A DNA stretch of 63,504 nucleotides from Acidimicrobiaceae bacterium (GTDB lineage Bacteria; Actinomycetota; Acidimicrobiia; Acidimicrobiales; Aldehydirespiratoraceae). The translations under genes and the position numbers were made by a program. The notes below the pieces were generated by a model, which was given only the letters and a program-made list of their open reading frames with translations, was not told the DNA's origin and searched no databases. How positions within the stretch are numbered: the stretch's first letter is position 1; every line of letters starts with the position of its first letter. Below, one piece after another: positions 1 to 63,504 of this stretch. The stretch is taken from NCBI GenBank assembly GCA_028819505.1, contig JAPPLH010000003.1:147998-211501 (forward strand), read 5' to 3'.

Positions 1-1
1 A

Positions 2-1429
2 GGCCCGCAGCGAGGCCCCCTGGGCCCGAGCGGCCCCCAAGCCGCAGCGACCACCAGCCACAACGACGCCCCCCAGGCCACAACGACCACCCGCGACAAC
101 GACGCCCCCGAAGCCACAACGACCACCCGCGACAAAGACGCCCCCCAGGCCGCAGCGACCACCAGCCACAACGACGCCCCTCCCGCGCGGCGGGCTCTCA
201 GGAGGTCGCGCCCGCTCCTGGCGGTGACGGCGGCCCTGGCGGTCTCATTCACGCTGATGGGCGGGAACCTGGCGGCCAAGGCCCAGCAGGCGGCGCCCGA
301 CCGCGAGATCGAGGCGCGCATCGGCGCGCGGTGGCATGCCGACGGGCGCGTCGAGTTCGGGTTGCAGGTGCGCGCCGACACAGGCCACTGGGACGCGATC
401 CTGCGACCGTCCAGACGCTTCATGCCTGCGGCCCGCCGGAGTTGGCCGCCGGCCTCGCGCTGGCTGGCGACATCGCCCATCACCCTCCGGGGCGCCGAGG
501 CCCGCGTCGTCGCACGGCGGCTCGCCGACGGCCGCGTCGAAGCCTCGCTGCGGGTGCGCGTCGAGCGCGGGGAGTGGAGCGAGCGCCTGACCGAGCAGCA
601 ACGCCTGGTGACCGGCGGCGGAGCGATCGGCGTCTGGTACTGGTCGTCGCCGGTGAGGCTGGCCTCGCAGCGGGCTCAGATCGTCGCGTTCTACGGCCAT
701 CCCGGAGTTCGCGCCATGGGGGTGCTCGGCCATGGGACGCCGGCGGACACGGCCGCGGAGATCGCTGAATGGACAGAACGCTACGATCGGCTGAACGGGC
801 CCCGCGGCGCGGTCGGGGCCTTCCACCTCATCACCGGCGTCGCCCAGGCGAACCCGACATCGGACGGCACCTGGCTGTACCGGCTCCCCCACGACCGCAT
901 CGCTGAGTACGTCGAGGCGGCCCGCGAGCACGGGATGCTGCTGTTCATCGACAACCAGATCGGCTGGAGCGACCCGCTCGCGGAGGTGAAGCGGCTCGAG
1001 CCCTTCCTGCGGGAGCCGTTCGTCCACATGGCCTTGGACCCGGAGTTCGCGACCCAGCCGTTGGGGGTCCGGCCGGGGCGGGCCATCGGCGGCATCACCG
1101 GCGGCCAAGTGGACGAGGTGCTGCGCTACCTCTCCGAACTGGTGGAGTCCGAGGGGCTGCCCACCAAGATCCTCATGGTGCATCAGTTCGCCGAGCGCAT
1201 GCTGCACGACCGCGACGCCATCGGGAAGTACCCCGGTGTCGAGTTGTCGATCGACATGGACGGCATCGGCAGTCCCGGCGCCAAGCGCTACGGCTACGAG
1301 TTGTTCGCCATCACCGAGCCGTCGCAGCGACCGGCGTTCAAGCTCTTCTTCACCCAGGACGACCCGCTCATCAGCCCCGAGGAGGTGCTGGCGATGGACC
1401 CGGTGCCCGACGTGATCATCTACCAGTAG
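2..1429 (+). CDS. Membrane-anchored protein with 12-residue repeats, N-terminus cut by window edge
   Basis: The reading frame is open to the left edge, so the first in-frame ATG-like starts near 224 are not trustworthy and the gene is 5'-partial. The visible part is 475 residues. It begins with four 12-residue repeats rich in Thr, Ala, Asp and Pro, then a basic stretch (ARRALRRSRP), one hydrophobic segment at about visible residues 72-90, and a large exported domain. That layout suggests a cytoplasmic or linker repeat region, a single membrane anchor and an extracytoplasmic domain. The last 260 residues alternate hydrophobic strands and helices (for example HMALDPEFATQP, LSIDMDGIG), which looks like a TIM-barrel-type enzyme fold, but I do not recognise the family and assign no function. 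It ends 17 bases before a strong hairpin. Confidence 0.7.
   Translation, partial: GPQRGPLGPSGPQAAATTSHNDAPQATTTTRDNDAPEATTTTRDKDAPQAAATTSHNDAPPARRALRRSRPLLAVTAALAVSFTLMGGNLAAKAQQAAPDREIEARIGARWHADGRVEFGLQVRADTGHWDAILRPSRRFMPAARRSWPPASRWLATSPITLRGAEARVVARRLADGRVEASLRVRVERGEWSERLTEQQRLVTGGGAIGVWYWSSPVRLASQRAQIVAFYGHPGVRAMGVLGHGTPADTAAEIAEWTERYDRLNGPRGAVGAFHLITGVAQANPTSDGTWLYRLPHDRIAEYVEAAREHGMLLFIDNQIGWSDPLAEVKRLEPFLREPFVHMALDPEFATQPLGVRPGRAIGGITGGQVDEVLRYLSELVESEGLPTKILMVHQFAERMLHDRDAIGKYPGVELSIDMDGIGSPGAKRYGYELFAITEPSQRPAFKLFFTQDDPLISPEEVLAMDPVPDVIIYQ
41..184 (+). repeat. Four tandem 36-bp coding repeats
   Basis: Four consecutive 36-bp units start at 41, 77, 113 and 149. Each encodes a 12-residue unit of the form A-(A/T)-T-T-(T/S)-(R/H)-x-(N/K)-D-A-P-x. 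Units 2 and 3 are almost identical and units 1 and 4 are almost identical, so the array probably grew by duplication of a two-unit block. The array may continue to the left of the window. Confidence 0.9.
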
Positions 1430-1445
1430 CGCCGCCCGGCCCGCT

Positions 1446-1496
1446 CGAACTTCAATGGGTTGACCACCACAGAGGTGGTCAACCCATTGAAGTTCG
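1446..1496. terminator. Perfect 23-bp hairpin between convergent genes
   Basis: Arms 1446-1468 and 1474-1496 are exact inverted repeats around the 5-nt loop ACAGA. The hairpin lies between the ends of two convergent genes (1429 and 1511), so it can stop transcription from both sides. There is no T-run. A near-identical hairpin lies at 17586-17634. Confidence 0.7.
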
Positions 1497-1510
1497 GGGC
1501 CGCCGCCTTC

Positions 1511-2299
1511 TCAGGCAAGCAGCAGCCCTATCTGGCGGGAGGCAGCCACCAGCGCGCCGGTCGAGTCCCACAGCGAGCCCGACTCGATCATCCGGCCGTC
1601 GTGGAGGTCGTGGCTCTCCTGGCGAACTTGGAGCCATCCCGGCGCCGGGATCCGCCGGGCGTGGACGGTCAACTCGATGGTCGGCACCCAGCCGATGTAG
1701 CCCAGCAGTGGATACAGCGAGGGCGGCAGGGCGTCGGCGAAGAACGGCAGAGCCGTCGTGGAGGGCTCGGCGCCGTCGCTGAAGCGGATCCAGCCGTCGA
1801 TCAGCGCCCGGTCGCCGCCGCCCGCGGGCGCGTGCCCGGGATGCACGCGAACGTCCACCCGGGAGAGGATCGGCAACTCCACCCCCTGCTCGAGCGATCC
1901 CCGGTGGACGCAGTCCTCGACCGGCGGGATCGCCGGCGGCGCCTGGGCGATCTCCGGGCCGCCGCGGCCCGCAGCCAGGTCCGCGAACGCGGCCAGCACC
2001 TCCAGGCGCTGCTTGCCCTCCTGCCACAAGGAGCCTCTCAGGGTGCTCACGGTGCGGCCGGCGCGGACGACCGAGGCCCGCACCTCGCCGTCGGTGTCGC
2101 CCCGGGCCGGACGCAGGAAGTGGGTGGTGACCGAGATCGGGTCGGGATGCGGCACCAGCGAGCGCATGGCCCTCAGCACCGACGTGAGCGCGTAGCCGCC
2201 GTTGCTGTTGTCGGCGATGTTCCAGCCGGCCGACAGGCAGGTGGCCCATAGGCCCTCGCCGACGGGCACGACGGCCGTCTCGGTGTCGAACCGGCTCAC
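1511..2299 (-). CDS. Acyl-CoA thioesterase-like double hotdog protein
   Basis: A 262-residue protein resembling the TesB-like, double-hotdog acyl-CoA thioesterase family. The N-terminal half contains GWNIADNSNGGYALTSVLRA, typical of the family's first hotdog helix, followed by HFLRPA; the C-terminal half has the second hotdog core ending in a DSTGALVAASRQ strand. It would hydrolyse an acyl-CoA thioester in the cytoplasm; the substrate cannot be read from sequence. The start is GTG at 2299. It diverges from the fumarylacetoacetate-hydrolase-family gene at 2432 across about 130 bp, which contains the small palindrome CCAGC-AC-GCTGG (2356-2367). Confidence 0.75.
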   Translation of the reverse strand: MSRFDTETAVVPVGEGLWATCLSAGWNIADNSNGGYALTSVLRAMRSLVPHPDPISVTTHFLRPARGDTDGEVRASVVRAGRTVSTLRGSLWQEGKQRLEVLAAFADLAAGRGGPEIAQAPPAIPPVEDCVHRGSLEQGVELPILSRVDVRVHPGHAPAGGGDRALIDGWIRFSDGAEPSTTALPFFADALPPSLYPLLGYIGWVPTIELTVHARRIPAPGWLQVRQESHDLHDGRMIESGSLWDSTGALVAASRQIGLLLA

Positions 2300-2431
2300 G
2301 TCGGAGCTGCCTCCGAGCGTGTTGCGCCCGTCCTCCGAGCCCTCAAGTCAGCGCCCAGCACGCTGGTAGTCTGGCGCTTCGCTGCGTCCGCACAACGTGC
2401 AGGCGCCCTCACACAGTTCGGAGAATCCCCC

Positions 2432-3268
2432 ATGCGGCTTGTGACCGTCCGGATCGATGGCGCCACCCGTGCCGGCCGGCTGTCCGGCGACGAGATCGTC
2501 CTGCTCGACGCGCCCGACGTCCGGGCCGTTCTGGAGGCCGGCAGCGTCGCGGACGGCCGCCTGCCCGTCGCCGAGGCCGACGGCAGCGTGGCCCTGGAGA
2601 GCGCCGACCTCGCCCCGCCAGTCCCAGCCCCCGACAAGATCGTGTGTGTCGGCAGCAACTACATGGACCACATACTCGAGACCGGCAAGCAGCCGCCCCC
2701 GTATCCGATCTACTTCGCCAAGTTCCGGGGCGCCCTGACCGGGCCCCGCGACCCGATGTGCCTGCCCGCGCCGGACGTGTCGGTCAACGCCGACTGGGAG
2801 GCCGAGCTGGCGTTGATCATCGGCAAGCCGGTGCGCAACACCACCGAGGGCGAGGCTCTCGACGCCATAGCCGGCTGCACGGTTCTCAACGACCTCTCGG
2901 TGCGGGACTGGCAGATGCGCACCACCCAGTTCCTGGCCGGCAAGACCTTCGAGCGCTCCACTCCGCTGGGACCGGCGCTGGTCACCGCCGACGAGGTCGG
3001 CGACGGCACCGGCTTGGACATCTCATGCACCGTGGACGGTGTCGTCAAGCAGTCCAGCAACACCTCGCAACTGGTGTTCGGACCGGCGAAGCTGATCTCA
3101 GACTTGTCCGCGATCATCACCTTGATGCCCGGCGATGTGATCGCCACCGGGACCCCCGGAGGCGTGGGCGCGGCCAGAGACCCGCAGGAATGGCTCACCC
3201 CGGGCGCAGTGGTCCGCACCGCCATCGAGGGCATCGGCGAGATGGTCAACACCTGTGTGGTCGCCTGA
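2432..3268 (+). CDS. Fumarylacetoacetate hydrolase family protein
   Basis: A 278-residue FAH-fold enzyme with the usual short N-terminal domain (about 1-65) and the catalytic domain from VCVGSNYMDHI onward. Family marks visible are the acidic metal-binding strand WEAELALIIG, the motif NDLSVRDWQ and the C-terminal GDVIATGTPGGVG. Members cleave or isomerise beta-diketo acids, for example 2-hydroxyhepta-2,4-diene-1,7-dioate isomerisation or acylpyruvate hydrolysis. It is a paralogue of the gene at 22461, which sits with hpaE/hpaF and is the better hpaG candidate. The Liv-type transporter follows 158 bp downstream and could import its pathway's substrate, but that link is inference. Confidence 0.85.
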   Translation: MRLVTVRIDGATRAGRLSGDEIVLLDAPDVRAVLEAGSVADGRLPVAEADGSVALESADLAPPVPAPDKIVCVGSNYMDHILETGKQPPPYPIYFAKFRGALTGPRDPMCLPAPDVSVNADWEAELALIIGKPVRNTTEGEALDAIAGCTVLNDLSVRDWQMRTTQFLAGKTFERSTPLGPALVTADEVGDGTGLDISCTVDGVVKQSSNTSQLVFGPAKLISDLSAIITLMPGDVIATGTPGGVGAARDPQEWLTPGAVVRTAIEGIGEMVNTCVVA

Positions 3269-3426
3269 CAGGAGGACGAGCGGTTCGGCCCCGCCCGACG
3301 ACCTGCCGCCGGTGACGGAAAGGTCGCCGGCCCATCCCGGACCGTCGATGGCGGTGGCGGACACCGCCGACGAGCCCGGCCCGTGGCCGCTCATGCGTCT
3401 GCGCCGCTGACACTAGGATCGCTGCG

Positions 3427-4548
3427 ATGATCCGAACGGGTGGGCCTCGCCGCGGGGCGCCCCGCACCGGCGTCGACCGGTTCCTGACCTTCATGCGGGT
3501 GGCCATCCTGACCCTGGTCGCGGTCGGGATCCTGGCCTTCGTCTGGCAGGAGATTGACACCGACAATCCGTTCGCCCGCTGGGCCAACCCCGACGCCACC
3601 GGCCTCACCGGCGCCCAGTTCCGGGGGCTGATCATCTCCGGCGTGGCCCAGGGCTGCATGTACGGGCTGATCGCGCTGGGCTACTCGATGGTCTACGGCG
3701 TGCTCGGGTTCATCAACTTCGCCCACGGCGAGGTGTTCATGGTGGGCGCCATGACCGGGATGATCACCTCCAACAAGCTGGCCGACGCCGGGCTGTGGGA
3801 GAGCAACTTCATCGGCTCGCTGATCTTCATCGTGATCGTCTCGATGATCGTGTGCACGCTGGTGGCGGTGATCATGGAGCGGGTCGCGTACCGGCCGCTG
3901 CGGGGGTCGCCCCGGCTGATCCCGCTGATCACCTCGATCGGGGTGTCGTTCTTCATCCAGAACGCCTCGATCGTGCTGCTCGGCCCGGCGGCCAAGGCCT
4001 ACCCGGACGTGCCCGACTGGGTGAAGGACAAGCACACCTTCATCCAGATCGAGGGGTCCCGGATCCTGGTCGTGGTGGTGGCCGCGGTGTCGATGGGGGT
4101 GCTCTGGTACCTGGTGGAGCACACCAGGGGCGGCAAGGCCATGCGAGCCGTGGCCGAGGACGCCGAGATCGCCGCGCTGATGGGGATCAACGTCAACCGC
4201 ACCATCGTGAAGGTGTTCGCAGTGGGCGGCGCCATGGCCGGACTGGCCGGGATCCTGTGGGGGATCCTGTTCCGCAGCGTGATCCACACCACCGGCTTCC
4301 TGCCCGGCATCAAGGCGTTCAGCGCGGCGGTGGTGGGCGGCATCGGCCATCTCGGCGGGGCCATGGCCGGAGGGCTGTCGATCGGCGTGGCCGAGTCGGT
4401 GGGTCCGCTGCTGATCCTGGAACCGCTGGGAGTCAGCGGCGTGTCACAGCTGCGCGACGCGGTCGCCTTCGCGGTGCTGATCGGTGTTCTGTTGCTGCGT
4501 CCCGCCGGGATCTTCGGCGAGCGCCTGCCGGCAGAGGACCGCGCATGA
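3427..4548 (+). CDS. livH: Branched-chain amino acid-type ABC transporter permease LivH
   Basis: A 373-residue polytopic membrane protein with the LivH signature GYSMVYGVLGFINFAHGEV near residue 90 and the EAA-like cytoplasmic loop around GGKAMRAVAEDAEIAALMG. An N-terminal extra segment (about residues 15-40) adds one helix compared with the usual 290-310-residue LivH. It forms the permease heterodimer with the LivM encoded next. It is the first gene of livH-livM-livG-livF, all joined by overlapping stop/start codons. No substrate-binding protein lies in this cluster, so the binding protein must be encoded elsewhere. Confidence 0.93.
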   Translation: MIRTGGPRRGAPRTGVDRFLTFMRVAILTLVAVGILAFVWQEIDTDNPFARWANPDATGLTGAQFRGLIISGVAQGCMYGLIALGYSMVYGVLGFINFAHGEVFMVGAMTGMITSNKLADAGLWESNFIGSLIFIVIVSMIVCTLVAVIMERVAYRPLRGSPRLIPLITSIGVSFFIQNASIVLLGPAAKAYPDVPDWVKDKHTFIQIEGSRILVVVVAAVSMGVLWYLVEHTRGGKAMRAVAEDAEIAALMGINVNRTIVKVFAVGGAMAGLAGILWGILFRSVIHTTGFLPGIKAFSAAVVGGIGHLGGAMAGGLSIGVAESVGPLLILEPLGVSGVSQLRDAVAFAVLIGVLLLRPAGIFGERLPAEDRA

Positions 4549-4583
4549 CCGCCGAAGCCCCCTACGTGGAGCACCGCACATGA
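4545..4583 (+). CDS. Possible 12-residue linker ORF between livH and livM
   Basis: ATG at 4545 overlaps the livH stop (ATGA at 4545-4548). The frame runs 12 codons (MTAEAPYVEHRT) and its TGA overlaps the livM start (ATGA at 4580-4583). The peptide starts with MTA, as does LivM. It could be translated only to carry ribosomes from livH to livM. It is too short to be certain. Confidence 0.3.
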   Translation: MTAEAPYVEHRT

Positions 4584-6424
4584 CCGCCACCCTTCCGCCG
4601 GAGACGGGAGCGGTGGGCGGTCGGGCCGAGATGCCGCTGGCGCCGTCGCGGCCCGTGCTGGCTCACGACTGGCGGCGGCTGGTGCGAATGGGCGCCGTCG
4701 GAGCGTTCGCGCAGATCTTCATCGCCCTGTCGAACATGCCGGTGCGCCTCGACGAGCGGGTGGTGGTGAAGCCCGTCCTGAGCCTGGGTTACCTGACCCT
4801 GCTGATGGTGCCGTTCGCGGCGGGTTACCGGGTCGGCCACCAGATCAAGCGGGAGGGCATGCCACAGTACGCAGCCGGCGCGCATGAAGTTGCGGGCGGC
4901 GCGGCGTGCGGGGCCCTCGCCGGCGGCGGGCTGTCGCTGCTGGCAGTGCTCCTGGCCAACTTCGACCTGCGCGAGCCGCTGGTCAACTGGAGCCCGATGC
5001 TGGCCGAGCTGCTGGCCTTCGGCCGTGCCACATGGTTCGCGGTGGTCGTCTGGCTGCTGATCGGCGCGGCGATCGGGGCGGCGGGCGGGATCCTCCGAAC
5101 GCTCGGTCCGCGGACCCGCCGGGCGGTGGTGACCATGGTCCTCGCGGTGGCGGGCGCCGCGGTGATGGAGCCGCTGGTGGTGGACCTGGCCGAGGGCATG
5201 AGGCTCGAGGGGCTGACCGACCGGCTCTATGCCCGCCGGGGAGGGGTCAACTGGACGAGTGCGCTCGGCATCGCGGCCGCGTCCGGGGTCCTCGCGGTGC
5301 TCGGCCGGGGACGGATCCGCCAAGCCCGCGACCACATCGCCTCGCTCGAGGGGGCCAAGCGCAACCGGGCCAACTTCGGGCTGATCGTGCTGACCGGCGC
5401 GGCGCTGATCATCCTGCCCCTCTTCGCGGGCAAGCTCACCAACGAGCTGCTGGCCAACGTCGGTCTGTTCGTGCTGCTCGCGTTGGGCCTCAACGTGGTG
5501 GTCGGGCTGGCCGGAATCCTCGACCTCGGCTATGTCGCCTTCTTCGCGGTGGGGAGCTATTCGGCTGCGGTTCTCACAGCCGCCACGTCACCCAGGATCA
5601 ACCCGGAGATGCCGTGGCTTGTCGCGCTCATCGTGGTGGTGGTCATCACGGGCCTGGTCGGCCTGTTCATCGGCGCGCCGGTCATCCGGATGCGCGGCGA
5701 CTACCTGGCCATCGTCACGCTGGGCTTCGGCGAGATCATCCGGCTGCTCTTCCTGTCGGACTGGCTGTCGGGCTGGTTCGGGGGCGCCCAGGGCATAACC
5801 AAGATCCCCGGCGCGGGGATCTTCGGGCTGACCAGCGTGGCCGGCACCGACCCGCGCCGCGTCTTCTACCTGGTGCTGGCCTTCTGCGCCATCGCCATCT
5901 ACGTCTCGTGGCGGCTGGAGCGGTCCCGGCTCGGGCGGGCCTGGATGGCCGTGCGCGAGGACGAGACGGTGGCCGAGGCGATGGGCATCAACACCGTCAA
6001 CGTCAAGCTCCTGGCCTTCGTCGTGGGCGCGATCCTGGGATCCTTCAGCGGCGCGATCTTCTCGGCCAAGGTCGGCTCGGTGTTCCCCAACAGCTTCCTG
6101 ATCCTGGTGTCGATCGTGATCCTGGTGGTGGTGATCTTCGGGGGAATGGGCAGCATCGTGGGCGTCATCGCCGGCTCCGCGGTGCTGATCGGCGTGCTGG
6201 GCGGCCCCAAGCAGCCCGGCCTGCTGGCCGAGTTCTCAGAGTTCAAGCTGCTGATCTACGGGGCGCTGCTGATCTGGATGATGCTGGCCCGCCCGGAGGG
6301 CCTGATCCCCAGCGTGCGCCGGTCGCGCGAACTCCACCAGGAGGAGATGGCCCAGGACGCCTGGCTCAGGGGCCAGGTAGAGGATGACGACGGCAGCGGC
6401 ACGCAGGCCGCACCGCTGACATGA
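4580..6424 (+). CDS. livM: Branched-chain amino acid-type ABC permease LivM with long N-terminal membrane extension
   Basis: A 614-residue permease, nearly twice the usual LivM length of about 330. The canonical LivM core starts near residue 270 and includes LGLNVVVGLAGILDLGYVAF and the cytoplasmic loop RLGRAWMAVREDETVAEAMG. The first 260 residues form an additional hydrophobic domain of several predicted helices. I chose ATG 4580, which overlaps the preceding mini-ORF stop; an upstream in-frame ATG (4484) lies inside livH and is unlikely. The stop overlaps livG (ATGA at 6421). It pairs with LivH as the transmembrane channel. Confidence 0.92.
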   Translation: MTATLPPETGAVGGRAEMPLAPSRPVLAHDWRRLVRMGAVGAFAQIFIALSNMPVRLDERVVVKPVLSLGYLTLLMVPFAAGYRVGHQIKREGMPQYAAGAHEVAGGAACGALAGGGLSLLAVLLANFDLREPLVNWSPMLAELLAFGRATWFAVVVWLLIGAAIGAAGGILRTLGPRTRRAVVTMVLAVAGAAVMEPLVVDLAEGMRLEGLTDRLYARRGGVNWTSALGIAAASGVLAVLGRGRIRQARDHIASLEGAKRNRANFGLIVLTGAALIILPLFAGKLTNELLANVGLFVLLALGLNVVVGLAGILDLGYVAFFAVGSYSAAVLTAATSPRINPEMPWLVALIVVVVITGLVGLFIGAPVIRMRGDYLAIVTLGFGEIIRLLFLSDWLSGWFGGAQGITKIPGAGIFGLTSVAGTDPRRVFYLVLAFCAIAIYVSWRLERSRLGRAWMAVREDETVAEAMGINTVNVKLLAFVVGAILGSFSGAIFSAKVGSVFPNSFLILVSIVILVVVIFGGMGSIVGVIAGSAVLIGVLGGPKQPGLLAEFSEFKLLIYGALLIWMMLARPEGLIPSVRRSRELHQEEMAQDAWLRGQVEDDDGSGTQAAPLT

Positions 6425-7263
6425 CCGCCACCAGCGGAAACGGGCTCGCCCCCGGCACGGACGCCGCCAACGGGACCGGGCGCCGGCCGCTGCTCGAGAC
6501 CCGCGGCCTCAGCGTCGACTTCGGCGGTCTGCACGCCCTCGACGGACTCGACTTCGAGGTCCACTCCGGCGAGATCGTCTCGGTGATCGGGCCGAACGGC
6601 GCGGGCAAGACCACCCTGTTCAACGCCATCACCGCCACCGTCGAGCGGTCCGCAGGCGACATCCTCTTCGAGGGCACGTCGCTGCTGGGGCTCGACCCCA
6701 ACCGGGTCACCGCCCGCGGCATCGCCCGCACCTTCCAGAACGTGCGGCTGTTCGCCAACATGACCGTGCTGGAGAACGTCATGGTCTCGCAGCACTGCCG
6801 CACCCGCCAGCACGCCTTCGGCGCGCTGTTCTACACGCCGTCGTTCCGCCGCGAGGAGGCCGAGATCCGCCAGCGGGCCGAGAAGGTCCTCAGCTTCTTC
6901 GGGTCCCGTCTGGTCGGCTACCGCTTCGACCAGCCCGCCTTCACCCTGTCCTACGCCAACCGGCGCCGGCTGGAGATCGCCCGAGCCATGGCCACCCAGC
7001 CCAAGCTGATCCTCCTCGACGAGCCGGTGGCGGGCATGAACCCGGTCGAGTCGGCCGAGCTCACCGGCATGATCGGACGCCTGCGCGACGAGTGGGGCTT
7101 CGCCATCGTCGTCATCGAGCACCACATGGACGTGGTGCGGGAGGTGTCGGACCGGGTGGTGGTGCTCGACCACGGCACCAAGATCGCCGAGGGCGACTAC
7201 GCCGACGTCTCCGCCGATCCCCGGGTCATCGAGGCCTACCTGGGCCAAGGCGCCGAAACGTGA
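6421..7263 (+). CDS. livG: Liv-type ABC transporter ATP-binding protein LivG
   Basis: A 280-residue ATPase. Walker A is GPNGAGKTT at residues 57-65, the signature helix is the family's divergent form LSYANRRRLEIARAMA, and Walker B is LILLDEPVAGMN. The long insertion after the Q-loop (GIARTFQNVRLF onward) is typical of LivG rather than LivF. The first 25 residues are a low-complexity extension. It overlaps livM by ATGA and livF by GTGA. Confidence 0.95.
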   Translation: MTATSGNGLAPGTDAANGTGRRPLLETRGLSVDFGGLHALDGLDFEVHSGEIVSVIGPNGAGKTTLFNAITATVERSAGDILFEGTSLLGLDPNRVTARGIARTFQNVRLFANMTVLENVMVSQHCRTRQHAFGALFYTPSFRREEAEIRQRAEKVLSFFGSRLVGYRFDQPAFTLSYANRRRLEIARAMATQPKLILLDEPVAGMNPVESAELTGMIGRLRDEWGFAIVVIEHHMDVVREVSDRVVVLDHGTKIAEGDYADVSADPRVIEAYLGQGAET

Positions 7264-8000
7264 GCACCGAGCAGCCGGCAGAGCCGCTGCTGGAGATGCG
7301 CTCGGTCAACGCCCACTACGGCGCCGTCCACGCCCTGCGGGACGTGGACCTCTCGATCTACGAGGGGGAGCTGGTGTGCCTGCTGGGGGGCAACGCCAGC
7401 GGCAAGTCCACCACCCTCAAGACGCTGCTAGGCATGCTCAAGCCGACCTCGGGCGAGGTGGTGCTCGACGGCGAGGTCGTCAACGACAGGCCCACCAGCT
7501 ACCGGGTGGCCCGCGGCGTGACCATGGTCCCGGAGAACCGCCGCCTGTTCAAGCGCCTCAGCGTGCGCGAGAACCTCGACCTGGGCGCCTACCTGCGGTC
7601 CGACACCGACGGCATCGCCGCCGACCTGGAGCGGATCTTCGAGCTGTTCCCCCGAGTCAAGGAGCGCCTCGGACAGAAGGCGGGCACGCTCTCGGGCGGC
7701 GAGCAGCAGATGGTGGCCATGGGCCGGGCGCTCATGGCCAAGCCCCGGGTGCTGCTGATGGACGAGCCGTCGATGGGCCTGGCCCCGGCGCTGGTGCAGC
7801 AGAACTTCGAGCTGATCCAGCAGATCCACGGGGCCGGCCTGACCGTGTTCATGGTGGAGCAGAACGCCAACATGGCCCTGTCCATCGCCGACAGAGGGTG
7901 GGTGCTGCAGACCGGCCGCGTGGTGCTCGACGACACCGCCGAGAACCTGCTGGCCCACCCCGACCTGCGAGCCTCCTACCTCGGCCAGGCCGACGCCTGA
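7260..8000 (+). CDS. livF: Liv-type ABC transporter ATP-binding protein LivF
   Basis: A 246-residue ATPase starting at GTG 7260, which overlaps the livG stop as GTGA. Walker A reads GGNASGKST, a mild variant of the usual GxNGAGKT. The signature LSGGEQQMVAMGRALM and Walker B VLLMDEPSMGLAP are intact. With LivG it forms the ATPase heterodimer of the transporter. It is the last gene of this operon and is followed by a small hairpin at 8001-8018. Confidence 0.95.
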   Translation: MSTEQPAEPLLEMRSVNAHYGAVHALRDVDLSIYEGELVCLLGGNASGKSTTLKTLLGMLKPTSGEVVLDGEVVNDRPTSYRVARGVTMVPENRRLFKRLSVRENLDLGAYLRSDTDGIAADLERIFELFPRVKERLGQKAGTLSGGEQQMVAMGRALMAKPRVLLMDEPSMGLAPALVQQNFELIQQIHGAGLTVFMVEQNANMALSIADRGWVLQTGRVVLDDTAENLLAHPDLRASYLGQADA

Positions 8001-8018
8001 TCCTCGCCGCTCCGAGGA
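8001..8018 (+). terminator. Short hairpin directly after livF
   Basis: TCCTCG (8001-8006) and CGAGGA (8013-8018) form a 6-bp stem with a 6-nt loop starting one base after the livF stop. There is no T-run, so it is a weak terminator candidate only. Confidence 0.3.
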
Positions 8019-8063
8019 CTCGCCACCATCAAGCGCGCCGTCCGCACGTCATCTCGTTGCGGC

Positions 8064-9155
8064 TCAGATGGCGAAGCGGCGGCGCAGCCAGTCGCCGAGC
8101 AGCGGGTCGACCACGGCGAGGTACTGCCCGCGCCGGTGCAGGATGCCCTTGCCGGCGAGTGTCTTGGCGGCGTCTCGGGCTGTGCCGGGCGGCAGGTCGA
8201 GCAGCGACGCGGTCGTGCCGTAGATGGACTGTTCGACAGCGACGGCTCGCAGGACCTTTTGCTGGCCCGGGGGCATCAGACCGTAGATCCGCTCCGAGCC
8301 GGCATCGACATGGGCGCGCACGTCGCCGAGCGCTGCCTCCCATGCCCGCAGATCGGCGGTTCCTCCTCGGTCGACCTGCCGCCACAGGGCATCAGCAAGC
8401 TGCATCGCCCGCTGGGGATGCCCGTCGGCGAGATGAGCGATGCGGCTGGTAATGCCGCCGGTGCTGCGACCGGTGCCCTCGAAGCCGTCTTCGACGATGC
8501 CGCTGATGATGTCGGCGGCGAGCGGCTCGACCTCCACAAGATCCGCCTGCGCGAAGAACGGCTGGGTCTGCTCGCTGAACAGCGTCCGCATGGTGGACGG
8601 TTCTGAGCCGGCGAACACGATGCCGAGCGACTGGAAGTGGTGCTGCAGCTCGGTTCTCAGCACCGCCGCGCCCCCTTTGACGCCGGCGATTCCCGAGAAC
8701 TCGTCGAACACGACGAACAGGCTGTGGCGTTGCGCGGCAGTCGTCAGCACCTCGAGCAGGGTCCGCAGCGCCAGCACCGGATCGGGTCGGTGCCTGGGGC
8801 TGCGGGACAGCTGGACGCCCAGCACGCCCAGATGCACCGACAGCGTGCCGGCGATGGAATCGAGCATGTTGCGCACCGGCCCGACGATCCCGGCGAGGCC
8901 GCGGTCAACGGCCGCGGCGACATCGGCGATCGAGGTCCGCTCGTAGAGATCGATCCACACGCACTGGTGGCCGACAGCTTCGAGGTCGGCGGCGACGCGC
9001 TTGAGCAGGCTCGTCTTTCCGTAACGCCGGGGCCCGACCAGCGCGGTCAGCCGCCGATCTGCTATGCGCTGGGCGAGACCGACCGCCAGGTGCTCGCGGC
9101 CCGCCACCTGGTCGGGCTGCAACGGACCATGATGAGGAAACGGCGACCGCTCCAT
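8064..9155 (-). CDS. AAA family ATPase of the archaeal-ATPase/ORC-like type
   Basis: A 363-residue P-loop ATPase. Walker A is GPRRYGKTS near residue 41, Walker B is LFVVFDEFSGI, and a sensor strand reads IVFAGSEP. The C-terminal 90 residues resemble a winged-helix domain ending in DPLLGDWLRRRFAI. Such stand-alone ATPases are widespread, often in accessory regions, and mostly lack an assigned role. I chose the ATG at 9155 because the protein is homologous-looking from there; an upstream in-frame start (9239) would add 28 unlike residues encoded by AT-richer DNA that probably contains the promoter. It borders the toxin-antitoxin and restriction genes. Confidence 0.75.
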   Translation of the reverse strand: MERSPFPHHGPLQPDQVAGREHLAVGLAQRIADRRLTALVGPRRYGKTSLLKRVAADLEAVGHQCVWIDLYERTSIADVAAAVDRGLAGIVGPVRNMLDSIAGTLSVHLGVLGVQLSRSPRHRPDPVLALRTLLEVLTTAAQRHSLFVVFDEFSGIAGVKGGAAVLRTELQHHFQSLGIVFAGSEPSTMRTLFSEQTQPFFAQADLVEVEPLAADIISGIVEDGFEGTGRSTGGITSRIAHLADGHPQRAMQLADALWRQVDRGGTADLRAWEAALGDVRAHVDAGSERIYGLMPPGQQKVLRAVAVEQSIYGTTASLLDLPPGTARDAAKTLAGKGILHRRGQYLAVVDPLLGDWLRRRFAI

Positions 9156-9303
9156 GAACACATGATACTCGGCATGACCGACTCTATGCACTCGCTTATT
9201 TCGAGCAATACCACTCGGCACGGCCGAGTTAACCGACATCGGGGGCGGGCCGAGGCTTCCGGCACTGCGGCGGCACCGTCTCCCGGGTTATGCAGGCGCT
9301 TCG

Positions 9304-9648
9304 TTACCGCAGCCAGGACCCGGTGCAGGCGACGGCCGTCTGAAGGGCATGGCAGATCTGGCCCATGCGCTCATCGCTCAGACGGCCCAGCCTTCGCACC
9401 AACAGCGACCGCGGAGCGGACTCGACAGAGTCGAGGTTGACGGCCGACACCGCCGGGACCGGGTCGTCGCCAGGCTCGAGCACGACCTCGCTGGGGAGTC
9501 CCCTGATCGTGGTCGTACACGGCGCGACGATCGCCGTCCTGAGCCGATCCAATGCCGCGTCGCGCGACAGCACCACGACCGGCCGTCGGCCCGCGTGCGG
9601 CGACTCCCACCACCAGACCTCCCCCCGCCGTACGGGCTCGGCCGTCAC
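9304..9648 (-). CDS. MazF/PemK-family endoribonuclease toxin
   Basis: A 114-residue protein of MazF length. It opens with the family's VRRGEVWWWESP strand, followed by RRPVVVLSRDAAL, VAPCTTTIRGLPSEV and the C-terminal DERMGQICHAL helix. MazF toxins cut mRNA at short motifs and are neutralised by an antitoxin. Its start overlaps the stop of the upstream antitoxin gene (9645), the usual order for this system. Confidence 0.88.
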   Translation of the reverse strand: MTAEPVRRGEVWWWESPHAGRRPVVVLSRDAALDRLRTAIVAPCTTTIRGLPSEVVLEPGDDPVPAVSAVNLDSVESAPRSLLVRRLGRLSDERMGQICHALQTAVACTGSWLR

Positions 9649-9935
9649 CCGCCCGCCTGACCCTCCGGGCGTCCTCCACCCATCGACCCGGGTTCCTGCC
9701 TGTGCAGGAGGTTCGCGTCATGGAAGGACGCCAGATCCCCCCACTCGTCGGGCTCGTCGGGGGGGAGACGGTCGTAGGCCTCGTAGGCGGCGTCGATCTC
9801 GGCCTCCCGGTAGCGGGCCGCAAGCGCATCGAGGGCCGCGTCCATCATCGCCGCATCGTTGGGCCAATCCTCAAGACGACGAGCCCGGTCCAGGAGCCCT
9901 CCATCGACAGTCGTGCTGACCCGCATCCTGCTCAT
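9645..9935 (-). CDS. MazE-like antitoxin of the MazF pair
   Basis: A 96-residue protein with an N-terminal RVSTTVDGGLLDRARRL ribbon-helix-helix-like segment, a helical middle and an acidic, disordered-looking tail (PPDEPDEWGD) that would wrap the toxin. I chose the ATG at 9935, which directly abuts an operator-like palindrome containing a TATAGT -10 element, so the mRNA is probably leaderless. The alternative ATG at 9926 would start at MRVSTTVD; the longest frame (9965) would run through the promoter. It overlaps the toxin gene by four bases. Confidence 0.75.
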   Translation of the reverse strand: MSRMRVSTTVDGGLLDRARRLEDWPNDAAMMDAALDALAARYREAEIDAAYEAYDRLPPDEPDEWGDLASFHDANLLHRQEPGSMGGGRPEGQAGG

Positions 9936-9961
9936 GCCACAACTATACCATGATTGTGGCA
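9935..9961 (-). promoter_or_regulatory. Autoregulatory operator and leaderless promoter of the MazEF-like operon
   Basis: TGCCACAA (9935-9942) and TTGTGGCA (9954-9961) are exact 8-bp inverted arms around 11 bases. On the minus strand the -10 hexamer TATAGT falls between the arms and the ATG follows it by about six bases. Antitoxin-toxin complexes typically repress their own promoter through such palindromes. Confidence 0.6.
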
Positions 9962-10027
9962 TCACGAACGTGCAGACGCCCGAAGCCCTGATGCGATGAC
10001 ATCACTGGAGGGTCGTCTGTCCACGTC

Positions 10028-10057
10028 TGTCGTATGGCCGTGGGACGATCACGAACC
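10028..10057 (+). repeat. 30-bp direct repeat, copy 1
   Basis: An exact 30-bp sequence starting TGTCGTATGGCCGTGGGACG recurs at 10099-10128, 71 bp away. Both copies are in the 292-bp gap between the antitoxin and the type III methyltransferase. I see no gene in this gap. Confidence 0.85.
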
Positions 10058-10098
10058 CTGCCTCGCGGCGGCGGGTCGGGAGCGATCCCCGGCCCGCT

Positions 10099-10128
10099 TG
10101 TCGTATGGCCGTGGGACGATCACGAACC
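10099..10128 (+). repeat. 30-bp direct repeat, copy 2
   Basis: Exact second copy of the repeat at 10028-10057. It ends 99 bp before the methyltransferase start, so the pair could be regulator-binding sites in the promoter region of the restriction system. Confidence 0.85.
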
Positions 10129-10227
10129 TGCTAGAGAGTGCAGATGAGGTGGCTCTGGGAGCGTCGAGCCGCGCTTAGGCTCGGCCGGAAGCCCTGAGGC
10201 GGTGGATTCGACCGGAAAGGAGGCCTA

Positions 10228-12120
10228 ATGGCGGAGCCCGAAGACGAAGACCAAGAACGGTTGCGGCCGGTCAGCATGACGCCAATGGACTCGCGCTACG
10301 CAGCACTGCGCGACCTCGTCCCGGAGGCTTTCGGCGAGGGCGAACTCGACCTGCGCAGCCTCGGCGCCGCGCTCGGCTTGACGGGGGCGCCCGAGTCGGA
10401 GCGGTACTGCCTCTCATGGCCCGGCAAGCACGCCGCCGGTGCGATCCGCCAGGAACGCTCCATCGGAACCCTGCGGCCCGACGGCCGATCCGGGCATGGG
10501 CCTCCCGACGCGCCCGACGTGGTCATCGAAGGCGACAACCTGGAAGTCCTCAAACTGCTCCAGAGGTCGTACTACAACCGGGTCAAGATGATTTTCATCG
10601 ACCCGCCGTACAACACCGGCAATCAGTTCATCTACCCCGACAACTTCCGTGAGGGTCTGGCCGACTATCTCCGCTTCACTGGCCAAGTCGACGGCAACGG
10701 CCAAAAGCTGACTGCAAACACCGAGACCAACGGCCGCTACCACTCGAATTGGCTGTCGATGATGTACCCGCGACTATCTTTCGCTCGCAGTCTTCTGACC
10801 GACGACGGCGTCATATTCATCACAATCGACGACAACGAAGTCCACAATCTGAGACTCATAATGGACGAACTCTTCGGCCCCGAGAACTTCATCGCATGTT
10901 GCATCTGGCAGAAGATCTTTTCCCCTAAGAACACAGCACGACAGTTCTCTGAGGATCATGATTATGTGGTGATCTATGGTAGAAATGGCGTCGAATGGAG
11001 ACCCAATCTTCTACCTCGTACCGAAGAAATGGAGGATCGATATCATAATCCAGACAATGATCCACGTGGACCATGGACTTCGTCCGATCTATCAGCCAGA
11101 AACTACTATAGCAAGGGGATATACTCTGTTGTTGCTCCTGATGGGACGAAGATCGATGGCCCCCCTCGCGGTCGATTCTGGAGTGTTGATGAGGGTGAGT
11201 TCTCGGCTCTGGAGTCGGACGGACGCATTTGGTGGGGGCAATCCGGGCAGGGCATGCCTAGGCTAAAGCGCTTTCGGTCGGAGGTTCTTGCGGGCAAGGT
11301 ACCTCAGACCCTGTGGCAGTTTACCGAGGTCGGGCACACACAGGATGCCAAGAAGGAGCTACTGAGCCGCGTCGCATTCAGTTCATCAGAGTCGGTTTAC
11401 GACACTCCCAAGCCGGTACGACTGATCGAGAGGATGCTTCGTCTTGCCACGCAGCCCGACACCGAAGACATAGTGTTGGACTTCTTCGCGGGTTCAGGCA
11501 CCACCGGCGAGGCGGTATGGAAATTGAACCTTGAGGATGGCGGGAACCGTCGCTTCATTCTCGTCCAGTTCCCAGAGCCGACTGGCCACAGCGACTACGC
11601 AACAGTAGCAGACATCACGCGTGCTCGGCTCACTGGCGCCGCGGAGGCGCTCGCCTCGGAGGCGTCCGACAAACTGGGCTCTGCGCCGGAGTTGGGGTTC
11701 CGGAGCTACAGACTGTCCGAGTCCAACTTCCGTGTGTGGGACATCACCCCAGACATGTCCGTCGAAGAGATCGAGGCCGCTCTTATTCGCCTCGTCGACA
11801 ACGTCCGAGAGGATGCAACGAAGCCCGGCATGGTGATCGAGTTGCTCCTCTCCATCGGGTATGAGCTGACTTCGCAGGTGGACGAACTCACAATCGAAGG
11901 CAAGACCGTCTACTCGGTGAACCAGGATGAGGTCCTGATGTTCCTGGATGACCTGATCAGCGTTCCCATCATGAACGCCATGGTCGCCAGAGCGCCGTCG
12001 CAGATTCTCGTGCTCGACAAGAGCTTCGGCGGGAGCGTCGAACGCAAGTACAACGTGATGCAAGCTGTAAGAACCGCCAACTGGACAGGCACCGTGGACA
12101 TCGCTACCAAGGTCATCTGA
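10228..12120 (+). CDS. mod: Type III restriction-modification DNA methyltransferase (Mod)
   Basis: A 630-residue beta-class N6-adenine methyltransferase. The catalytic motif DPPYNTGN is at residues 125-132 and the SAM-binding motif DFFAGSGTT is at about 418-426; this order defines the beta class that includes type III Mod. The variable segment between them (about residues 220-390) holds the target-recognition domain. The DNA for part of that segment (10921-11160) is about 47% GC, far below its surroundings, which suggests domain exchange. A good ribosome site (AAAGGAGG) precedes the ATG. The Res subunit follows after three bases. Confidence 0.95.
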   Translation: MAEPEDEDQERLRPVSMTPMDSRYAALRDLVPEAFGEGELDLRSLGAALGLTGAPESERYCLSWPGKHAAGAIRQERSIGTLRPDGRSGHGPPDAPDVVIEGDNLEVLKLLQRSYYNRVKMIFIDPPYNTGNQFIYPDNFREGLADYLRFTGQVDGNGQKLTANTETNGRYHSNWLSMMYPRLSFARSLLTDDGVIFITIDDNEVHNLRLIMDELFGPENFIACCIWQKIFSPKNTARQFSEDHDYVVIYGRNGVEWRPNLLPRTEEMEDRYHNPDNDPRGPWTSSDLSARNYYSKGIYSVVAPDGTKIDGPPRGRFWSVDEGEFSALESDGRIWWGQSGQGMPRLKRFRSEVLAGKVPQTLWQFTEVGHTQDAKKELLSRVAFSSSESVYDTPKPVRLIERMLRLATQPDTEDIVLDFFAGSGTTGEAVWKLNLEDGGNRRFILVQFPEPTGHSDYATVADITRARLTGAAEALASEASDKLGSAPELGFRSYRLSESNFRVWDITPDMSVEEIEAALIRLVDNVREDATKPGMVIELLLSIGYELTSQVDELTIEGKTVYSVNQDEVLMFLDDLISVPIMNAMVARAPSQILVLDKSFGGSVERKYNVMQAVRTANWTGTVDIATKVI

Positions 12121-12123
12121 GCT

Positions 12124-14871
12124 GTGGCCGCGTTGAAGCTCAAGTTCCAGTCAGACCTCCCATACCAGCGCGCAGCCATCAATGCCGTAGTGGATCTGTT
12201 CGACGGACTGCCGAGATCTGTCGCCCAGTTCTCCATGTCCGCGGGCACCGGCGGACACCTCCGTCTCACAGAACTCGGCGTTGGCAACATGGATCCAGGC
12301 GAGGCCCTTGATCCGGTGCTGCTCCACAATCTGCATGCTGTCCAAGAGCGCAACAATCTCGACCGGACTGACAGCGGCACCATCGGCAGGCACTTCACTG
12401 TCGAGATGGAGACGGGTACCGGCAAGACGTACGTGTACTTGAGAACACTGTTCGAGTTGCACAGACAGTACGGATTCACCAAGTTTGTGATCGTGGTCCC
12501 TTCCGTGGCAATACGCGAAGGAACGCTTGCGAGCATCAAGCTGATGAGCGAGCACTTCGAGGCTCTCTACTCTTCCGCATTCGATGCCCAAGTGTACGAC
12601 TCTCGCAGTCTGAGCCGCATCCGCCAGTTCGCCACGGCGAGCACCATGCAGATCCTGATCCTCAACATCGACGCCTTTCGCAAGGACCTCGATGTCGCCG
12701 AAGACGACCGACCTTCCACCGCCAACGTGATCAACCGGGTCGACGACCGCATGTCCGGTCGCCGCCCCATCGAGTTCATCCAGTCCTGCCGGCCGGTCGT
12801 GGTGATCGACGAGCCTCAAAACATGGAGTCCGCCAAGGCCGCCGCCGCCATTGACCGGCTCCATCCGCTGTGTACTCTGCGCTATTCGGCCACGCACAAG
12901 AAGCTCTACAACCCGGTCTACCGCCTCGGGCCGGTGGAGGCTCATCAGGAGGCCCTGGTGAAGAGCATCGAGGTTGCCAGCGTCGTCGAGGAGGAGAACC
13001 TCAATGCGGCCTTCGTGGAGCTTATCGCAACCGACCAGGCCAAAATACGTGCTCGGCTCCGGATAAACGCCGGACGCGGCACTGCGGCCCGCCAGAAGCT
13101 CGTGTGGGTGAAGCAGCACGACGACCTGCACCACCTCTCCCAAGGGCGCCAGGAATACGCGGACAGCTATGTCGTCACCGATATCTCGTTTCGATCCGGT
13201 GATGAGTACGTCGAGTTCAACAGCGGCAGCGTCGTAGACATGGACTCGCCGTTCGGCGCGTTCCGTGACGAGGTGCGACGGCAGCAGATCCGCACCACGA
13301 TCGAGCAGCACCTCGACCGCGAGCGAGCATTCGCTCGCCGGGGCGAGGACATCAAGGTGCTCTCACTGATCTTTCTTGACCGGGTGGCGAACTATCGTGT
13401 CTACAACGACGACGAGGTGTCGCCCGGACGGTTCGCCGGCTGGTTCGAGCACGACTACGCCGAACTGGCAGCCAAGCCGAAGTACCGGGACCTGGGTCTT
13501 CCCAGCGCAGCCGACGTACACGACGGATACTTCAGCAAGGACTCCCAAGGCAAGCTCAAGAACACGCGTGGCGAGAGCACCGCAGATCGCGACACCTACG
13601 ACCTCATCATGCGGGACAAGGAGCGACTGCTGAGCCGCGAGGAACCAGTGCGGTTCATCTTCACACACTCTGCATTGCGCGAGGGATGGGACAATCCCAA
13701 TGTCTTTCAGATATGCACACTGAATGAGTCGCGATCGCAGGACCGCAAGCGACAAGAGATAGGACGAGGACTACGCCTACCTGTAAATCAAGACGGCGAG
13801 AGAGTCCACGAGAGCCAGATCAACCGGCTGACCGTCATCGCCAACGAAGCATACGAGGACTTCGCCCTCGCGCTCCAAAAGGAATACGAGGAGGACACCG
13901 GCCGAACCCTCCGCGGCGACGACATTCCGATCCGCAACGTTCGGGACAAGCGCGCTGTTCGATTCCATAAGGCGGTCACACTCGATCCTGACTTCAAGCA
14001 ACTCTGGGACAGTATCAGCAAACACACGACGTATCGGGTGAGGGTAGACAATGACCGCCTGATTCAGGACGTCAGTGAGAAGCTGAGTGCCTCAGTTCCT
14101 ACCACTCCACCGCAGATCGCTGTCAGAGTTGCGAGGATCGACCACAGTCAATCAGGAATCGGAACACGAGAGATCCGTACCCGACAGGACATTGACACTG
14201 ACGGATCGATCTTCCTTCCCGATTTCTTTGTGGAGGTCCAGAATGAGACGGAATTGGACCGACAGACCATTACCGCAATGATATTGGAATCGGGCCGCTC
14301 CAGCGACCTCAAGACCAACCCGCATGCCCTTCTTCGGAGGTTGACGCATGCCATCAAGGATTCCATCCGGGAGCAAGTCCTGACCGGCATCGAATACGAT
14401 CAGATCCTCGACTCACGGTGGGAGATGCACCGGCTAGAGCCGGAGGATGAGGATTCGCTCAAGCGGTATGTCCATCGCCTCTATTCAGTCCAGAATCAGG
14501 ACAAGACTCCTTACGACCATGTGGAGTACGAGTCGAGTTTCGAGTACCGGTTCGCCAAGGCCCTCGACGACAACGAAGACGTTCGATTCTATATCAAGCT
14601 TCCGTCATGGTTTACCGTAAGCACACCGGTCGGACCATACAATCCCGACTGGGCCATCATGTTCAACTCAGATACCAAGCTCTACTTGGTTCATGAGTAC
14701 GTGATCAACGAGACGAAGAGCAGCCACGATCCGGCCGACCGGCGGGAACGCGAGAACACCAAGATCGAGTTCGCCAAGAAGCACTTCGACGAGATCAGCG
14801 TCCCCTACTACGTGGAGCCCACGTTCGATGACCTGGCTCGCGAGATGAATCGCGAGGCCGCCGTCAGCTGA
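12124..14871 (+). CDS. res: Type III restriction endonuclease subunit (Res)
   Basis: A 915-residue helicase-nuclease starting at GTG 12124. Walker A is ETGTGKT at residues 96-102 and the DEAD-like box is DEPQ at 229-232. Helicase motif VI-like residues appear in QEIGRGLRLP. The C-terminal PD-(D/E)xK nuclease is visible as NPDW (D842) followed by NETKSS (E863, K865). All functional motifs are present, so the enzyme looks intact. With Mod it would cut DNA carrying two head-to-head unmethylated sites. GC content here is lower than in the neighbouring metabolic genes, consistent with horizontal transfer. Confidence 0.95.
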   Translation: MAALKLKFQSDLPYQRAAINAVVDLFDGLPRSVAQFSMSAGTGGHLRLTELGVGNMDPGEALDPVLLHNLHAVQERNNLDRTDSGTIGRHFTVEMETGTGKTYVYLRTLFELHRQYGFTKFVIVVPSVAIREGTLASIKLMSEHFEALYSSAFDAQVYDSRSLSRIRQFATASTMQILILNIDAFRKDLDVAEDDRPSTANVINRVDDRMSGRRPIEFIQSCRPVVVIDEPQNMESAKAAAAIDRLHPLCTLRYSATHKKLYNPVYRLGPVEAHQEALVKSIEVASVVEEENLNAAFVELIATDQAKIRARLRINAGRGTAARQKLVWVKQHDDLHHLSQGRQEYADSYVVTDISFRSGDEYVEFNSGSVVDMDSPFGAFRDEVRRQQIRTTIEQHLDRERAFARRGEDIKVLSLIFLDRVANYRVYNDDEVSPGRFAGWFEHDYAELAAKPKYRDLGLPSAADVHDGYFSKDSQGKLKNTRGESTADRDTYDLIMRDKERLLSREEPVRFIFTHSALREGWDNPNVFQICTLNESRSQDRKRQEIGRGLRLPVNQDGERVHESQINRLTVIANEAYEDFALALQKEYEEDTGRTLRGDDIPIRNVRDKRAVRFHKAVTLDPDFKQLWDSISKHTTYRVRVDNDRLIQDVSEKLSASVPTTPPQIAVRVARIDHSQSGIGTREIRTRQDIDTDGSIFLPDFFVEVQNETELDRQTITAMILESGRSSDLKTNPHALLRRLTHAIKDSIREQVLTGIEYDQILDSRWEMHRLEPEDEDSLKRYVHRLYSVQNQDKTPYDHVEYESSFEYRFAKALDDNEDVRFYIKLPSWFTVSTPVGPYNPDWAIMFNSDTKLYLVHEYVINETKSSHDPADRRERENTKIEFAKKHFDEISVPYYVEPTFDDLAREMNREAAVS

Positions 14872-14970
14872 GGCGTCGGCGCTGCGCCGAACAGGGTCCC
14901 ACGGCGCTGAGCGCCGCCAGCGTCGGCGGGAACCGCATAGAGAGTCCACGGTGGCGGTAGGTTGCGGCCC

Positions 14971-15876
14971 GTGAGCATGGGTGACATCGACATCGGCCGC
15001 GTCGGGATCTGGACGTGGGTCCTGGACCATGTGCCGTCGTCGCGTTCCGTCGAGCTTGCAGCCGAAGCGGAGGAGTTGGGCTACGGGGCGATCTGGTACC
15101 CCGAGGCGGCCGGGCGGGATCCGTTCGTGGTAGCCGCGCTCCTGCTTCAGGGAACCTCCTCCATGAAGGTCGCCACCGGCATCGCCAACATCTACGCCCG
15201 CGACCCGGTGACGACGGCCAACGCCCAGCGCACCATCGAGGAGGCGTTTCCGGGACGCTTCCTCCTGGGTCTCGGAGTCAGCCACCAGCACCTGGTGCAA
15301 GGCCTTCGCAAGCACGACTACTCCCGTCCTCTCAGCTACATGCGCGAGTACCTGGTCCGGATGGGCGAGGCCCCGTTCTTCGCCCACGGCCCCCAGGAAC
15401 TTCCCGAGATCGTGCTGGCCGCGCTCGGGCCCAAGATGCTGCAACTCTCAGCCGAGGCCACCGCCGGAGCCCACCCGTATTTCGTCCCGACCGAGCACAC
15501 AGCCGTCGCCCGGCAGACCATGGGACCCGACGCGGCCCTCTGCCCCGAGCAGATGGTGATTCTCGACACGGATCCGGTGGCGGCGCGCACGCTGGCCCGC
15601 GAGAGCATGGCCCTGTACCTGCGGGCGCCGAACTACACCAACAACCTGCGGCGTCTCGGATTCGAGCAGTCCGACATCGACGGCGGGCCCGGTGGCGGAC
15701 CGTCGGACCGGCTCGTCGACGCCATCGTGGGGTGGGGCACTCCCGAGCAGATCGCGGCCCGAGTCCAGGAGCACTTCGACGCGGGCGCCGACCATGTGAG
15801 CGTGCAGGTTCTCGCCGACGGCACCGACGCCACCGTCGAGGGCTGGAGGATCCTGGCTCCCTACCTGCTGACCTGA
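14971..15876 (+). CDS. LLM-class F420-dependent oxidoreductase
   Basis: A 301-residue luciferase-like monooxygenase-family protein, of the actinobacterial subgroup expected to use coenzyme F420. Visible marks are VGIWTWVLDHVP, ELGYGAIWYPEAAGRDPF, the conserved turn GLGVSHQHLVQG, and the C-terminal GTPEQIAARVQEHFDAGADHV. The start is either GTG 14971 or ATG 14977; a TTG at 14962 is less likely. It ends one base before glnS, so the two may be cotranscribed although their functions are unrelated. The substrate is unknown. Confidence 0.85.
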   Translation: MSMGDIDIGRVGIWTWVLDHVPSSRSVELAAEAEELGYGAIWYPEAAGRDPFVVAALLLQGTSSMKVATGIANIYARDPVTTANAQRTIEEAFPGRFLLGLGVSHQHLVQGLRKHDYSRPLSYMREYLVRMGEAPFFAHGPQELPEIVLAALGPKMLQLSAEATAGAHPYFVPTEHTAVARQTMGPDAALCPEQMVILDTDPVAARTLARESMALYLRAPNYTNNLRRLGFEQSDIDGGPGGGPSDRLVDAIVGWGTPEQIAARVQEHFDAGADHVSVQVLADGTDATVEGWRILAPYLLT

Positions 15877-15877
15877 C

Positions 15878-17581
15878 ATGGCCGAGACGCACGAAGATGA
15901 AGGGATTCCGACCAGGCCGCTGGACTTCATCCGGGAGCAGGTGCGGGCCGACAACGCGGCCGGGACCTACGGGGGCCGGGTGCAGACCCGTTTCCCGCCC
16001 GAGCCCAACGGGTTCCCCCACATCGGCCACGCCAAGGCGGTGTGCCTCAACTTCGAGGTGGCCGCCGAGCACGGCGGGACGTGCCGGCTGCGCTTCGACG
16101 ACACCAACCCCGAGGGCGAGGACGCGGCCTACGCCGAGGCCATCGCCGACGACATCGCCTGGCTCGGCTACGAGCCCGACGGCCCGGTCGTCCACGCCTC
16201 CGACTACTTCGAGGAACTCTACGGGTGGGCCGAGCACCTGGTGGGCGAGGGACTGGCCTACGTCGACGACCAGGACGCCGAGACCATCTCGGCCACCCGG
16301 GGAGACTTCAACACGCCCGGGGTCGAGAGCGGATGCCGGGATCGCTCGGTGGAGGAGAACCTGAGCCTGCTGCGCGCCATGCGGGCCGGTCGCTTCAGCG
16401 ACGGGGAGAAGGTGCTGCGGGCCAGGATCGACATGGCCCACCCCAACATGCTGATGCGGGACCCGGTCATGTACCGGATCCGCCACATCCCCCACTTCCG
16501 CACCGGCGACGCCTGGTGCATCTACCCCACCTACGACTGGGCCCACGGCCAGAGCGACGCCATCGAGGGGGTGACCCACTCGCTGTGCTCGCTGGAGTTC
16601 GACGCCCACCGGCAACTGTACGACTGGTACCTGGAGCATCTGCCCCTGCCCGGCGACCGGCCCCGCCAGTACGAGTTCGCCCGCCTGAACCTCACCCACA
16701 CAGTCACCTCCAAGCGCAAGCTGAGCGCCCTGATCACGGATGGACTGGTGGACGGCTGGGACGACCCCCGCCTGCCAACCCTGCGGGGCCTGCGCCGGCG
16801 GGGCTACCCGCCCGAGGCCATCCGGGAGTTCTGTGCCCACATCGGCGTGGCCCGGGTGAACGGCGTCCACGAGATCGAGCTGCTGGAGTCGTTCGTGCGG
16901 ACCCACCACAACCGCCACGCGCTGCGCCGCATGGCCGTGCTGCGCCCCCTGGAGGTGGTGATCGACAACTGGCCCGAGGGCCGGGTCGAGCATCGCCGAG
17001 CGGTGAACAACCCCGAGGATCCCGACGCGGGCGAGCGGGACGTGCCGTTCTCGGGGCGGCTGTGGATCGAACGGGATGACTTCATGCTCGACCCGCCCCG
17101 CAAGTTCTACCGCCTGGCCCCCGGTCGGGAGGTCCGGCTGCGGGCCGGCTACTTCCTGCGCTGCAACGACGTCGAGACCGGCCCGGACTCCGAGGTGCTG
17201 CGGCTGCGCTGCACCTACGACCCCGACACCGGCGGCGGACAGGCCCCCGACGGCCGCAAGGTGCGGGCCACCATCCACTGGGTGTCGGCCGACCACGCGG
17301 TGGAGGCGCGGGTTGCGCTGTACGACCGCCTGTTCACCGATCCCGTGCCCGGCGCCGACGGCCGAGACCCGCTGGAGTCCTACAACCCTGCCTCCCGCGA
17401 GCTGATCGGAGGCGCCAAGGTCGAGCCGGCGCTGGCGGGCACGCCCCCGGGGGAGGTCGTGCAGTTCGAGCGCTTGGGCTACTTCGCCCGCGACACCGAG
17501 GCGGCCGACCTGTTCCACCGCACCGTCGGCCTGCGAGACGAGTGGGCCAACATCCAGAAGCGCCGCCAGCAGAACCGCTGA
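15878..17581 (+). CDS. glnS: Glutaminyl-tRNA synthetase
   Basis: A 567-residue class I aminoacyl-tRNA synthetase. The HIGH motif is H48-I-G-H51 in GFPHIGHAKA and the KMSKS-equivalent is SKRKLS near 278-283. FDDTNPEGED is the class-conserved ATP/tRNA contact; GlnRS and GluRS differ around it, and the long C-terminal anticodon-binding beta-barrel region (from about 340) is that of GlnRS. Most actinobacteria lack GlnRS and make Gln-tRNA by amidation with GatCAB, so its presence is noteworthy. It is followed by a 49-bp hairpin repeat. Confidence 0.9.
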   Translation: MAETHEDEGIPTRPLDFIREQVRADNAAGTYGGRVQTRFPPEPNGFPHIGHAKAVCLNFEVAAEHGGTCRLRFDDTNPEGEDAAYAEAIADDIAWLGYEPDGPVVHASDYFEELYGWAEHLVGEGLAYVDDQDAETISATRGDFNTPGVESGCRDRSVEENLSLLRAMRAGRFSDGEKVLRARIDMAHPNMLMRDPVMYRIRHIPHFRTGDAWCIYPTYDWAHGQSDAIEGVTHSLCSLEFDAHRQLYDWYLEHLPLPGDRPRQYEFARLNLTHTVTSKRKLSALITDGLVDGWDDPRLPTLRGLRRRGYPPEAIREFCAHIGVARVNGVHEIELLESFVRTHHNRHALRRMAVLRPLEVVIDNWPEGRVEHRRAVNNPEDPDAGERDVPFSGRLWIERDDFMLDPPRKFYRLAPGREVRLRAGYFLRCNDVETGPDSEVLRLRCTYDPDTGGGQAPDGRKVRATIHWVSADHAVEARVALYDRLFTDPVPGADGRDPLESYNPASRELIGGAKVEPALAGTPPGEVVQFERLGYFARDTEAADLFHRTVGLRDEWANIQKRRQQNR

Positions 17582-17585
17582 GCCG

Positions 17586-17634
17586 GAACTTCAATGGGTT
17601 AGCCACCGCAGAGGTGGTCAACCCATTGAAGTTC
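17586..17634. terminator. Hairpin repeat after glnS, second copy of the 1446 hairpin
   Basis: Arms 17586-17607 and 17613-17634 match the hairpin at 1446-1496 except for three base changes, two in the left arm and one in the loop. It starts four bases after the glnS stop and lies before the next gene on the same strand. It can act as a terminator; the near-identity of the copies suggests a mobile or recently duplicated element. Confidence 0.65.
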
Positions 17635-17657
17635 GTCGCCGCTCCTAGGCTTGGCTG

Positions 17658-18839
17658 GTGCCTGCCACGGGTCCCTGGGTGTTGGAGGACGGGGTGCTGC
17701 ACCTGAACCACGGGTCGTTCGGGGCGACGCCGACGTCGGTGCTGGAGGCCCAGCAGCGGCTGCGCAGCCGCATGGAGGCCAACCCGACGAAGTACTTCCT
17801 CGGCGGCGACTACCAGCGCGAGCTCGACTCGGCCCGCCGGGCAGTGGCCGGCTTCGTGGGCGGCGAAGAGGCCGGGCTGGTGTTCGTCAACAACGTCACC
17901 GCGGGCGTGAACGCGGTGCTGCGCTCGCTGGAGCCGGCGCTCGGGTCCGGCGACGAGATCCTGGTCACCAACCACGAGTACAACGCCTGCCGCAACGCGG
18001 CGGAGGTGTCGGCCTCGCGGACGGGAGCGAGGGTGACGACGGTCCGGGTGCCGTTCCCGATCGAGTCGTCGCGGCACGCCGCCGACACGGTGCTGGCCGC
18101 GGTCGGCGACCGCACCCGGATCCTGCTGATCGACGCGGTGACCTCGGCGACCGGGCTGGTGATGCCGGTGGCGGAGATCGCGGCCGAGGTCGAGCCCGAC
18201 GTGCGGGTGCTGGTCGACGCCGCCCACGCGCCCGGGATGATCAACTTCGACGCGGTCGCACTGGGCGCCTCGTATGTGACCGCCAACTGCCACAAGTGGA
18301 TGTGCTCGGCCAAGGGCGCCGGGTTCCTGTGGGTGCGGGCCGACCGTCGCGACGACGTGTACCACTCGGTGATCAGCCACGGCTACAACGGCGGCTGGCC
18401 ATCGGGAGGCGGGCGGCTGCACGCCCAGTTCGACTGGACCGGCACCGACGACCCGAGCGCCTGGCTGACCGTGCCCGACGCGCTGGACGCGGTAGGGGCC
18501 ATGCACCCCGACGGCTGGCCCGGCGTCCGGCAGGCGATCCGCGACCTGTGCCTGTCCGGCCGCCGGATCCTGCTGGACGCGCTGGGGATCGACCCGCCCG
18601 CGCCCGACGACATGATCGGGGCCATCGCCTCCGTGCCGGTTCCGCCCGCCGGCCACTCGGGCACCGAGATCTTCGACCCGCTCATGACTGCGCTGGAGCA
18701 GCGGCACCGCATCCAGGTCCCGGTCTTCATCTGGCCCGCGCCGCCCGAGCGCCTGCTGCGCATCTCCGCGCACCTCTACAACGACGAGTCGCAGTACCAC
18801 CGCCTGGCCGACGCCATCACCACCGAGTTGGGACGCTGA
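17658..18839 (+). CDS. Class V aminotransferase-fold PLP enzyme, isopenicillin N epimerase-like
   Basis: A 393-residue PLP-dependent enzyme of fold type I. It begins with LEDGVLHLNHGSFGA, the N-terminal signature of CefD-like (isopenicillin N epimerase-type) proteins, has the cofactor segment VDAAHAPGM, and the Schiff-base lysine in ANCHKWMCSAKGAG. CefD-like proteins outside antibiotic producers are usually cysteine desulfurase- or epimerase-like enzymes of unknown substrate, and there is no beta-lactam gene here. The start is GTG 17658. It converges with the aldehyde dehydrogenase ending at 18864. Confidence 0.83.
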   Translation: MPATGPWVLEDGVLHLNHGSFGATPTSVLEAQQRLRSRMEANPTKYFLGGDYQRELDSARRAVAGFVGGEEAGLVFVNNVTAGVNAVLRSLEPALGSGDEILVTNHEYNACRNAAEVSASRTGARVTTVRVPFPIESSRHAADTVLAAVGDRTRILLIDAVTSATGLVMPVAEIAAEVEPDVRVLVDAAHAPGMINFDAVALGASYVTANCHKWMCSAKGAGFLWVRADRRDDVYHSVISHGYNGGWPSGGGRLHAQFDWTGTDDPSAWLTVPDALDAVGAMHPDGWPGVRQAIRDLCLSGRRILLDALGIDPPAPDDMIGAIASVPVPPAGHSGTEIFDPLMTALEQRHRIQVPVFIWPAPPERLLRISAHLYNDESQYHRLADAITTELGR

Positions 18840-18863
18840 GTACCTCGACGCCCCAGCCAGCCT

Positions 18864-20288
18864 CTACCAGTCGGCGGCTATGTACTGGGTCTCGCAGAAC
18901 TCGTAGATGCCCTCGGAGGCCCCCTCGCGGCCGAGGCCGGACTGCTTCATGCCGCCGAACGGGGCGGCCGGGTCCGACACCGCGCCCCGGTTGAGCCCGA
19001 CCATGCCGGCCTCGATGCGCTCGCTGACCCTCAGGCCCTTGGCCAGGTCCTCGGTGTAGACGTAGCCGATGAGACCCATCTCGGTGTCGTTGGCCGCGGC
19101 GATCATGGCGTCGGTGTCGGTGAAGCTGGTCACCGGCGCCACCGGTCCGAAGATCTCCTCGCGGGTGATGGGCGCGGCCACCTCCACCCCGCCCAGCACG
19201 GTGGGCTCGTAGAAGAACCCGGGCCCGTCGATGGCCGACCCGCCGGTGACGGCGCTGGCCCCGCCGTTGATGGCGCCCTGCACCAGCCTGTCGATGTTGG
19301 TGATCGCGGCCGGGTTGATCATCGGGCCGCAGGTCACGTCCGGGTCGAAGCCGCTGCCCACCTTCATCGAACCCACGGCCCCGGCCAGGCGCTCCACGAA
19401 CTCGTCGTGCACCGGCGCCTCCACGAAGAACCGGTTGGCCGCGGTGCAGGTCTCGGCCGAATGGCGCATCTTGGCCACCATCGCCCCCGCCACCGCCGCC
19501 TCCAGATCGGCGTCGGCGAACACCACGAACGGTGCGTTGCCGCCCAGCTCCATCACCGTCTTGAGGACCCGGTCGGCGCAGCGGCGCAGCAGGACCCGCC
19601 CCACCTCCGTCGAACCGGTGAACGACACCATGCGGACCGCCGGATGGTCCACTGCGGCGTCGAACCAAGGCCCCGAGGCGGTGGTCGGGACCAGGTTGAC
19701 GACCCCGGGCGGGACCCCGGCCTCGGCCAGCAACTCGCCGACCCGCAGCGCGGTGAGGGGTGCCTCCCTCGGCGGCTTGATGACGACCGCGTTGCCCGCA
19801 CCCAGCGCGGGCGCAAGCTTGCGGGTGATCATGGCCGCCGGGAAGTTCCACGGCGTGACCATCACCACCACCCCCACCGGCGGATGGAGCGTGATGATCC
19901 GCTTGTCACCGGCCGGCGCGGTGCTGATCGAGCCGTGGATGCGCACCGTCTCCTCGGCGTTCCAGCGGAAGAACTCGGCCGCGTAGGCCACCTCGCCGAC
20001 CGCGTCGGCGCGGGGCTTGCCGTGCTCGAGGGTGATCAGGTCGGCCAGCTCGTCGGTGTGCTCCATGAGGATCCGGTGACAGTCCCGCAGGATCTCGGAG
20101 CGGGCCCGGGGCGCGGTGGCGGCCCAGCCGGGTTGCGCGGCGGCGGCCGCGTCGCAGGCCGCGACGGCCTCGGCCGGGCCGCCGGCGGCCACTTCGGCGA
20201 TGCCGTCGCCGGTGGCCGGATCGAGCACCTCGATCCGCTCGGCCCGGCCGTCCTGCCAGCTCCCGCCGATGAGCATCTGCGTCTGCAT
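18864..20288 (-). CDS. Succinate-semialdehyde-type aldehyde dehydrogenase
   Basis: A 474-residue NAD(P)-dependent aldehyde dehydrogenase. The cofactor motif PWNFPAAM, catalytic Glu in MELGGNAPF and catalytic Cys in SAETCTAANRF are present; this set is typical of GabD-like succinate-semialdehyde dehydrogenases. It lies downstream of hpaE on the same strand, and succinate semialdehyde is the product of the last (HpaI) step of homoprotocatechuate meta-cleavage, so the role fits. I chose ATG 20288; a longer frame to 20324 would translate part of a 47-bp palindromic repeat and is rejected. Confidence 0.88.
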   Translation of the reverse strand: MQTQMLIGGSWQDGRAERIEVLDPATGDGIAEVAAGGPAEAVAACDAAAAAQPGWAATAPRARSEILRDCHRILMEHTDELADLITLEHGKPRADAVGEVAYAAEFFRWNAEETVRIHGSISTAPAGDKRIITLHPPVGVVVMVTPWNFPAAMITRKLAPALGAGNAVVIKPPREAPLTALRVGELLAEAGVPPGVVNLVPTTASGPWFDAAVDHPAVRMVSFTGSTEVGRVLLRRCADRVLKTVMELGGNAPFVVFADADLEAAVAGAMVAKMRHSAETCTAANRFFVEAPVHDEFVERLAGAVGSMKVGSGFDPDVTCGPMINPAAITNIDRLVQGAINGGASAVTGGSAIDGPGFFYEPTVLGGVEVAAPITREEIFGPVAPVTSFTDTDAMIAAANDTEMGLIGYVYTEDLAKGLRVSERIEAGMVGLNRGAVSDPAAPFGGMKQSGLGREGASEGIYEFCETQYIAADW

Positions 20289-20304
20289 TGTCTCAGCCTC
20301 CCGC

Positions 20305-20351
20305 GAATTGGCAGCGAGATGCACGCTATACGTGCATTACGCTGCCAATTC
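20305..20351. repeat. 47-bp two-tier palindrome, copy A1
   Basis: Outer arms GAATTGGCAGC and GCTGCCAATTC (11 bp), inner arms GCACG and CGTGC (5 bp), with 5-nt spacers between tiers (GAGAT, ATTAC) and a 5-nt apical loop CTATA. Copy A2 starts 72 bp further on. The pair lies between hpaE and the downstream aldehyde dehydrogenase. Confidence 0.95.
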
Positions 20352-20376
20352 GGTTGACCGGCGGAGGCCACATCTC

Positions 20377-20423
20377 GAACTGGCAGCAAAATGCGCGCTA
20401 TACGTGCAAAACGCTGCCAATTC
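20377..20423. repeat. 47-bp two-tier palindrome, copy A2
   Basis: Same architecture as A1: GAACTGGCAGC, AAAAT, GCGCG, CTATA, CGTGC, AAAAC, GCTGCCAATTC. The inner arm change A to G leaves a G-T wobble pair. It ends nine bases before the hpaE stop codon. Confidence 0.95.
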
Positions 20424-20432
20424 GATTGAGGC

Positions 20433-21971
20433 TCAGCCTCCCAGTTTGGGGATGGGATGGTCGCCGTGGGCGACGGCCACGTTCTTGGTCTCCATGTAGA
20501 AGTCGAAGCTCCAGTCGCCGCCGTCGCGGCCGATGCCGCTGCGCTTGGTCCCCCCGAACGGGGTCGGCAGGTGGCGGACGTTCTGGGAGTTGACCCACAC
20601 CATGCCCGCGTCCACCGCGCCGGCCACCCGGTGGGCCCGACCCACGTCGCCGGTCCAGACGTAGGCGGCCAGCCCGTAGTCGGTGTCGTTGGCAGTGGCG
20701 ACGGCGTCGGCCTCGTCGTCGAAGGCGATGGCGGTGAGCGCCGGGCCGAAGATCTCCTCGCGGGCGATGCGCATGTCGTTGGTGGCTCCGGTGAACAGCA
20801 CCGGCGTGACGAAGTTGCCGTCCTCGGGTGCGTCGTCCCATCCGGTGCCCTCCACCACGGTGGCGCCCTCGGTCGAGGCCAGCTCGATGTAGCTGCGCAC
20901 CTTGTCGCAGTGGCGCCGGTGGATGAGCGGGCCGATGACGGTGGCGGGGTCGAGGGGGTGGCCGACCGGGATGTCGCGCAGCTTGGCCGCCAGGCGCTCG
21001 ACGAAACCGTCGTAGATGCTGCCCTGCACCAGCAGGCGGCTGGAGCTGGTGCAGCGCTCGCCGTTGAGGCTGTAGATCATGAACACCACCGCGTCGAGGG
21101 CGCGGTCGAGGTCGGCGTCGTCGAACACGATCACCGGGTTCTTGCCACCCAGCTCGAAGTGGAGCCGCTTGAGGGTGGCCGCCGACTGGGCCTGGATGGC
21201 CGACCCGGTGGCCGACTCGCCCACGAAGGCGACGGCCGCGATGTCGGGGTGCTCGGTGAGGGCCCGGCCCGCGGTCTCGCCCGTGCCGTGCACCACGTTG
21301 AGCACCCCGGGGGGCAAGCCCGCGTCGAGAGCGATCTCAGCCAGCAGGCAGGCCGTGAGCGGGCTCCACTCCGCCGGCTTGTGCACCACCGTGCAGCCCG
21401 CGGCCAGCGCGGGGGCGATCTTCCAGGTGGACAGCATGAACGGCGTGTTCCACGGCGTGATCACCCCGACCGGTCCGACGGCGCGGCGGCTCGTGTAGTT
21501 GAGATGATGCGCCGACGGCAGGGCCAGCCCGTCGGCGGCCGCGGGGGCCCGGTCGGCGAAGAACCGGAAGTTCTCCGCGCCCCGCAGCGCGGCCGAGGAC
21601 ATGAACCGGATGGCCTGCCCGGTGTCGACCGACTCCACCACCGCGATCTCGCCGGCGCGGGCCACGATGGCGTCGGCCACCGCGTGCAGGATCCGCTTGC
21701 GCTGCTCGCCGGGCGTGCCCGACCAGGCGTCGAAGCTCTCCCGGGCGGCCGTAGCCGCGGCGTCGATGTCCGCGGCGTCTCCGGCGGCCACATCCCCCAG
21801 GTGCATCCCGTCGATGGGAGATGCGTTGGCGAAGGTCTCGCCCGAGTCGCTGGCCGCGGCCTCGCCGCCGATCAGGTGCCGCGTGGGCGCGGCCGCGAAG
21901 CGAGCCAGATGCCGCCCGGCGGCGGCAAGGTTCGCAGCGAGGCTGGAGCTGAGGCTGGCGGTGGTGGCCAT
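20433..21971 (-). CDS. hpaE: 5-carboxymethyl-2-hydroxymuconate semialdehyde dehydrogenase
   Basis: A 512-residue aldehyde dehydrogenase. Cofactor motif PWNTPFML, catalytic Glu in ELGGKNPVIVF and catalytic Cys in NGERCTSSSR are intact, and the NGERCT context plus the RHLPTPFGGTKRSG C-terminus resemble HpaE. It would oxidise the ring-cleavage semialdehyde of homoprotocatechuate with NAD. hpaF lies 31 bp upstream on the same strand, which supports the call. I start at ATG 21971 (MATTASLS); the frame also runs 14 residues further upstream, into the hpaF end. Confidence 0.88.
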   Translation of the reverse strand: MATTASLSSSLAANLAAAGRHLARFAAAPTRHLIGGEAAASDSGETFANASPIDGMHLGDVAAGDAADIDAAATAARESFDAWSGTPGEQRKRILHAVADAIVARAGEIAVVESVDTGQAIRFMSSAALRGAENFRFFADRAPAAADGLALPSAHHLNYTSRRAVGPVGVITPWNTPFMLSTWKIAPALAAGCTVVHKPAEWSPLTACLLAEIALDAGLPPGVLNVVHGTGETAGRALTEHPDIAAVAFVGESATGSAIQAQSAATLKRLHFELGGKNPVIVFDDADLDRALDAVVFMIYSLNGERCTSSSRLLVQGSIYDGFVERLAAKLRDIPVGHPLDPATVIGPLIHRRHCDKVRSYIELASTEGATVVEGTGWDDAPEDGNFVTPVLFTGATNDMRIAREEIFGPALTAIAFDDEADAVATANDTDYGLAAYVWTGDVGRAHRVAGAVDAGMVWVNSQNVRHLPTPFGGTKRSGIGRDGGDWSFDFYMETKNVAVAHGDHPIPKLGG

Positions 21972-22002
21972 CGTGGGACTCCTGTCGGCGCCGGATCCGA
22001 GG

Positions 22003-22398
22003 CTAGGTGCCACCGGACCCGGCGAGGTGGGCGCGGATGTGGTTGCGGTTGATGCGCATGGTCGGGTCGATGAGCTGGACCTCGGCGCTGATGGCCACCG
22101 GATGGTCGGCCTGCAACGGCGCCAGCGCCTCGTCGACGGCGTCGATCAGCCGGGTGAGGAAGCGCTGGACGGCCTCCGGCTCGCGGCCGGGACCGATCCG
22201 GGCGGTCACATAGACAAATCCGTAGGCCGGGTCGCCGTCGGCGATGCGGTAATGGTCGCGGGGAGCGGCCCTGGTCCGGAGGGCGTCGAGGGCGGGCAGG
22301 CCGTCGTCGAGGGCCGCCTGGTGGACGGCCGCCACGAGGGCGTCCATGTCGGTCAGGGCGGCCAGATTGGCGGAGTGTTCGATGATGATGTGCGGCAT
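22003..22398 (-). CDS. hpaF: 5-carboxymethyl-2-hydroxymuconate delta-isomerase
   Basis: A 131-residue tautomerase-superfamily protein of HpaF (CHMI) length. It begins MPHIIIEHSANL, so removal of Met exposes the catalytic Pro1, and ends with the conserved MRINRNHIRAHL. It isomerises the dicarboxylic product of HpaE in the homoprotocatechuate pathway. The ATG at 22398 is fixed by the need for Pro1; the longer frame to 22458 runs through the promoter. It is divergent from hpaG with 62 bp between starts, which hold a palindrome. Confidence 0.9.
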   Translation of the reverse strand: MPHIIIEHSANLAALTDMDALVAAVHQAALDDGLPALDALRTRAAPRDHYRIADGDPAYGFVYVTARIGPGREPEAVQRFLTRLIDAVDEALAPLQADHPVAISAEVQLIDPTMRINRNHIRAHLAGSGGT

Positions 22399-22406
22399 GG
22401 GCGTTC

Positions 22407-22427
22407 CCGTACGCCACGATTGTACGG
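22407..22427. promoter_or_regulatory. Operator-like palindrome between hpaF and hpaG
   Basis: CCGTAC (22407-22412) and GTACGG (22422-22427) are exact 6-bp inverted arms around nine bases, centred in the 62-bp divergent gap. It could bind a regulator controlling both directions. No regulator gene for this pathway is adjacent. Confidence 0.4.
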
Positions 22428-22460
22428 TTCTGTCCCCCCGCCGATTCCCCACGGACACCC

Positions 22461-23336
22461 ATGCGCCTGCTCAGCTACAGCGTCGACGGAGCCCCCTCGT
22501 TCGGGCTGCTCACAGCCGACGGCACCGGCGTCATCGACCTCGCCGGCCGCATCGACGGCGCGGCCGACCTCAGCGACCTGATCGCCCAAGGACGCATCGG
22601 CGAGGCAGCTCAGTGGGCCGACTCCGGCGCCGACCACGATCTCGCCGACATCGCCTTCGAGCGCCTGATCCCGTACCCGGGCAAGATCATCTGCATCGGC
22701 GTGAACTACGGCGGGCGGGGCGCCGAGTACGCCGAGGAGCGCCGCGACGCCTACCCGAGCGTGTTCGTGCGCTTCCCCGAGACGCTGGTCGGCCACGAGC
22801 AGCTCCTGCTGCGACCCCCGGAGTCCGAGCAGCTCGACTACGAGGGCGAGATCGTCGTCGTGGTCGGCGCCGGCGGGCGCCGGATACCGATGGGGCAGGC
22901 CCGCAGCCACATCGCCGGCGTGAGCCTGGGCAACGAGGGCACCATCCGGGACTGGATACGGCACGGCCGCTTCAACGTCACCCAGGGCAAGAACTGGCAC
23001 CGCAGCGGTTCGCTCGGGCCGTGGCTGGTGACCATCGACGAGATCGGTGCGCTGGGCGACCTGCACCTCACCACCAGGGTGAACAGCGAGCTGCGCCAGG
23101 ACGACCTGGCCGCCAACATGCACTTCAGCATCGAGTACCAGATCCACTACCTGTCCACGTTCGTGGGCCTCGACGCCGGCGACGTGATCTTCACCGGCAC
23201 CCCCACCGGCGCCGGCGCCCGCTTCGACCCGCCGCGGTGGCTGAAGCCCGGCGACGTCGTGGAGGTGACCGTCCCCGAGATCGGCACCCTCCGCAACCCC
23301 GTGCAGGACGAAGTGTCCAAGGGTCTGGATGCCTGA
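22461..23336 (+). CDS. hpaG: HpaG-like fumarylacetoacetate hydrolase family isomerase/decarboxylase
   Basis: A 291-residue FAH-fold protein. Marks are IICIGVNYGGRG, the acidic strand LDYEGEIVVVVG, and GDVIFTGTPTGAGA. In the homoprotocatechuate pathway HpaG decarboxylates and isomerises the HpaF product. Its position divergent from hpaF and hpaE makes this role likely, but FAH-family members are hard to separate by sequence and its NEGTIRDW segment differs from the usual NDVSxRD(W/L)Q form. A second paralogue is at 2432. Confidence 0.72.
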   Translation: MRLLSYSVDGAPSFGLLTADGTGVIDLAGRIDGAADLSDLIAQGRIGEAAQWADSGADHDLADIAFERLIPYPGKIICIGVNYGGRGAEYAEERRDAYPSVFVRFPETLVGHEQLLLRPPESEQLDYEGEIVVVVGAGGRRIPMGQARSHIAGVSLGNEGTIRDWIRHGRFNVTQGKNWHRSGSLGPWLVTIDEIGALGDLHLTTRVNSELRQDDLAANMHFSIEYQIHYLSTFVGLDAGDVIFTGTPTGAGARFDPPRWLKPGDVVEVTVPEIGTLRNPVQDEVSKGLDA

Positions 23337-23352
23337 GCACGGCAACGTTGTG

Positions 23353-23366
23353 CTACTATGTAGAAC
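23353..23366 (+). promoter_or_regulatory. Leaderless promoter with short palindrome for vapBC
   Basis: TACTAT (23354-23359) is a good -10 hexamer and the ATG at 23367 lies about where transcription would start, so the mRNA is probably leaderless. The hexamer is embedded in CTAC-TAT-GTAG, a small palindrome suitable for autoregulation. Confidence 0.45.
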
Positions 23367-23633
23367 ATGGACGAGGTTGGAATCCGCGAACTGAAGCAGA
23401 ACGCCTCCGCCGTCGTGGCGCGGGTGCGGAGGGGCGCGACGATCACAGTGACCGACCGGGGCCGGCCGGCCGCTTTGCTGAGTCCCATACCGGGATCGAG
23501 AATCGAGGAGTTGACAGCGTCGGGTCGGCTCCGGTCGGCCACACTGTCCTTCGCGAGCCTCCAACCGCCCGAGTCCCATGACAAGCCGCTCTCAGCAACC
23601 CTCGAAGAAATGCGCGCAGCCGAGCGCTACTGA
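23367..23633 (+). CDS. vapB: Phd/YefM-type antitoxin (VapB)
   Basis: An 88-residue antitoxin. The N-terminus VGIRELKQNASAVVARVRRG and ITVTDRGRPAALLSPI are the Phd/YefM DNA-binding fold; the C-terminal 35 residues are the flexible toxin-binding tail. Its stop TGA shares one base with the toxin ATG. Start ATG 23367 follows a -10 element directly. Confidence 0.9.
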   Translation: MDEVGIRELKQNASAVVARVRRGATITVTDRGRPAALLSPIPGSRIEELTASGRLRSATLSFASLQPPESHDKPLSATLEEMRAAERY

Positions 23634-24031
23634 TGGTCTTCTATCTGGAGACATCGGCGGCGGTCAAGCTAATCGTGCGGGAGACGGAGACCGAGGCGAT
23701 GCTGGCTTGGGCGGCCGAGCACGCCGGGAACATCGTGTCCAGCGACTTGACCCGGACCGAGTTGCTCCGGGCTGTGCGCCGGGACGCTCCGGACAGCGCC
23801 GACGAGGCCGGCAGGCTGCTTGACCGGGCCCACGTCGTCGATCTGCCCACCAGCGTGTTCGCGAGGGCCGCAGTACTGGACCCGACGATACTCCGCACCC
23901 TCGATGCCTTGCATCTGGCCGCAGCGATGGAGTTCGGAGCCGACCTCGAGGGCATGGTCACCTACGACGACCGGTTGGCCTCCGCCGCCAGGGTCCACGG
24001 CATCACTGTCGTCTCACCCGGCGCGGCCTAG
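23633..24031 (+). CDS. vapC: PIN-domain ribonuclease toxin (VapC)
   Basis: A 132-residue PIN-domain protein. The acidic metal-binding set is visible in YLETSAAVKL (Glu in place of the more common Asp), DLTRTELLRA, TLDALHLAAAM and VTYDDRLASAA. VapC toxins cleave tRNA or rRNA when the antitoxin is lost. The pair is intact and independent of the neighbouring metabolic genes. Confidence 0.9.
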   Translation: MVFYLETSAAVKLIVRETETEAMLAWAAEHAGNIVSSDLTRTELLRAVRRDAPDSADEAGRLLDRAHVVDLPTSVFARAAVLDPTILRTLDALHLAAAMEFGADLEGMVTYDDRLASAARVHGITVVSPGAA

Positions 24032-24070
24032 GTGAGGGAGAGGCCACACGCCACCGGCTTGTCACCGGTC

Positions 24071-25033
24071 CTATCGCTGGCCTGACAACTGGCCCTGCTT
24101 GACCTGGCGCGGCGTTCGGCCGTATGCCTCGGCGAAGCGGCGCGAGAAATGGGCCGAGGTCTTGAAGCCGTTGCCATGAGCGATCTCGGTGATGGTGCGG
24201 GACGCCGCCATCGGGCTCAGCAGATCGTCCATGCACCGGGCCAGCCGGCGCTTGATCAGGTACTCGTTGACCGTCATGCCGTGCTCCTTGAAGATGGCGT
24301 GGAGATAGCGCAACGACACCCCTATGGACGAAGCGATGCGGGCCGGGGTGAGATCCGGGTCCGATGCGTAGGCGTTCATGTAGGTGCACGCTCTCAGGAA
24401 GTGCTTCGTTCGTCCCGCGTTGGGGCTTCCCTCGGTGCCAAAGCGGTCGGCGAGCGCCACCCCCAAGAGATCCAGTGCGCTTGTGGCCAACTGGCGCGAC
24501 ACGGCGCTGTCATCTCCCAGCGCCAGCGGCTCCAGCGACCGCAGGAACGACGACACGGGCGCAGCGACAGTGGTGTCGTTGGACATTCGGACCGCTGTAA
24601 GCCGCTCGGGCGAAGGACAGCGCTCCATCAGAAACTGGCGATCGAACTGGAAGACCAGCATCTCGAACTGCTCGCGCATGATGAGGTCGTAGGGGCGGGT
24701 GGCGTCGTACATGGCGAAGTCGCCCGGATCGAGCACGGCTTGGCGGTCGTCCTGCTGTATGACTGCGCTGCCCTTGAGTTGCACCGAGACCAGCACCTCG
24801 TCTCGGGGCTCCTCGCTGATCAGTCTGGTGGAGCGCTGCACGGCATGGGGCTGGGCGCGTACGCGGCTAAGTGTCAGGGGTCCGAGGTCGGACCTCGCGA
24901 TCTCAGCCCCGAAGGGTCTCTCCGATGGCAGCGTCTCGGCCTCAAGGCGGACGAAGGCCGTGCATATGACCTCGTGCCAGAAGTCGAACCGCTCCTTGGC
25001 GGATACCGAGTCGGTTGTCACTGCGATGCTCAT
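24071..25033 (-). CDS. AraC-family transcriptional regulator
   Basis: A 320-residue regulator. The first 200 residues form the cupin-like effector domain of the AraC/XylS NhaR-type group (FDFWHEVICTAFVRLEAE, LDPGDFAMYDATRPYDL). The C-terminal double helix-turn-helix spans about 215-315 with SSIGVSLRYLHAIFKEHG and the closing GFKTSAHFSRRFAEAYGRTPRQVK. It is divergent from the nitrilase-aldoxime dehydratase operon; AraC-type activators of this kind control nitrile and oxime degradation genes in other bacteria, so it is the likely activator of the operon. Confidence 0.9.
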   Translation of the reverse strand: MSIAVTTDSVSAKERFDFWHEVICTAFVRLEAETLPSERPFGAEIARSDLGPLTLSRVRAQPHAVQRSTRLISEEPRDEVLVSVQLKGSAVIQQDDRQAVLDPGDFAMYDATRPYDLIMREQFEMLVFQFDRQFLMERCPSPERLTAVRMSNDTTVAAPVSSFLRSLEPLALGDDSAVSRQLATSALDLLGVALADRFGTEGSPNAGRTKHFLRACTYMNAYASDPDLTPARIASSIGVSLRYLHAIFKEHGMTVNEYLIKRRLARCMDDLLSPMAASRTITEIAHGNGFKTSAHFSRRFAEAYGRTPRQVKQGQLSGQR

Positions 25034-25244
25034 GCCACACCCCTGCCGATCGCATATGCGCTTACAGACAAGAGACTAAGCGTCGTAGAGCAACGCCCAG
25101 TCCGTCTCGACCCGTTGTGCACTGTGAGACAAGGGATTGCACGCTCACAGGGAAGGGTCCGACGCATTGTGCTTCCTAGGTTGAAGCGAACAATGGCCGA
25201 TTGGCCCGGGCGCCGCCCCGGGCTTCGCTACGTGGGGAGTTGAC
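25034..25244. promoter_or_regulatory. Divergent control region of the oxime/nitrile operon
   Basis: This 211-bp gap holds an inverted pair CTGTGAG (25122-25128) and CTCACAG (25144-25150), two copies of TTGTGC (near 25115 and 25168) and two copies of GACAAG (near 25067 and 25128). Direct and inverted repeats of this size are suitable AraC-type binding sites. I see no ORF in it. Confidence 0.4.
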
Positions 25245-26276
25245 GTGAGCGCTGACGGACCGTACAAGGTGGCAGCCGTACAGGCTGAGCCATGCTGGCT
25301 CGACGCCGATGCCGGTGTCGAGAAGGCGACTGCTCTGATCGCGGAGGCGGCGTCCAGCGGTGCTCGGCTGATCGCGTTCCCGGAGTTGTGGATCCCGGGA
25401 TATCCACACTTCTTGTGGCTGGACGCCCAAGCGCTGGGCATGCGGTTCGTCCCCCAATACCACGCCAACTCGATCGTGGTCGGCGATGCACGGTTCAACC
25501 GCCTGGCTCAGGCCGCGGCCGACAGCGAGATCGCGGTTGTGATGGGCGCCAGCGAGAAGGACTACGGCTCGCTCTACATGTCCCAGTTCATCTTCGGTGC
25601 CGACGGCGAGGTGCTGTTCACCCGGCGCAAGCTCAAGCCCACCCACGTTGAGCGGGCCATGTTCGGCCAGGGCGACGGCAGCCACCTGCATGTGCTCGAC
25701 GTTCCCGGCATCGGCCGGCTCGGCGCGCTCAACTGCTGGGAGCATCTGCAGCCGTTGTCGAAGTTCGCCATGTACAGCCAGGGCGAACAGGTCCATGTGG
25801 CCAGTTGGCCGTCGTTCTGCTTGTACCGCGGCGGTGCTCACGCCCTCGGCATCGAGGTCAACATGAACGCCACCCAGATCTACGCGGTGGAGGGCTCCAA
25901 CTTCGCGCTGGCGGCCACCACCGTCACCGGGTCCGCGGGGATGGAGCTGTTCTGCGACAACGACCAGCACGCGGCCCTGCTCGGTGGTGGAGGAGGGGGT
26001 TGCAGTCGCGTCTACGGCCCTGACGGCATGATCATGTCAGACCTGCTCGACGAGCACGCCGAGGGGCTGGTATACGCTGAGGTTGACCTGTCGCTCATCG
26101 CCATCTCGAAGATGGCCACCGACCCCAGCGGACACTATTCCCGCCCCGACGCCACCCGCCTGCTGTTCGACAAGCGGCCCCAGCCCGCGGTGGAGATGGT
26201 CGGAGATCAGGGACCCTCGGGACCTGTTCTCGCCACGGTCGGCGCCGAAGCCGGCGCGCCGGAGCCGGCCGACTGA
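25245..26276 (+). CDS. Nitrilase
   Basis: A 343-residue carbon-nitrogen hydrolase. The catalytic triad is E47 in AFPELWIPGYP, K131 in RRKLKPTH and C164 in GALNCWEHLQP. The NCWEHLQPLSKFAMYSQGEQ context is that of true nitrilases rather than amidases or cyanide hydratases. It converts a nitrile to the carboxylic acid and ammonia. The start is GTG 25245. The next gene, 26 bp downstream, is an aldoxime-dehydratase homologue, which would supply the nitrile; nitrilase-oxime gene pairs of this kind are known from other bacteria. Confidence 0.93.
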   Translation: MSADGPYKVAAVQAEPCWLDADAGVEKATALIAEAASSGARLIAFPELWIPGYPHFLWLDAQALGMRFVPQYHANSIVVGDARFNRLAQAAADSEIAVVMGASEKDYGSLYMSQFIFGADGEVLFTRRKLKPTHVERAMFGQGDGSHLHVLDVPGIGRLGALNCWEHLQPLSKFAMYSQGEQVHVASWPSFCLYRGGAHALGIEVNMNATQIYAVEGSNFALAATTVTGSAGMELFCDNDQHAALLGGGGGGCSRVYGPDGMIMSDLLDEHAEGLVYAEVDLSLIAISKMATDPSGHYSRPDATRLLFDKRPQPAVEMVGDQGPSGPVLATVGAEAGAPEPAD

Positions 26277-26302
26277 GCATCGGCCCGAGGAGGACGGCCG
26301 CC

Positions 26303-27196
26303 ATGACCGCAAACCGGCCCGAGGGCCACGTGCCCAACGTTCCAGCTTGGAGTGCCGTCAATCTGCCCGAGCGCACTGCGTTCTCGATGATCTTGGCCCG
26401 AGGCAACGGCGACACCGGCACAGTCGACGAGTTGAAGGCAGAACTGATCGGCGGCGGTGATGCTCCCGATCACCTTGAGCGGGCCCGAATCGTCAACTCT
26501 GATGACCAGACGACTGTGTTCCTCGGATACTGGACCGACCCGGAATCGCAGATGCGGTGGTGCCAGCGATCTGCGGCTTTGAAGCGACCCGGGATCCTGA
26601 AAGAGACCGCTGTCATCCCGGCCGATCGTTGGGAGACGCTTCATTCGACCCCCGAGATCACCCCCGGCGTGCGCAACCTTCTGGTAGCTGAGCTCACCGA
26701 CGTTCACGAGTACTGGGGCGCGGCCCGCGATCGGATTCCAGCCAGCACAACCTCGGACCTGGCGTCGGAGCCAGCTGATCCGCTGCCGGGCAACCTCTGC
26801 CTGATCCGGTCGGGTCAGGTCTGGGAACACTGCGGGAACCGCGAGCGCTCCCTGTACTTCACCGATGTCGAACCCAATCTCACCGCCGGGATTGACTTCC
26901 TGGCCGAACATCCCGAGACGGGTTGCATCTCCAGCCGGTTCCTTCGAGAGCAGACCATCGACGGGGATGATCTCGAGTCCACCAGCTTCGTGGGCTGGTT
27001 CCGCGACCTCAAGTCGCTTGAGGACTGGTCAAGAACCCATCCCACTCACCTCGCCATCTTCAACTCGTTCCTGACGATGGTCGCCGACATGGGCTTCCAG
27101 ATCGAACTGCGCCTATGGCACGAGGTGGCGGTCGTCCCTGCGAACGGTGTCCATGTTGCAGGCACTGAGCTATCCCCGCTGATGGCTGCGTCATGA
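26303..27196 (+). CDS. Aldoxime dehydratase homologue (heme protein), C-terminally short
   Basis: A 297-residue protein recognisable as an aldoxime dehydratase (OxdA/OxdRE family) by HEYWGAARDRIPAS, LCLIRSGQVW, DFLAEHPETGCISSRF, SHPTHLAIF-like RTHPTHLAIF and RLWHEVAVV. The His in RLWHEV (H273) matches the proximal heme ligand (His299 in OxdA/OxdRE). Ser in LIRSGQ and Arg in ARDRIP match the active-site Ser219 and Arg178. The family is about 350 residues; here only 24 residues follow H273, and the distal catalytic His (His320) has no counterpart. The protein may work differently or on another substrate. A GAGGAGG ribosome site precedes the ATG. Confidence 0.82.
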   Translation: MTANRPEGHVPNVPAWSAVNLPERTAFSMILARGNGDTGTVDELKAELIGGGDAPDHLERARIVNSDDQTTVFLGYWTDPESQMRWCQRSAALKRPGILKETAVIPADRWETLHSTPEITPGVRNLLVAELTDVHEYWGAARDRIPASTTSDLASEPADPLPGNLCLIRSGQVWEHCGNRERSLYFTDVEPNLTAGIDFLAEHPETGCISSRFLREQTIDGDDLESTSFVGWFRDLKSLEDWSRTHPTHLAIFNSFLTMVADMGFQIELRLWHEVAVVPANGVHVAGTELSPLMAAS

Positions 27197-27243
27197 ACAG
27201 GACCAGTCCCTAGTCGTACACGGAGACCCAAGGAGGGCCAACT

Positions 27244-28638
27244 ATGAGACACAATTCTCACCCCGGGCTGCGAGCATCACGGGCCGCAGCACTCGCGCTC
27301 GTCCTTCTCGCCGCATCATGCAGCGATGACGAGGACAGCTCCCCGGTACAGGAGGAAGTACCCGCCACCAACGCGGGCGAGGCTCCTGAGACCGTTGAAG
27401 AACCCACCGGGCCGGCCGACGACGCACAGGACGCAGTGCCTGACGACTCTGCTGCCGTGGAGCCGGACGAGGTCGAGGGCGCAGCGCCATCGGAGGACTC
27501 CGACAGCGACGAAGTCGACGACGCCCCCGCCGCGACCGCGCCCGCTGTGGCGGATGGGGAGCCGATCCGGGTCGGCAACGTCAGCTCGCTGACCGGCGCG
27601 GGGCTGTTCCCGGAGGCATCGGTAGCGGCCAAGGCCGTGTTTGACAGGGTGAATGCCAGCGGAGGGATCGGCGGCAGGCCTATCGAGCTCATCATTGAGG
27701 ATGACGGTGGCAGCCCCGAAGGAGCGGCGACCGCTGGCCGCAAGCTTGTTGAACAGGACAACGTCGTGGCGATGGTGGGATCGGCCAGCATCCTCGAGTG
27801 CGCAGTGAACTCAGGCTTCTACGCCGAGCAGGGGGTGTACTCGATCCAGGGCACAGGCGTGGATCCGCTGTGCTTCCTGTCCTCGAACATCTCGCCCGTC
27901 AACACAGGGCCGTTCACGGGGATCACCGTCTCGCTGTACTACGCATCGGAGACGCTGGCCCTGGATCGCGTCTGCAACATCAACCTGTTCGTGATCCCGG
28001 ACCTAGCGCCGGCCTTCGACGGTGCGGTGGCCCGTTGGGAGTCGATCACCGGCAAGTCCCTGACCTTGCGAGTGAAGGCGGCGACACTTGAGGACGACCC
28101 CACGCCGCTGATGCTGCAGGCCCGAGACGCGGGTTGCCAAGCGGTCGTCATCGACGGAGTCGAGCCGCACGCGCTGGCGGTCGGTCGGGCCATCGACGCT
28201 CAGAATCTGAGCGACATTGTGTGGATCGGGCTCACGTCGTATTACACCGACGCCATCGCGTCGCAGCTTGGCAGCGCCGGCAACGGGCTCAGAGCCAACT
28301 CGGAGTTCGAGCCCTACGGCTCGGATTCGCCCGCGCTGGACGACTGGAAAGCCCTGATGACTAACGCTGGCGTACCGCTGACATCGTTCGCCCAGGGCGG
28401 CTACCTCGCCGCCACGGTCTTCGTGGAAGCGCTCCGGGGGATCGACGGAGAGGTCACCCGCGAGTCCGTGGCCGCGGCGATGCTCGACCTGGAGCCCTAC
28501 GAGACTCCCCTGCTCGGAACGCCCTACACGTTCGGCCCGGGTGACGCCCACGCTCCCAATCAGGCTTCGAAGTTCGTTGAACTGCGCGATGGCCAGTGGG
28601 TGACCGCGGCGGACGACTGGGTGATCCTTCCCGGCTGA
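27244..28638 (+). CDS. ABC transporter substrate-binding lipoprotein (Leu/Ile/Val-binding type)
   Basis: A 464-residue exported lipoprotein. The signal peptide ends in the lipobox LLAASC with lipidated C26, followed by an acidic, Ala/Glu/Pro-rich linker to about residue 100. The type I periplasmic-binding fold then starts with IRVGNVSSLTGAGLFPE and includes IELIIEDDGGSPEGAA. It would capture the substrate outside the membrane for the permeases encoded next. A strong ribosome site (AAGGAGG) precedes the ATG. Its place in the nitrilase-aldoxime dehydratase operon suggests a nitrogenous small organic ligand. Confidence 0.92.
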   Translation: MRHNSHPGLRASRAAALALVLLAASCSDDEDSSPVQEEVPATNAGEAPETVEEPTGPADDAQDAVPDDSAAVEPDEVEGAAPSEDSDSDEVDDAPAATAPAVADGEPIRVGNVSSLTGAGLFPEASVAAKAVFDRVNASGGIGGRPIELIIEDDGGSPEGAATAGRKLVEQDNVVAMVGSASILECAVNSGFYAEQGVYSIQGTGVDPLCFLSSNISPVNTGPFTGITVSLYYASETLALDRVCNINLFVIPDLAPAFDGAVARWESITGKSLTLRVKAATLEDDPTPLMLQARDAGCQAVVIDGVEPHALAVGRAIDAQNLSDIVWIGLTSYYTDAIASQLGSAGNGLRANSEFEPYGSDSPALDDWKALMTNAGVPLTSFAQGGYLAATVFVEALRGIDGEVTRESVAAAMLDLEPYETPLLGTPYTFGPGDAHAPNQASKFVELRDGQWVTAADDWVILPG

Positions 28639-28722
28639 TGGTGGACTGCGGCGAGCTATGGAAGCGTCTGCTGTCGGGCCACCAGCTACCTAGACCCTTC
28701 GGCTGAGCCGCCGGGGGCGACG

Positions 28723-29580
28723 ATGCTCACCTTGGTTGTTGCCGGGCTCGCCGCAGGCGGCGCTTACGCGATCTTCGGGGTGAGCATCGTCGTCCTGCAC
28801 CGGATGGCCGGCGTGGTGAACTTCAGCCAGGCGGTGGTCGGCGCCTTCGGTGCGTACGTGGCTGCTACCGGTGTGGAACGAGGCTGGGGGCTGCCTTGGG
28901 CGGCCGCCGCCGGGATCGCGCTGTCCTCGGTTCTCTCTGTCGCCATCGGGCTGCTGTTCGCTCGCCTGTTCAGCGAGGCCGGCGCCGCCGTCCGCACCGC
29001 CGCGATGATCGCCACCACGGTGGGCCTGTTCGCCGCCGGGTTTCGCTTCTTCGGCGACGCGCCTCGGGCGGTGCCCGTGCTCCTCCCGGGAGCGTCGGTC
29101 TCGATCGGAGGCGTGGTGGTCACTGCTGGAACTGTGATCGTGCTGTTCATCGCGATCGCGACGGTGCTGGGCATGGGCTGGGTCCTCAGCTCCACAAGGG
29201 TGGGCGTGCAGGTGCGGGCCATCTCGGAGAGGCCCGTCGTGGCGGAACTGCTCGGCGTGCCGCTGTTCGCACGGACCGCGCTCGTCTGGGGGTTCACCGG
29301 TCTGGTGTCAGCCACCGGGATGCTGGTCGTTGCGTCCAACCTTCCCGGCAGCTTCTCCAGTCTGGGTTTTCTCATCTTCCCGGCCATGGCAGCCGCCCTG
29401 ATCGGTGCCTTCCGAAGGCTGCCCCTCGCATTCGCTGGCGGGATCGGGGTCGGCGTGGTCGAATCGGTGTCGTCGTACCGCGAGGCCTGGTCGGAGTACC
29501 GCGGCGCGGTCCCGTTCCTGATCGCGGCGGCCGTGCTGCTGTGGACCCAGCGCCACGAGGTGTGGGATGCGGCGCGGTGA
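28723..29580 (+). CDS. LivH-like ABC transporter permease
   Basis: A 285-residue membrane protein with the LivH signature GAYAIFGVSIVVLHRMAGVV and NFSQAVVGAFGAYV in the first 45 residues, about eight hydrophobic segments and the loop GVQVRAISERPVVAELLGV. It forms one half of the membrane channel. Its end overlaps the next gene by 14 bases. Confidence 0.9.
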   Translation: MLTLVVAGLAAGGAYAIFGVSIVVLHRMAGVVNFSQAVVGAFGAYVAATGVERGWGLPWAAAAGIALSSVLSVAIGLLFARLFSEAGAAVRTAAMIATTVGLFAAGFRFFGDAPRAVPVLLPGASVSIGGVVVTAGTVIVLFIAIATVLGMGWVLSSTRVGVQVRAISERPVVAELLGVPLFARTALVWGFTGLVSATGMLVVASNLPGSFSSLGFLIFPAMAAALIGAFRRLPLAFAGGIGVGVVESVSSYREAWSEYRGAVPFLIAAAVLLWTQRHEVWDAAR

Positions 29581-31267
29581 CCTCGCGGCCGGAGCGGCGT
29601 ACGTGGGGGCCGCAGTAACCGTGTCGCAACTGGCCGGCCCGTTCTGGCTGTTCTTGTTGACGAGCGCGGTCATCACCGCCGTGGTGGCGGTCAGCGTGGG
29701 TGTGATCTACGACAACGCCGGGCTGCTCTCGCTGTGCCAGATGACCTTCGCCGGGCTCGGGGCTTGGACCGTTGGCTGGCTCAACCTGAAGACGAATCTC
29801 CCCTTCCTCGCCATGCTGCCGTTCGCGGCCGCGGTGCCCTTCGCAGCCGGCGTAGCCATTGGAATACCGGCGCTCAGGCTCCGAGGACAGAACCTCGCGG
29901 TCTTCACTCTGGTCTTTAGCGCGGCAGTGGCCAGGGTGGTGTTCGCCGATGGATTCCCCGGCCTCATCGAGGGCAACCGCGTCCATCCCCCCGGCTTCGC
30001 CGACAGCGACTCGGGCTATTTCTTGTTCTGCGCGGTCACGCTCGGCTTGATCGGGATAGCGGTCACCGCGCTGCGGCGCACCCGCACCGGCCGATGGTGG
30101 TTCTCGGTGCGCCGCAGCGAGAGGGCGACGGCGGCGATGGGCCGCAGCGTCGTGTTGACCAAGCTCTCTGCTTTCGCGGTCAGCGCAGCCATCGCCGGTG
30201 TGGGGGGAGCCCTGCTGCTCGCCCTCAACGGCATTGTGAGCGGGGCCAGCTTCCAACCGATCGAATCGATGACCATCCTCACTTCAGCGCTCATGTTCGG
30301 CGCCGGACACCTCGAAGGCGCCCTGCTCACCGGGCTGTTCGGTCAGCTCATACCGAACTTCCTCAGCGATGTCGGTCTGCCGCGGGACATCTCGCCGATG
30401 CTGTTCGCCGTCGGAGGGGTCATCGCACTTAGCCGCGGCGAGGGCGGCCTCTCGTCGGCGCTGCGTGCCGCCGGCCGCCGGCTGCCCAGCCTGCGCAGGA
30501 CTCGCAGGGCCGAGACCGTCGCCCCAGCGCTGCGGTCGCTGCCCTCTGGACACGATCCAGCAGCCAAGGCGAGGTCCGTCCTCGACATACAGGACGTGTC
30601 GGTCTCTTACGGGGCTGTCAAGGCGCTGGACGGCGTCAGCCTGTCGATGCCGGAGGGTGGCTTTCTCGGGCTGATCGGTCCCAACGGCGCGGGCAAGTCG
30701 ACTCTGGTGGATGCACTCAGCGGATTCCTGCCCAGCCACGAGGGACGTATCCTCCTGGGCGGAGAGGACATCACCGTCCTTCCGCCCCGCAAGCGGGCCC
30801 TCCTGGGCCTGAGGCGAACCTTCCAGCAGGGCCACACGCCGCTCGATCTGACCGTCGGTGGCTACCTGGCTTTGGCTTCCGCCGGGGCGGACACGCCGAT
30901 CGCTGAGGCTCTGGACTGGTTCTCGCTTCCGCCTCCCCCGACTCCAATCGCGGGACTGGACGTGGGATCCCGCCGGATCCTGGAGGTTTGTGGCGCCTTG
31001 ATGTCGCACCCGAAGGTTGCGCTACTCGATGAACCGACGGCAGGGCTGGCCGGACCCGATAGGGATGTGTTCGTTGAAGCGCTGGCCGCGGTCACAGCCC
31101 ACATGGGAGTGGCTGTCCTGCTCATCGAGCACGACATCGAAGCAGTCGTCTCGCTGTGCCACTCGATCGCGGTGCTCGACTTCGGCCAACTGATCGCAAC
31201 CGGTTCTCCCCAGGACGTGCTCGAGGATCCGAGAGTGGTAGCGGCCTACTTGGGAAGCTCGACATGA
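29567..31267 (+). CDS. LivM-LivG fusion: permease joined to ATP-binding domain
   Basis: A 566-residue fusion. Residues 1-300 are a LivM-type permease (YDNAGLLSLCQMTFAGLGAW, loop RSERATAAMGRSVVLTKLSAF). After a charged linker (about 300-340) comes a LivG-like ATPase with Walker A GPNGAGKST at 371-379, Walker B VALLDEPTAGLAG and the switch His in LLIEHDIEA. The signature helix is degenerate (LDVGSRRILEVCGALM), as is common in LivG. Fusion forces a 1:1 ratio of these subunits. It overlaps livF by ATGA. Confidence 0.92.
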   Translation: MRRGDLAAGAAYVGAAVTVSQLAGPFWLFLLTSAVITAVVAVSVGVIYDNAGLLSLCQMTFAGLGAWTVGWLNLKTNLPFLAMLPFAAAVPFAAGVAIGIPALRLRGQNLAVFTLVFSAAVARVVFADGFPGLIEGNRVHPPGFADSDSGYFLFCAVTLGLIGIAVTALRRTRTGRWWFSVRRSERATAAMGRSVVLTKLSAFAVSAAIAGVGGALLLALNGIVSGASFQPIESMTILTSALMFGAGHLEGALLTGLFGQLIPNFLSDVGLPRDISPMLFAVGGVIALSRGEGGLSSALRAAGRRLPSLRRTRRAETVAPALRSLPSGHDPAAKARSVLDIQDVSVSYGAVKALDGVSLSMPEGGFLGLIGPNGAGKSTLVDALSGFLPSHEGRILLGGEDITVLPPRKRALLGLRRTFQQGHTPLDLTVGGYLALASAGADTPIAEALDWFSLPPPPTPIAGLDVGSRRILEVCGALMSHPKVALLDEPTAGLAGPDRDVFVEALAAVTAHMGVAVLLIEHDIEAVVSLCHSIAVLDFGQLIATGSPQDVLEDPRVVAAYLGSST

Positions 31268-32007
31268 CGGAGTTGGACCGAAGCGAGGGCACCAGAGGGC
31301 CGGATGCCGCGGAACTCCGAGTGGAGGGGCTGCGGTTGGACCGGCTCGGCCAGGCAGTGGTGAGAGGGGTCAGCCTGTCGGTGGCGCCCGGCGAGGTGAC
31401 AGTGCTGCTGGGAGCTAACGGTGCGGGCAAGTCGACGTTGCTCGACGGCATCAGCGGGGTGGTGCCTGCGAGTGGCGGCCGCGTGCTGCTGGACGGCGTG
31501 GACATCACCCGGTCGTCGCGGCGGTGCCGAGTCCGGTCGGGACTTGCCTACGTCCAGCAGGGACGGACGGTGTTCCCGAGCTTGACCGTCGAGGAGAACT
31601 TCCTCGTGGCGGCGGCTCGCGACCGTCTCGACCCGGCCTTCGAACTCTTCCCCGAACTGGGGGCCCGCCGGTCGGTCCCGGCCGAACTTCTTTCCGGAGG
31701 AGAGCAGCAGATGCTCGTCTTGGGTCGGGCGGTGCTGCGCCGACCCCGGATTCTGATGATCGACGAACTCTCCCTCGGACTCGCGCCGGCCGTCATCGAC
31801 CGGATGCTGCGGGCTGTGAAACAAATGGCCGGCAACGGCATCGGCCTGCTGCTCGTCGAGCAGTTCGCCGAACGAGCGCTCGACGCAGGCGACAACGCCG
31901 TCGTGATGGCCAGGGGAGAGGTCGTGCTGCGGGGCACAGCCTCGCAAATCAAGAAGCAACCTGACCGGCTTCGCCGCGCCTATCTGGCCAAGGCCGGTGA
32001 TCGTTGA
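31264..32007 (+). CDS. LivF-like ABC transporter ATP-binding protein
   Basis: A 247-residue ATPase with Walker A GANGAGKST at 50-58, signature LLSGGEQQMLVLGRAVL and Walker B ILMIDELSLGLAP, where Leu replaces the usual Pro after the catalytic Glu. It starts inside the preceding stop (ATGA at 31264) and its stop overlaps the P450 start. It completes the operon's uptake transporter. Confidence 0.93.
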   Translation: MTELDRSEGTRGPDAAELRVEGLRLDRLGQAVVRGVSLSVAPGEVTVLLGANGAGKSTLLDGISGVVPASGGRVLLDGVDITRSSRRCRVRSGLAYVQQGRTVFPSLTVEENFLVAAARDRLDPAFELFPELGARRSVPAELLSGGEQQMLVLGRAVLRRPRILMIDELSLGLAPAVIDRMLRAVKQMAGNGIGLLLVEQFAERALDAGDNAVVMARGEVVLRGTASQIKKQPDRLRRAYLAKAGDR

Positions 32008-33290
32008 TGAGCGCGAACACCTACCACAGCGAGCCGGTCACCAGCCCAGCCGCGCCGACGAGTTGCCCGGTGCACAAGACATGGAGCCCGCTGGACGACG
32101 ATTATGTGACCGATCCCTATCCCATCGCGTCGGCTCTGCGCTCCGCCCACCCGGTGTTCTATGCCCCGACGGTGGGATGCGTGGTGGTAACAGACATGGC
32201 CGACGTTGAGGCCGCGTTCTCGGACCACGAGACGTTCGCGTCGACGAACGTTCAGGATCCGGTGTTCCCGCTGTCGCCGGAAGCGAGGAAGATCCTCTCA
32301 GCGGAGGACTTCGACCCAGTGGCGGTGATGTCCAACCGGCCCGAGCCAGACCACGGGCGCATCCGTCGCTACACCCGTCAGGGGTTCTCGAATCGGCGGA
32401 TCAATACTCTCGAGCCCTACGTGCGCCGGCGCGCCCATGAGTTGATCGACGCAATGATCACGATGGGGCCACCAGCGGAGTTCGTTGCCTCCTTCGCGTT
32501 CCCGCTGCCGGGCGAGACCATCTTCCGCTTCATCGGGTTCCCCGAGAGCGACGATGAGACGCTCAAAGCCTGGTGCGGCGACCGCAAAGCCTTCTCATGG
32601 GGCCGGCCCACCCCGGCCCAGCAGGTCGAGATCGCCGAGAACATGCTCGCCTACTGGAGATACTGCCGGGACTTCACCGCCCACAAGCGCCGCCACCGCG
32701 GCGACGACTTCGCATCCGAGTTGATCGGAGCGCACGAGGCGGATCCCGACGACTTGAGCTACCGCGAGGTGGAGTCGATCATCTACGGCCTGTCCTTCGC
32801 CGGCCACGAGGCCGTCACCGCGCTCATCTGCAACACCCTGATGTGCCTCCTTCCCCGCCGCGACACGTGGACCGCGATCCGCGAAGACCACACGCTGATA
32901 CCCAACGCCATCGAGGAAGTCCTGCGGTTCGACTCCAGCCAGATCGCCTGGCGGCGCATGACGACCCGCGACACCACCATCGCCGGCGTCGACGTGCCCG
33001 CGGGAACAACCATCTTCTTGAACTTCGCCTCAGCCAACCGGCAAGACGACATCTGGGATAGCCCGGACGACTTCGACATTCGCCGTTCCAACGCCAGCCA
33101 GCACATCTCCTTCGGCAAGGGCGTCCACTATTGCCTCGGAGCCAAGCTGGCCAAGTTCGAGGTCCGGACCGTCACGGAGATCCTCACCCAGCGGTTGCCG
33201 TCGCTGCGCCTGGAAGAAGAGCAGGATCTCGCCTACTTCCCGAACATCACCTTCCGCGGCCCCACCGAGCTGCACGTGACCTGGTCCTAG
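32007..33290 (+). CDS. Cytochrome P450
   Basis: A 427-residue bacterial class I P450. The I-helix is GLSFAGHEAVTALI, the ExxR motif is in EEVLRF, and the heme-binding loop is FGKGVHYCLGAKLA with ligand C376. It needs a ferredoxin and reductase, which are not encoded nearby. It is translation-coupled to the transporter ATPase and is the last gene of the operon, so it should act on the same compound or its product. Its TAG stop lies in the left inverted repeat of a MITE-like element (33286). Confidence 0.93.
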   Translation: MSANTYHSEPVTSPAAPTSCPVHKTWSPLDDDYVTDPYPIASALRSAHPVFYAPTVGCVVVTDMADVEAAFSDHETFASTNVQDPVFPLSPEARKILSAEDFDPVAVMSNRPEPDHGRIRRYTRQGFSNRRINTLEPYVRRRAHELIDAMITMGPPAEFVASFAFPLPGETIFRFIGFPESDDETLKAWCGDRKAFSWGRPTPAQQVEIAENMLAYWRYCRDFTAHKRRHRGDDFASELIGAHEADPDDLSYREVESIIYGLSFAGHEAVTALICNTLMCLLPRRDTWTAIREDHTLIPNAIEEVLRFDSSQIAWRRMTTRDTTIAGVDVPAGTTIFLNFASANRQDDIWDSPDDFDIRRSNASQHISFGKGVHYCLGAKLAKFEVRTVTEILTQRLPSLRLEEEQDLAYFPNITFRGPTELHVTWS

Positions 33291-33453
33291 GAGACTGCTG
33301 AGTAGTCCGGTTTTGGGTGCTCGCGATCGTTGGCCCACCCCGGCCCGCCGAGACCCCAACCAGCACCGCGTACCGACAACCACAACCAACCACCCACACC
33401 CAACTGCCTGCCTGACCGCCACCACCAGGCGACCTGCTCAGCAGTCTCCTAGG
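33286..33453. mobile_element. 168-bp MITE-like element with 17-bp terminal inverted repeats
   Basis: Left end 33286-33302 and right end 33437-33453 are exact 17-bp inverted repeats (CCTAGGAGACTGCTGAG and its complement). The interior encodes no convincing protein and is C-rich on the plus strand. I see no clear target-site duplication. The P450 stop codon is inside the left end, so the element inserted at, or created, the end of that gene. It could also act as a terminator if the ends pair in RNA. Confidence 0.6.
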
Positions 33454-33559
33454 CCCGGGCCCGCATAGACCAAGTCAGCAAGCTCGATCTGATCGGCCAG
33501 GCCACCTCCCGCGCGATCCACGACATCGGCATGTGGCTCGCAGCCGGTCGCGCGTAGCG

Positions 33560-33823
33560 ATGAGCGCCACCCCGACGCCGGAGGAGACCGCCGCACAACT
33601 GGTGCGGGCCGGCGTGGGCAAGGCCCGCGCCATCATGGCGTCCACCGTCGTGCTGGCAGTGATGGCCGGGGCGTTCGTAGCACTGGGAGCGATGCTCACG
33701 AGCACGATCGGAGCCCAGTCGACGCTGGGCGCGGGACCCCCCAGGCTCATCATGGGCCTTGGCCTGACGATGGGCCTGTTCTTCGTCGTGGTCACCGCCT
33801 CAAGCAAGGACACGCCCAGTTGA
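33560..33823 (+). pseudogene. N-terminal fragment of a formate/nitrite transporter family protein
   Basis: An 87-residue frame resembling the first third of FocA/NirC-type pentameric channels: KARAIMASTVVLAVMAGAFVAL, GAMLTSTIGAQ and LIMGLGLTMGLFFVVV correspond to the first two membrane helices. The full family length is about 250-280 residues, and no continuation is visible after the stop at 33823. Just upstream (about 33454-33558) an open frame ending in DIGMWLAAGRA looks like the tail of another lost gene. The stretch reads as a deletion scar. Confidence 0.6.
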
Positions 33824-33954
33824 CGCGGCTCGGTTTGAACTTGACTAGATATGTTTCATCTTTCTTCATGTTGTATCGTGATGCTGGCCCCTTTGGGTGG
33901 CCGTGTGGTCTTGCAGCGGTGCCCGATCCAGCCAGACGGTGTATGTTGCGGTGT

Positions 33955-34206
33955 ATGCAAAGGACCAACGTGTACCTGACTGAGGATCAGACCCGGTACT
34001 TGGAGGCTCGCGCCGACGCCACGGGCACAACCCGCAGTGCTGTACTGCGGGACATCATCGATGACGCCGCGGCTCGGCCCGCCGTACTCGATCACGAGGT
34101 CAAGCGAGCATTCGCGGCGCTGGCTGACGAGTACGCCGAGGTGTCCGCCCGACTGTTCGCCGACGACCCGGAACTCAGCGTCGATCCTCCCGAGGACGAC
34201 TCGTGA
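33955..34206 (+). CDS. Ribbon-helix-helix (CopG-type) antitoxin-like protein
   Basis: An 83-residue protein. MQRTNVYLTEDQTRYLEARA and GTTRSAVLRDIIDDA are a classic ribbon-helix-helix DNA-binding domain; the acidic tail (LFADDPELSVDPPEDDS) would bind a partner. A TATGTT -10-like hexamer ends about seven bases before the ATG, so the mRNA may be leaderless. A longer frame upstream would be out of character. The gene at 34237 is the likely partner. Confidence 0.75.
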   Translation: MQRTNVYLTEDQTRYLEARADATGTTRSAVLRDIIDDAAARPAVLDHEVKRAFAALADEYAEVSARLFADDPELSVDPPEDDS

Positions 34207-34236
34207 GGGCATCCCGCCGGTGACTGCCCGACGATC

Positions 34237-34650
34237 GTGATCATTGTCGACGACCACCTTGCGGTGTGGGCACTTGCGGGTCGGAGCAGCCGGCTATGGC
34301 CCGGCGAAGTTCCCACGATTCCGTGGGGCTTCCACTTCCGTCTGCTGCGCGCCCTGCTCGACAGCCGGGTTCGCGGCCGGTTGAGCAAGGGGATCGACGA
34401 GCGAATGGTGCGCGCCGCTCTGGCGCCGCCGACCGATGTGCTGATGGTGCTCGACCCCCGGTACCTGACGGTCACGGCTGCACAGATCATGTCGCGGCAC
34501 CGGCTCAGCGTCGTCACCTCCGAACTTCTCGCCGCCGCCCTCGTCCACGGTGCCCCCGTGCATGTGGCGGAGGCGAATGTGGGCCGCTCTTGGCGCGATG
34601 CCTTCGCCCATGAAGGCGTGGCAATCCACATCCACCCCTCGACTATGTGA
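34237..34650 (+). CDS. Possible toxin partner of the ribbon-helix-helix protein
   Basis: A 137-residue protein starting at GTG 34237, 30 bases after the antitoxin-like gene. The N-terminus IIVDDHLAVWALAG resembles the first strand of PIN domains with paired acidic residues, and VVTSELLAAALVHGAPVHV could form a later strand-helix unit, but the other PIN acidic positions are not clear. I treat it as an unassigned partner in a toxin-antitoxin-like pair. Its stop overlaps a 43-residue frame (GTGA). Confidence 0.6.
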   Translation: MIIVDDHLAVWALAGRSSRLWPGEVPTIPWGFHFRLLRALLDSRVRGRLSKGIDERMVRAALAPPTDVLMVLDPRYLTVTAAQIMSRHRLSVVTSELLAAALVHGAPVHVAEANVGRSWRDAFAHEGVAIHIHPSTM

Positions 34651-34778
34651 ACCGCGGCTACAGCGAGCAAGACGACCTGTCCGGCACACTCGCTGATGTG
34701 CTCGATCGTGTCCAACCCGTCGCGGCAAGCATGCAGCGACTGCGCAAGGATGCAAGCCAGGCACGGGTCGCCGCGTAG
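34647..34778 (+). CDS. Small 43-residue ORF coupled to the toxin-like gene
   Basis: GTG 34647 overlaps the preceding stop as GTGA and the frame runs to TAG 34776-34778. The peptide (starting MNRGYSEQDDLSGTLADVL) is polar and probably helical throughout. The four-base overlap suggests it is translated as a third member of the module. No homologue comes to mind. The rest of the gap to 34881 shows no gene. Confidence 0.4.
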   Translation: MNRGYSEQDDLSGTLADVLDRVQPVAASMQRLRKDASQARVAA

Positions 34779-34881
34779 TCGATCGTGCTCCGGGCTGCCA
34801 GCACGGGAGGCCGCCCGGTACCATCGGAACTGTGAACTCGGCTAGTTCGCCCACGACGGCACTCGTACAAACTGGCCTGTT

Positions 34882-36072
34882 GTGAGCCGCAGGCAACTCA
34901 CCATGCTGAAGGCGAAGGGCTTTCGATCCCTGGCCGAGGCCGATGTGCCTCTCGGTCCGCTGACGGTTCTGGTCGGGCCCAACGGCTCTGGAAAGACCAA
35001 CGTGTTGGGAGTACTGAGATTTCTGGCATCCACCGTGCGGTTCGATCTCGCCGCCGCCATCGACGCAGCCGGGGGATACTCCTACGTCCTGCGACAGGAC
35101 GGCCGAGGGCCCTCATCAAGGGTTGTTCTGGGGGTGCAGGGCATCGTCACAACCCACGCCAGCCTCGGCGCGCTGGACGAGTATGAGCTGAAATTCTACC
35201 GGAGCACCAGTGACCAGATCATTCGCGAGGAGTCGTTCGCCTGGAAGCGGACGCCTGGACAGGGCCGACGTCTCACCGTGAAGGGCACGAAAGTCGAGTT
35301 CGGCGCCGACGACATGGACGAAGGCGACCGCGAGACCCGGCAGCTCGCCAACCGGCAGACGACAGGACTAGCGACGCTCCCCGACTGGTCCGATGAGGAA
35401 GGCGGCGAAGGAATCCGCTTGCTAGCGAATTTCTTGTCGGGAATCAGGATCCTCGAGCCCGATATGCAGGCGGCCCGCCATCCGTCGAGAATCATCCCGG
35501 GACCACTAGCCGACGACGCCAGCAACCTGGCCTCGGCACTGCACAACCTCTCCCTTGCGGAGCCGGACTCGTTCGCAATACTCGTGGAAGAGGTCAGAGC
35601 GTGTCTTCCTGGTCTTGATGCAATCGAGTTCGAGCTGCTGGGCGGGTCTAGCCGCGCCGTGATGGTGGTGCTGCGTGAACGCGGCGTGAGGATGCCGATC
35701 GAGCTTGCTGACGCCTCCTTCGGCACGGTGCGGCTGCTCGCCCTGCTGACGGCATTGCACGAACCGGACCAGCCTCCTTTCACGGCAATCGAGGAAGCCG
35801 ACCATGGTCTGCACCCCTACGCGCTGGATCTCTTCGTAGAACGGCTGCGGGCCGCTTCCGAACACACTCAGCTGCTTGCAACCACCCATGCTCCCACATT
35901 CGTCAACCGCCTACGTCCACCAGAACTCGTCGTGTGCGACCGCGACCCTGCTACGGGCACGTCGAAGATTCCCGCAATGCATAGCCATGAGATCGTCCGA
36001 CGCGAGAAACGGTCCGAGTACGGTCTCGGCGAACTCTGGTTCGCGGGCGCGTTGGGCGGCGTCCCCAACTAG
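34882..36072 (+). CDS. RecF/OLD-like AAA ATPase
   Basis: A 396-residue SMC/ABC-like ATPase of the AAA_21 group. Walker A is GPNGSGKT at 32-39, the signature region is around ELADASFGTVRLLALLTALH, Walker B is FTAIEEADHGLHP and the switch region is LLATTHAPTFVNRL. Such ATPases usually pair with a small Toprim- or DUF4276-like protein in putative defence modules; that partner gene follows here but is broken. The start is GTG 34882. Confidence 0.82.
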   Translation: MSRRQLTMLKAKGFRSLAEADVPLGPLTVLVGPNGSGKTNVLGVLRFLASTVRFDLAAAIDAAGGYSYVLRQDGRGPSSRVVLGVQGIVTTHASLGALDEYELKFYRSTSDQIIREESFAWKRTPGQGRRLTVKGTKVEFGADDMDEGDRETRQLANRQTTGLATLPDWSDEEGGEGIRLLANFLSGIRILEPDMQAARHPSRIIPGPLADDASNLASALHNLSLAEPDSFAILVEEVRACLPGLDAIEFELLGGSSRAVMVVLRERGVRMPIELADASFGTVRLLALLTALHEPDQPPFTAIEEADHGLHPYALDLFVERLRAASEHTQLLATTHAPTFVNRLRPPELVVCDRDPATGTSKIPAMHSHEIVRREKRSEYGLGELWFAGALGGVPN

Positions 36073-36080
36073 GACGCCAA

Positions 36081-36370
36081 ATGACTCAGCCGACTCGGCG
36101 TCACCAGCCCGGCCGCGCAGCCGTGGTGCTCGTCTTCGGCGAGAGCCGCAACGACCGGCTCGCCATCGTCCGGCTGATTGAGGCGCTCTGTCCCGAACTG
36201 GCTGGCAGGGTACGAGAACGACCTCATCCGGTGTCCCTGAACAGATCGGCCTCACCACGCTCGGTGTCGGGCTGGATCGAGCGCATCGCGACGGAACAAC
36301 GACCGTCGGCCGCAGTCGGTCCTATGAGCGATTCGCCGCGGCCGTCAGCGAGTGCTGCAACGCCGCGTAG
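36081..36370 (+). pseudogene. Broken partner gene of the AAA ATPase
   Basis: The first 55 residues (AVVLVFGESRNDRLAIVRLI through RERPHPV) look like the N-terminus of the small protein that normally follows such ATPases. After about 36240 this frame turns into nonsense and runs antisense into hpaH. In another frame (phase 2) a family-like C-terminus, ending in DGTTTVGRSRSYERFAAAV and a TAG at 36368-36370, is visible. An internal deletion that changed the frame explains both halves. The full-length family is about 200 residues, so roughly half is missing. Confidence 0.55.
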
Positions 36371-36385
36371 TGGGAGCCGGCGCTC

Positions 36386-37177
36386 CTACAGCACCGCTGA
36401 CACGGTGCCTACGCCTTCTATTTCGGCGTGCAGTTGGTCGCCGGGGGTTAGGGGGAGCATCCCGCATAGGGAGCCGGTCATGATGGTCTCGCCGGCCTGC
36501 AGCGGGGTGCCGTGTTGGCACATGGCGTCGGCCAGCCACAGCACCGAGTTCAGCGGATTGCCCAGGCAGGCGGCTCCGTTGCCGGTGGCGGCCGGCTCGC
36601 CGTTGATCGTCAAGTGCATCTCCACCCGGCGCAGGTCGACCGCGGCCAGCGGCACCGGGCGGGTGCCGAGCACGTAGAGGCCGCTGCCCGCGTTGTCGGC
36701 GATCATGTCGAAGTTGGTGATGTCCCACCGAAGGCGGCTGTCGACGATCTCCAGCGCGGGCAGCACGTAGGCGGTAGCGCTGATCACGTCGGCCACGGTG
36801 TGCTGGCCATTGTCGAGGTCGGAGCCGAGCACCACCGCGACCTCGACCTCGACCCGCGGCTCGATCAACCCGGCACCGCCGAGGTCGCAGCCCTCGGTGC
36901 GGCACTTGTCGGCGTACAGCACTCCCCATATCGGCTCGTCCATGCCGAGCTGAGCCTGGACGGCCGGGTTCGTCAAGCCCACCTTGTGCCCGCTGATCCG
37001 GCGGCCGGCTCCGAGCCAGTGGTCGGTGTTGATCTGCTGCACCGCATACCCGGCCTCAGGGCCGGCGGAGTCACCCAGCAGGCCGCGCACCGGCTCGCAG
37101 GGAACACCGGCGACCATGGCGTCTCTCAGCCGCCCGGCCGCTTCCGCGAGCGCTCCATGCATGGGTGAATCGGTCAT
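36386..37177 (-). CDS. hpaH: 2-oxo-hept-4-ene-1,7-dioate hydratase (2-keto-4-pentenoate hydratase family)
   Basis: A 263-residue FAH-superfamily hydratase. RRISGHKVGLTNPAVQ, the metal-binding EPRVEVEVAVVLG and the closing GETIMTGSLCGMLPLTPGD match HpaH/MhpD. In the homoprotocatechuate pathway it hydrates the HpaG product before aldolase cleavage. A good ribosome site (AAGGAG) precedes ATG 37177. It is 14 kb from hpaEFG and is the last gene behind the formate dehydrogenase genes, an odd place. Confidence 0.85.
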   Translation of the reverse strand: MTDSPMHGALAEAAGRLRDAMVAGVPCEPVRGLLGDSAGPEAGYAVQQINTDHWLGAGRRISGHKVGLTNPAVQAQLGMDEPIWGVLYADKCRTEGCDLGGAGLIEPRVEVEVAVVLGSDLDNGQHTVADVISATAYVLPALEIVDSRLRWDITNFDMIADNAGSGLYVLGTRPVPLAAVDLRRVEMHLTINGEPAATGNGAACLGNPLNSVLWLADAMCQHGTPLQAGETIMTGSLCGMLPLTPGDQLHAEIEGVGTVSAVL

Positions 37178-37226
37178 GTTGCCGCTCCTTGCTCCAAGGC
37201 TTCAGAGGTTCAGGGAATGGGCCGGG

Positions 37227-38087
37227 TCACTCGCCGTGGACGTACTGCCAGCCGAAGCGGCCCTTGATGCAGAGATGGCCGCTGGTGACCGAATGGTCGG
37301 ACGGGGAGGTGACCTTCACGATCCGCTCGTCCTGAACGTGCAGGTCGAGGTTGCAGCCCACCCCGCAGTAGGAGCACACCGTGCGGGTGACCGTCTGGTC
37401 CTCCGGGCGCCACTCCCCCACCTCGCGCAGGTCGTACTCGGTCTTGAACTGGAGGGCGCCGGTGGGGCACACCCCCACGCAGTTGCCGCAGTAGACGCAG
37501 GCCGAGTCGGGCAGGGCCACGTCGAACTCGGTGGAGATCCGGGCGTCGAAGCCCCGGCCGGCCACCGCGATGGCGAAGGTGTGCTGGGCGTCGTCGCCGC
37601 AGGCCTCCACGCACTTGTAGCACAGCACGCACTTGGAGTAGTCCCGGATGTAGAGCTCGTCCTGGACCTTGACCGGCTCCTCGACCCGCTCGACCGGATG
37701 GTCCTCGTCGCCGTAGCGGTCCGGGTCGGCGCCGTAGGCCTTCATCCAGCGCTGCAGGTCGTCGGCCTGGCTCAGGTCCACTCCCGAGCCGAGGAACTCG
37801 AGCACCATGCGGCGGCTGTGGCGCACCCGGGGAGTGTCGGTCTGCACGACCATCCCCTCGGTAGCGGGCCGGGAGCACGACGGCACCAGCGCCCGGGACC
37901 CCTCCAACTCCACCACGCACACCCGGCACACGTTGACCGGGGTCAGGTTCTCGGCCCAGCACAGCGTGGGGGTCTCGATGCCGGCCTCGACGCAGGCGGC
38001 GTGGATGGTGGAGCCCTCCGCCACCTCGACGGGACGGCCGTCGATGGTGAGCGTGACCGCGGTCTCTGTGATGGTCGTCTCGGTCAT
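37227..38087 (-). CDS. Formate dehydrogenase alpha subunit, N-terminal iron-sulfur half
   Basis: A 286-residue protein carrying four cluster sites. A NuoG-like 2Fe-2S domain has C43, C54, C57 and C71. Two ferredoxin-type 4Fe-4S sites follow (C153/156/159/163 and C197/200/203/207). Last comes the molybdopterin-oxidoreductase 4Fe-4S module CSYCGVGC with C238, C241, C245 and C273. In ordinary NAD-dependent formate dehydrogenases this is continuous with the molybdenum domain; here it stops at FGWQYVHGE, exactly where the normal chain continues into the domain encoded at 40120-42048. So this is one half of a split alpha subunit. Start ATG 38087 (MTETTITE) is preferred over 38126. Confidence 0.88.
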   Translation of the reverse strand: MTETTITETAVTLTIDGRPVEVAEGSTIHAACVEAGIETPTLCWAENLTPVNVCRVCVVELEGSRALVPSCSRPATEGMVVQTDTPRVRHSRRMVLEFLGSGVDLSQADDLQRWMKAYGADPDRYGDEDHPVERVEEPVKVQDELYIRDYSKCVLCYKCVEACGDDAQHTFAIAVAGRGFDARISTEFDVALPDSACVYCGNCVGVCPTGALQFKTEYDLREVGEWRPEDQTVTRTVCSYCGVGCNLDLHVQDERIVKVTSPSDHSVTSGHLCIKGRFGWQYVHGE

Positions 38088-38172
38088 CGGGAGGGTGCCG
38101 ACGCTACCAGGCGCAGGGCCGCGCACCGTCGGCGACCGTGCCGGGCGGGCGGGCGGACGGCGACAGCGGACA

Positions 38173-39939
38173 TCAAGGCGACGGCGCCTCCCGGATGAGG
38201 CCGAGCGCCAGGGCGGAGCGGACCGCCGAGGCAGCGGTGTGGCCCAGGCCGCAGATGGAGGCGTCCACCATGACCTCGGCCATCTCGCCGATCAGCGCCC
38301 GGCGGGCCGGCGACAGCGACCCTCGCCTCTGCATCTGGACCAGCGTCTCGTGCTGGCGCACCGCCCCCACCCGGCACGGAACGCACTGCCCGCACGACTC
38401 GTCGCGGAAGAACTCGGCGATGCGCACCACGACGCCGGTCATGTCGTCGGACGTGTCGAAGGCCATCACCACGCCCGAGCCGAGGGTGGTGCCCGCGGCC
38501 CGGGTGTCCTCCAGCGTCAGCGGCAGCCCGAGCGAGTCGGGGCCGACGAACGATCCGGCCGCGCCGCCCATCAGCACCGCCTGGAGCTCGCCGTTGCCTG
38601 CGATCCCGCCGGCCAGTTCCAACAGGTCTCCCAGCGTCGTTCCGAACGGCACCTCGTAGAGGCCGGGCCGCCCGACCTTGCCCGACAGGCACAGCAGCTT
38701 GGTGCCGGGAGAGCGCTCGGTCCCGCGGGTCCGGTAGGCGTCGGGACCCTCGATGACGATGTCGAGAACGTTCAGCAGGGTCTCCGGGTTGTTGACGGCG
38801 GTCGGCTCGCCGAACAGGCCGTGGGTGGTGGGGAACGGCGGCTTGTTGCGAGGCTCCCCCCGGAACCCCTCCAGCGAGTTGAACAGGGCCGTCTCCTCGC
38901 CGCAGATGTAGGCGCCCGCCCCCCGCCAGACAGCGATGTCGAAGTCGTGGCCGGTGCCGGCCGCGTCCTCGCCGAGGAGTCCCGCGGCCCGGGCCGCGTC
39001 GATCGCTCCCTGAAGTCGGGCGGTGGCCAGCGGGTACTCGCCGCGGATGTAGATCCAGCCGTTGCGGGCCCCGGTGGCCAGGCCGGCGATGGACATGGCC
39101 TCGATCACCGCGAACGGGTCTCGCTCCATGACGATGCGGTCCTTGAAGGTGCCCGGCTCGGACTCGTCGCAGTTGGCCACCACGTGCTTGGGCCGCCCAC
39201 CCTCGGCGGCCACGGCCCGCCACTTCACCCCGGTCGGGAAGGCGGCGCCGCCCCGTCCCGACAGCCCCGAGGCCGCCACCGCCTCCAGCACCGCCCCCGC
39301 GCCCATCTCGCCGGCTCTGCGCAGCGCCTCATAGCCGCCGTGGGCGCGGTAGGACTCCAGCGAGGAGGGGTCGGCCACGCCGATGCGGCGCAGCAGGCGC
39401 AGCGACTCGTCGCCGGCCTGGGGCAGCTCGAAGGGCTCGGCGTCGGCGGGCACGTGATCGGGCCGTCCCCCGGCGCCCTGCACGAACAGCGCCGGCGCGC
39501 GCTCGCACTGGCCCAGGCAGGGCCCCAGATGCACATGGCCGCCCGCCGCCCGCACCGAGGCGGCCAGGTCGTCGTATCCCGCGATCTGGCAGGCCGCGTC
39601 GACGCACACGTGGAAGGTGTCGCCGTCGTGGTCGGGCGGCTCGGTGCGGAACAGGTCGTAGAAGGTGGCCACCCCGAACGCCTCGGCCGGGGGCACGTCC
39701 AGCACCTCGGCCACATAGTTGATCCCGCCCGGGCTGATCCAGCCGGCCTCGTTCTGGAGGGCGTGCAACGCCGGCAGAAGGCAGTGGCGCCGCGCAAGGC
39801 GCCGGGCTCGCCCAGAGGTGACCAGCCGCTCGGTCTCGGGCTGCACCACGGCGTCCACACCCCGCTCGCGCAGCGCCTCATCGACCGCGGCGGCCTCAGC
39901 GTCGGAGGCGCGGTCCGCGCCCAGGTAGATGTCGGTCAT
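38173..39939 (-). CDS. Formate dehydrogenase NADH-binding subunit, NuoE-NuoF fusion
   Basis: A 588-residue fusion. The N-terminal 170 residues are a NuoE-like thioredoxin-fold 2Fe-2S domain with cysteines in VCVDAACQ and CLGQCERAP. The rest is NuoF: GRGGAAFPTGVKW and ESEPGTFKDR bind FMN and NADH, GAGAYICGEETAL is conserved, and the 4Fe-4S ligands are in ESCGQCVPCRVG and SICGLG. It passes electrons from the iron-sulfur half to NAD. It lies between the two halves of the alpha subunit, 180 bp behind the catalytic half (a gap filled by two 47-bp palindromes) and 85 bp ahead of the iron-sulfur half. Confidence 0.9.
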   Translation of the reverse strand: MTDIYLGADRASDAEAAAVDEALRERGVDAVVQPETERLVTSGRARRLARRHCLLPALHALQNEAGWISPGGINYVAEVLDVPPAEAFGVATFYDLFRTEPPDHDGDTFHVCVDAACQIAGYDDLAASVRAAGGHVHLGPCLGQCERAPALFVQGAGGRPDHVPADAEPFELPQAGDESLRLLRRIGVADPSSLESYRAHGGYEALRRAGEMGAGAVLEAVAASGLSGRGGAAFPTGVKWRAVAAEGGRPKHVVANCDESEPGTFKDRIVMERDPFAVIEAMSIAGLATGARNGWIYIRGEYPLATARLQGAIDAARAAGLLGEDAAGTGHDFDIAVWRGAGAYICGEETALFNSLEGFRGEPRNKPPFPTTHGLFGEPTAVNNPETLLNVLDIVIEGPDAYRTRGTERSPGTKLLCLSGKVGRPGLYEVPFGTTLGDLLELAGGIAGNGELQAVLMGGAAGSFVGPDSLGLPLTLEDTRAAGTTLGSGVVMAFDTSDDMTGVVVRIAEFFRDESCGQCVPCRVGAVRQHETLVQMQRRGSLSPARRALIGEMAEVMVDASICGLGHTAASAVRSALALGLIREAPSP

Positions 39940-39979
39940 TCGGTTGCGCTCCTAGCCGGTCCCCGTCGCGCTCCGTGCG

Positions 39980-40026
39980 GAACTGGCAGCAGAATGCACG
40001 CCTACCGTGCAAAACGCTGCCAATTC
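39980..40026. repeat. 47-bp two-tier palindrome, copy B1
   Basis: GAACTGGCAGC, AGAAT, GCACG, CCTAC, CGTGC, AAAAC, GCTGCCAATTC. It lies in the gap between the formate dehydrogenase catalytic gene and the NuoEF-like gene. B2 starts 71 bp further on. Confidence 0.95.
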
Positions 40027-40050
40027 TCCAGCCGCCACCAGATCTGTGCG

Positions 40051-40097
40051 GAATTGGCAGCAGAATGCACGCCTACCGTGCAAAACGCTGCCAATTC
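40051..40097. repeat. 47-bp two-tier palindrome, copy B2
   Basis: GAATTGGCAGC, AGAAT, GCACG, CCTAC, CGTGC, AAAAC, GCTGCCAATTC. Outer and inner arms pair perfectly. It differs from B1 by a single base in the left outer arm; the 24-bp spacer between B1 and B2 is unlike the spacers of the other pairs. Confidence 0.95.
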
Positions 40098-40119
40098 CGG
40101 TGGGTGGGTCGGTCATGTG

Positions 40120-42048
40120 CTAGGCGGGGGCGTGCTCCGGCTCGAGCTTGGAGATGCGGATGGCGGCCGCCTTGAACTCCGACGTGCCCGAGCGCGGGTC
40201 CCAGTCGTCGTTGGTCAGGATGTTGGCGTCCACCAGTTCCGGGAAGTGGAAGGTGGTGAACGTGAGCCCTGCGGGGATGTCGGGCTGGAGGCGCACGTCC
40301 ATCGCCACCGAGCCGCGGGGCGAACTGACCAGCACTCTCTCCCCGTCGGCGATGCCGAGCTCGGCCGCGTCGGCCGGGTTGACGTCTATGGCGTCGCCGT
40401 AGCGGATCGGCGAGGCATAGCCGCCCGACTGGACGCCCGTGTTGTAGGAGTCGAGGGCCCGTCCGGTGGTGAGCCGCAGCGGGAACTCGTCGGTTAGCTG
40501 CTCGGGCGGGCCGGCGTGGTGGACGATGCTGAACGGCGCCGGGTCCCGGCCCCCGAGGTCGTCGGCCCACAGCCAGCCGTGCAGGAACTCGGTGCCGGGA
40601 TGATCCGCACTGGGACAGGGCCACTGGATGCCGCCGGAGGCCTCTAGGCGCTCCCAGGACATGCCGGTGTGCATCGGCGACAGCGACCGCATCTCGTCCC
40701 ACAGCTCCTCGGGGCCGGGCTCGCCCCAGTCGACGCCGAGGCGGCGGGCCAGGTCTCCGATGATGTCGATGTCGTGGCGGGCCTGGCCGGGCGGCGGCAC
40801 GGCGGGGCGCACACGCTGCACCCGCCGCTCGCTGGAAGTGACCGTGCCCTCGGACTCGGCCCAGGCAACCGAGGCGGGCAGCACCACGTCGGCCATCTCG
40901 GCGGTGCGGGTCATGAAGATGTCCTGCACCACCAGGATGTCGAGGCCGGCCAGCAGCTTACGGGCGTGGCCGATGTTGGCCTCGGAGTCCGCCGGGTTCT
41001 CGCCGATCACGTAGCAGGCCCGCAGCTCGCCGGCCTCCATCGCCTCGAACATCAGCGTCAGGTGCTTGCCGGGCACGCCGTTGAGCTCGACGCCCCAAGC
41101 GGCCTCGAACTTGGCCCGGACCGCGCCGTCTTCCACGTCCTGGAAGCCGGGGAACTTGTTGGGTATGGCGCCCATGTCGCCGCCGCCCTGCACGTTGTTC
41201 TGGCCCCTCAAGGGGCACAGTCCCGAGCCCCAGCGGCCCACATGGCCGGTGAGCAGGGCCAGATTGCAGAGCGACACCACGTTGTCGACCGCGTTGTGGT
41301 GCTCGGTGATGCCCAGCGTCCAGAGGATCTGGGCCTTGGAGGCGGTGGCGTAGGCGTGGGCCATCTCCCGGATGGCCTCCGCGGGCACGCCGGTCTCGAC
41401 GGCCGCCCAGTCGAGGGTGTACGACTCGACGTGGGCCGCGTAGGCCTCGAAGCCCTGGGTGGAGCGGGCGATGAAGTCGGGATCGTGCAGCCCGGCGCGG
41501 ATGATCTCGCGCCCCATGGCGTTGGCCAGCGCGATGTCGGTGCCGACCGACAGTCCCAGCCAGCGGTCGGCGAACTTGGCCGAGGACGTGCGCCGGGGGT
41601 CGATGGCGTACATCCGGGCGCCGTTGCGGAGGCCCTTGAGAACGTGGTGGAAGAAGATCGGGTGGGCTTCACGGGCGTTGGAGCCCCACAGCAGGACGAC
41701 GTCGGCCTGCTCGACCTCCGCGTACGACGAGGTCCCGCCTCCCGCTCCGAACACTGTCGCCAGACCGACGACGGAGGGAGCGTGTCAAGTTCTGTTGCAG
41801 GAATCGATGTTGTTCGACCCGATGGCGGTGCGGATGAACTTCTGGGCGGCGTAGTTCATCTCGTTGGTCGCCTTCGAGCAGCTGAACATGCCGAAGCCGT
41901 CCGGTCCGTGGCGGTCGAGGACGGCCCGGAAGCCGTCGGCGGCCCGGTCGAGGGCCTCGTCCCAGGCGGCGGGACGCAGCCTCCCGTTGTCGCGCACCAT
42001 CGGCGTGGTCAGCCGCGGCAGCCGCTTGTCGCGTGATCGTCGGCCCAT
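40120..42048 (-). CDS. fdhA: Selenocysteine-containing formate dehydrogenase, catalytic molybdopterin half
   Basis: A 642-residue molybdopterin oxidoreductase read through one in-frame UGA (41785-41787), which would be Sec88 in CNRT-U-HAPSVVGL. This is the molybdenum-ligand position that is Cys or Sec in formate dehydrogenases, followed by the conserved His. Arg in PLRGQNNVQGG (about R281) and the C-terminal dinucleotide-binding domain from about residue 500 are also present. A SECIS hairpin follows the UGA. The first residues, RLPRLTTPMVRDNGRL, correspond to the sequence after the 4Fe-4S module of normal alpha subunits; that module is encoded separately at 37227-38087. Start ATG 42048 has a GGAAGAGG ribosome site. 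Without recoding, the gene would wrongly look like a 109-residue and a 544-residue ORF. Confidence 0.92.
41756..41787 (-). promoter_or_regulatory. Bacterial SECIS element and selenocysteine UGA codon
   Basis: On the minus strand the UGA (41787-41785) is followed by 12 bases and then GUCGUC-GGUCU-GGCGAC (41772-41756): a 6-bp stem, with one U-G pair, closed by the apical loop GGUCU. The E. coli fdhF SECIS has the same GGUCU loop at nearly the same distance (11 bases to its stem). SelB would bind this loop and deliver Sec-tRNA. Confidence 0.9.
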
Positions 42049-42091
42049 CTGCCTCTTCCCTGCTCGCTGTCTGCTCCGCTCGGTCCGGGCG

Positions 42092-42976
42092 TCAACCCAG
42101 TGACAGGGTGTCACGCGCCTGGTCCGGGGACTGAATCCTGCCCCCCATTGCCTCCACTACCTCTCGCGCCCGGTTCACGAGATCCGCATTGGAGGCGAAG
42201 ACGCCGCGGGCCAAGTACAGGTTGTCCTCCAAGCCCACCCTGATGTGTCCGCCGAGCAGCATGGACTGGGCCACCCATGGAATCTGGCTGGCCGACAGCG
42301 CGAAGCTGGTGAACTCGGCGCCGGCCGGCAGCAGGCGGACCAGCGCGGCCAGCAGGCCCACGTCGGTGGGCGTGCCGTAGGGGATGCCGGTACACAGCTG
42401 GACCCACGGCGGATCGGCGATCAGGCCCTCGTCCACCAGCGTGTTGGCCAGCCAAAGGTGGCCGGTGTCGAATATCTCCAGCTCGGGCTTGACGCCGAGC
42501 TCCCGGACCCGCTTGGCCATGTCGCGGATCATGTTCGGGGTGCTCACGTACACCTGGTGGCCCTCGCCGAAGTTCAGAGTGCCGCAGTCGATGCTGCACA
42601 TGTCGGGCTTGAGGGCCTCCACGTGGGCGAGGCGCTCCAGGCCGCTGACGAGGTCGGTGCCGTCGGCGCCGAAGTCGAAGGGATCGGGGTCGCCGATCAG
42701 CAGGTCGCCGCCCATGCCCGCGGTGGTGTTGATGATCACGTCACCGTCGGACGCCCTCACCTGCTCGATCACCTGGCGGTACAGGTCCACGTCGCGGGCG
42801 CCCTTGCCGGTGGCCGGATCGCGCACGTGGATGTGCACTATCGCCGCGCCCGCATCGGCGGCCTCCAGTGCGGCCGTCGCGATCTGGGAGGGCGTTACCG
42901 GCAGGTCGGGATGCTTGCCGGCGGCGTCGCCCGCACCGGTCACCGCGCAGGTGATGATCGGGTTGCGGTTCACCAT
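42092..42976 (-). CDS. Beta-keto acid cleavage enzyme (BKACE, DUF849 family)
   Basis: A 294-residue TIM-barrel protein with the BKACE zinc motif IVHIHVRDPATG, the strand SIDCGTLNF and the C-terminal GGHIRVGLEDNLYL. The family condenses a beta-keto acid with acetyl-CoA to give acetoacetate and a CoA ester. One known branch acts on dehydrocarnitine and releases betainyl-CoA, which would connect to the methylated-amine genes here; the substrate cannot be fixed by eye. It lies 43 bp upstream of fdhA on the same strand and may head that operon. Start ATG 42976. Confidence 0.85.
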   Translation of the reverse strand: MVNRNPIITCAVTGAGDAAGKHPDLPVTPSQIATAALEAADAGAAIVHIHVRDPATGKGARDVDLYRQVIEQVRASDGDVIINTTAGMGGDLLIGDPDPFDFGADGTDLVSGLERLAHVEALKPDMCSIDCGTLNFGEGHQVYVSTPNMIRDMAKRVRELGVKPELEIFDTGHLWLANTLVDEGLIADPPWVQLCTGIPYGTPTDVGLLAALVRLLPAGAEFTSFALSASQIPWVAQSMLLGGHIRVGLEDNLYLARGVFASNADLVNRAREVVEAMGGRIQSPDQARDTLSLG

Positions 42977-43089
42977 CCCAACCCTACCGCGCCCGGCGAG
43001 CACGGACTGCCTCCGGGGACGGGCTTGCGGGCGTGCGCGGGCAGGTGCAAGCCCGCCGCGTCGGGGCGGGGAATCTCTCGCTCTTGTTC

Positions 43090-43126
43090 GCTGCGCTCAC
43101 GGGCCGCTCGGGCCACGGCAGGGCGG
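43090..43126. repeat. 37-bp GC-rich repeat, copy 1
   Basis: Starts GCTGCGCTCACGGGCCGCTC and ends GGCAGGGCGG. It lies in the 299-bp divergent gap between the BKACE gene and proS, with a second copy 62 bp further on. The same gap has an 8-bp-stem hairpin (43021-43054) and no gene that I can see. Confidence 0.85.
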
Positions 43127-43151
43127 CAGTCCTCATGCCGGTCTTACCCGT

Positions 43152-43188
43152 GCTGCGCTCACGGGCCGCTCGGACCACGGCAGGGCGG
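43152..43188. repeat. 37-bp GC-rich repeat, copy 2
   Basis: Matches copy 1 with one change (G to A). It is followed by CGCATGAACCGG; a third, shorter copy at 47794-47823 is also soon followed by CATGAACCG, so the repeated unit may extend further. Confidence 0.85.
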
Positions 43189-43275
43189 CCCGCATGAACC
43201 GGATGGGCTCGCCTACCCGCTCGGCCCTTGGCAGGCACGGCCATCAGCCCGGGATACCGATACGGTGACGGCGCC

Positions 43276-44985
43276 ATGAGATGGTCGAAGCTGTTCATCC
43301 CGACGCTGCGCGACGCGCCCGCCGACGCCGAGGCGGCCAGCCACAAGCTGCTGGTGCGCGGCGGGTTCATACGACAACTCCACGCCGGCCACTACTCGCT
43401 GCTGCCTCTGGGCCTGCGGGTTCACGACAAGGTCGAGAACATCGTGCGTCAGGGCATGGAGGAGATAGGCGCCCAGGAGTTCCTGCTGCCGGCCATGCAC
43501 CCGGCGTCGATCTGGCAGCGCTCGGGGCGCTGGGACTCGGTCGGCCCCGAGATGTTCCGGCTCCAGGACCGCAAGGAGGCCGACCTCGCCCTCGGGATGA
43601 CCCACGAGGAGGTGTTCAGCGAGATCGCCAGGGAGATCGCCTCGTACCGGTCGCTGCCCCAGATCTGGTACCAGATCCAGTGGAAGTTCCGCGACGAGCC
43701 CCGGCCCAAGTCGGGCCTGCTGCGGGTGCGCGAGTTCGCCATGAAGGACAGCTACTCCTTCGACCTCGACGACGCCGGGCTGGACCACGCCTTCGAGATC
43801 CACAGGGAGGCCTACATCCGGACCTTCCAGCGGCTCTCGCTCGACGCCATCGCGGTGCAGGCGTCGTCGGGCATGATGGGCGGCACCGGGTCGGTCGAGT
43901 TCATGGTGCCCTCCCCAGCCGGCGAGGACGACATCGCCCGTTGCGCGGGCTGCGACTACGCGGCCAACGTCGAGAGGGCCACCTCGACGCTGGCGCCGGT
44001 AGACGACGGCGACGCCAGCGCCGATCTCGCCCGGTTCCCGACCCCGGGCGTTCGCACCATCGCCGCTCTGGAGACGGTGGAGGGCGGCGCACCGGCCCAC
44101 CGCCAGATCAAGACCATGGTCATGGTGCTCGACGGGGCGATGACGCTGGCCCTGGTGCGCGGGGACCATCAGCTCAACTTCCAGAAGCTGGCCGACGGCA
44201 CCCGGGCCACCGAGATCCGTCCGGCCGAGGCGGCTGAGACGCTGGAGCGCTTGGGCGCCCACCCCGGCTCACTGGGGGCGGTGGGCGTCGAGGACCTGCG
44301 GATCGTGGCCGACCACTCCCTCCGGGGTCGGCACAGTCTCGCCACCGGCGCCAACGAAGACGACTGGCACTACTCGGGTGTGGACGTAGACCGCGACATC
44401 GCCGTGGACGAGTGGCTCGACCTGCGGGAGGTCTCGGCCGGCGAGCCGTGCGTGAACTGCGACCGGCCGCTCGAAGTGGTCCGCTGCATCGAGACCGGCC
44501 ACATCTTCAAACTGGGTCGCCGCTACAGCGAGGCCATGGGCGCCACCGTGCTGGATGCCGACGGAGTGGAGCGCACCATCACCATGGGCTCCTACGGCAT
44601 CGGCATCGGCCGGGCCATGGCCGCGGTGGCCGAGGTGCACCACGACGACCGGGGCCTCGTCTGGCCGGCTGCGGTAGCCCCCTACGAAGCGGTGATCACG
44701 GTGGCCAGCATGCGCGACGCCGCCGCGGTGGCCGCGGCCGAGCGGCTGTACGGCGAGCTCCGGGGGCAGGGCGCGGAGGTCCTGCTGGACGACCGCGACG
44801 CCCGGGCCGGCGTGAAGTTCGCCGACGCCGAACTGGTCGGCATCCCCTGGCGGATCACCGCGGGCCGGGCGGTGGCCGACGGCGAGGTCGAGCTCACCGA
44901 GCGGGCCACCGGCGACACGAAGCGGGTCCGGATCGAGGACGCCGCGGCCCGGGTGGCGGCGGCGCTCGCCTCAGCCCGCCCCTGA
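43276..44985 (+). CDS. proS: Prolyl-tRNA synthetase
   Basis: A 569-residue class II synthetase of the bacterial type with an editing insertion. Class II motifs are visible in [49 protein letters not shown] (motif 2) and the motif 3 region [16 protein letters not shown]. The INS editing domain lies between residues about 220 and 410. The C-terminal anticodon-binding domain covers the last 100 residues. The ATG at 43276 ([13 protein letters not shown]) is the family start; upstream in-frame codons are intergenic. Confidence 0.96.
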
Positions 44986-45026
44986 ACGGCCGGGCTCTCA
45001 CCTACCCGCGCAGCCGCCCGGGAGCG

Positions 45027-45770
45027 TCAGTCTGAGAGCTGCTGCGACAGGCGGCGGGCCGCCTCGATCACCGCCATGCCGTGATCGTGGGTGTCGTCTG
45101 GGTTCGGGAACCGGTACGCGGGGCCGTGGACGTGCAACGCCGCCTCGACGCGGCCGTCGTCCTCGAAGACCGGGGCAGCCACGGAGTTGAGATCCTCGGC
45201 GAACTCCTCGTACACCCAGGCGTAGCCGATGCTGCGGATCTGCTCGAGGCGGTCCCGGAGTTCGCCGGCGTCGGTCATGGTCCATGACGTGCACTGCTCC
45301 AGCGGACCGGCCAGATAGTCGGCGATGAAGCGCTCGGGCTGGTGGGCCAGGATCACCAGGCCCGAGGGCACCGCGTGCAGCGGGGCGTGCTCGCCGGTCC
45401 AGTCCCGCACCTGGATGTTGGAGGAGGACTCGGTCTGGTCGAGGTAGTAGACCTGCCTGCCGTCGATGATCGACAGCCCCGCGACCTCGTCCAGGCTCTC
45501 GGCCAGCTCCAGCAGGTGCGGCCGGGCCGCGGCCACCAGGTTGCGGCCGCGAGGCGCCGACCCGGCCAGATCGATGAGGCCCGAGCCCAGCCGGTACTCG
45601 CCGCCGGCCTCGGTCTGCTCGACGGCCTGCTCCTCCTCGAGGGAGGCCAGCAGGCGGGCCACCGTGCTCTTGGGCAGGTCGACCCGCTCGGCCAGTTCGG
45701 TGACGCCCACCGGGCCCAGCGCCAGCGCCCGCAGCAGCGCGAACGACCTCTTGATCGACTGCACCGTCAC
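45027..45770 (-). CDS. IclR-family transcriptional regulator
   Basis: A 247-residue regulator. The winged helix-turn-helix is in the first 65 residues (VTELAERVDLPKSTVARLLASL) and the GAF-like effector domain fills the rest (LDEVAGLSIIDGRQVYYLD, RSIGYAWVYEEFAEDLNSVAAPV). It is the last gene of the dimethylglycine dehydrogenase-like/etfB/etfA run on the minus strand. IclR proteins bind short palindromes; the GTTCCG-N5-CGGAAC sites at 50523 and 57951 are good candidates for its operators, which would make the operon autoregulated. Start GTG 45770. Confidence 0.9.
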   Translation of the reverse strand: MTVQSIKRSFALLRALALGPVGVTELAERVDLPKSTVARLLASLEEEQAVEQTEAGGEYRLGSGLIDLAGSAPRGRNLVAAARPHLLELAESLDEVAGLSIIDGRQVYYLDQTESSSNIQVRDWTGEHAPLHAVPSGLVILAHQPERFIADYLAGPLEQCTSWTMTDAGELRDRLEQIRSIGYAWVYEEFAEDLNSVAAPVFEDDGRVEAALHVHGPAYRFPNPDDTHDHGMAVIEAARRLSQQLSD

Positions 45771-45808
45771 GTCGGCACCCCGATTCGCGCCGACGCGACC
45801 CGGCTCGG

Positions 45809-45855
45809 GAATTGGCAGCAGAATGCACGTATAGCGCGCGCACTGCTGCCAATTC
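45809..45855. repeat. 47-bp two-tier palindrome, copy C (single)
   Basis: GAATTGGCAGC, AGAAT, GCACG, TATAG, CGCGC, GCACT, GCTGCCAATTC. It is the only unpaired copy in the window and lies between etfA and the IclR gene. The apical loop TATAG is the reverse complement of the CTATA loop of the A copies, so it is probably inverted relative to them. Confidence 0.93.
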
Positions 45856-45876
45856 GCGGCAAGGCTCCGGCAGCGC

Positions 45877-46881
45877 TCATGGCCGGTCCCTCCGGCGGCG
45901 GATCTCGGCGTTCATGGCCGGGATGACCTGGTGCAGGTCGCCGATCACCGCCCAGTCTGCCTTCACCACCATGTTGGCCTCGGGGTCGATGTTGACGGCC
46001 AGGATGTGCTTGGATCCCATGGCCCCCACCCAGTGCTGGATGGCGCCGGAGATGCCCGAGGCGATGTAGATCTCGGGCGCGATGCGGGTGCCGGTCTGGC
46101 CGACCTGGTCGGAGTGCGGCCGCCAGCCGTTGTTGGTGACGGCCCGGCTGCAGCCGACCCGTCCTGCCAGCAGCTCGGCCAGCTCCTCCAGCGGGGCGAA
46201 CCCCTCGGCGGAGCCGACGCCGCGGCCTCCCCCCACCACGACCGGTGCCGTGGGCAGGGTGACGCCGGCATCCAGCACCACCCGGTCCTTCACGACGGTG
46301 CGGGCCAGCTCGGCGCCGAGATCCACCGGCACGGCCCGGGTCTCGGGGGGCGCGGCGGGCGCGGGCTCCACCGGGGTCGAGGCCACGCTGTGCAGGCCGC
46401 AGGTGAGCAGAGCGGTGCCGGACGCGGCCAGGGTGGCGTCCTCCAGCAGGGACCCTCCCCACTGGATGCGGGTCAAGGACCACTCGCGGCCGGCGCCGGC
46501 GGGCGGGGTGACGTCGGTGCAGTTGGCGACGAACGGCCAGTCGAGACGGGCCGCGGCCTGGGCCATCACCTCATTGCCCCGCTCGCTGCCGCAGGCCAGC
46601 ACCGCGCCGGGCCCGAGCGCGTCGATGACCTGGACCAGCGACTGGCCCCATGCCTCGGGGCCGAAGTCGCTCAGCACGTCGTGGTCCACGGTGTACAGCC
46701 GGGCGGCGCCGTGGTCGCCGGAGACGGCCGCGACCTGCTCGGTCGCCGCCGCTCCGGCCCCGATGGCCAGTGCATGCATCTCCGCGCCCATCTTGGCGGC
46801 CAGCGTCCGGCCGAAGGTGAGCGCCTCCCGGGCAGGCTCTCCGAGCGCGCCCCGGTCGTGCTCGAGCACCACCAGCAGCAT
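45877..46881 (-). CDS. etfA: Electron transfer flavoprotein alpha subunit
   Basis: A 334-residue EtfA. The C-terminal FAD-binding domain is clear: VVGGGRGVGSAEGF, SRAVTNNGW, then DQVGQTGTRIAPEIYIASGI and AVNIDPEANMV. The N-terminal domain is the usual adenine-nucleotide-hydrolase-like fold. With EtfB it accepts electrons from the upstream flavin dehydrogenase and delivers them to ETF-quinone oxidoreductase. I start at ATG 46881; the GTG one codon earlier is equally possible. Confidence 0.95.
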   Translation of the reverse strand: MLLVVLEHDRGALGEPAREALTFGRTLAAKMGAEMHALAIGAGAAATEQVAAVSGDHGAARLYTVDHDVLSDFGPEAWGQSLVQVIDALGPGAVLACGSERGNEVMAQAAARLDWPFVANCTDVTPPAGAGREWSLTRIQWGGSLLEDATLAASGTALLTCGLHSVASTPVEPAPAAPPETRAVPVDLGAELARTVVKDRVVLDAGVTLPTAPVVVGGGRGVGSAEGFAPLEELAELLAGRVGCSRAVTNNGWRPHSDQVGQTGTRIAPEIYIASGISGAIQHWVGAMGSKHILAVNIDPEANMVVKADWAVIGDLHQVIPAMNAEIRRRRDRP

Positions 46882-46984
46882 CACATCGCTCCTGCGCCCT
46901 GCGCCGCGGCCGCCGTCGCCGCTACCCGATGCAGTTGTCCCGCTCTGATGCGGTCGACTGCATCGAGTTCATGAAGCGCGGCCA

Positions 46985-47749
46985 TCACACCAGTCCCAGT
47001 TCCTCGAGCACGTCGACGGCGGCGGGGGCGGCGTCGGGGCCGGCGCCGAGGATCACGGTCTGCGACACGGTCTCGGTCGGGCGGTGCAGGCGCACCAGCG
47101 ACTGGTCGCCGGCGTCGGCTTCGATTTCGAACGTGGTGATCTCCAGTTTCTTGGACGCCAGCCGGCCCCTCATCGTCGGGTAGCGGGGCAGGTTGATGCC
47201 CTCCTTGACTCCGAGCGCCGCCGGCAGGTCCAACTCGTACACCTCGAAGCCGCCGTCGATCTCGCGGCGGGCCCGCACGCCCGATCCCTCTGTCTCGATG
47301 CCCTTGATGCCGTTGACGATGGGACGGCCCAGCGCATGGCAGACCCGCACCCCCACCTGGAAGCCGCCCGAGTCGGCCGACTCGTTGCCGAACAGGATCA
47401 GGTCGAAGACGCCTCCGTCTGCCTCCAGCGACCGGATGGCCGCGGTCAGGGCCCGGGCCGTGCGCTGGGGGTCCCAGGCCGATCCGTCGGTGGAGACGAG
47501 CACGCCGTGGCGGGCGCCCACCGAGGCCGCGTAGCGAAGCTGCTCGGCTGCCTCGGCCGGACCCAGGGTGAGCACGGTCACCTCGCCGCCGGTGCGCTCT
47601 GCGATCTGCACCGCCTCCTCCACGCCGCACTCCTCGTGGGGGCTGGTGGTGAAGCCGAGGTGGGCGGCGTCGACGGCCAGGCCGTCGGCGGTGACGTTTA
47701 TCTTCGCGCCGGGCGCCGGCACCCGCTTCACACAGCACAGGATCCGCAT
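46985..47749 (-). CDS. etfB: Electron transfer flavoprotein beta subunit
   Basis: A 254-residue EtfB. It starts MRILCCVKRVPAPGAKINV, has NPHE-like TSPHEECGVEEAVQI, VFDLILFGNESADSGGFQVG and the late LPRYPTMRGRLASKKLE motif that is the family signature. It binds AMP and pairs with EtfA, encoded 103 bp downstream. The nearest electron donor encoded is the flavin enzyme at 47879-50413. Confidence 0.95.
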   Translation of the reverse strand: MRILCCVKRVPAPGAKINVTADGLAVDAAHLGFTTSPHEECGVEEAVQIAERTGGEVTVLTLGPAEAAEQLRYAASVGARHGVLVSTDGSAWDPQRTARALTAAIRSLEADGGVFDLILFGNESADSGGFQVGVRVCHALGRPIVNGIKGIETEGSGVRARREIDGGFEVYELDLPAALGVKEGINLPRYPTMRGRLASKKLEITTFEIEADAGDQSLVRLHRPTETVSQTVILGAGPDAAPAAVDVLEELGLV

Positions 47750-47793
47750 GTCGACTAGTCCGCGTCCCCCCGGTGTCGTTCCCGCTCCTGTTC

Positions 47794-47823
47794 GCTGCGC
47801 TCACGGGCCGCTCGGGCCACGGC
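47794..47823. repeat. 37-bp GC-rich repeat, copy 3 (30-bp match)
   Basis: Matches the first 30 bases of the copies at 43090 and 43152, in the same orientation, in the gap between etfB and the upstream flavin dehydrogenase gene. Confidence 0.8.
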
Positions 47824-47878
47824 CCCGCTCGGGCACCCTGCGAAGAAACTCATGAACCGCTCCCCATCCGCTCAGCCT

Positions 47879-50413
47879 CTAGCTCTTCATGCGGGCGTCG
47901 TCGGGGTCGAACACCGCGCCGGTTCCGGCCACCCGCACCGGGAACAACTCGTTCATGTACATCACCTGGAGGTCGGTGCCCGCCACCGCCAGCTCGGCCG
48001 GCAGGTACCCCATCAGCAGGTGCTTGCCCAGCGACGGGCCCGGCCCTGCGGTGGTGACCCGCGACACCCGGCCGTGGGAGTCGACGATGCGCTCGCCGCC
48101 GGAGGTGAGGATGGGCTCGTTGCCGCCCTGCATGAAGCGCTTGCGGCCCCGGCTGTCGTGCAGGTCCTCCACGGTGAGCACGCACATCTTGACCTCGGGG
48201 TCGCCGGCCTCCCGGGCGGCCAGGTAGGCCTCCTTGCCGATGAAGTCGGCAGCCTTCACCCGGGGCCGGGCCAGGCCGGCCTCCAGCGGGTTGTACTCGC
48301 TCTCCAGCTCAGCGCCCATGAGCCGGTAGCCCTTCTCGAGGCGGCCGGAGGTGCCGTACACGCCGCCGCCGGTGGGCCTCAGCCCGTAGTCGGCGCCGAC
48401 CCGCATCAGGGCGTCCCACACCGCGGGGCCATCGTCCCATGCCAGGTAGATCTCCCAGCCGGTGTCGCCCACATACGAGATGCGGAACAGGGTGGCCGCC
48501 ACCGGCCGGCCCGTGCCGCAGTCGAGCTCCACGTCGACCAGCGAGCCGTAGGGCGAGCCGGCCTGACTCAGATCGGCCTCGCACAGGGCGCCGAGCACCG
48601 CCGGGGCATTGGGCCCCCACAGACCCAGGGTGGTGATGTGGTCGGTGACGTTGGCGAAGCTCACCGAGCCGTCGGTCGGCAGGTGGCGGCGGACCCAGAA
48701 CTCGTCGCGCCCGCCGTCGAACACGCCGGTCACGACCCGCACCCTCTCGGTGCCGAGGCGCATCATGGTCAGGTCGGAGTGGAAGCCGCCGTCGGGCGTC
48801 AGCCACGGCGTGTAGATGGAGCGGCCCACCGGCACGTCGACCTTGTTGACGGCCAGACGGTCGGCGTAGGCGACCGCGCCCGGCCCGGTCAGCTCAAAGA
48901 TCTGGAAGGCGCTCAGATCGACCAGCCCGCAGTTGTCCCGCAGGTTGAGGTGCTCGGCGTTGGTGATCGGGCTCCACCAGCGGTTGTCCCACTCGACCTC
49001 CCGCTCGCCCAGCCCGTAGCGCTCCACCAGGTCGGCGTTGGACTCGAACCACTGGGGCCGCTCCCAGGTGCGGGCCTGGAAGAAGAAGGCGCCCAGGTCC
49101 TGCTGGCGCGAGAAGTACGGCCCGACCCGCAGGTTGCGGCGGCTCTCCCACTGCTCGGCCGGATGCACGATGCCGTAGGTCTTGTTGAAGTGTTCGGCGG
49201 AGCGGGCCCAGATGTGCTCGTCGGGGCGCTCCTCGGGGTAGAAGCGGGCGATGTCGGCGCCGTGAACGTCGATCACCCGGGGATAGCCGAACGTCATCCA
49301 CTCGGCCACCACTTGGGCCATGCCCGGCCCCTCCTTCACCCACACCGCGGCGGCCGACCACAGGTTGCGCACCTCGGGGACCTCGCCGAGGCACGGCATG
49401 GCGTCGGGGGTGAGCGACAGCAGGCCGTTGATGGCGTACTTGATCTCGGCGTCGCCGAGCATGTCCATCAGCTCGATGGCCTGCTCCATCTGGGGGTCGA
49501 AGTCGTCGGGCGTGAACGGCATCTCGGTGGGCGACAGCGCGGCCTCCTCGTTGGAGGGGATGTCGTCGGGGTGGTGGAAGATGGGCCGGTGGGCATACGA
49601 GCCCACCTCCATCGAGCCGGCGGTCTGGCGCTCGTAGCAGAAGGTGTCCATGTCGCGCACGATCGGGTAGCCGATCTCGTTGCCGGTCTGGGCCAGGACG
49701 TCGATCGGTCCGACGTCGGCCATCTGGTGTACGGCCGGCACCAATGGGATGTGGGCGCCGGCCATGTTGGCCAGCCGGTTGGACCACACGCCGCAGGCGA
49801 TCACCACGTACTCGGTGTCGATGGTGCCGGCGCTGGTGACCACGGCCTTGACGGTGCGGTCGCCGGGGTTGGGGCCGGGCTCGGTGACGATGTCGAGCAC
49901 CTCGGTGTTGGCCAGCACCCGGCATCCGTTGTCGACGGCCAGGCGGCGCATCACGGTGCCGGTCTCCAGGGAGTCGACCACCGAGACGGTCGGGCAGTAG
50001 AAGCCGCCCAGCACCACGTCGGTGTTGATGAATGGGCAGAGCTCGGCCACCTCTTCGGGGGTGAGCAGGTGGGCCTCCACGCCCCAGGCGGTGGCCGACG
50101 TCATGCGGCGCTGGAGCTCGGCCATGCGCTCGGCGGTGCGGGCCACCTCGATCCCCCCCGAGTCCACCGACAGGTCGAGGTCCCGGTACTGGTTGGCGCT
50201 CTGCACCCCGAGCAGGCACATCTCCTTGTTGTGGTCCACCGGGAAGATGAAGTTCGACGCGTGCCCGGTCGAGCCGCCCGGATTGGGCAGCGGGCCCTTG
50301 TCCACCAGCACCAGGTCGCTCCAGCCGAGCTTCGTCAGGTGGCCCACCAGGCAGTTGCCGACAATGCCGGCCCCGATCACCACGCACTTGGCGCTGGTCG
50401 GAAAGTCGCTCAC
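47879..50413 (-). CDS. Dimethylglycine/sarcosine dehydrogenase-like flavoenzyme with GcvT domain
   Basis: An 844-residue three-part enzyme. Residues 1-400 are a DAO-type FAD domain (CVVIGAGIVGNCLVGHLTKLG; GGSTGHASNFIFPVD, whose His is the expected covalent flavin site). A middle FAO_M-like segment precedes a C-terminal GcvT-like folate domain (from about 440; LRDNCGLVDLSAFQIFELTG and GDTGWEIYLA). Such enzymes oxidise N-methyl groups and transfer the formaldehyde unit to tetrahydrofolate, with electrons passing to ETF, encoded directly downstream. Start GTG 50413 has a GGAGG ribosome site; a longer frame to 50479 is unlikely. The exact N-methyl substrate is unknown. Confidence 0.9.
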   Translation of the reverse strand: MSDFPTSAKCVVIGAGIVGNCLVGHLTKLGWSDLVLVDKGPLPNPGGSTGHASNFIFPVDHNKEMCLLGVQSANQYRDLDLSVDSGGIEVARTAERMAELQRRMTSATAWGVEAHLLTPEEVAELCPFINTDVVLGGFYCPTVSVVDSLETGTVMRRLAVDNGCRVLANTEVLDIVTEPGPNPGDRTVKAVVTSAGTIDTEYVVIACGVWSNRLANMAGAHIPLVPAVHQMADVGPIDVLAQTGNEIGYPIVRDMDTFCYERQTAGSMEVGSYAHRPIFHHPDDIPSNEEAALSPTEMPFTPDDFDPQMEQAIELMDMLGDAEIKYAINGLLSLTPDAMPCLGEVPEVRNLWSAAAVWVKEGPGMAQVVAEWMTFGYPRVIDVHGADIARFYPEERPDEHIWARSAEHFNKTYGIVHPAEQWESRRNLRVGPYFSRQQDLGAFFFQARTWERPQWFESNADLVERYGLGEREVEWDNRWWSPITNAEHLNLRDNCGLVDLSAFQIFELTGPGAVAYADRLAVNKVDVPVGRSIYTPWLTPDGGFHSDLTMMRLGTERVRVVTGVFDGGRDEFWVRRHLPTDGSVSFANVTDHITTLGLWGPNAPAVLGALCEADLSQAGSPYGSLVDVELDCGTGRPVAATLFRISYVGDTGWEIYLAWDDGPAVWDALMRVGADYGLRPTGGGVYGTSGRLEKGYRLMGAELESEYNPLEAGLARPRVKAADFIGKEAYLAAREAGDPEVKMCVLTVEDLHDSRGRKRFMQGGNEPILTSGGERIVDSHGRVSRVTTAGPGPSLGKHLLMGYLPAELAVAGTDLQVMYMNELFPVRVAGTGAVFDPDDARMKS

Positions 50414-50515
50414 GTGCAGTCCTCCCTCATCGGGTCCCCGGGCACGGCGAGCCTCCAACCTGCTGCGCCCGACGGTCACCGTCCCCGGACGGTCACCGCT
50501 GTGTGTTCTGTAATG

Positions 50516-50539
50516 CGGAATCGTTCCGAGATACGGAAC
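50516..50539. promoter_or_regulatory. Operator GTTCCG-N5-CGGAAC in the divergent fhs promoter region
   Basis: GTTCCG (50523-50528) and CGGAAC (50534-50539) are exact inverted arms around AGATA. A further half-site CGGAA lies at 50516-50520. It is in the 213-bp gap between the divergent flavin dehydrogenase gene and fhs. The same 17-bp arrangement occurs at 57951-57967. TTCCG-N-CGGAA palindromes of this size suit IclR-family regulators. Confidence 0.65.
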
Positions 50540-50626
50540 GACAAGCTACCCTCCGGGGTGGTCCCGTGCCAACCATCCGGCTGGCGCGGGCGACCGCGCA
50601 CGACCGCTCCGAAAGGAAGGGCAACG

Positions 50627-52330
50627 ATGCCGTTTCCGACCGACCTGGAGATCGCCTCGCAGGCCAAGCTGAGGCCGCTCGGCGAGATCGCCGCCGCCGC
50701 CGGGATCCCGGCCGAGATGCTGGAGCCCTACGGCGCCGGCGCAGCCAAAGTGAGCCTCGACGCTGTCGAGGCAATGGCCGCCGCCGGCCGGCCCAAGGCC
50801 CGCTACGTGGTGGTGTCGGCCATCACCCCCACCCCGCTCGGCGAGGGCAAGACGACCACGACTGTGGGACTGGGCCAGGCCTTCCAGCACATCGGCCGCA
50901 GCGCCACCATCGCCATCCGCCAGCCTTCGATGGGCCCGACGTTCGGGATCAAGGGCGGAGCGGCCGGCGGCGGCTACAGCCAGGTCGTGCCCATGGATCT
51001 GTTCAACCTGCACCTCACCGGCGACATGCACGCCGTGACCGCGGCCCACAACCTGTGCTCGGCCATGGTCGACGCCCACCTGTACCACGGCAACGAGGCC
51101 GGCCTCGACATCCACAACATCACCTGGCGACGGGTGCTGGACGTGAACGACCGGGCCCTGCGCAACATCACGCTCGGTCTGGGCGGGCGGCTCGACGGCG
51201 TGCCCCGCGAGTCGGGCTTCGACATCACCGCGGCGTCCGAGGTGATGGCGGCGCTGGCGCTGTGTACCGGGCTGCACGACCTGCGGGCCCGGCTGGGGCG
51301 CATCGTGGTCGGCTACACCAAGGAGGGCACGCCGGTCACGGCCGAGGAGATCGGGGTGGCCGGGTCGATGGCCGTGATCCTGCGCGAGGCCATCAAGCCC
51401 AACCTCATGCAGACGCTCGAGAACACGCCTGCGCTGGTCCACACCGGCCCGTTCGGCAACATCGCCACCGGCAACTCCTCGATCGTGGCCGACCAGGTGG
51501 GCATCCGCACGTCGGACTTCCTGCTCACCGAGGCCGGCTTCGGCGCCGACATGGGCGCCGAGCGGTTCTTCAACATCAAGTGCCGCTACTCGGGCATCGC
51601 GCCCGACGCGGCCGTGCTGGTGGCTACCGTGCGGGGCCTCAAGGCCCACTCGGGCAACCACAAGATCGTGGCCGGGCGGCCGCTGCCCGAGGCGATCCTG
51701 GCCGAGAACCCCGACGAGGTGCACGCCGGGGGCGCCAACCTGCGCAAGCAGCTCGAGAACATGCGCATCCACGGCTGCACGCCGGTGGTGGCCATCAACG
51801 TGTTCCCCGAGGACCACGCAGCCGACGTCGCCGCCATCGGGGAGATCGCGGCCGAGTACAGCGCCCGCTCCGCGGTGACCACCCACTTCGCCGACGGCGG
51901 GCGTGGCGCGGCCACCCTCGCCGAGGCGGTGGCCGAGGCGGCCGAGGAGCCGAGCGACTTCCAGGTGCTGTATCCCGACGACGCCTCCCTCGAGGCCAAG
52001 ATCGAGACGGTGGCCACCCGTGTGTACGGGGCCGACGGGGTGGAGTACTCCGGCACCGCCAACAAGCAGCTGGCCACCTACACCGAGGCCGGGTTCGGCA
52101 ACCTGCCGGTGTGCATCGCCAAGACGCACCTGTCGATCTCGTCGGATCCGTCGCTGAAGGGCGCCCCGACCGGCTGGACGCTGCCGGTGCGCGAGGTGCG
52201 GGCGTCGGTGGGTGCCGGGTTCGTGTACCCCATCTGCGGCGACATGCGCACCATGCCGGGTCTGGGCCGCGTGCCCGCCGCGATGGGCATCGACATCGAC
52301 GCCGACGGCAACATCGTCGGCCTCAGCTGA
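50627..52330 (+). CDS. fhs: Formate-tetrahydrofolate ligase
   Basis: A 567-residue Fhs. The P-loop is TPTPLGEGKTTTT near residues 68-79, followed by RQPSMGPTFGIKGGAAGGGY and the conserved DMHAVTAAHNL, all hallmarks of the family. It interconverts formate plus THF plus ATP with 10-formyl-THF; working in reverse it would recover ATP while releasing formate for the formate dehydrogenase at 37-42 kb. The ATG at 50627 has an AAGGAAGG ribosome site; much longer in-frame readings run antisense to the neighbouring gene and are false. Confidence 0.97.
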   Translation: MPFPTDLEIASQAKLRPLGEIAAAAGIPAEMLEPYGAGAAKVSLDAVEAMAAAGRPKARYVVVSAITPTPLGEGKTTTTVGLGQAFQHIGRSATIAIRQPSMGPTFGIKGGAAGGGYSQVVPMDLFNLHLTGDMHAVTAAHNLCSAMVDAHLYHGNEAGLDIHNITWRRVLDVNDRALRNITLGLGGRLDGVPRESGFDITAASEVMAALALCTGLHDLRARLGRIVVGYTKEGTPVTAEEIGVAGSMAVILREAIKPNLMQTLENTPALVHTGPFGNIATGNSSIVADQVGIRTSDFLLTEAGFGADMGAERFFNIKCRYSGIAPDAAVLVATVRGLKAHSGNHKIVAGRPLPEAILAENPDEVHAGGANLRKQLENMRIHGCTPVVAINVFPEDHAADVAAIGEIAAEYSARSAVTTHFADGGRGAATLAEAVAEAAEEPSDFQVLYPDDASLEAKIETVATRVYGADGVEYSGTANKQLATYTEAGFGNLPVCIAKTHLSISSDPSLKGAPTGWTLPVREVRASVGAGFVYPICGDMRTMPGLGRVPAAMGIDIDADGNIVGLS

Positions 52331-52593
52331 GGGTCTTGACCGCACCGATGCCAGCGACGAACAAGGTGTCCGGCCTCCTGCGCTCCGCGTTCCGATCCAT
52401 CAGTGTCATCGTGCGCAGCAAACTCAAGGCAGAGATGCGGAGATCGGTGCGGGCGGTGATTCGGCCCGTCTTGGACGGCGCCGCCTGGCGTCTCACCCGC
52501 ACCTGGCGGTCTCGGCGGCAAGATGCCGGCACGGCTGCCGCGTCCCAGGGCAACGCACCGGCCGATCGACAGCAGCACGGTCGGAGTGGCACC

Positions 52594-53478
52594 ATGGCAA
52601 TATGGTCGAGGCTCCGGCGCGCTCCCCTGATCGCCGAGTCCCACGGGGACCGGTCCCACCGCCTCGAGCTAATCAGGGGGCTGACGTTCGAGGTCATACC
52701 GCTCAAGAGTCTCGACGGAGCCATTGAGGCGCTGCCCGAGGGTTCCACGGTGTCGGTGACGGCATCTCCGGTGAAGGGACAGGAGGCCACCTGCGAGATC
52801 ACCGAACGGTTGATGGGGCTGGGCCATGTGGCGATCCCCCACGTCTCGGCCCGGCTGGTGCCCGACCGGGCCCGGGTCGTGGAGCTGGCGAGCTGGTTGC
52901 GCTCCGCCGGGGTGTCGACCATGTTCCTGGTCGGCGGCGACGTGGAGTCGCCCGGCGCCTACCCGGACGCGGCGTCGTTCCTGCGCGACCTGCTGGAATG
53001 CGACCACGGGCTGAGCACCATCGGTGTGACCGCCTACCCGCACGGCCACCCGCTCATCGCGGACGGAGTGCTCCACGAGGCGATGCACGCCAAGCAGGAG
53101 CTGCTGGCGGAGGCTGGTCTGCAGGGCTACTGCAGCACGCAGATGTGCTTCGACCCGGGCCGGATCGAGGACTGGCTTCGGGCGGAGCGGGCCGCAGGGC
53201 TGACGCTGCCCGTGCATCTAGGGATCTCAGGCGTGGTCGAGCGGACCAAGCTGCTCACGATGGGGGCGCGGCTGGGCGTCGGGCCCTCGCTGCGCTACCT
53301 GCGCAAGAACCGGGCCGCCATCACGAAGCTGATGACCTCACCCAACTACAGCCCCGACCACCTGCTGACCGCCCTGAGCCCGAGCCTTGAAGAGCTGAAC
53401 GTGACCGGCCTGCACGTGTTCACCTTCAACCAGGTGGGCGCCACCGCCTCCTGGCAAGCCTCCCACCGCCGCCACTAG
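52594..53478 (+). CDS. metF: Methylenetetrahydrofolate reductase-like protein
   Basis: A 294-residue TIM-barrel flavoprotein with MetF features: the early Glu in LTFEVIPLKS, VSVTASPVKGQEAT, VPHVSARL-like IPHVSARLV and the FAD-contact segment GVSTMFLVGGDVESPGAY. MetF links methylene-THF to methyl-THF. It is shorter and more divergent than canonical MetF, so a related folate enzyme is possible. I start at ATG 52594 with a GGAG site nine bases upstream. The frame remains open to an ATG at 52348, 18 bases after fhs, giving a basic, Arg-rich extension of 82 residues that I cannot assign. Confidence 0.78.
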   Translation: MAIWSRLRRAPLIAESHGDRSHRLELIRGLTFEVIPLKSLDGAIEALPEGSTVSVTASPVKGQEATCEITERLMGLGHVAIPHVSARLVPDRARVVELASWLRSAGVSTMFLVGGDVESPGAYPDAASFLRDLLECDHGLSTIGVTAYPHGHPLIADGVLHEAMHAKQELLAEAGLQGYCSTQMCFDPGRIEDWLRAERAAGLTLPVHLGISGVVERTKLLTMGARLGVGPSLRYLRKNRAAITKLMTSPNYSPDHLLTALSPSLEELNVTGLHVFTFNQVGATASWQASHRRH

Positions 53479-53563
53479 CAGCGTCACCCCTGTTCTGACC
53501 GGCACGCTCGACCCGCTGCGGGTGCGCACCCGAGCGGTCGCCTCCAGCGCGGCCCAGATATTT

Positions 53564-53620
53564 CGTCATTCTTAATGTAGTTATGCCGATCTGGTGAGGT
53601 CAACTACGTTAAGAATGACG
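53564..53620 (-). terminator. 19-bp hairpin that contains the stop codon of the AbiEi-like gene
   Basis: Arms 53564-53582 and 53602-53620 pair over 19 bp with one G-T wobble and a 19-nt loop. The TAA stop of the minus-strand gene (53609-53611) lies in one arm. The AT-rich arms contrast with the surrounding DNA. It could terminate transcription, or be an end of an inserted unit. Confidence 0.5.
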
Positions 53621-54538
53621 CGGAGAGATGCAGGCGGCGGCGACGGCGTCACACAGCGCCTTCGGACAATCGATGTAGTCGTCCCATGTAAAGGACAGCA
53701 CTTTCCAGCCGGCGACCGTGAGACGGTTCCGTCGCCGCGGATCGGAGACGAAGGACTCGCGGTTCAAGTGATAGCGGACGCTGTCGAGTTCGACGGCCAC
53801 CCGATGGGCTGGGTATGCGAGGTCGACCTGCGCAAGAAGCGCTCCGGCGTCATCGCAGATCCGGTACTCGAGGCGGGGACGGGACAGTCCTGAGCCGATC
53901 AGCAGGTCCTCGACCATCCGGCTCCACTCGCTCAGCGGAACGGGGGCGTCACCCAGACGGTCGTCGAGCGCGGTCCGCAGGGCCGGGCACCCTTGGCGAC
54001 CTCTCCGGGCATGGGTCGCGAGCACCCCGTACAGGTCGGACGGCCGAAGGAGCCCGTCGCGCAGCACTGCGTCGATCACGCGCTCCAGTTGCTTGTACGT
54101 GACCACGGAGGCCAGGTCTACAACGGTGCGTGCTCGGCCGGTGCAGGGCACACCCTGTCGCTCCGTCGGCTTGGCCAGGCGCATCAGGCTCGACTGATGA
54201 AGCCTCACGCCCGCCATCGACGGGCGCTTGCCTGGCGGGACCGTCAACTCGACGCGGTCGAGCTTGAACCCCTCGATTCCGTGCAGGGCTGCCGCCGACC
54301 GGTGGCTGGCCAGTCCGTCGTGGGCCATGCACGCGGCGAGCAGCCTCGACATCGGTGTGGACGGCACCGCAGCATGCCGGTACACCCCCCGGGCTTCACG
54401 CACCCAGTCGCCCGTGCGCACACAATGGTCGATCTGAGCCTTGGTCATGCCGTCGGCAAGTGCTTGCGCACGAGTGATGATCCCGTACTGGCGCCGTATC
54501 CGCCTCAAGACCCGTTCTTCCACCTGGCACCCCCGCAT
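53609..54538 (-). CDS. AbiEi-type antitoxin/DUF559 nuclease-like protein
   Basis: A 309-residue protein. The N-terminal part is the AbiEi antitoxin-type winged helix (RRQYGIITRAQALADGMTK, GDWVREARGVYRH) and the middle is the AbiEi core (SHRSAAALHGIEGF, GVPCTGRARTVVDLA). The last 90 residues resemble a DUF559/Vsr-like nuclease fold (VAVELDSVRYH, RRRNRLTVAGWKVLSFTWDD). No AbiEii toxin gene is adjacent, so it is a solitary fusion of the kind common in actinobacteria. Start ATG 54538 is preferred over 54583. Confidence 0.82.
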   Translation of the reverse strand: MRGCQVEERVLRRIRRQYGIITRAQALADGMTKAQIDHCVRTGDWVREARGVYRHAAVPSTPMSRLLAACMAHDGLASHRSAAALHGIEGFKLDRVELTVPPGKRPSMAGVRLHQSSLMRLAKPTERQGVPCTGRARTVVDLASVVTYKQLERVIDAVLRDGLLRPSDLYGVLATHARRGRQGCPALRTALDDRLGDAPVPLSEWSRMVEDLLIGSGLSRPRLEYRICDDAGALLAQVDLAYPAHRVAVELDSVRYHLNRESFVSDPRRRNRLTVAGWKVLSFTWDDYIDCPKALCDAVAAACISPRHS

Positions 54539-54688
54539 CCTTGATCCCTGCCCTAGTACCGTCCGTGCAGCATTATATGACAAGGACTGAAATAGTCATT
54601 CTACGTTAGGGGTGGGGATGTCTATTCGGGGAGCGAGCGACGGGGGGCATCACGGGTGATGTCACAGGGGGCAAGTACTTTCGAGGAC

Positions 54689-56071
54689 ATGGAAACGACA
54701 GCATTACTCGTGGTCATCGCGGCCTTGGCCATCATCGCCGTCGGCGGCGTGGTCCTGCTTCGCAGGCGGCCGATCACGGCAGCCAACGCCCCCGGCGATC
54801 TGGCTCGTGTGACCGTCCAACTGGAGGAGCGGGAGCGGGAGGCGAGAGAGACCCGAACGGAGCGTGACGAAGCCCGCCGGGAGCTGGCCGATACCCAGAG
54901 AGAACTCGCCGCGGTCAAGGCTGATCACAAGGCTCGCACCGAGGAGTTGGCCAGCGCTCGCGAGCAGCTGGACAACCAGTTCAAGGGACTGGCCGCCGGC
55001 GTCCTCAAGGACAGCACCGAATCACTGCTCAAGCAGGCAAAGGCGCAATTCGAGAGCCAGCGGCAGTTGGGAGCGGCAGAGCTCGAACAGCGCAGGGAGG
55101 CCATCGACAACCTGGTGGGACCGATACGCGAGAGCCTCGAGAAGCTCGGCGAGCATGCCAGCGAGATCGAGCAGAAGCGGGTAGGGGCCTACGAGCGGCT
55201 GACCACCCAGATCGCTTCTCTGCAGCAGGTTGCGGGCAGCCTCAGCGAGGCGCTCCGATCGCCCAACATCCGGGGCCAGTGGGCCGAGCAGGAACTGGGC
55301 AACATCCTGGAGCTGTCGGGCCTGCGACAACACATCGACTACTCCCCGCAGCACACCGTCCCGGTGGCGGGGGGCGTGGTTCGGCCCGACGCGATCGTGA
55401 ACGTGCCGGGCGGCCTGAGGGTCGTGATCGACGCCAAGGCGCCGCTGGAGAACTTCCTGCGAGCCCACGAGGCCGAAGCCGGCGACGAGGAACGCGACCT
55501 CCTCGCGGGCCACGCGGCCGCGATAGCAAGACATGCCAAGGCTTTAGGAGACCGCGACTACGCCGACGTGGTGGCCGGATCCCCCGACTTCGTGCTGATG
55601 TTCGTGCCCGCCGACCCCATTCTCGACGCAGCGATGAAGGTGCAACCGACTCTGTGGGAGCAGGCATGGCGGGAGCATCGAGTGCTGATCGCAACTCCCG
55701 GCCTCCTGTTGGCCTTCCTGCGGACCGTGGCGTTGGCGTGGCAGCAGCAGGACATCCAGAAGAACGCCCAGAAAGTCGCTGATCTCGGCAAGGAGCTGTA
55801 CGACCGGCTGAGGGTCTTCGCAGAGCACATGCACGGCGTCGGGAAGGGCCTCCACCAAGCAGTCGTGGCCTACAACAAGGGGGTCGGCTCGCTGGAGGGC
55901 CGTGTGCTGCCCCAGGCCAGACGCTTCGAGGAGCTCGGAACCGTGGGCGACACCAAGCCCATCCCTGAACTGGCTCACGTGGAGGAACCCGTCCGGAGCG
56001 TCAAGGGGCACGCCGAGGGCGAGGAGGAGGCACCGCCGAGCATGATCGTTCCCCACAAGAGGAGTGCCTAG
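54689..56071 (+). CDS. rmuC: DNA recombination protein RmuC
   Basis: A 460-residue RmuC. A membrane helix covers residues 5-24 (LLVVIAALAIIAVGGVVLL), a long coiled coil about 35-185, then the nuclease-like core with IRGQWAEQELGNILELSGL, VVRPDAIVNVPGG and VVIDAKAPLENFL, where the DAK fits the PD-(D/E)xK site. RmuC limits inversions at short inverted repeats, which is of interest in a window rich in palindromes. ATG 54689 has a GAGGA ribosome site five bases away. Confidence 0.93.
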   Translation: METTALLVVIAALAIIAVGGVVLLRRRPITAANAPGDLARVTVQLEEREREARETRTERDEARRELADTQRELAAVKADHKARTEELASAREQLDNQFKGLAAGVLKDSTESLLKQAKAQFESQRQLGAAELEQRREAIDNLVGPIRESLEKLGEHASEIEQKRVGAYERLTTQIASLQQVAGSLSEALRSPNIRGQWAEQELGNILELSGLRQHIDYSPQHTVPVAGGVVRPDAIVNVPGGLRVVIDAKAPLENFLRAHEAEAGDEERDLLAGHAAAIARHAKALGDRDYADVVAGSPDFVLMFVPADPILDAAMKVQPTLWEQAWREHRVLIATPGLLLAFLRTVALAWQQQDIQKNAQKVADLGKELYDRLRVFAEHMHGVGKGLHQAVVAYNKGVGSLEGRVLPQARRFEELGTVGDTKPIPELAHVEEPVRSVKGHAEGEEEAPPSMIVPHKRSA

Positions 56072-56106
56072 ACGAGCATTCGCGTCCTGCATCGGCAGGT
56101 GGCAGA

Positions 56107-56871
56107 ATGGAGGGGATGACCGGATCGAGTCTTGGATGGCCGGCGGTGGAGCCGGTGCTGGAGGATCCTGTCGCTGAGCGGGCACGGCTCCTGGACGATC
56201 TGGCCACCTCGTACCGGCTGTTCGCGGCCTTGCGCTGGGGCGAGCTCGGTGACGGCCACATCACCTGCCGCGACACCGAGCAGCCCGACCACATGTGGCT
56301 GCTGCGCCATCGGGTCCCCTTCGAGCGGTCCCGGCCCACCGACCTTGTGCTGGTCGCGCCCGACGGCAGCGCCACCGACCAGGACGGTCGCCCCGCGCGC
56401 ATCAACGACACCGCCTACCACATCCACCACCCCATCCACGAGGCCCGCCCCGACGTCACGGCGGCCGCCCACGTGCACACCGCCTGGGGCACCCCGTTCG
56501 CGGCCGAGCGGCGCATGATCGAGCCCATCACCCAGGAATCGACGCTGTTCTTCGAGGATCACGCCCTCTTCGACGACGAAGAGGTCCAGATCCTCTCCTG
56601 CGACGGCGGCAAGCGCATCGCCGTAGCCCTGGGCGAGTGCCGGGCCGTGATCCTGGCCAACCACGGCCTCCTCACCGTCGGCGCCAGCCCCGCCGACGCT
56701 GTCGGCTGGTTCGTCATGATGGAGCGGGTGGCCGAGGTGCAGATGAAGGCCCGGCACGGGCTGCCGGTCTCAGCCGAGGCCGCCCGTACCTCCCGCGACG
56801 ACATCGCGGCGGGCGACTACGGCTGGGACCTGTTCAACTGGGCCGTCCGCCGCCACCTCAAGGTCCCGTAG
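56107..56871 (+). CDS. Class II aldolase/adducin family protein
   Basis: A 254-residue protein of the class II aldolase/adducin fold. The zinc site is AAAHVHTAWGTPFA, the early catalytic-loop region reads GELGDGHITCRD in place of the usual G-N-(I/L)-S-x-R, and a third His is in VILANHGLLTVG. The family includes sugar-phosphate aldolases and epimerases; the altered first motif is typical of uncharacterised adducin-like members. It lies alone between rmuC and folD. The 97 bp after it contain no gene. Confidence 0.85.
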   Translation: MEGMTGSSLGWPAVEPVLEDPVAERARLLDDLATSYRLFAALRWGELGDGHITCRDTEQPDHMWLLRHRVPFERSRPTDLVLVAPDGSATDQDGRPARINDTAYHIHHPIHEARPDVTAAAHVHTAWGTPFAAERRMIEPITQESTLFFEDHALFDDEEVQILSCDGGKRIAVALGECRAVILANHGLLTVGASPADAVGWFVMMERVAEVQMKARHGLPVSAEAARTSRDDIAAGDYGWDLFNWAVRRHLKVP

Positions 56872-56968
56872 GCGAGCCGCCCCAAGACCAGGCGCCCAGC
56901 CCGCGCAGGCGACCACGACCAGCCCAGGACGGCCCAGGAGGGGCCGGCCAGCCCGAGCCGCCCAAGCC

Positions 56969-57853
56969 CTAGTCCGGGAACGCCCCCAGCATCCGGGCTG
57001 CGGCCAGGGTGTTCTGCAGCAGGCAGGCAATCGTCATGGGACCGGTCCCGCCCGGCATCGGCGTCACCGCGCCCGCCACAGCCTGGACCGTCTCGAAGTC
57101 CACGTCGCCGACGATGCCATCGGCCGTGCGCGAGATCCCCACATCGATCACGGCCGCACCCGGCTTCACGAAGTCGGCGGTGACCAGCCTGGCCATGCCG
57201 GCCGCGGCCACGACGATGTCGGCCTGCCGGCACACCTCCTGCAACCCGGGCGTGCGGCTGTGGGCCAGCGTCGGCGTGGCGTCAACCCCCTTTCGGCCCA
57301 GCAGCAGCACCTGGGGCAGCCCCACCAGCGTCGACCGGCCGATCACGACCGCGCTCCTGCCGGACACCGCCACCCCGTAGCGGTCCAGCAGACGCATGAC
57401 GCCGAGCGGGGTGCAGGGCACATGACCCCGCTGTCCCCTGACCAGCCGGCCCATCGACCTCGGCGTGAGACCGTCCACGTCCTTCTCCGGAGGTATCAAC
57501 TCCAAGACTGCATCGGCGTCCAGACCCTCCGGCAGCGGCAGCTGCACCAGGATCCCGTGCACGCCGGGGTCTCGGGCCAGGTCGCCGACAGCCTGCTCGA
57601 CCTCGGCCTGGCCGGCGTCGGCGCCCAGCTCGACATGGCGCGAGAGCATGGCCGCCTCGGCCGCCTTGCGCTGCTTGTTGCGCACGTAGATGCGGCTCGG
57701 CTTGTCGTCGCCCACCAGCACGGTGGCCAGACAGACCTCCGGCCCGCCCGCCGCCGTGATCTCGGCGTTGAGTTCGGCGACGATCTCGTCGCGCAGCCGG
57801 TTGCCGTCCATCAGCACGGCGCCGCCCTCGGTCAGTTCGAATTGTTCGGTCAT
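56969..57853 (-). CDS. folD: Methylenetetrahydrofolate dehydrogenase/cyclohydrolase
   Basis: A 294-residue FolD. Catalytic Lys is in SRIYVRNKQRKAAE, followed by GILVQLPLPEGLD, PPEKDVDGLTP, PCTPLGVMRLL, the NADP loop GRSTLVGLPQ and the end motif PMPGGTGPMTIACLLQNT. It converts methylene-THF to 10-formyl-THF, joining the flavin dehydrogenase step to Fhs. Start ATG 57853. It is divergent from the SerA-like gene across a region with three to four GTTCCG half-sites. Confidence 0.96.
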   Translation of the reverse strand: MTEQFELTEGGAVLMDGNRLRDEIVAELNAEITAAGGPEVCLATVLVGDDKPSRIYVRNKQRKAAEAAMLSRHVELGADAGQAEVEQAVGDLARDPGVHGILVQLPLPEGLDADAVLELIPPEKDVDGLTPRSMGRLVRGQRGHVPCTPLGVMRLLDRYGVAVSGRSAVVIGRSTLVGLPQVLLLGRKGVDATPTLAHSRTPGLQEVCRQADIVVAAAGMARLVTADFVKPGAAVIDVGISRTADGIVGDVDFETVQAVAGAVTPMPGGTGPMTIACLLQNTLAAARMLGAFPD

Positions 57854-57950
57854 CGATCCCGCCTGTGGTCTTTCGGGGTCCCGCGGCAACACGGTCGGAT
57901 CTTTCAGCCGACCCCCGAGACAGGATACGCCCCGCCGACCTACGATGAAC

Positions 57951-57985
57951 GTTCCGACATGCGGAACCGTTCCGGGACGGTTCCG
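57951..57985. promoter_or_regulatory. Operator cluster GTTCCG-N5-CGGAAC between folD and the serA-like gene
   Basis: GTTCCG (57951-57956) and CGGAAC (57962-57967) flank ACATG, the same geometry as at 50523-50539. Two more GTTCCG half-sites follow at 57969-57974 and 57980-57985. It lies in the 177-bp divergent gap between folD and the SerA-like gene. Confidence 0.65.
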
Positions 57986-58030
57986 CCCGGCGTGCTCACG
58001 CCCCCTTGAGTTCCCGAAGGTGGTAGCCGC

Positions 58031-59233
58031 ATGAGGATCCTGTTCGCCGACGGCCTGTCCGCCAGCGCGGTCGAACGGCTGCGCGCCGGCGGCGACGAGT
58101 GCGTCACGAAGCCGTCGCTCACCGCGGAGGACCTGCCCGCGCACATAGCCGGCTTCGAAGCGCTGGTCGTGCGCAGCACGCGGGTCACCGCGCCGGCGCT
58201 CGAGGCCGGAACCGACCTGGGACTGGTGGTGCGAGCCGGTGCCGGCACCAACACCATCGACTGCCAGAGGGCCGCCGAACTGGGGATATACGTGTGCAAC
58301 GTTCCCGGCCGCAACGCCGTCGCGGTGGCCGAGCTCGCAATGGGGCTCGTGTTCGCGACCGATCGTCACATCGCGTCCTCCACGGCTGACGCGCGGGCAG
58401 GCGCCTGGAACAAGAAGGCCTACAGCCGGGCCAGGGGCCTCTACGGCTCCACCCTCGGCATCATCGGCATGGGCGCCATCGGCCTGGAGACCGCCCAGCG
58501 GGCCGCCGCCTGCGGGATCAGGGTGGTCACCGAGGACAAGGCCCGCAGTCGCGGCGTGCGCCGGCGCATGGCCGACATCGGCGTAGTGACCCTTCCCGAC
58601 CTCGACGCCGTGCTGGCCGCCGCCGACATCGTGTCGTTGCACGTGCCCGGCGGCCCCGGCACCGCCGCCATGGTCGACGCGGGATTCCTGGCCAGGATGA
58701 AGCCTGACGCCGTGCTGGTCAACACCTCCCGCGGCGAGGTCGTCGACGAGGCCGCCCTGCTCGAGGCGCTCGACTCCACCGACATGAGGGCGGGCATCGA
58801 CGTGCTCGCCGGGGAGCCGTCGGCCGGAACCGGCTCGGTCGACTCCGCCCTCGCCCGCCACCCCAAGGTGACGGTCACCCATCACATCGGAGCGTCCACC
58901 AACCAGGCCCAGGAGGCCGTGGCCGAGGGCACCGTCGAGGTGCTCGAGGAGTACCGCACCGGCTCGATCATCAACTGCGTGAACCTCGAGCAGGCCCCCC
59001 ACCGGACGGCCACCCTGAGCGTGCGCCACTACGACCGGGTCGGCGTGCTGGCGTCGGTGCTGCAAGAACTCCGCGGCTGCGGCCTCAATGTGGCCAACAT
59101 GAGCAACCGCATCTTCGCGGGCTCGCAAGCGGCGGTGGCCACCATCGAAGTGTTCGGGGCCGTCGACCGGCAACTGCTGGAGGCGGTGCGCGCCCTTCCC
59201 GACGTGATCCAGGTCTCGGCGTTCGACGCATGA
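58031..59233 (+). CDS. serA: D-3-phosphoglycerate dehydrogenase-like 2-hydroxyacid dehydrogenase with ACT-like tail
   Basis: A 400-residue D-2-hydroxyacid dehydrogenase. VRAGAGTNTIDC and the NAD-binding GSTLGIIGMGAIGLE are present, catalytic Arg is in VNTSRGEVVDE, and catalytic His in THHIGASTNQAQEAVAEG. The last 75 residues (RVGVLASVLQELRGCGLNVANM) form an ACT-like domain. Serine made from phosphoglycerate feeds one-carbon units, which fits the shared operator with folD. A hydroxypyruvate or glyoxylate reductase role cannot be excluded. It overlaps the next gene by ATGA. Confidence 0.88.
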   Translation: MRILFADGLSASAVERLRAGGDECVTKPSLTAEDLPAHIAGFEALVVRSTRVTAPALEAGTDLGLVVRAGAGTNTIDCQRAAELGIYVCNVPGRNAVAVAELAMGLVFATDRHIASSTADARAGAWNKKAYSRARGLYGSTLGIIGMGAIGLETAQRAAACGIRVVTEDKARSRGVRRRMADIGVVTLPDLDAVLAAADIVSLHVPGGPGTAAMVDAGFLARMKPDAVLVNTSRGEVVDEAALLEALDSTDMRAGIDVLAGEPSAGTGSVDSALARHPKVTVTHHIGASTNQAQEAVAEGTVEVLEEYRTGSIINCVNLEQAPHRTATLSVRHYDRVGVLASVLQELRGCGLNVANMSNRIFAGSQAAVATIEVFGAVDRQLLEAVRALPDVIQVSAFDA

Positions 59234-60507
59234 GCAAGCCCGGATCGGTGCTGGCGCCCTTCGCAGGCTGGCTGGTCAAGCCCGAGTGGGCCGACCGGGT
59301 CATCAGCCGCGCCTACGACAGCCTGACACCGGGCCAGCGCCGCTCGATCGCCAGGGAGAACCCGTACAGCTACGTGAACGTGACCCGCAGCAGCGAGGAC
59401 CTGCTCGACGACGAGAACCTGTCGCTGGGCCATCTTGTGACCCAGGGCGCGGCCGCCCTGTCCCGCCTGCTCGACGCCGAGGTGTTCGCCCCGACCGGGC
59501 GCCGGGCCCTGTACCTGTACCGGCTGACCCATGCCCGGGGCTCCCAGACCGGCCTGATCTGCACGGTGGCGGTGAGCGGCTTCGAGGAGGGCCGCATCCG
59601 GATACACGAGGGCGTGCGCAAGGACCGCACGGAACTGCTCACCGCGCACCTGCTGGGCGTGGGCGCCACATCGCACCCGGTGGCGCTGGCGGTCAGAGCC
59701 TGGGCCGACTCGGAGTACGCGGCCCTGCTCGACGAGACCGCCGGGGCGGCGCCCGCCGACCTGGAGTTCGGCTCGGATCTGGTTCGCCACCAGATCTGGA
59801 CGGCGCCCGCCGAGTCGACCGACAAACTGCTGGCGGCACTGGACGGCAAAGTGCTGTACGTGACGGACGGGCACCACCGTTCGGCAGCGGCGCAGCGGGC
59901 CCTGGCCAGCGACCCGTCCAGCCCGGAACTGAGCCGCACGCTGGCCGCGGTGTTCCCCCACAGCCAGCTCCATGTCGAGGCCTATCACCGGGTCGCCGCC
60001 GACCGGCACCACGACAGCCGCCGCGACTGCCTGTGGGCGATGCGATCCAGGGTCAGCTACATGGGAGGGGAGCTCGAGCGGGTGCCGACCGCCGACGACG
60101 CCCGGCCCAGGCATCGTGGCGAGGTCGGCGTGTACACGGCGGGAAGCTGGCACAGGCTGACGCTGCCCCACCCGGACTCCGAAGCAGGCGCGCTCGACTC
60201 CCTCGACGTCGACCGGCTGCGCCGGCTGGTGCTGGACCCCGTCCTGGGCGCCGACGAGCTGGCGGCCACCGGCACCGTCGACTACGTCCCCGACACCGCC
60301 GGTCTCGACGAACTGATCCGCCGCTGCGACGACTCCGGGCGCCTCGGCTTCGTCATGTACCCGTTGTCGGTGGACGAGTTGCTGGCGGTGGCCGACGAGG
60401 GCAGCAGGATGCCGCCCAAGTCGAGCTTCTTCTATCCCAAGCCCCGGGCCGGAGCGTTCCTGCGGGTGCTGGGGCGGGGCGCCACCGCCCACCTGGAACC
60501 CTCCTGA
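59230..60507 (+). CDS. DUF1015 family protein
   Basis: A 425-residue DUF1015 protein: it starts VLAPFAGWLVKPEWADRV, has NPYSYVNVTR, the motif YVTDGHHRSAAAQRA with a GHHR core, and the C-terminal PPKSSFFYPKPRAGAFLR. The family has no settled function but is repeatedly found next to serA or serC. Here it is translation-coupled to the SerA-like gene (ATGA at 59230), supporting a role in serine or phosphoglycerate metabolism. Confidence 0.92.
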   Translation: MSKPGSVLAPFAGWLVKPEWADRVISRAYDSLTPGQRRSIARENPYSYVNVTRSSEDLLDDENLSLGHLVTQGAAALSRLLDAEVFAPTGRRALYLYRLTHARGSQTGLICTVAVSGFEEGRIRIHEGVRKDRTELLTAHLLGVGATSHPVALAVRAWADSEYAALLDETAGAAPADLEFGSDLVRHQIWTAPAESTDKLLAALDGKVLYVTDGHHRSAAAQRALASDPSSPELSRTLAAVFPHSQLHVEAYHRVAADRHHDSRRDCLWAMRSRVSYMGGELERVPTADDARPRHRGEVGVYTAGSWHRLTLPHPDSEAGALDSLDVDRLRRLVLDPVLGADELAATGTVDYVPDTAGLDELIRRCDDSGRLGFVMYPLSVDELLAVADEGSRMPPKSSFFYPKPRAGAFLRVLGRGATAHLEPS

Positions 60508-60569
60508 TAGGCCTGCCTCGTCGGGGTCACTGCCGGGCCATCTCGGCCCCTGCCGGCCGCGACGCCCGA

Positions 60570-61862
60570 TCAGGCGTCGGCGGCGGCGAGAGCCCCGACG
60601 AGGGCGGCGGCGCCCTCGTCGATCTCGGCCGCGCTGACATTGAGCATGGGGGTGACCCGGATCACGTTGCCGTAGAGGCCTCCCTTGCCGACCAGCAGGC
60701 CCCGGTCCCGGCAGGCCTCAAGCACCGCTCCGGCGCGGGCCGCGTCGGGCTCGATGGAGCCGGGATGCACGAACTCCATGGCCTGCATCAGCCCGCGGCC
60801 CCGCAGCTCGGCCACGAAGTCGGCCTGCTCCACCGCCGGGGTCAGAGCTTCCACCAGCCGCCGGCCCATGGCCAGCGCGTTGGCCTGGAGGTCGTCCTCC
60901 AGCACCCGGCGCAGGGTGGCCCGCCCCGCGGCGGCCGACAGCGGGTTGCCGCCGAAGGTGGAGAACTGGAGCGCACCGATGGAGTCGAAGATCTCGGCGC
61001 GTCCCACCACGCCGGCCAGGGTGATGCCGTTGCCGACCCCCTTGGCGAAGGTGAGCATGTCGGGCAAGATCCCGTGGGCCTCGTAGCCCCAGAAGTGCTC
61101 GCCGGTGCGGCCCCAGCCGGTCTGCACCTCGTCGGAGATGAACAGGATCCCGTGGGACGCCAGCACCTTTCCCATGGCCCCGAAGAAGCCGTCGGGGGGC
61201 ACCGCGAACCCGCCCACGCCCTGGATGGGCTCGGCGATCATGGCGGCCACGTCCCCCGAGGTGGTCATGTCGATGAGTTGCACGAGGTCGTCGACGCACG
61301 CTGTGGTGTATGCGTCGTCGTCGAGGTGGCGGAACGGGCTGCGCAGCCGGTAGCCGCCCTGGACGAAGGTCACGTTGAGGCCGGTGAGGCTGGTCGACGA
61401 CCAGCTCCGGTGGGCGGTCACGGCCTGGGCCGAGAACGTGCGCCCGTGGTAGCTGTTGCGCATGGCCAGGATCTGGTTGGAGCCGCGGTGCACGGTGGCC
61501 ATGAGCAGCGCGGCGTCGTTGGCCTCGCTCCCCGAGGGCGTGAAGAACACCCGGGCGTCGTCGATGCCCGACACCCGGGCCACGTCCTCGGCGAAGGCGA
61601 TCATCGGCTCGCTCAGATACAGCGTCGATGTGTGCATCACCTTGGCCGCCTGCTGCTGCACGGCGGCCACCACGCTGGGCTCGGCGTGGCCGATCATGGT
61701 GGTGAGCACCCCGCCGAAGAAGTCGAGGTAGCGACGGCCCTCGACGTCCCACACATAGCTGCCCTCGCCCCTGTCGATCGAGATCGGCCGGTCGTAGAGC
61801 AGGTGCAGGAAGCTGGGGAGCGCCGAGGCGTACCGCTCGGCCAGTTCAGCGTTGGTGGTCAT
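60570..61862 (-). CDS. Class III aminotransferase
   Basis: A 430-residue PLP enzyme of the omega-aminotransferase/AGXT2-like group. Visible are FLDFFGGVLTTMIGHA, SGSEANDAALLMA with the phosphate-binding turn, SYHGRTFSAQA, ISDEVQTGWGRTG with the PLP-ring Asp, and the Schiff-base Lys in TFAKGVGNGITLAGVVG. It would transfer amino groups to pyruvate or glyoxylate. It is on the same strand as the amine oxidase at 61944-63344 and 81 bp after it, so the two may act on the same amine. Confidence 0.9.
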   Translation of the reverse strand: MTTNAELAERYASALPSFLHLLYDRPISIDRGEGSYVWDVEGRRYLDFFGGVLTTMIGHAEPSVVAAVQQQAAKVMHTSTLYLSEPMIAFAEDVARVSGIDDARVFFTPSGSEANDAALLMATVHRGSNQILAMRNSYHGRTFSAQAVTAHRSWSSTSLTGLNVTFVQGGYRLRSPFRHLDDDAYTTACVDDLVQLIDMTTSGDVAAMIAEPIQGVGGFAVPPDGFFGAMGKVLASHGILFISDEVQTGWGRTGEHFWGYEAHGILPDMLTFAKGVGNGITLAGVVGRAEIFDSIGALQFSTFGGNPLSAAAGRATLRRVLEDDLQANALAMGRRLVEALTPAVEQADFVAELRGRGLMQAMEFVHPGSIEPDAARAGAVLEACRDRGLLVGKGGLYGNVIRVTPMLNVSAAEIDEGAAALVGALAAADA

Positions 61863-61943
61863 GCGCCAGATTATGCCTTCGTTGGGCCCGGTCCGGGTGC
61901 GGCCCGTTCGCCCGGACAGCCCCTGGATGACCGCTGCAAGCCG

Positions 61944-63344
61944 TCAGTCGTTGCGGATCTTGCTGGCCAGCGCTACCGCGGCTTTGGCCTCGCGGTTGGT
62001 GCGGTACTCGTACATGTCGGCGCCGGCCAGCATCCAGCGGCTGCCCCGCACGCCCAGCCACCGGAAGGGCTCGGGCTCCCAGCGGCGGTGGTGGACGCCC
62101 ACCCACGGCAGGTCGACCCGCTCGGAGTCGGCGCCGGTGATCAGGTCGGCCAGGGTGCGGCCGGCCAGGTTCGACGGCGCCACGCCCTCCCCCACGTACC
62201 CGCCCGCACCGGCAGTGCCGGCGGCCCGGTCGAAGTGCACGAAGGGGGTCCAGTTGCGGGGCACGGCGAGCACACCGCCCCACCGGTGGGTGATCCGGGC
62301 GCCCGACAGCGCCGGGAACAGGTCCACCAGCGTGCGGTGTATGCGCTCGTGCGATCGGTGATGGCGCTCCACCGACGGGCTGATCCGCGATCCGTACAGG
62401 TAGGGGACTCCCCGGCCGCCGAACGCGATGCGGTCGTCGGCGGTGCGCTGGCCGTAGATCACCATGTAGCGGTCGTCAGCGAAGGTGGGCCGGTCAGCCA
62501 GGCCGATCCCGTCGAAGGTCGACTGCGGGAGCGGCTCGGTGCCGATCATCAGCGAGTAGACGGGCAGCAGCTGGCGCCTGCGGCCCCGCAGGTCCCGGGT
62601 GTAGGCCTCCGTGGCCCGCACCACCACCTCGGCCCGCACCGTGCCCCGGTCGGTCAGCACCCGGCCGGGCTCGACGGCGACCGCGGCCGTCTGCTCCACG
62701 ATGGTCGCGCCTCGCCGCTCCACCGCCTCGGCCAGGCCTCGCACCAGCCGGGCCGGGTCCACCGCCGCGCAGGGGGCGTAGAGGATGCCGCTCAGCACGT
62801 CGGTGGCGTTGGCGTGGCTGCGGGCCTCGTCCGCGGTGAGCAGCCGGATCTCGTCCTCGTTGAGCCCCAGCTCATGATCATGGGCCACCTCAGCAGCCTG
62901 GCGCTCGGCTTGGGGGCGGTTGCGGGCTAAGCGGATCACCCCGCCCTTGTGGTAGCCGCAGTCGATGCCCTCGGCGGCAGTGACCCGGCCGATCTCGTCG
63001 ACGCTGTCGAAGATGGCCCGAGAAAAACGCAGCGAAGCGGGCAGGTCGGCTAGGGCTGCGTACTTCTTGATCCCCGCCGCCAGTTCGCCCACCGCCCAGC
63101 CGCCGTTGCGGCCCGAGGCACCGAAGCCGCAGATGTCGCGCTCGATCACGGTCACCCGCAGCGTCGGGTCGAGCTGTCGCAGGTAGTAGGCGGTCCACAG
63201 CCCGGTGTACCCGCCGCCCACGATGGCCACATCGGCGTCGGCGTCACTGTTGAGCGCGGGCCTGGGTTCGAGTGAGCCGGGATACGTGTCGAGCCACATC
63301 GACCGTTCGCGGTAACGGGCGTCCGAGGCCGGGCCGGGGGGCAT
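61944..63344 (-). CDS. PuuB-like FAD-dependent amine oxidoreductase
   Basis: A 466-residue DAO-family flavoenzyme. YRERSMWLDTYPG is the usual lead-in of this group, the dinucleotide-binding motif is VAIVGGGYTGLWTAYYL, and GFGASGRNGGWAVGEL follows. Similar proteins include gamma-glutamylputrescine oxidase. The C-terminal FAD-contact region is THRWGGVLAVPRNWTP and GYVGEGVAPSNLAGRTLADL. It probably oxidises an amine to an aldehyde with release of ammonia or amine. I chose ATG 63344; ATG 63299 is also possible and 63368 less so. Two 47-bp palindromes lie just upstream. Confidence 0.86.
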   Translation of the reverse strand: MPPGPASDARYRERSMWLDTYPGSLEPRPALNSDADADVAIVGGGYTGLWTAYYLRQLDPTLRVTVIERDICGFGASGRNGGWAVGELAAGIKKYAALADLPASLRFSRAIFDSVDEIGRVTAAEGIDCGYHKGGVIRLARNRPQAERQAAEVAHDHELGLNEDEIRLLTADEARSHANATDVLSGILYAPCAAVDPARLVRGLAEAVERRGATIVEQTAAVAVEPGRVLTDRGTVRAEVVVRATEAYTRDLRGRRRQLLPVYSLMIGTEPLPQSTFDGIGLADRPTFADDRYMVIYGQRTADDRIAFGGRGVPYLYGSRISPSVERHHRSHERIHRTLVDLFPALSGARITHRWGGVLAVPRNWTPFVHFDRAAGTAGAGGYVGEGVAPSNLAGRTLADLITGADSERVDLPWVGVHHRRWEPEPFRWLGVRGSRWMLAGADMYEYRTNREAKAAVALASKIRND

Positions 63345-63382
63345 CCGCCAACTGTACGCTCGCCGCATCCGGGCTCACCCGC

Positions 63383-63429
63383 GAATTGGCAGCACCACGC
63401 ACGCCACCCGTGCATAACACTGCCAATTC
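63383..63429. repeat. 47-bp two-tier palindrome, copy D1
   Basis: GAATTGGCAGC, ACCAC, GCACG, CCACC, CGTGC, ATAAC, ACTGCCAATTC. The innermost pair of the outer stem is mismatched (C-A). It lies 38 bp upstream of the amine oxidase start. Confidence 0.93.
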
Positions 63430-63453
63430 CCCAACAACGCCGGACCACACCGC

Positions 63454-63500
63454 GAATTGGCAGCACCACGCACGCCACCCGTGCATAACACTGCCAATTC
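63454..63500. repeat. 47-bp two-tier palindrome, copy D2
   Basis: Identical to D1 over all 47 bases, starting 71 bp further on. It ends four bases before the window edge, so more copies may follow. Confidence 0.93.
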
Positions 63501-63504
63501 CCCA

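Follow-up and report, generated by a model that had tools for sequence, protein, structure and literature searches.

In Escherichia coli FDH-H (fdhF; structures 1aa6 and 1fdi) a selenocysteine (Sec) at the metal site is followed by a histidine, and a hairpin with a GGUCU loop lies about 11–12 nt after the UGA codon. This formate dehydrogenase (FDH) consists of one polypeptide that includes its own [4Fe-4S] domain, and is part of formate hydrogenlyase rather than being NAD-linked. The alpha subunits of the FdsABG/FDH1 enzymes, represented by those of Rhodobacter capsulatus (6tg9) and Methylorubrum extorquens (7vw6), are also made as one chain. FDH alpha subunits top a published list of bacterial selenoproteins (PMC5029168), and the portions of the literature used here describe Sec-containing FDHs in Actinobacteria (PMC2830990) as well as actinobacterial selenoproteins more broadly (PMC1794560). 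Among described enzymes the nearest is FDH3 (WP_084681743.1 and neighbouring proteins), from Actinomycetospora chiangmaiensis DSM 45062, which is termed a cytoplasmic NAD-dependent FDH with Sec in FdhA3 in the part of its description drawn on here (PMC7176365), and Sec-containing NAD-type FDHs are thus a known kind of enzyme. According to the same part of that account, all three FDH3 subunits (FdhA3, 640 aa; FdhB3, 614 aa; FdhC3, 316 aa) were detected by proteomics at low abundance, and the cultures accumulated formate to a molar ratio of ~0.6 when no selenite was supplied but hardly any when it was (PMC7176365). The selenite effect is not attributable to FDH3 alone, because two further Sec-FDH systems are reported there for A. 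chiangmaiensis (PMC7176365).

The locus described here lies in a 63,504-nucleotide stretch (the window) of contig JAPPLH010000003.1, which belongs to a metagenome-assembled genome (MAG) of an Acidimicrobiaceae bacterium (3.73 Mb, 167 contigs, 94.2% complete, 3.8% contamination). Three leftwards-transcribed genes are predicted, with near certainty, to encode a cytoplasmic NAD-type molybdenum (or tungsten) FDH with Sec as the metal ligand and an alpha subunit split between two of the genes. These are fdhA (40120–42048, minus strand), coding for the catalytic subunit in 642 codons with one UGA read through; fdhB (38173–39939, minus strand), coding for a fused NuoE-NuoF-like NADH-oxidoreductase subunit of 588 aa (PF01257, PF01512, PF10531 and PF10589); and a gene for an Fe-S subunit of 299 aa (37227–38126, minus strand, perhaps starting from an ATG at 38087), which corresponds to FdhC in FDH3 naming. 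The subunit sizes of FDH3 fit this split arrangement (640, 614 and 316 aa there, 642, 588 and 299 aa here), the likeness being one of size between unaligned sequences; FDH3 comes from another organism, and a split of the alpha subunit is not discussed in the part of its description used here (PMC7176365).

FdhA shares both sequence and fold with E. coli FDH-H. Its best sequence match in the PDB is the FdhF subunit of HDCR (7qv7, E 5e-152), with the PDB alignments starting from residue 12 (counted from the ATG), and a Foldseek search matches it to FDH-H (1fdi, E 1.7e-54). An AlphaFold model of FdhA (pLDDT 73), built on 25 aligned rows, is similar to FDH-H and FDH1; residues 85–94 around the Sec are among those modelled with low confidence, and the alignment is too shallow for this to be interpreted. 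The corresponding model of the Fe-S subunit is poor (pLDDT 52).

The fdhA frame opens with an ATG at 42048, preceded by GGGAAGAGG, and closes with a TAG at 40120. It contains a single internal stop, the TGA of codon 88 (41787–41785, minus strand), located at the Sec/Cys molybdenum-ligand position in the peptide IDSCNRT-U-HAPSVVGLATVFG; the residues directly after U88 are HAPSVVGLA, and the metal ligand is thus followed by His. The earlier note, made from the sequence alone, had placed an in-frame UGA at exactly this site, and both the minus-strand sequence and the single 642-codon frame bear this out. It had also written of the catalytic half of the FDH as interrupted by UGA, which holds for the UGA but not for the "half", the catalytic part being a separate gene of its own.

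The same UGA is present in fdhA of all 80 relatives fetched (the best 80 of at least 578), and in the window's gene and these relatives together (81/81) a TGA at the identical codon is the sole in-frame stop in the matched region. Actinomycetota are named in the titles of 76 of these best 80 of at least 578 relatives, mostly as Acidimicrobiia or lower ranks within the class, and the other four titles read merely "bacterium" or "marine group bacterium"; the guess that the DNA came from a probable actinobacterium was a good one. One UGA-containing gene (L048) is from a cultured relative, Ilumatobacter nonamiensis, and lies on a contig that stops short of fdhB. Sampling 296 genomes of the class, some of which may be among the 80 relatives, gave 96 fdhA matches (at least 60% identity, covering the residue) in 94 genomes, and all 96 have the in-frame TGA; one more match at this identity (G090) stops short of the Sec residue. 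Addition of 44 loci from a phylum search and from chosen places to the 81 fdhA genes gives a pooled set of 125 loci, in 124 of which the Sec codon is readable, as TGA in 119 and as TGC or TGT in five. The remaining locus (L139) breaks at the Sec codon and was left out of codon scoring; its fdhA match, in genome G461, falls into two pieces in the region of this codon, perhaps through a frameshift or an assembly fault. Six genes are represented twice (L113, L114, L115, L121, L129 and L132, identical to L140–L145) and the collections may overlap, and distinct sequences were therefore also counted, with 90 among the 119 UGA loci. A search of plasmids gave, in each of 1567 records, a best place with less than 60% identity.

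MAGs can contain errors, and five loci without Sec have Cys at this residue, so a TGA arising as a sequencing or assembly error for TGC or TGT, or belonging to a pseudogene, deserves consideration. We regard this as extremely unlikely. A read error or a decayed gene is untenable because the identical UGA recurs in all 80 fetched relatives; the 81 genes come from different assemblies and have no second in-frame stop in the match, third codon positions have a GC content of 91% upstream of the TGA and 94% downstream, and the bases of the hairpin described below are conserved at synonymous positions. The statement in the earlier note that neither frameshift nor pseudogene accounts for the interruption is thus upheld. 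We conclude that the fdhA UGA is very probably decoded as Sec, as in known selenium enzymes, to judge by these sequence comparisons.

The genome contains the machinery that such decoding would use. On contig C123, selA (369 bits against a cut-off of 268) adjoins selB (274 bits as a six-frame match and 293 bits as an open reading frame, against a cut-off of 242); selD (354 bits) lies on contig C28, and a tRNA-Sec is found at 66.9 bits against a cut-off of 47, with the anticodon TCA according to ARAGORN. All four genes that had been predicted to lie elsewhere in the genome (selA, selB, selC for tRNA-Sec, and selD) are therefore present, judged by profile scores and by the anticodon. The frame of fdhA is open once its TGA is read as a residue, which would also be expected if UGA had been reassigned to an ordinary amino acid throughout the lineage. 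Such a reassignment is so improbable as to be negligible: UGA is an ordinary stop elsewhere in the window, since seven of the ten genes checked there end in TGA, the TGA of fdhA is confined to one position, that of the metal ligand, and a UCA tRNA-Sec is present together with SelA and SelB.

Because the genome is a MAG and its sel genes are not on the window's contig, relatives were examined for co-occurrence. Two single-contig genomes (G002 and G027) have UGA-containing fdhA, selB and tRNA-Sec on that one contig. SelB is found at E≤1e-60 in 88 of the 94 genomes with UGA-containing fdhA and in 109 of the 202 other sampled genomes, many of the latter 109 matches being weak and under the family cut-off. 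Five of the six UGA-fdhA genomes lacking SelB have a tRNA-Sec, and the sixth, a 940-contig genome, has neither. Two matches to tRNA-Sec at 48–49 bits, over the Rfam cut-off, include a tRNA-Ser in the window's genome; the cut-off alone is therefore not specific for tRNA-Sec, and the top match in each of 28 genomes was classified with ARAGORN, giving 23 tRNA-Sec (TCA) and five tRNA-Ser. Among 19 UGA-type genomes tested, 17 have a tRNA-Sec with the anticodon tca; for the other two (G252 and G197) the best matches are tRNA-Ser, with SelB nonetheless present in G252. The four Cys-type genomes, which share one genus code (f73/g171), have no SelB above the cut-off, and tRNA-Sec is present in one of them and absent from three.

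Several further features of the Sec genes were seen. The selD gene of the window's genome (L022, contig C28, 2998–1964, minus strand) has a UGA of its own (TGA at 2959–2957, in HGAG-U-ACK). The stem that follows it is AGAUCG/CGAUCU, a compensatory difference from the AGCUCG/CGAGCU seen by eye in six other fetched UGA-type selD genes, and the loop of this hairpin is not GGUCU, unlike that of fdhA in the same genome. Cys-type selD accounts for 24 of the 31 selD genes listed. Four genomes of one group in the same class (f29/g66: G025, G029, G033 and G085), each of about 1.0–1.1 Mb and absent from the fdhA matches listed, have tRNA-Sec at 75–76 bits, a UGA-type selD, and a SelB-like frame of 560–565 aa that is under the family cut-off and spans nearly the whole model.

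A SECIS-like hairpin of 17 nt, GUCGUC-GGUCU-GGCGAC, starts 12 nt after the fdhA UGA (41756–41772, minus strand), with a 6-bp stem (41772–41767 paired with 41761–41756) and a GGUCU loop (41766–41762), and is present exactly as the earlier note had written it. Scanning both strands of the window for a TGA followed at 9–14 nt by a GGTCT loop within a 6-bp stem gives a single hit, at fdhA, with 0.03 hits expected per simulated window (200 first-order simulations). The stem and the GGTCT loop are kept in all 119 UGA loci, and the loop is found in none of the five Cys-type loci. All six stem pairs are standard in the 90 distinct UGA sequences (540/540 pair cells), compared with a mean of 518 and a maximum of 526 such cells in 2000 shuffles.

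These comparisons also bear on the possibility that the UGA is a true stop, with a short N-terminal peptide ending there and a separately made downstream protein. A mechanical list of open reading frames does split the fdhA region into two, the downstream frame having a GTG start and 544 codons (41754–40120). The first 87 residues, however, carry FDH sequence, the stop falls on the metal-ligand residue, and a GGUCU hairpin accompanies the UGA in every UGA locus and is missing from every Cys locus; termination at this codon is accordingly most improbable, and we favor its being read as Sec.

It could also be supposed that the hairpin arises incidentally from conservation of the protein and that recoding depends on some other signal. 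The residues VVGLA are invariant across the 81 FdhA proteins, and a control in which the 3' side is slid to +3 still pairs 82.8% of cells. Folding energies do not set the hairpin apart: 132 of 200 shuffles of a 43-nt segment fold at least as well as the native sequence (z +0.55), as do 144 of 200 for a 56-nt segment and 25 of 200 for the 26-nt core (z -1.18). The hairpin is present in all three centroid or minimum structures (43, 56 and 26 nt), with an energy no better than that of shuffles for the two longer segments, and thermodynamic folding was rejected as evidence for a SECIS element. The third stem pair is seen as C-G, G-C and U-A, with at least nine changes on the best tree (a protein tree of 118 rows), and both of its sides change in five of five independent pairs on starred branches (sign test p 0.0625). 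The +3 slide nevertheless yields the same numbers of further pair types and of both-side types as the true register; further pair types were thus rejected as proof of covariation, and we therefore rely on the 540/540 pair cells, the loss of the loop in Cys-type genes, and the recurrence of paired synonymous changes. A match to the Rfam SECIS_3 family (RF01989) was likewise set aside, as it reaches 15.3 bits (E 0.73) against a gathering score of 63; the hairpin shares with that family its position after the UGA and its register, and its score is under the cut-off. Against an accidental hairpin, GGUCU is gone from Cys-type genes whose residues are similar, along with one to three of the six stem pairs, and the compensatory synonymous change GTC/GCG to GTG/GCC recurs in the stem. 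The codons of the hairpin (+5 to +10) moreover have the strongest synonymous conservation in the gene, ranking first among 632 six-codon windows, with a mean same-codon fraction of 0.956 versus a background of 0.537 (256 positions). An accidental origin is thus very unlikely, and a hairpin that serves the recoding of the UGA is the reading we adopt.

The alpha subunit has the domain content of FdsABG/FDH1, with its residues aligning across two genes here instead of one. FdhA aligns to residues 307–932 of FdsA (6tg9) and contains PF00384 and PF01568, with PF04879 (Molybdop_Fe4S4) absent from it in a Pfam search. The Fe-S subunit aligns to FdsA residues 24–303 (6tg9/9wxb) and contains PF13510, Fer4 and PF04879 (residues 245–297), and thus combines a NuoG/HoxU-like ferredoxin part with the [4Fe-4S] Molybdop_Fe4S4 domain of an alpha subunit. 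The 672 positions of TIGR01591 (Fdh-alpha) divide in the same way, positions 51–672 matching the catalytic gene (635.4 bits) and positions 1–49 the Fe-S gene (55.6 bits), and neither gene reaches the equivalog cut-off of 666.25 bits in one protein. Because the residues of both the model and FdsA divide over two genes flanking fdhB, the alpha subunit is split, with the break at the border of its [4Fe-4S] domain. By these assignments the subunit is encoded by two genes of an operon in the order catalytic–fdhB–Fe-S, the first ~300 residues forming a separate gene behind fdhB; in FdsABG/FDH1 they are part of the single alpha chain, and the ligand at the metal site also differs, being Sec here. As in the FdsABG/FDH1 type, a NuoF-like FMN/NADH subunit with a NuoE-like [2Fe-2S] part stands beside the alpha subunit.

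The order catalytic–fdhB–Fe-S holds in all 77 loci with at least 60% identity and a recognizable Fe-S match. In a further 36 loci no Fe-S match reaches 1e-10, mostly for want of enough downstream sequence; at 1e-8 one of them (L147) reveals a fused end. Six loci at a greater distance (L137, L138, L148 and L150–L152) carry the [4Fe-4S] part joined in frame ahead of the catalytic part, and in four of the six this fused gene sits behind fdhB. A pattern search recovers the four cysteines and the lysine of the [4Fe-4S] domain, whose roles we take to be as in FDH-H, in 82 of the 83 Fe-S matches; L152 alone deviates, with CAK in place of C[IVLM]K. Cys-type genes L133–L136 also have the split order, and the predicted split is thus shared by UGA-type genes and one branch of the Cys type that lacks the SECIS loop. 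The genomes of these four (G630, G443, G599 and G413) are large and of one genus code, and their FDHs show 61–64% identity; G630 has kept a tRNA-Sec (75.4 bits, anticodon tca).

We lean slightly towards seeing these enzymes as an actinobacterial FDH clade in which alpha was cut at the edge of the [4Fe-4S] domain, the severed part moved behind fdhB, and the active site is completed in trans. The simplest history would be that an ancestral fdhB-[FeS-catalytic] operon underwent circular permutation, through a tandem copy followed by partial loss. By analogy with the known bacterial mechanism, SelB carrying Sec-tRNA-Sec would bind the hairpin just after the UGA, which would then be decoded as Sec during translation. 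Homologous structures suggest that formate would be oxidized to CO2 at the Mo-Sec site, and homology to FdsABG/FDH1 that electrons would pass through the [4Fe-4S] cluster and the further Fe-S clusters of the separate Fe-S subunit to the NuoEF-like FdhB, which would reduce NAD+. Because the UGA sits in the first gene, SelB-dependent read-through could conceivably make the translation of fdhB and of the Fe-S gene depend on the supply of selenium.

If correctly read, this enzyme brings selenocysteine into the formate metabolism of the Acidimicrobiia, a class known largely from MAGs, and the split alpha subunit offers a natural test of how a [4Fe-4S] domain and a Mo site are assembled from two chains. 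Annotation of such genes may suffer, with the catalytic gene under the Fdh-alpha equivalog cut-off and its frame given as two by a mechanical list. Searches of the literature on selenocysteine and Acidimicrobiia, mostly at the title level, revealed no report of a Sec-FDH in this class, and searches at that level revealed no comment on a split of the FDH alpha subunit. In the portion of a sponge study used here, selA and selB are described as co-occurring in most symbiont bins and missing from most related references (PMC5649159); bin134 (MPNQ) of that study carries a UGA-containing fdhA (L102).

On either side of the fdh genes, close relatives have genes for proteins resembling 3-keto-5-aminohexanoate cleavage enzyme and 2-keto-4-pentenoate hydratase, and the counterparts in the window are at 42092–43003 and 36386–37177, both below the family cut-offs. 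The spacer between fdhA and fdhB (39940–40119, minus strand) is 180 nt long, compared with the 6 nt that separate the two matches in L025, and contains two 45-nt palindromic repeats (39981–40025 and 40052–40096); the segment 39968–40100 folds with z -5.9. The repeat (45–46 nt, AATTGGCAGC...GCTGCCAATT) recurs in several genomic stretches, sometimes in tandem pairs, with copies at 20306, 20378, 39981, 40052 and 45810 in the window, at 9935 in L020, and at 7825 in L023.
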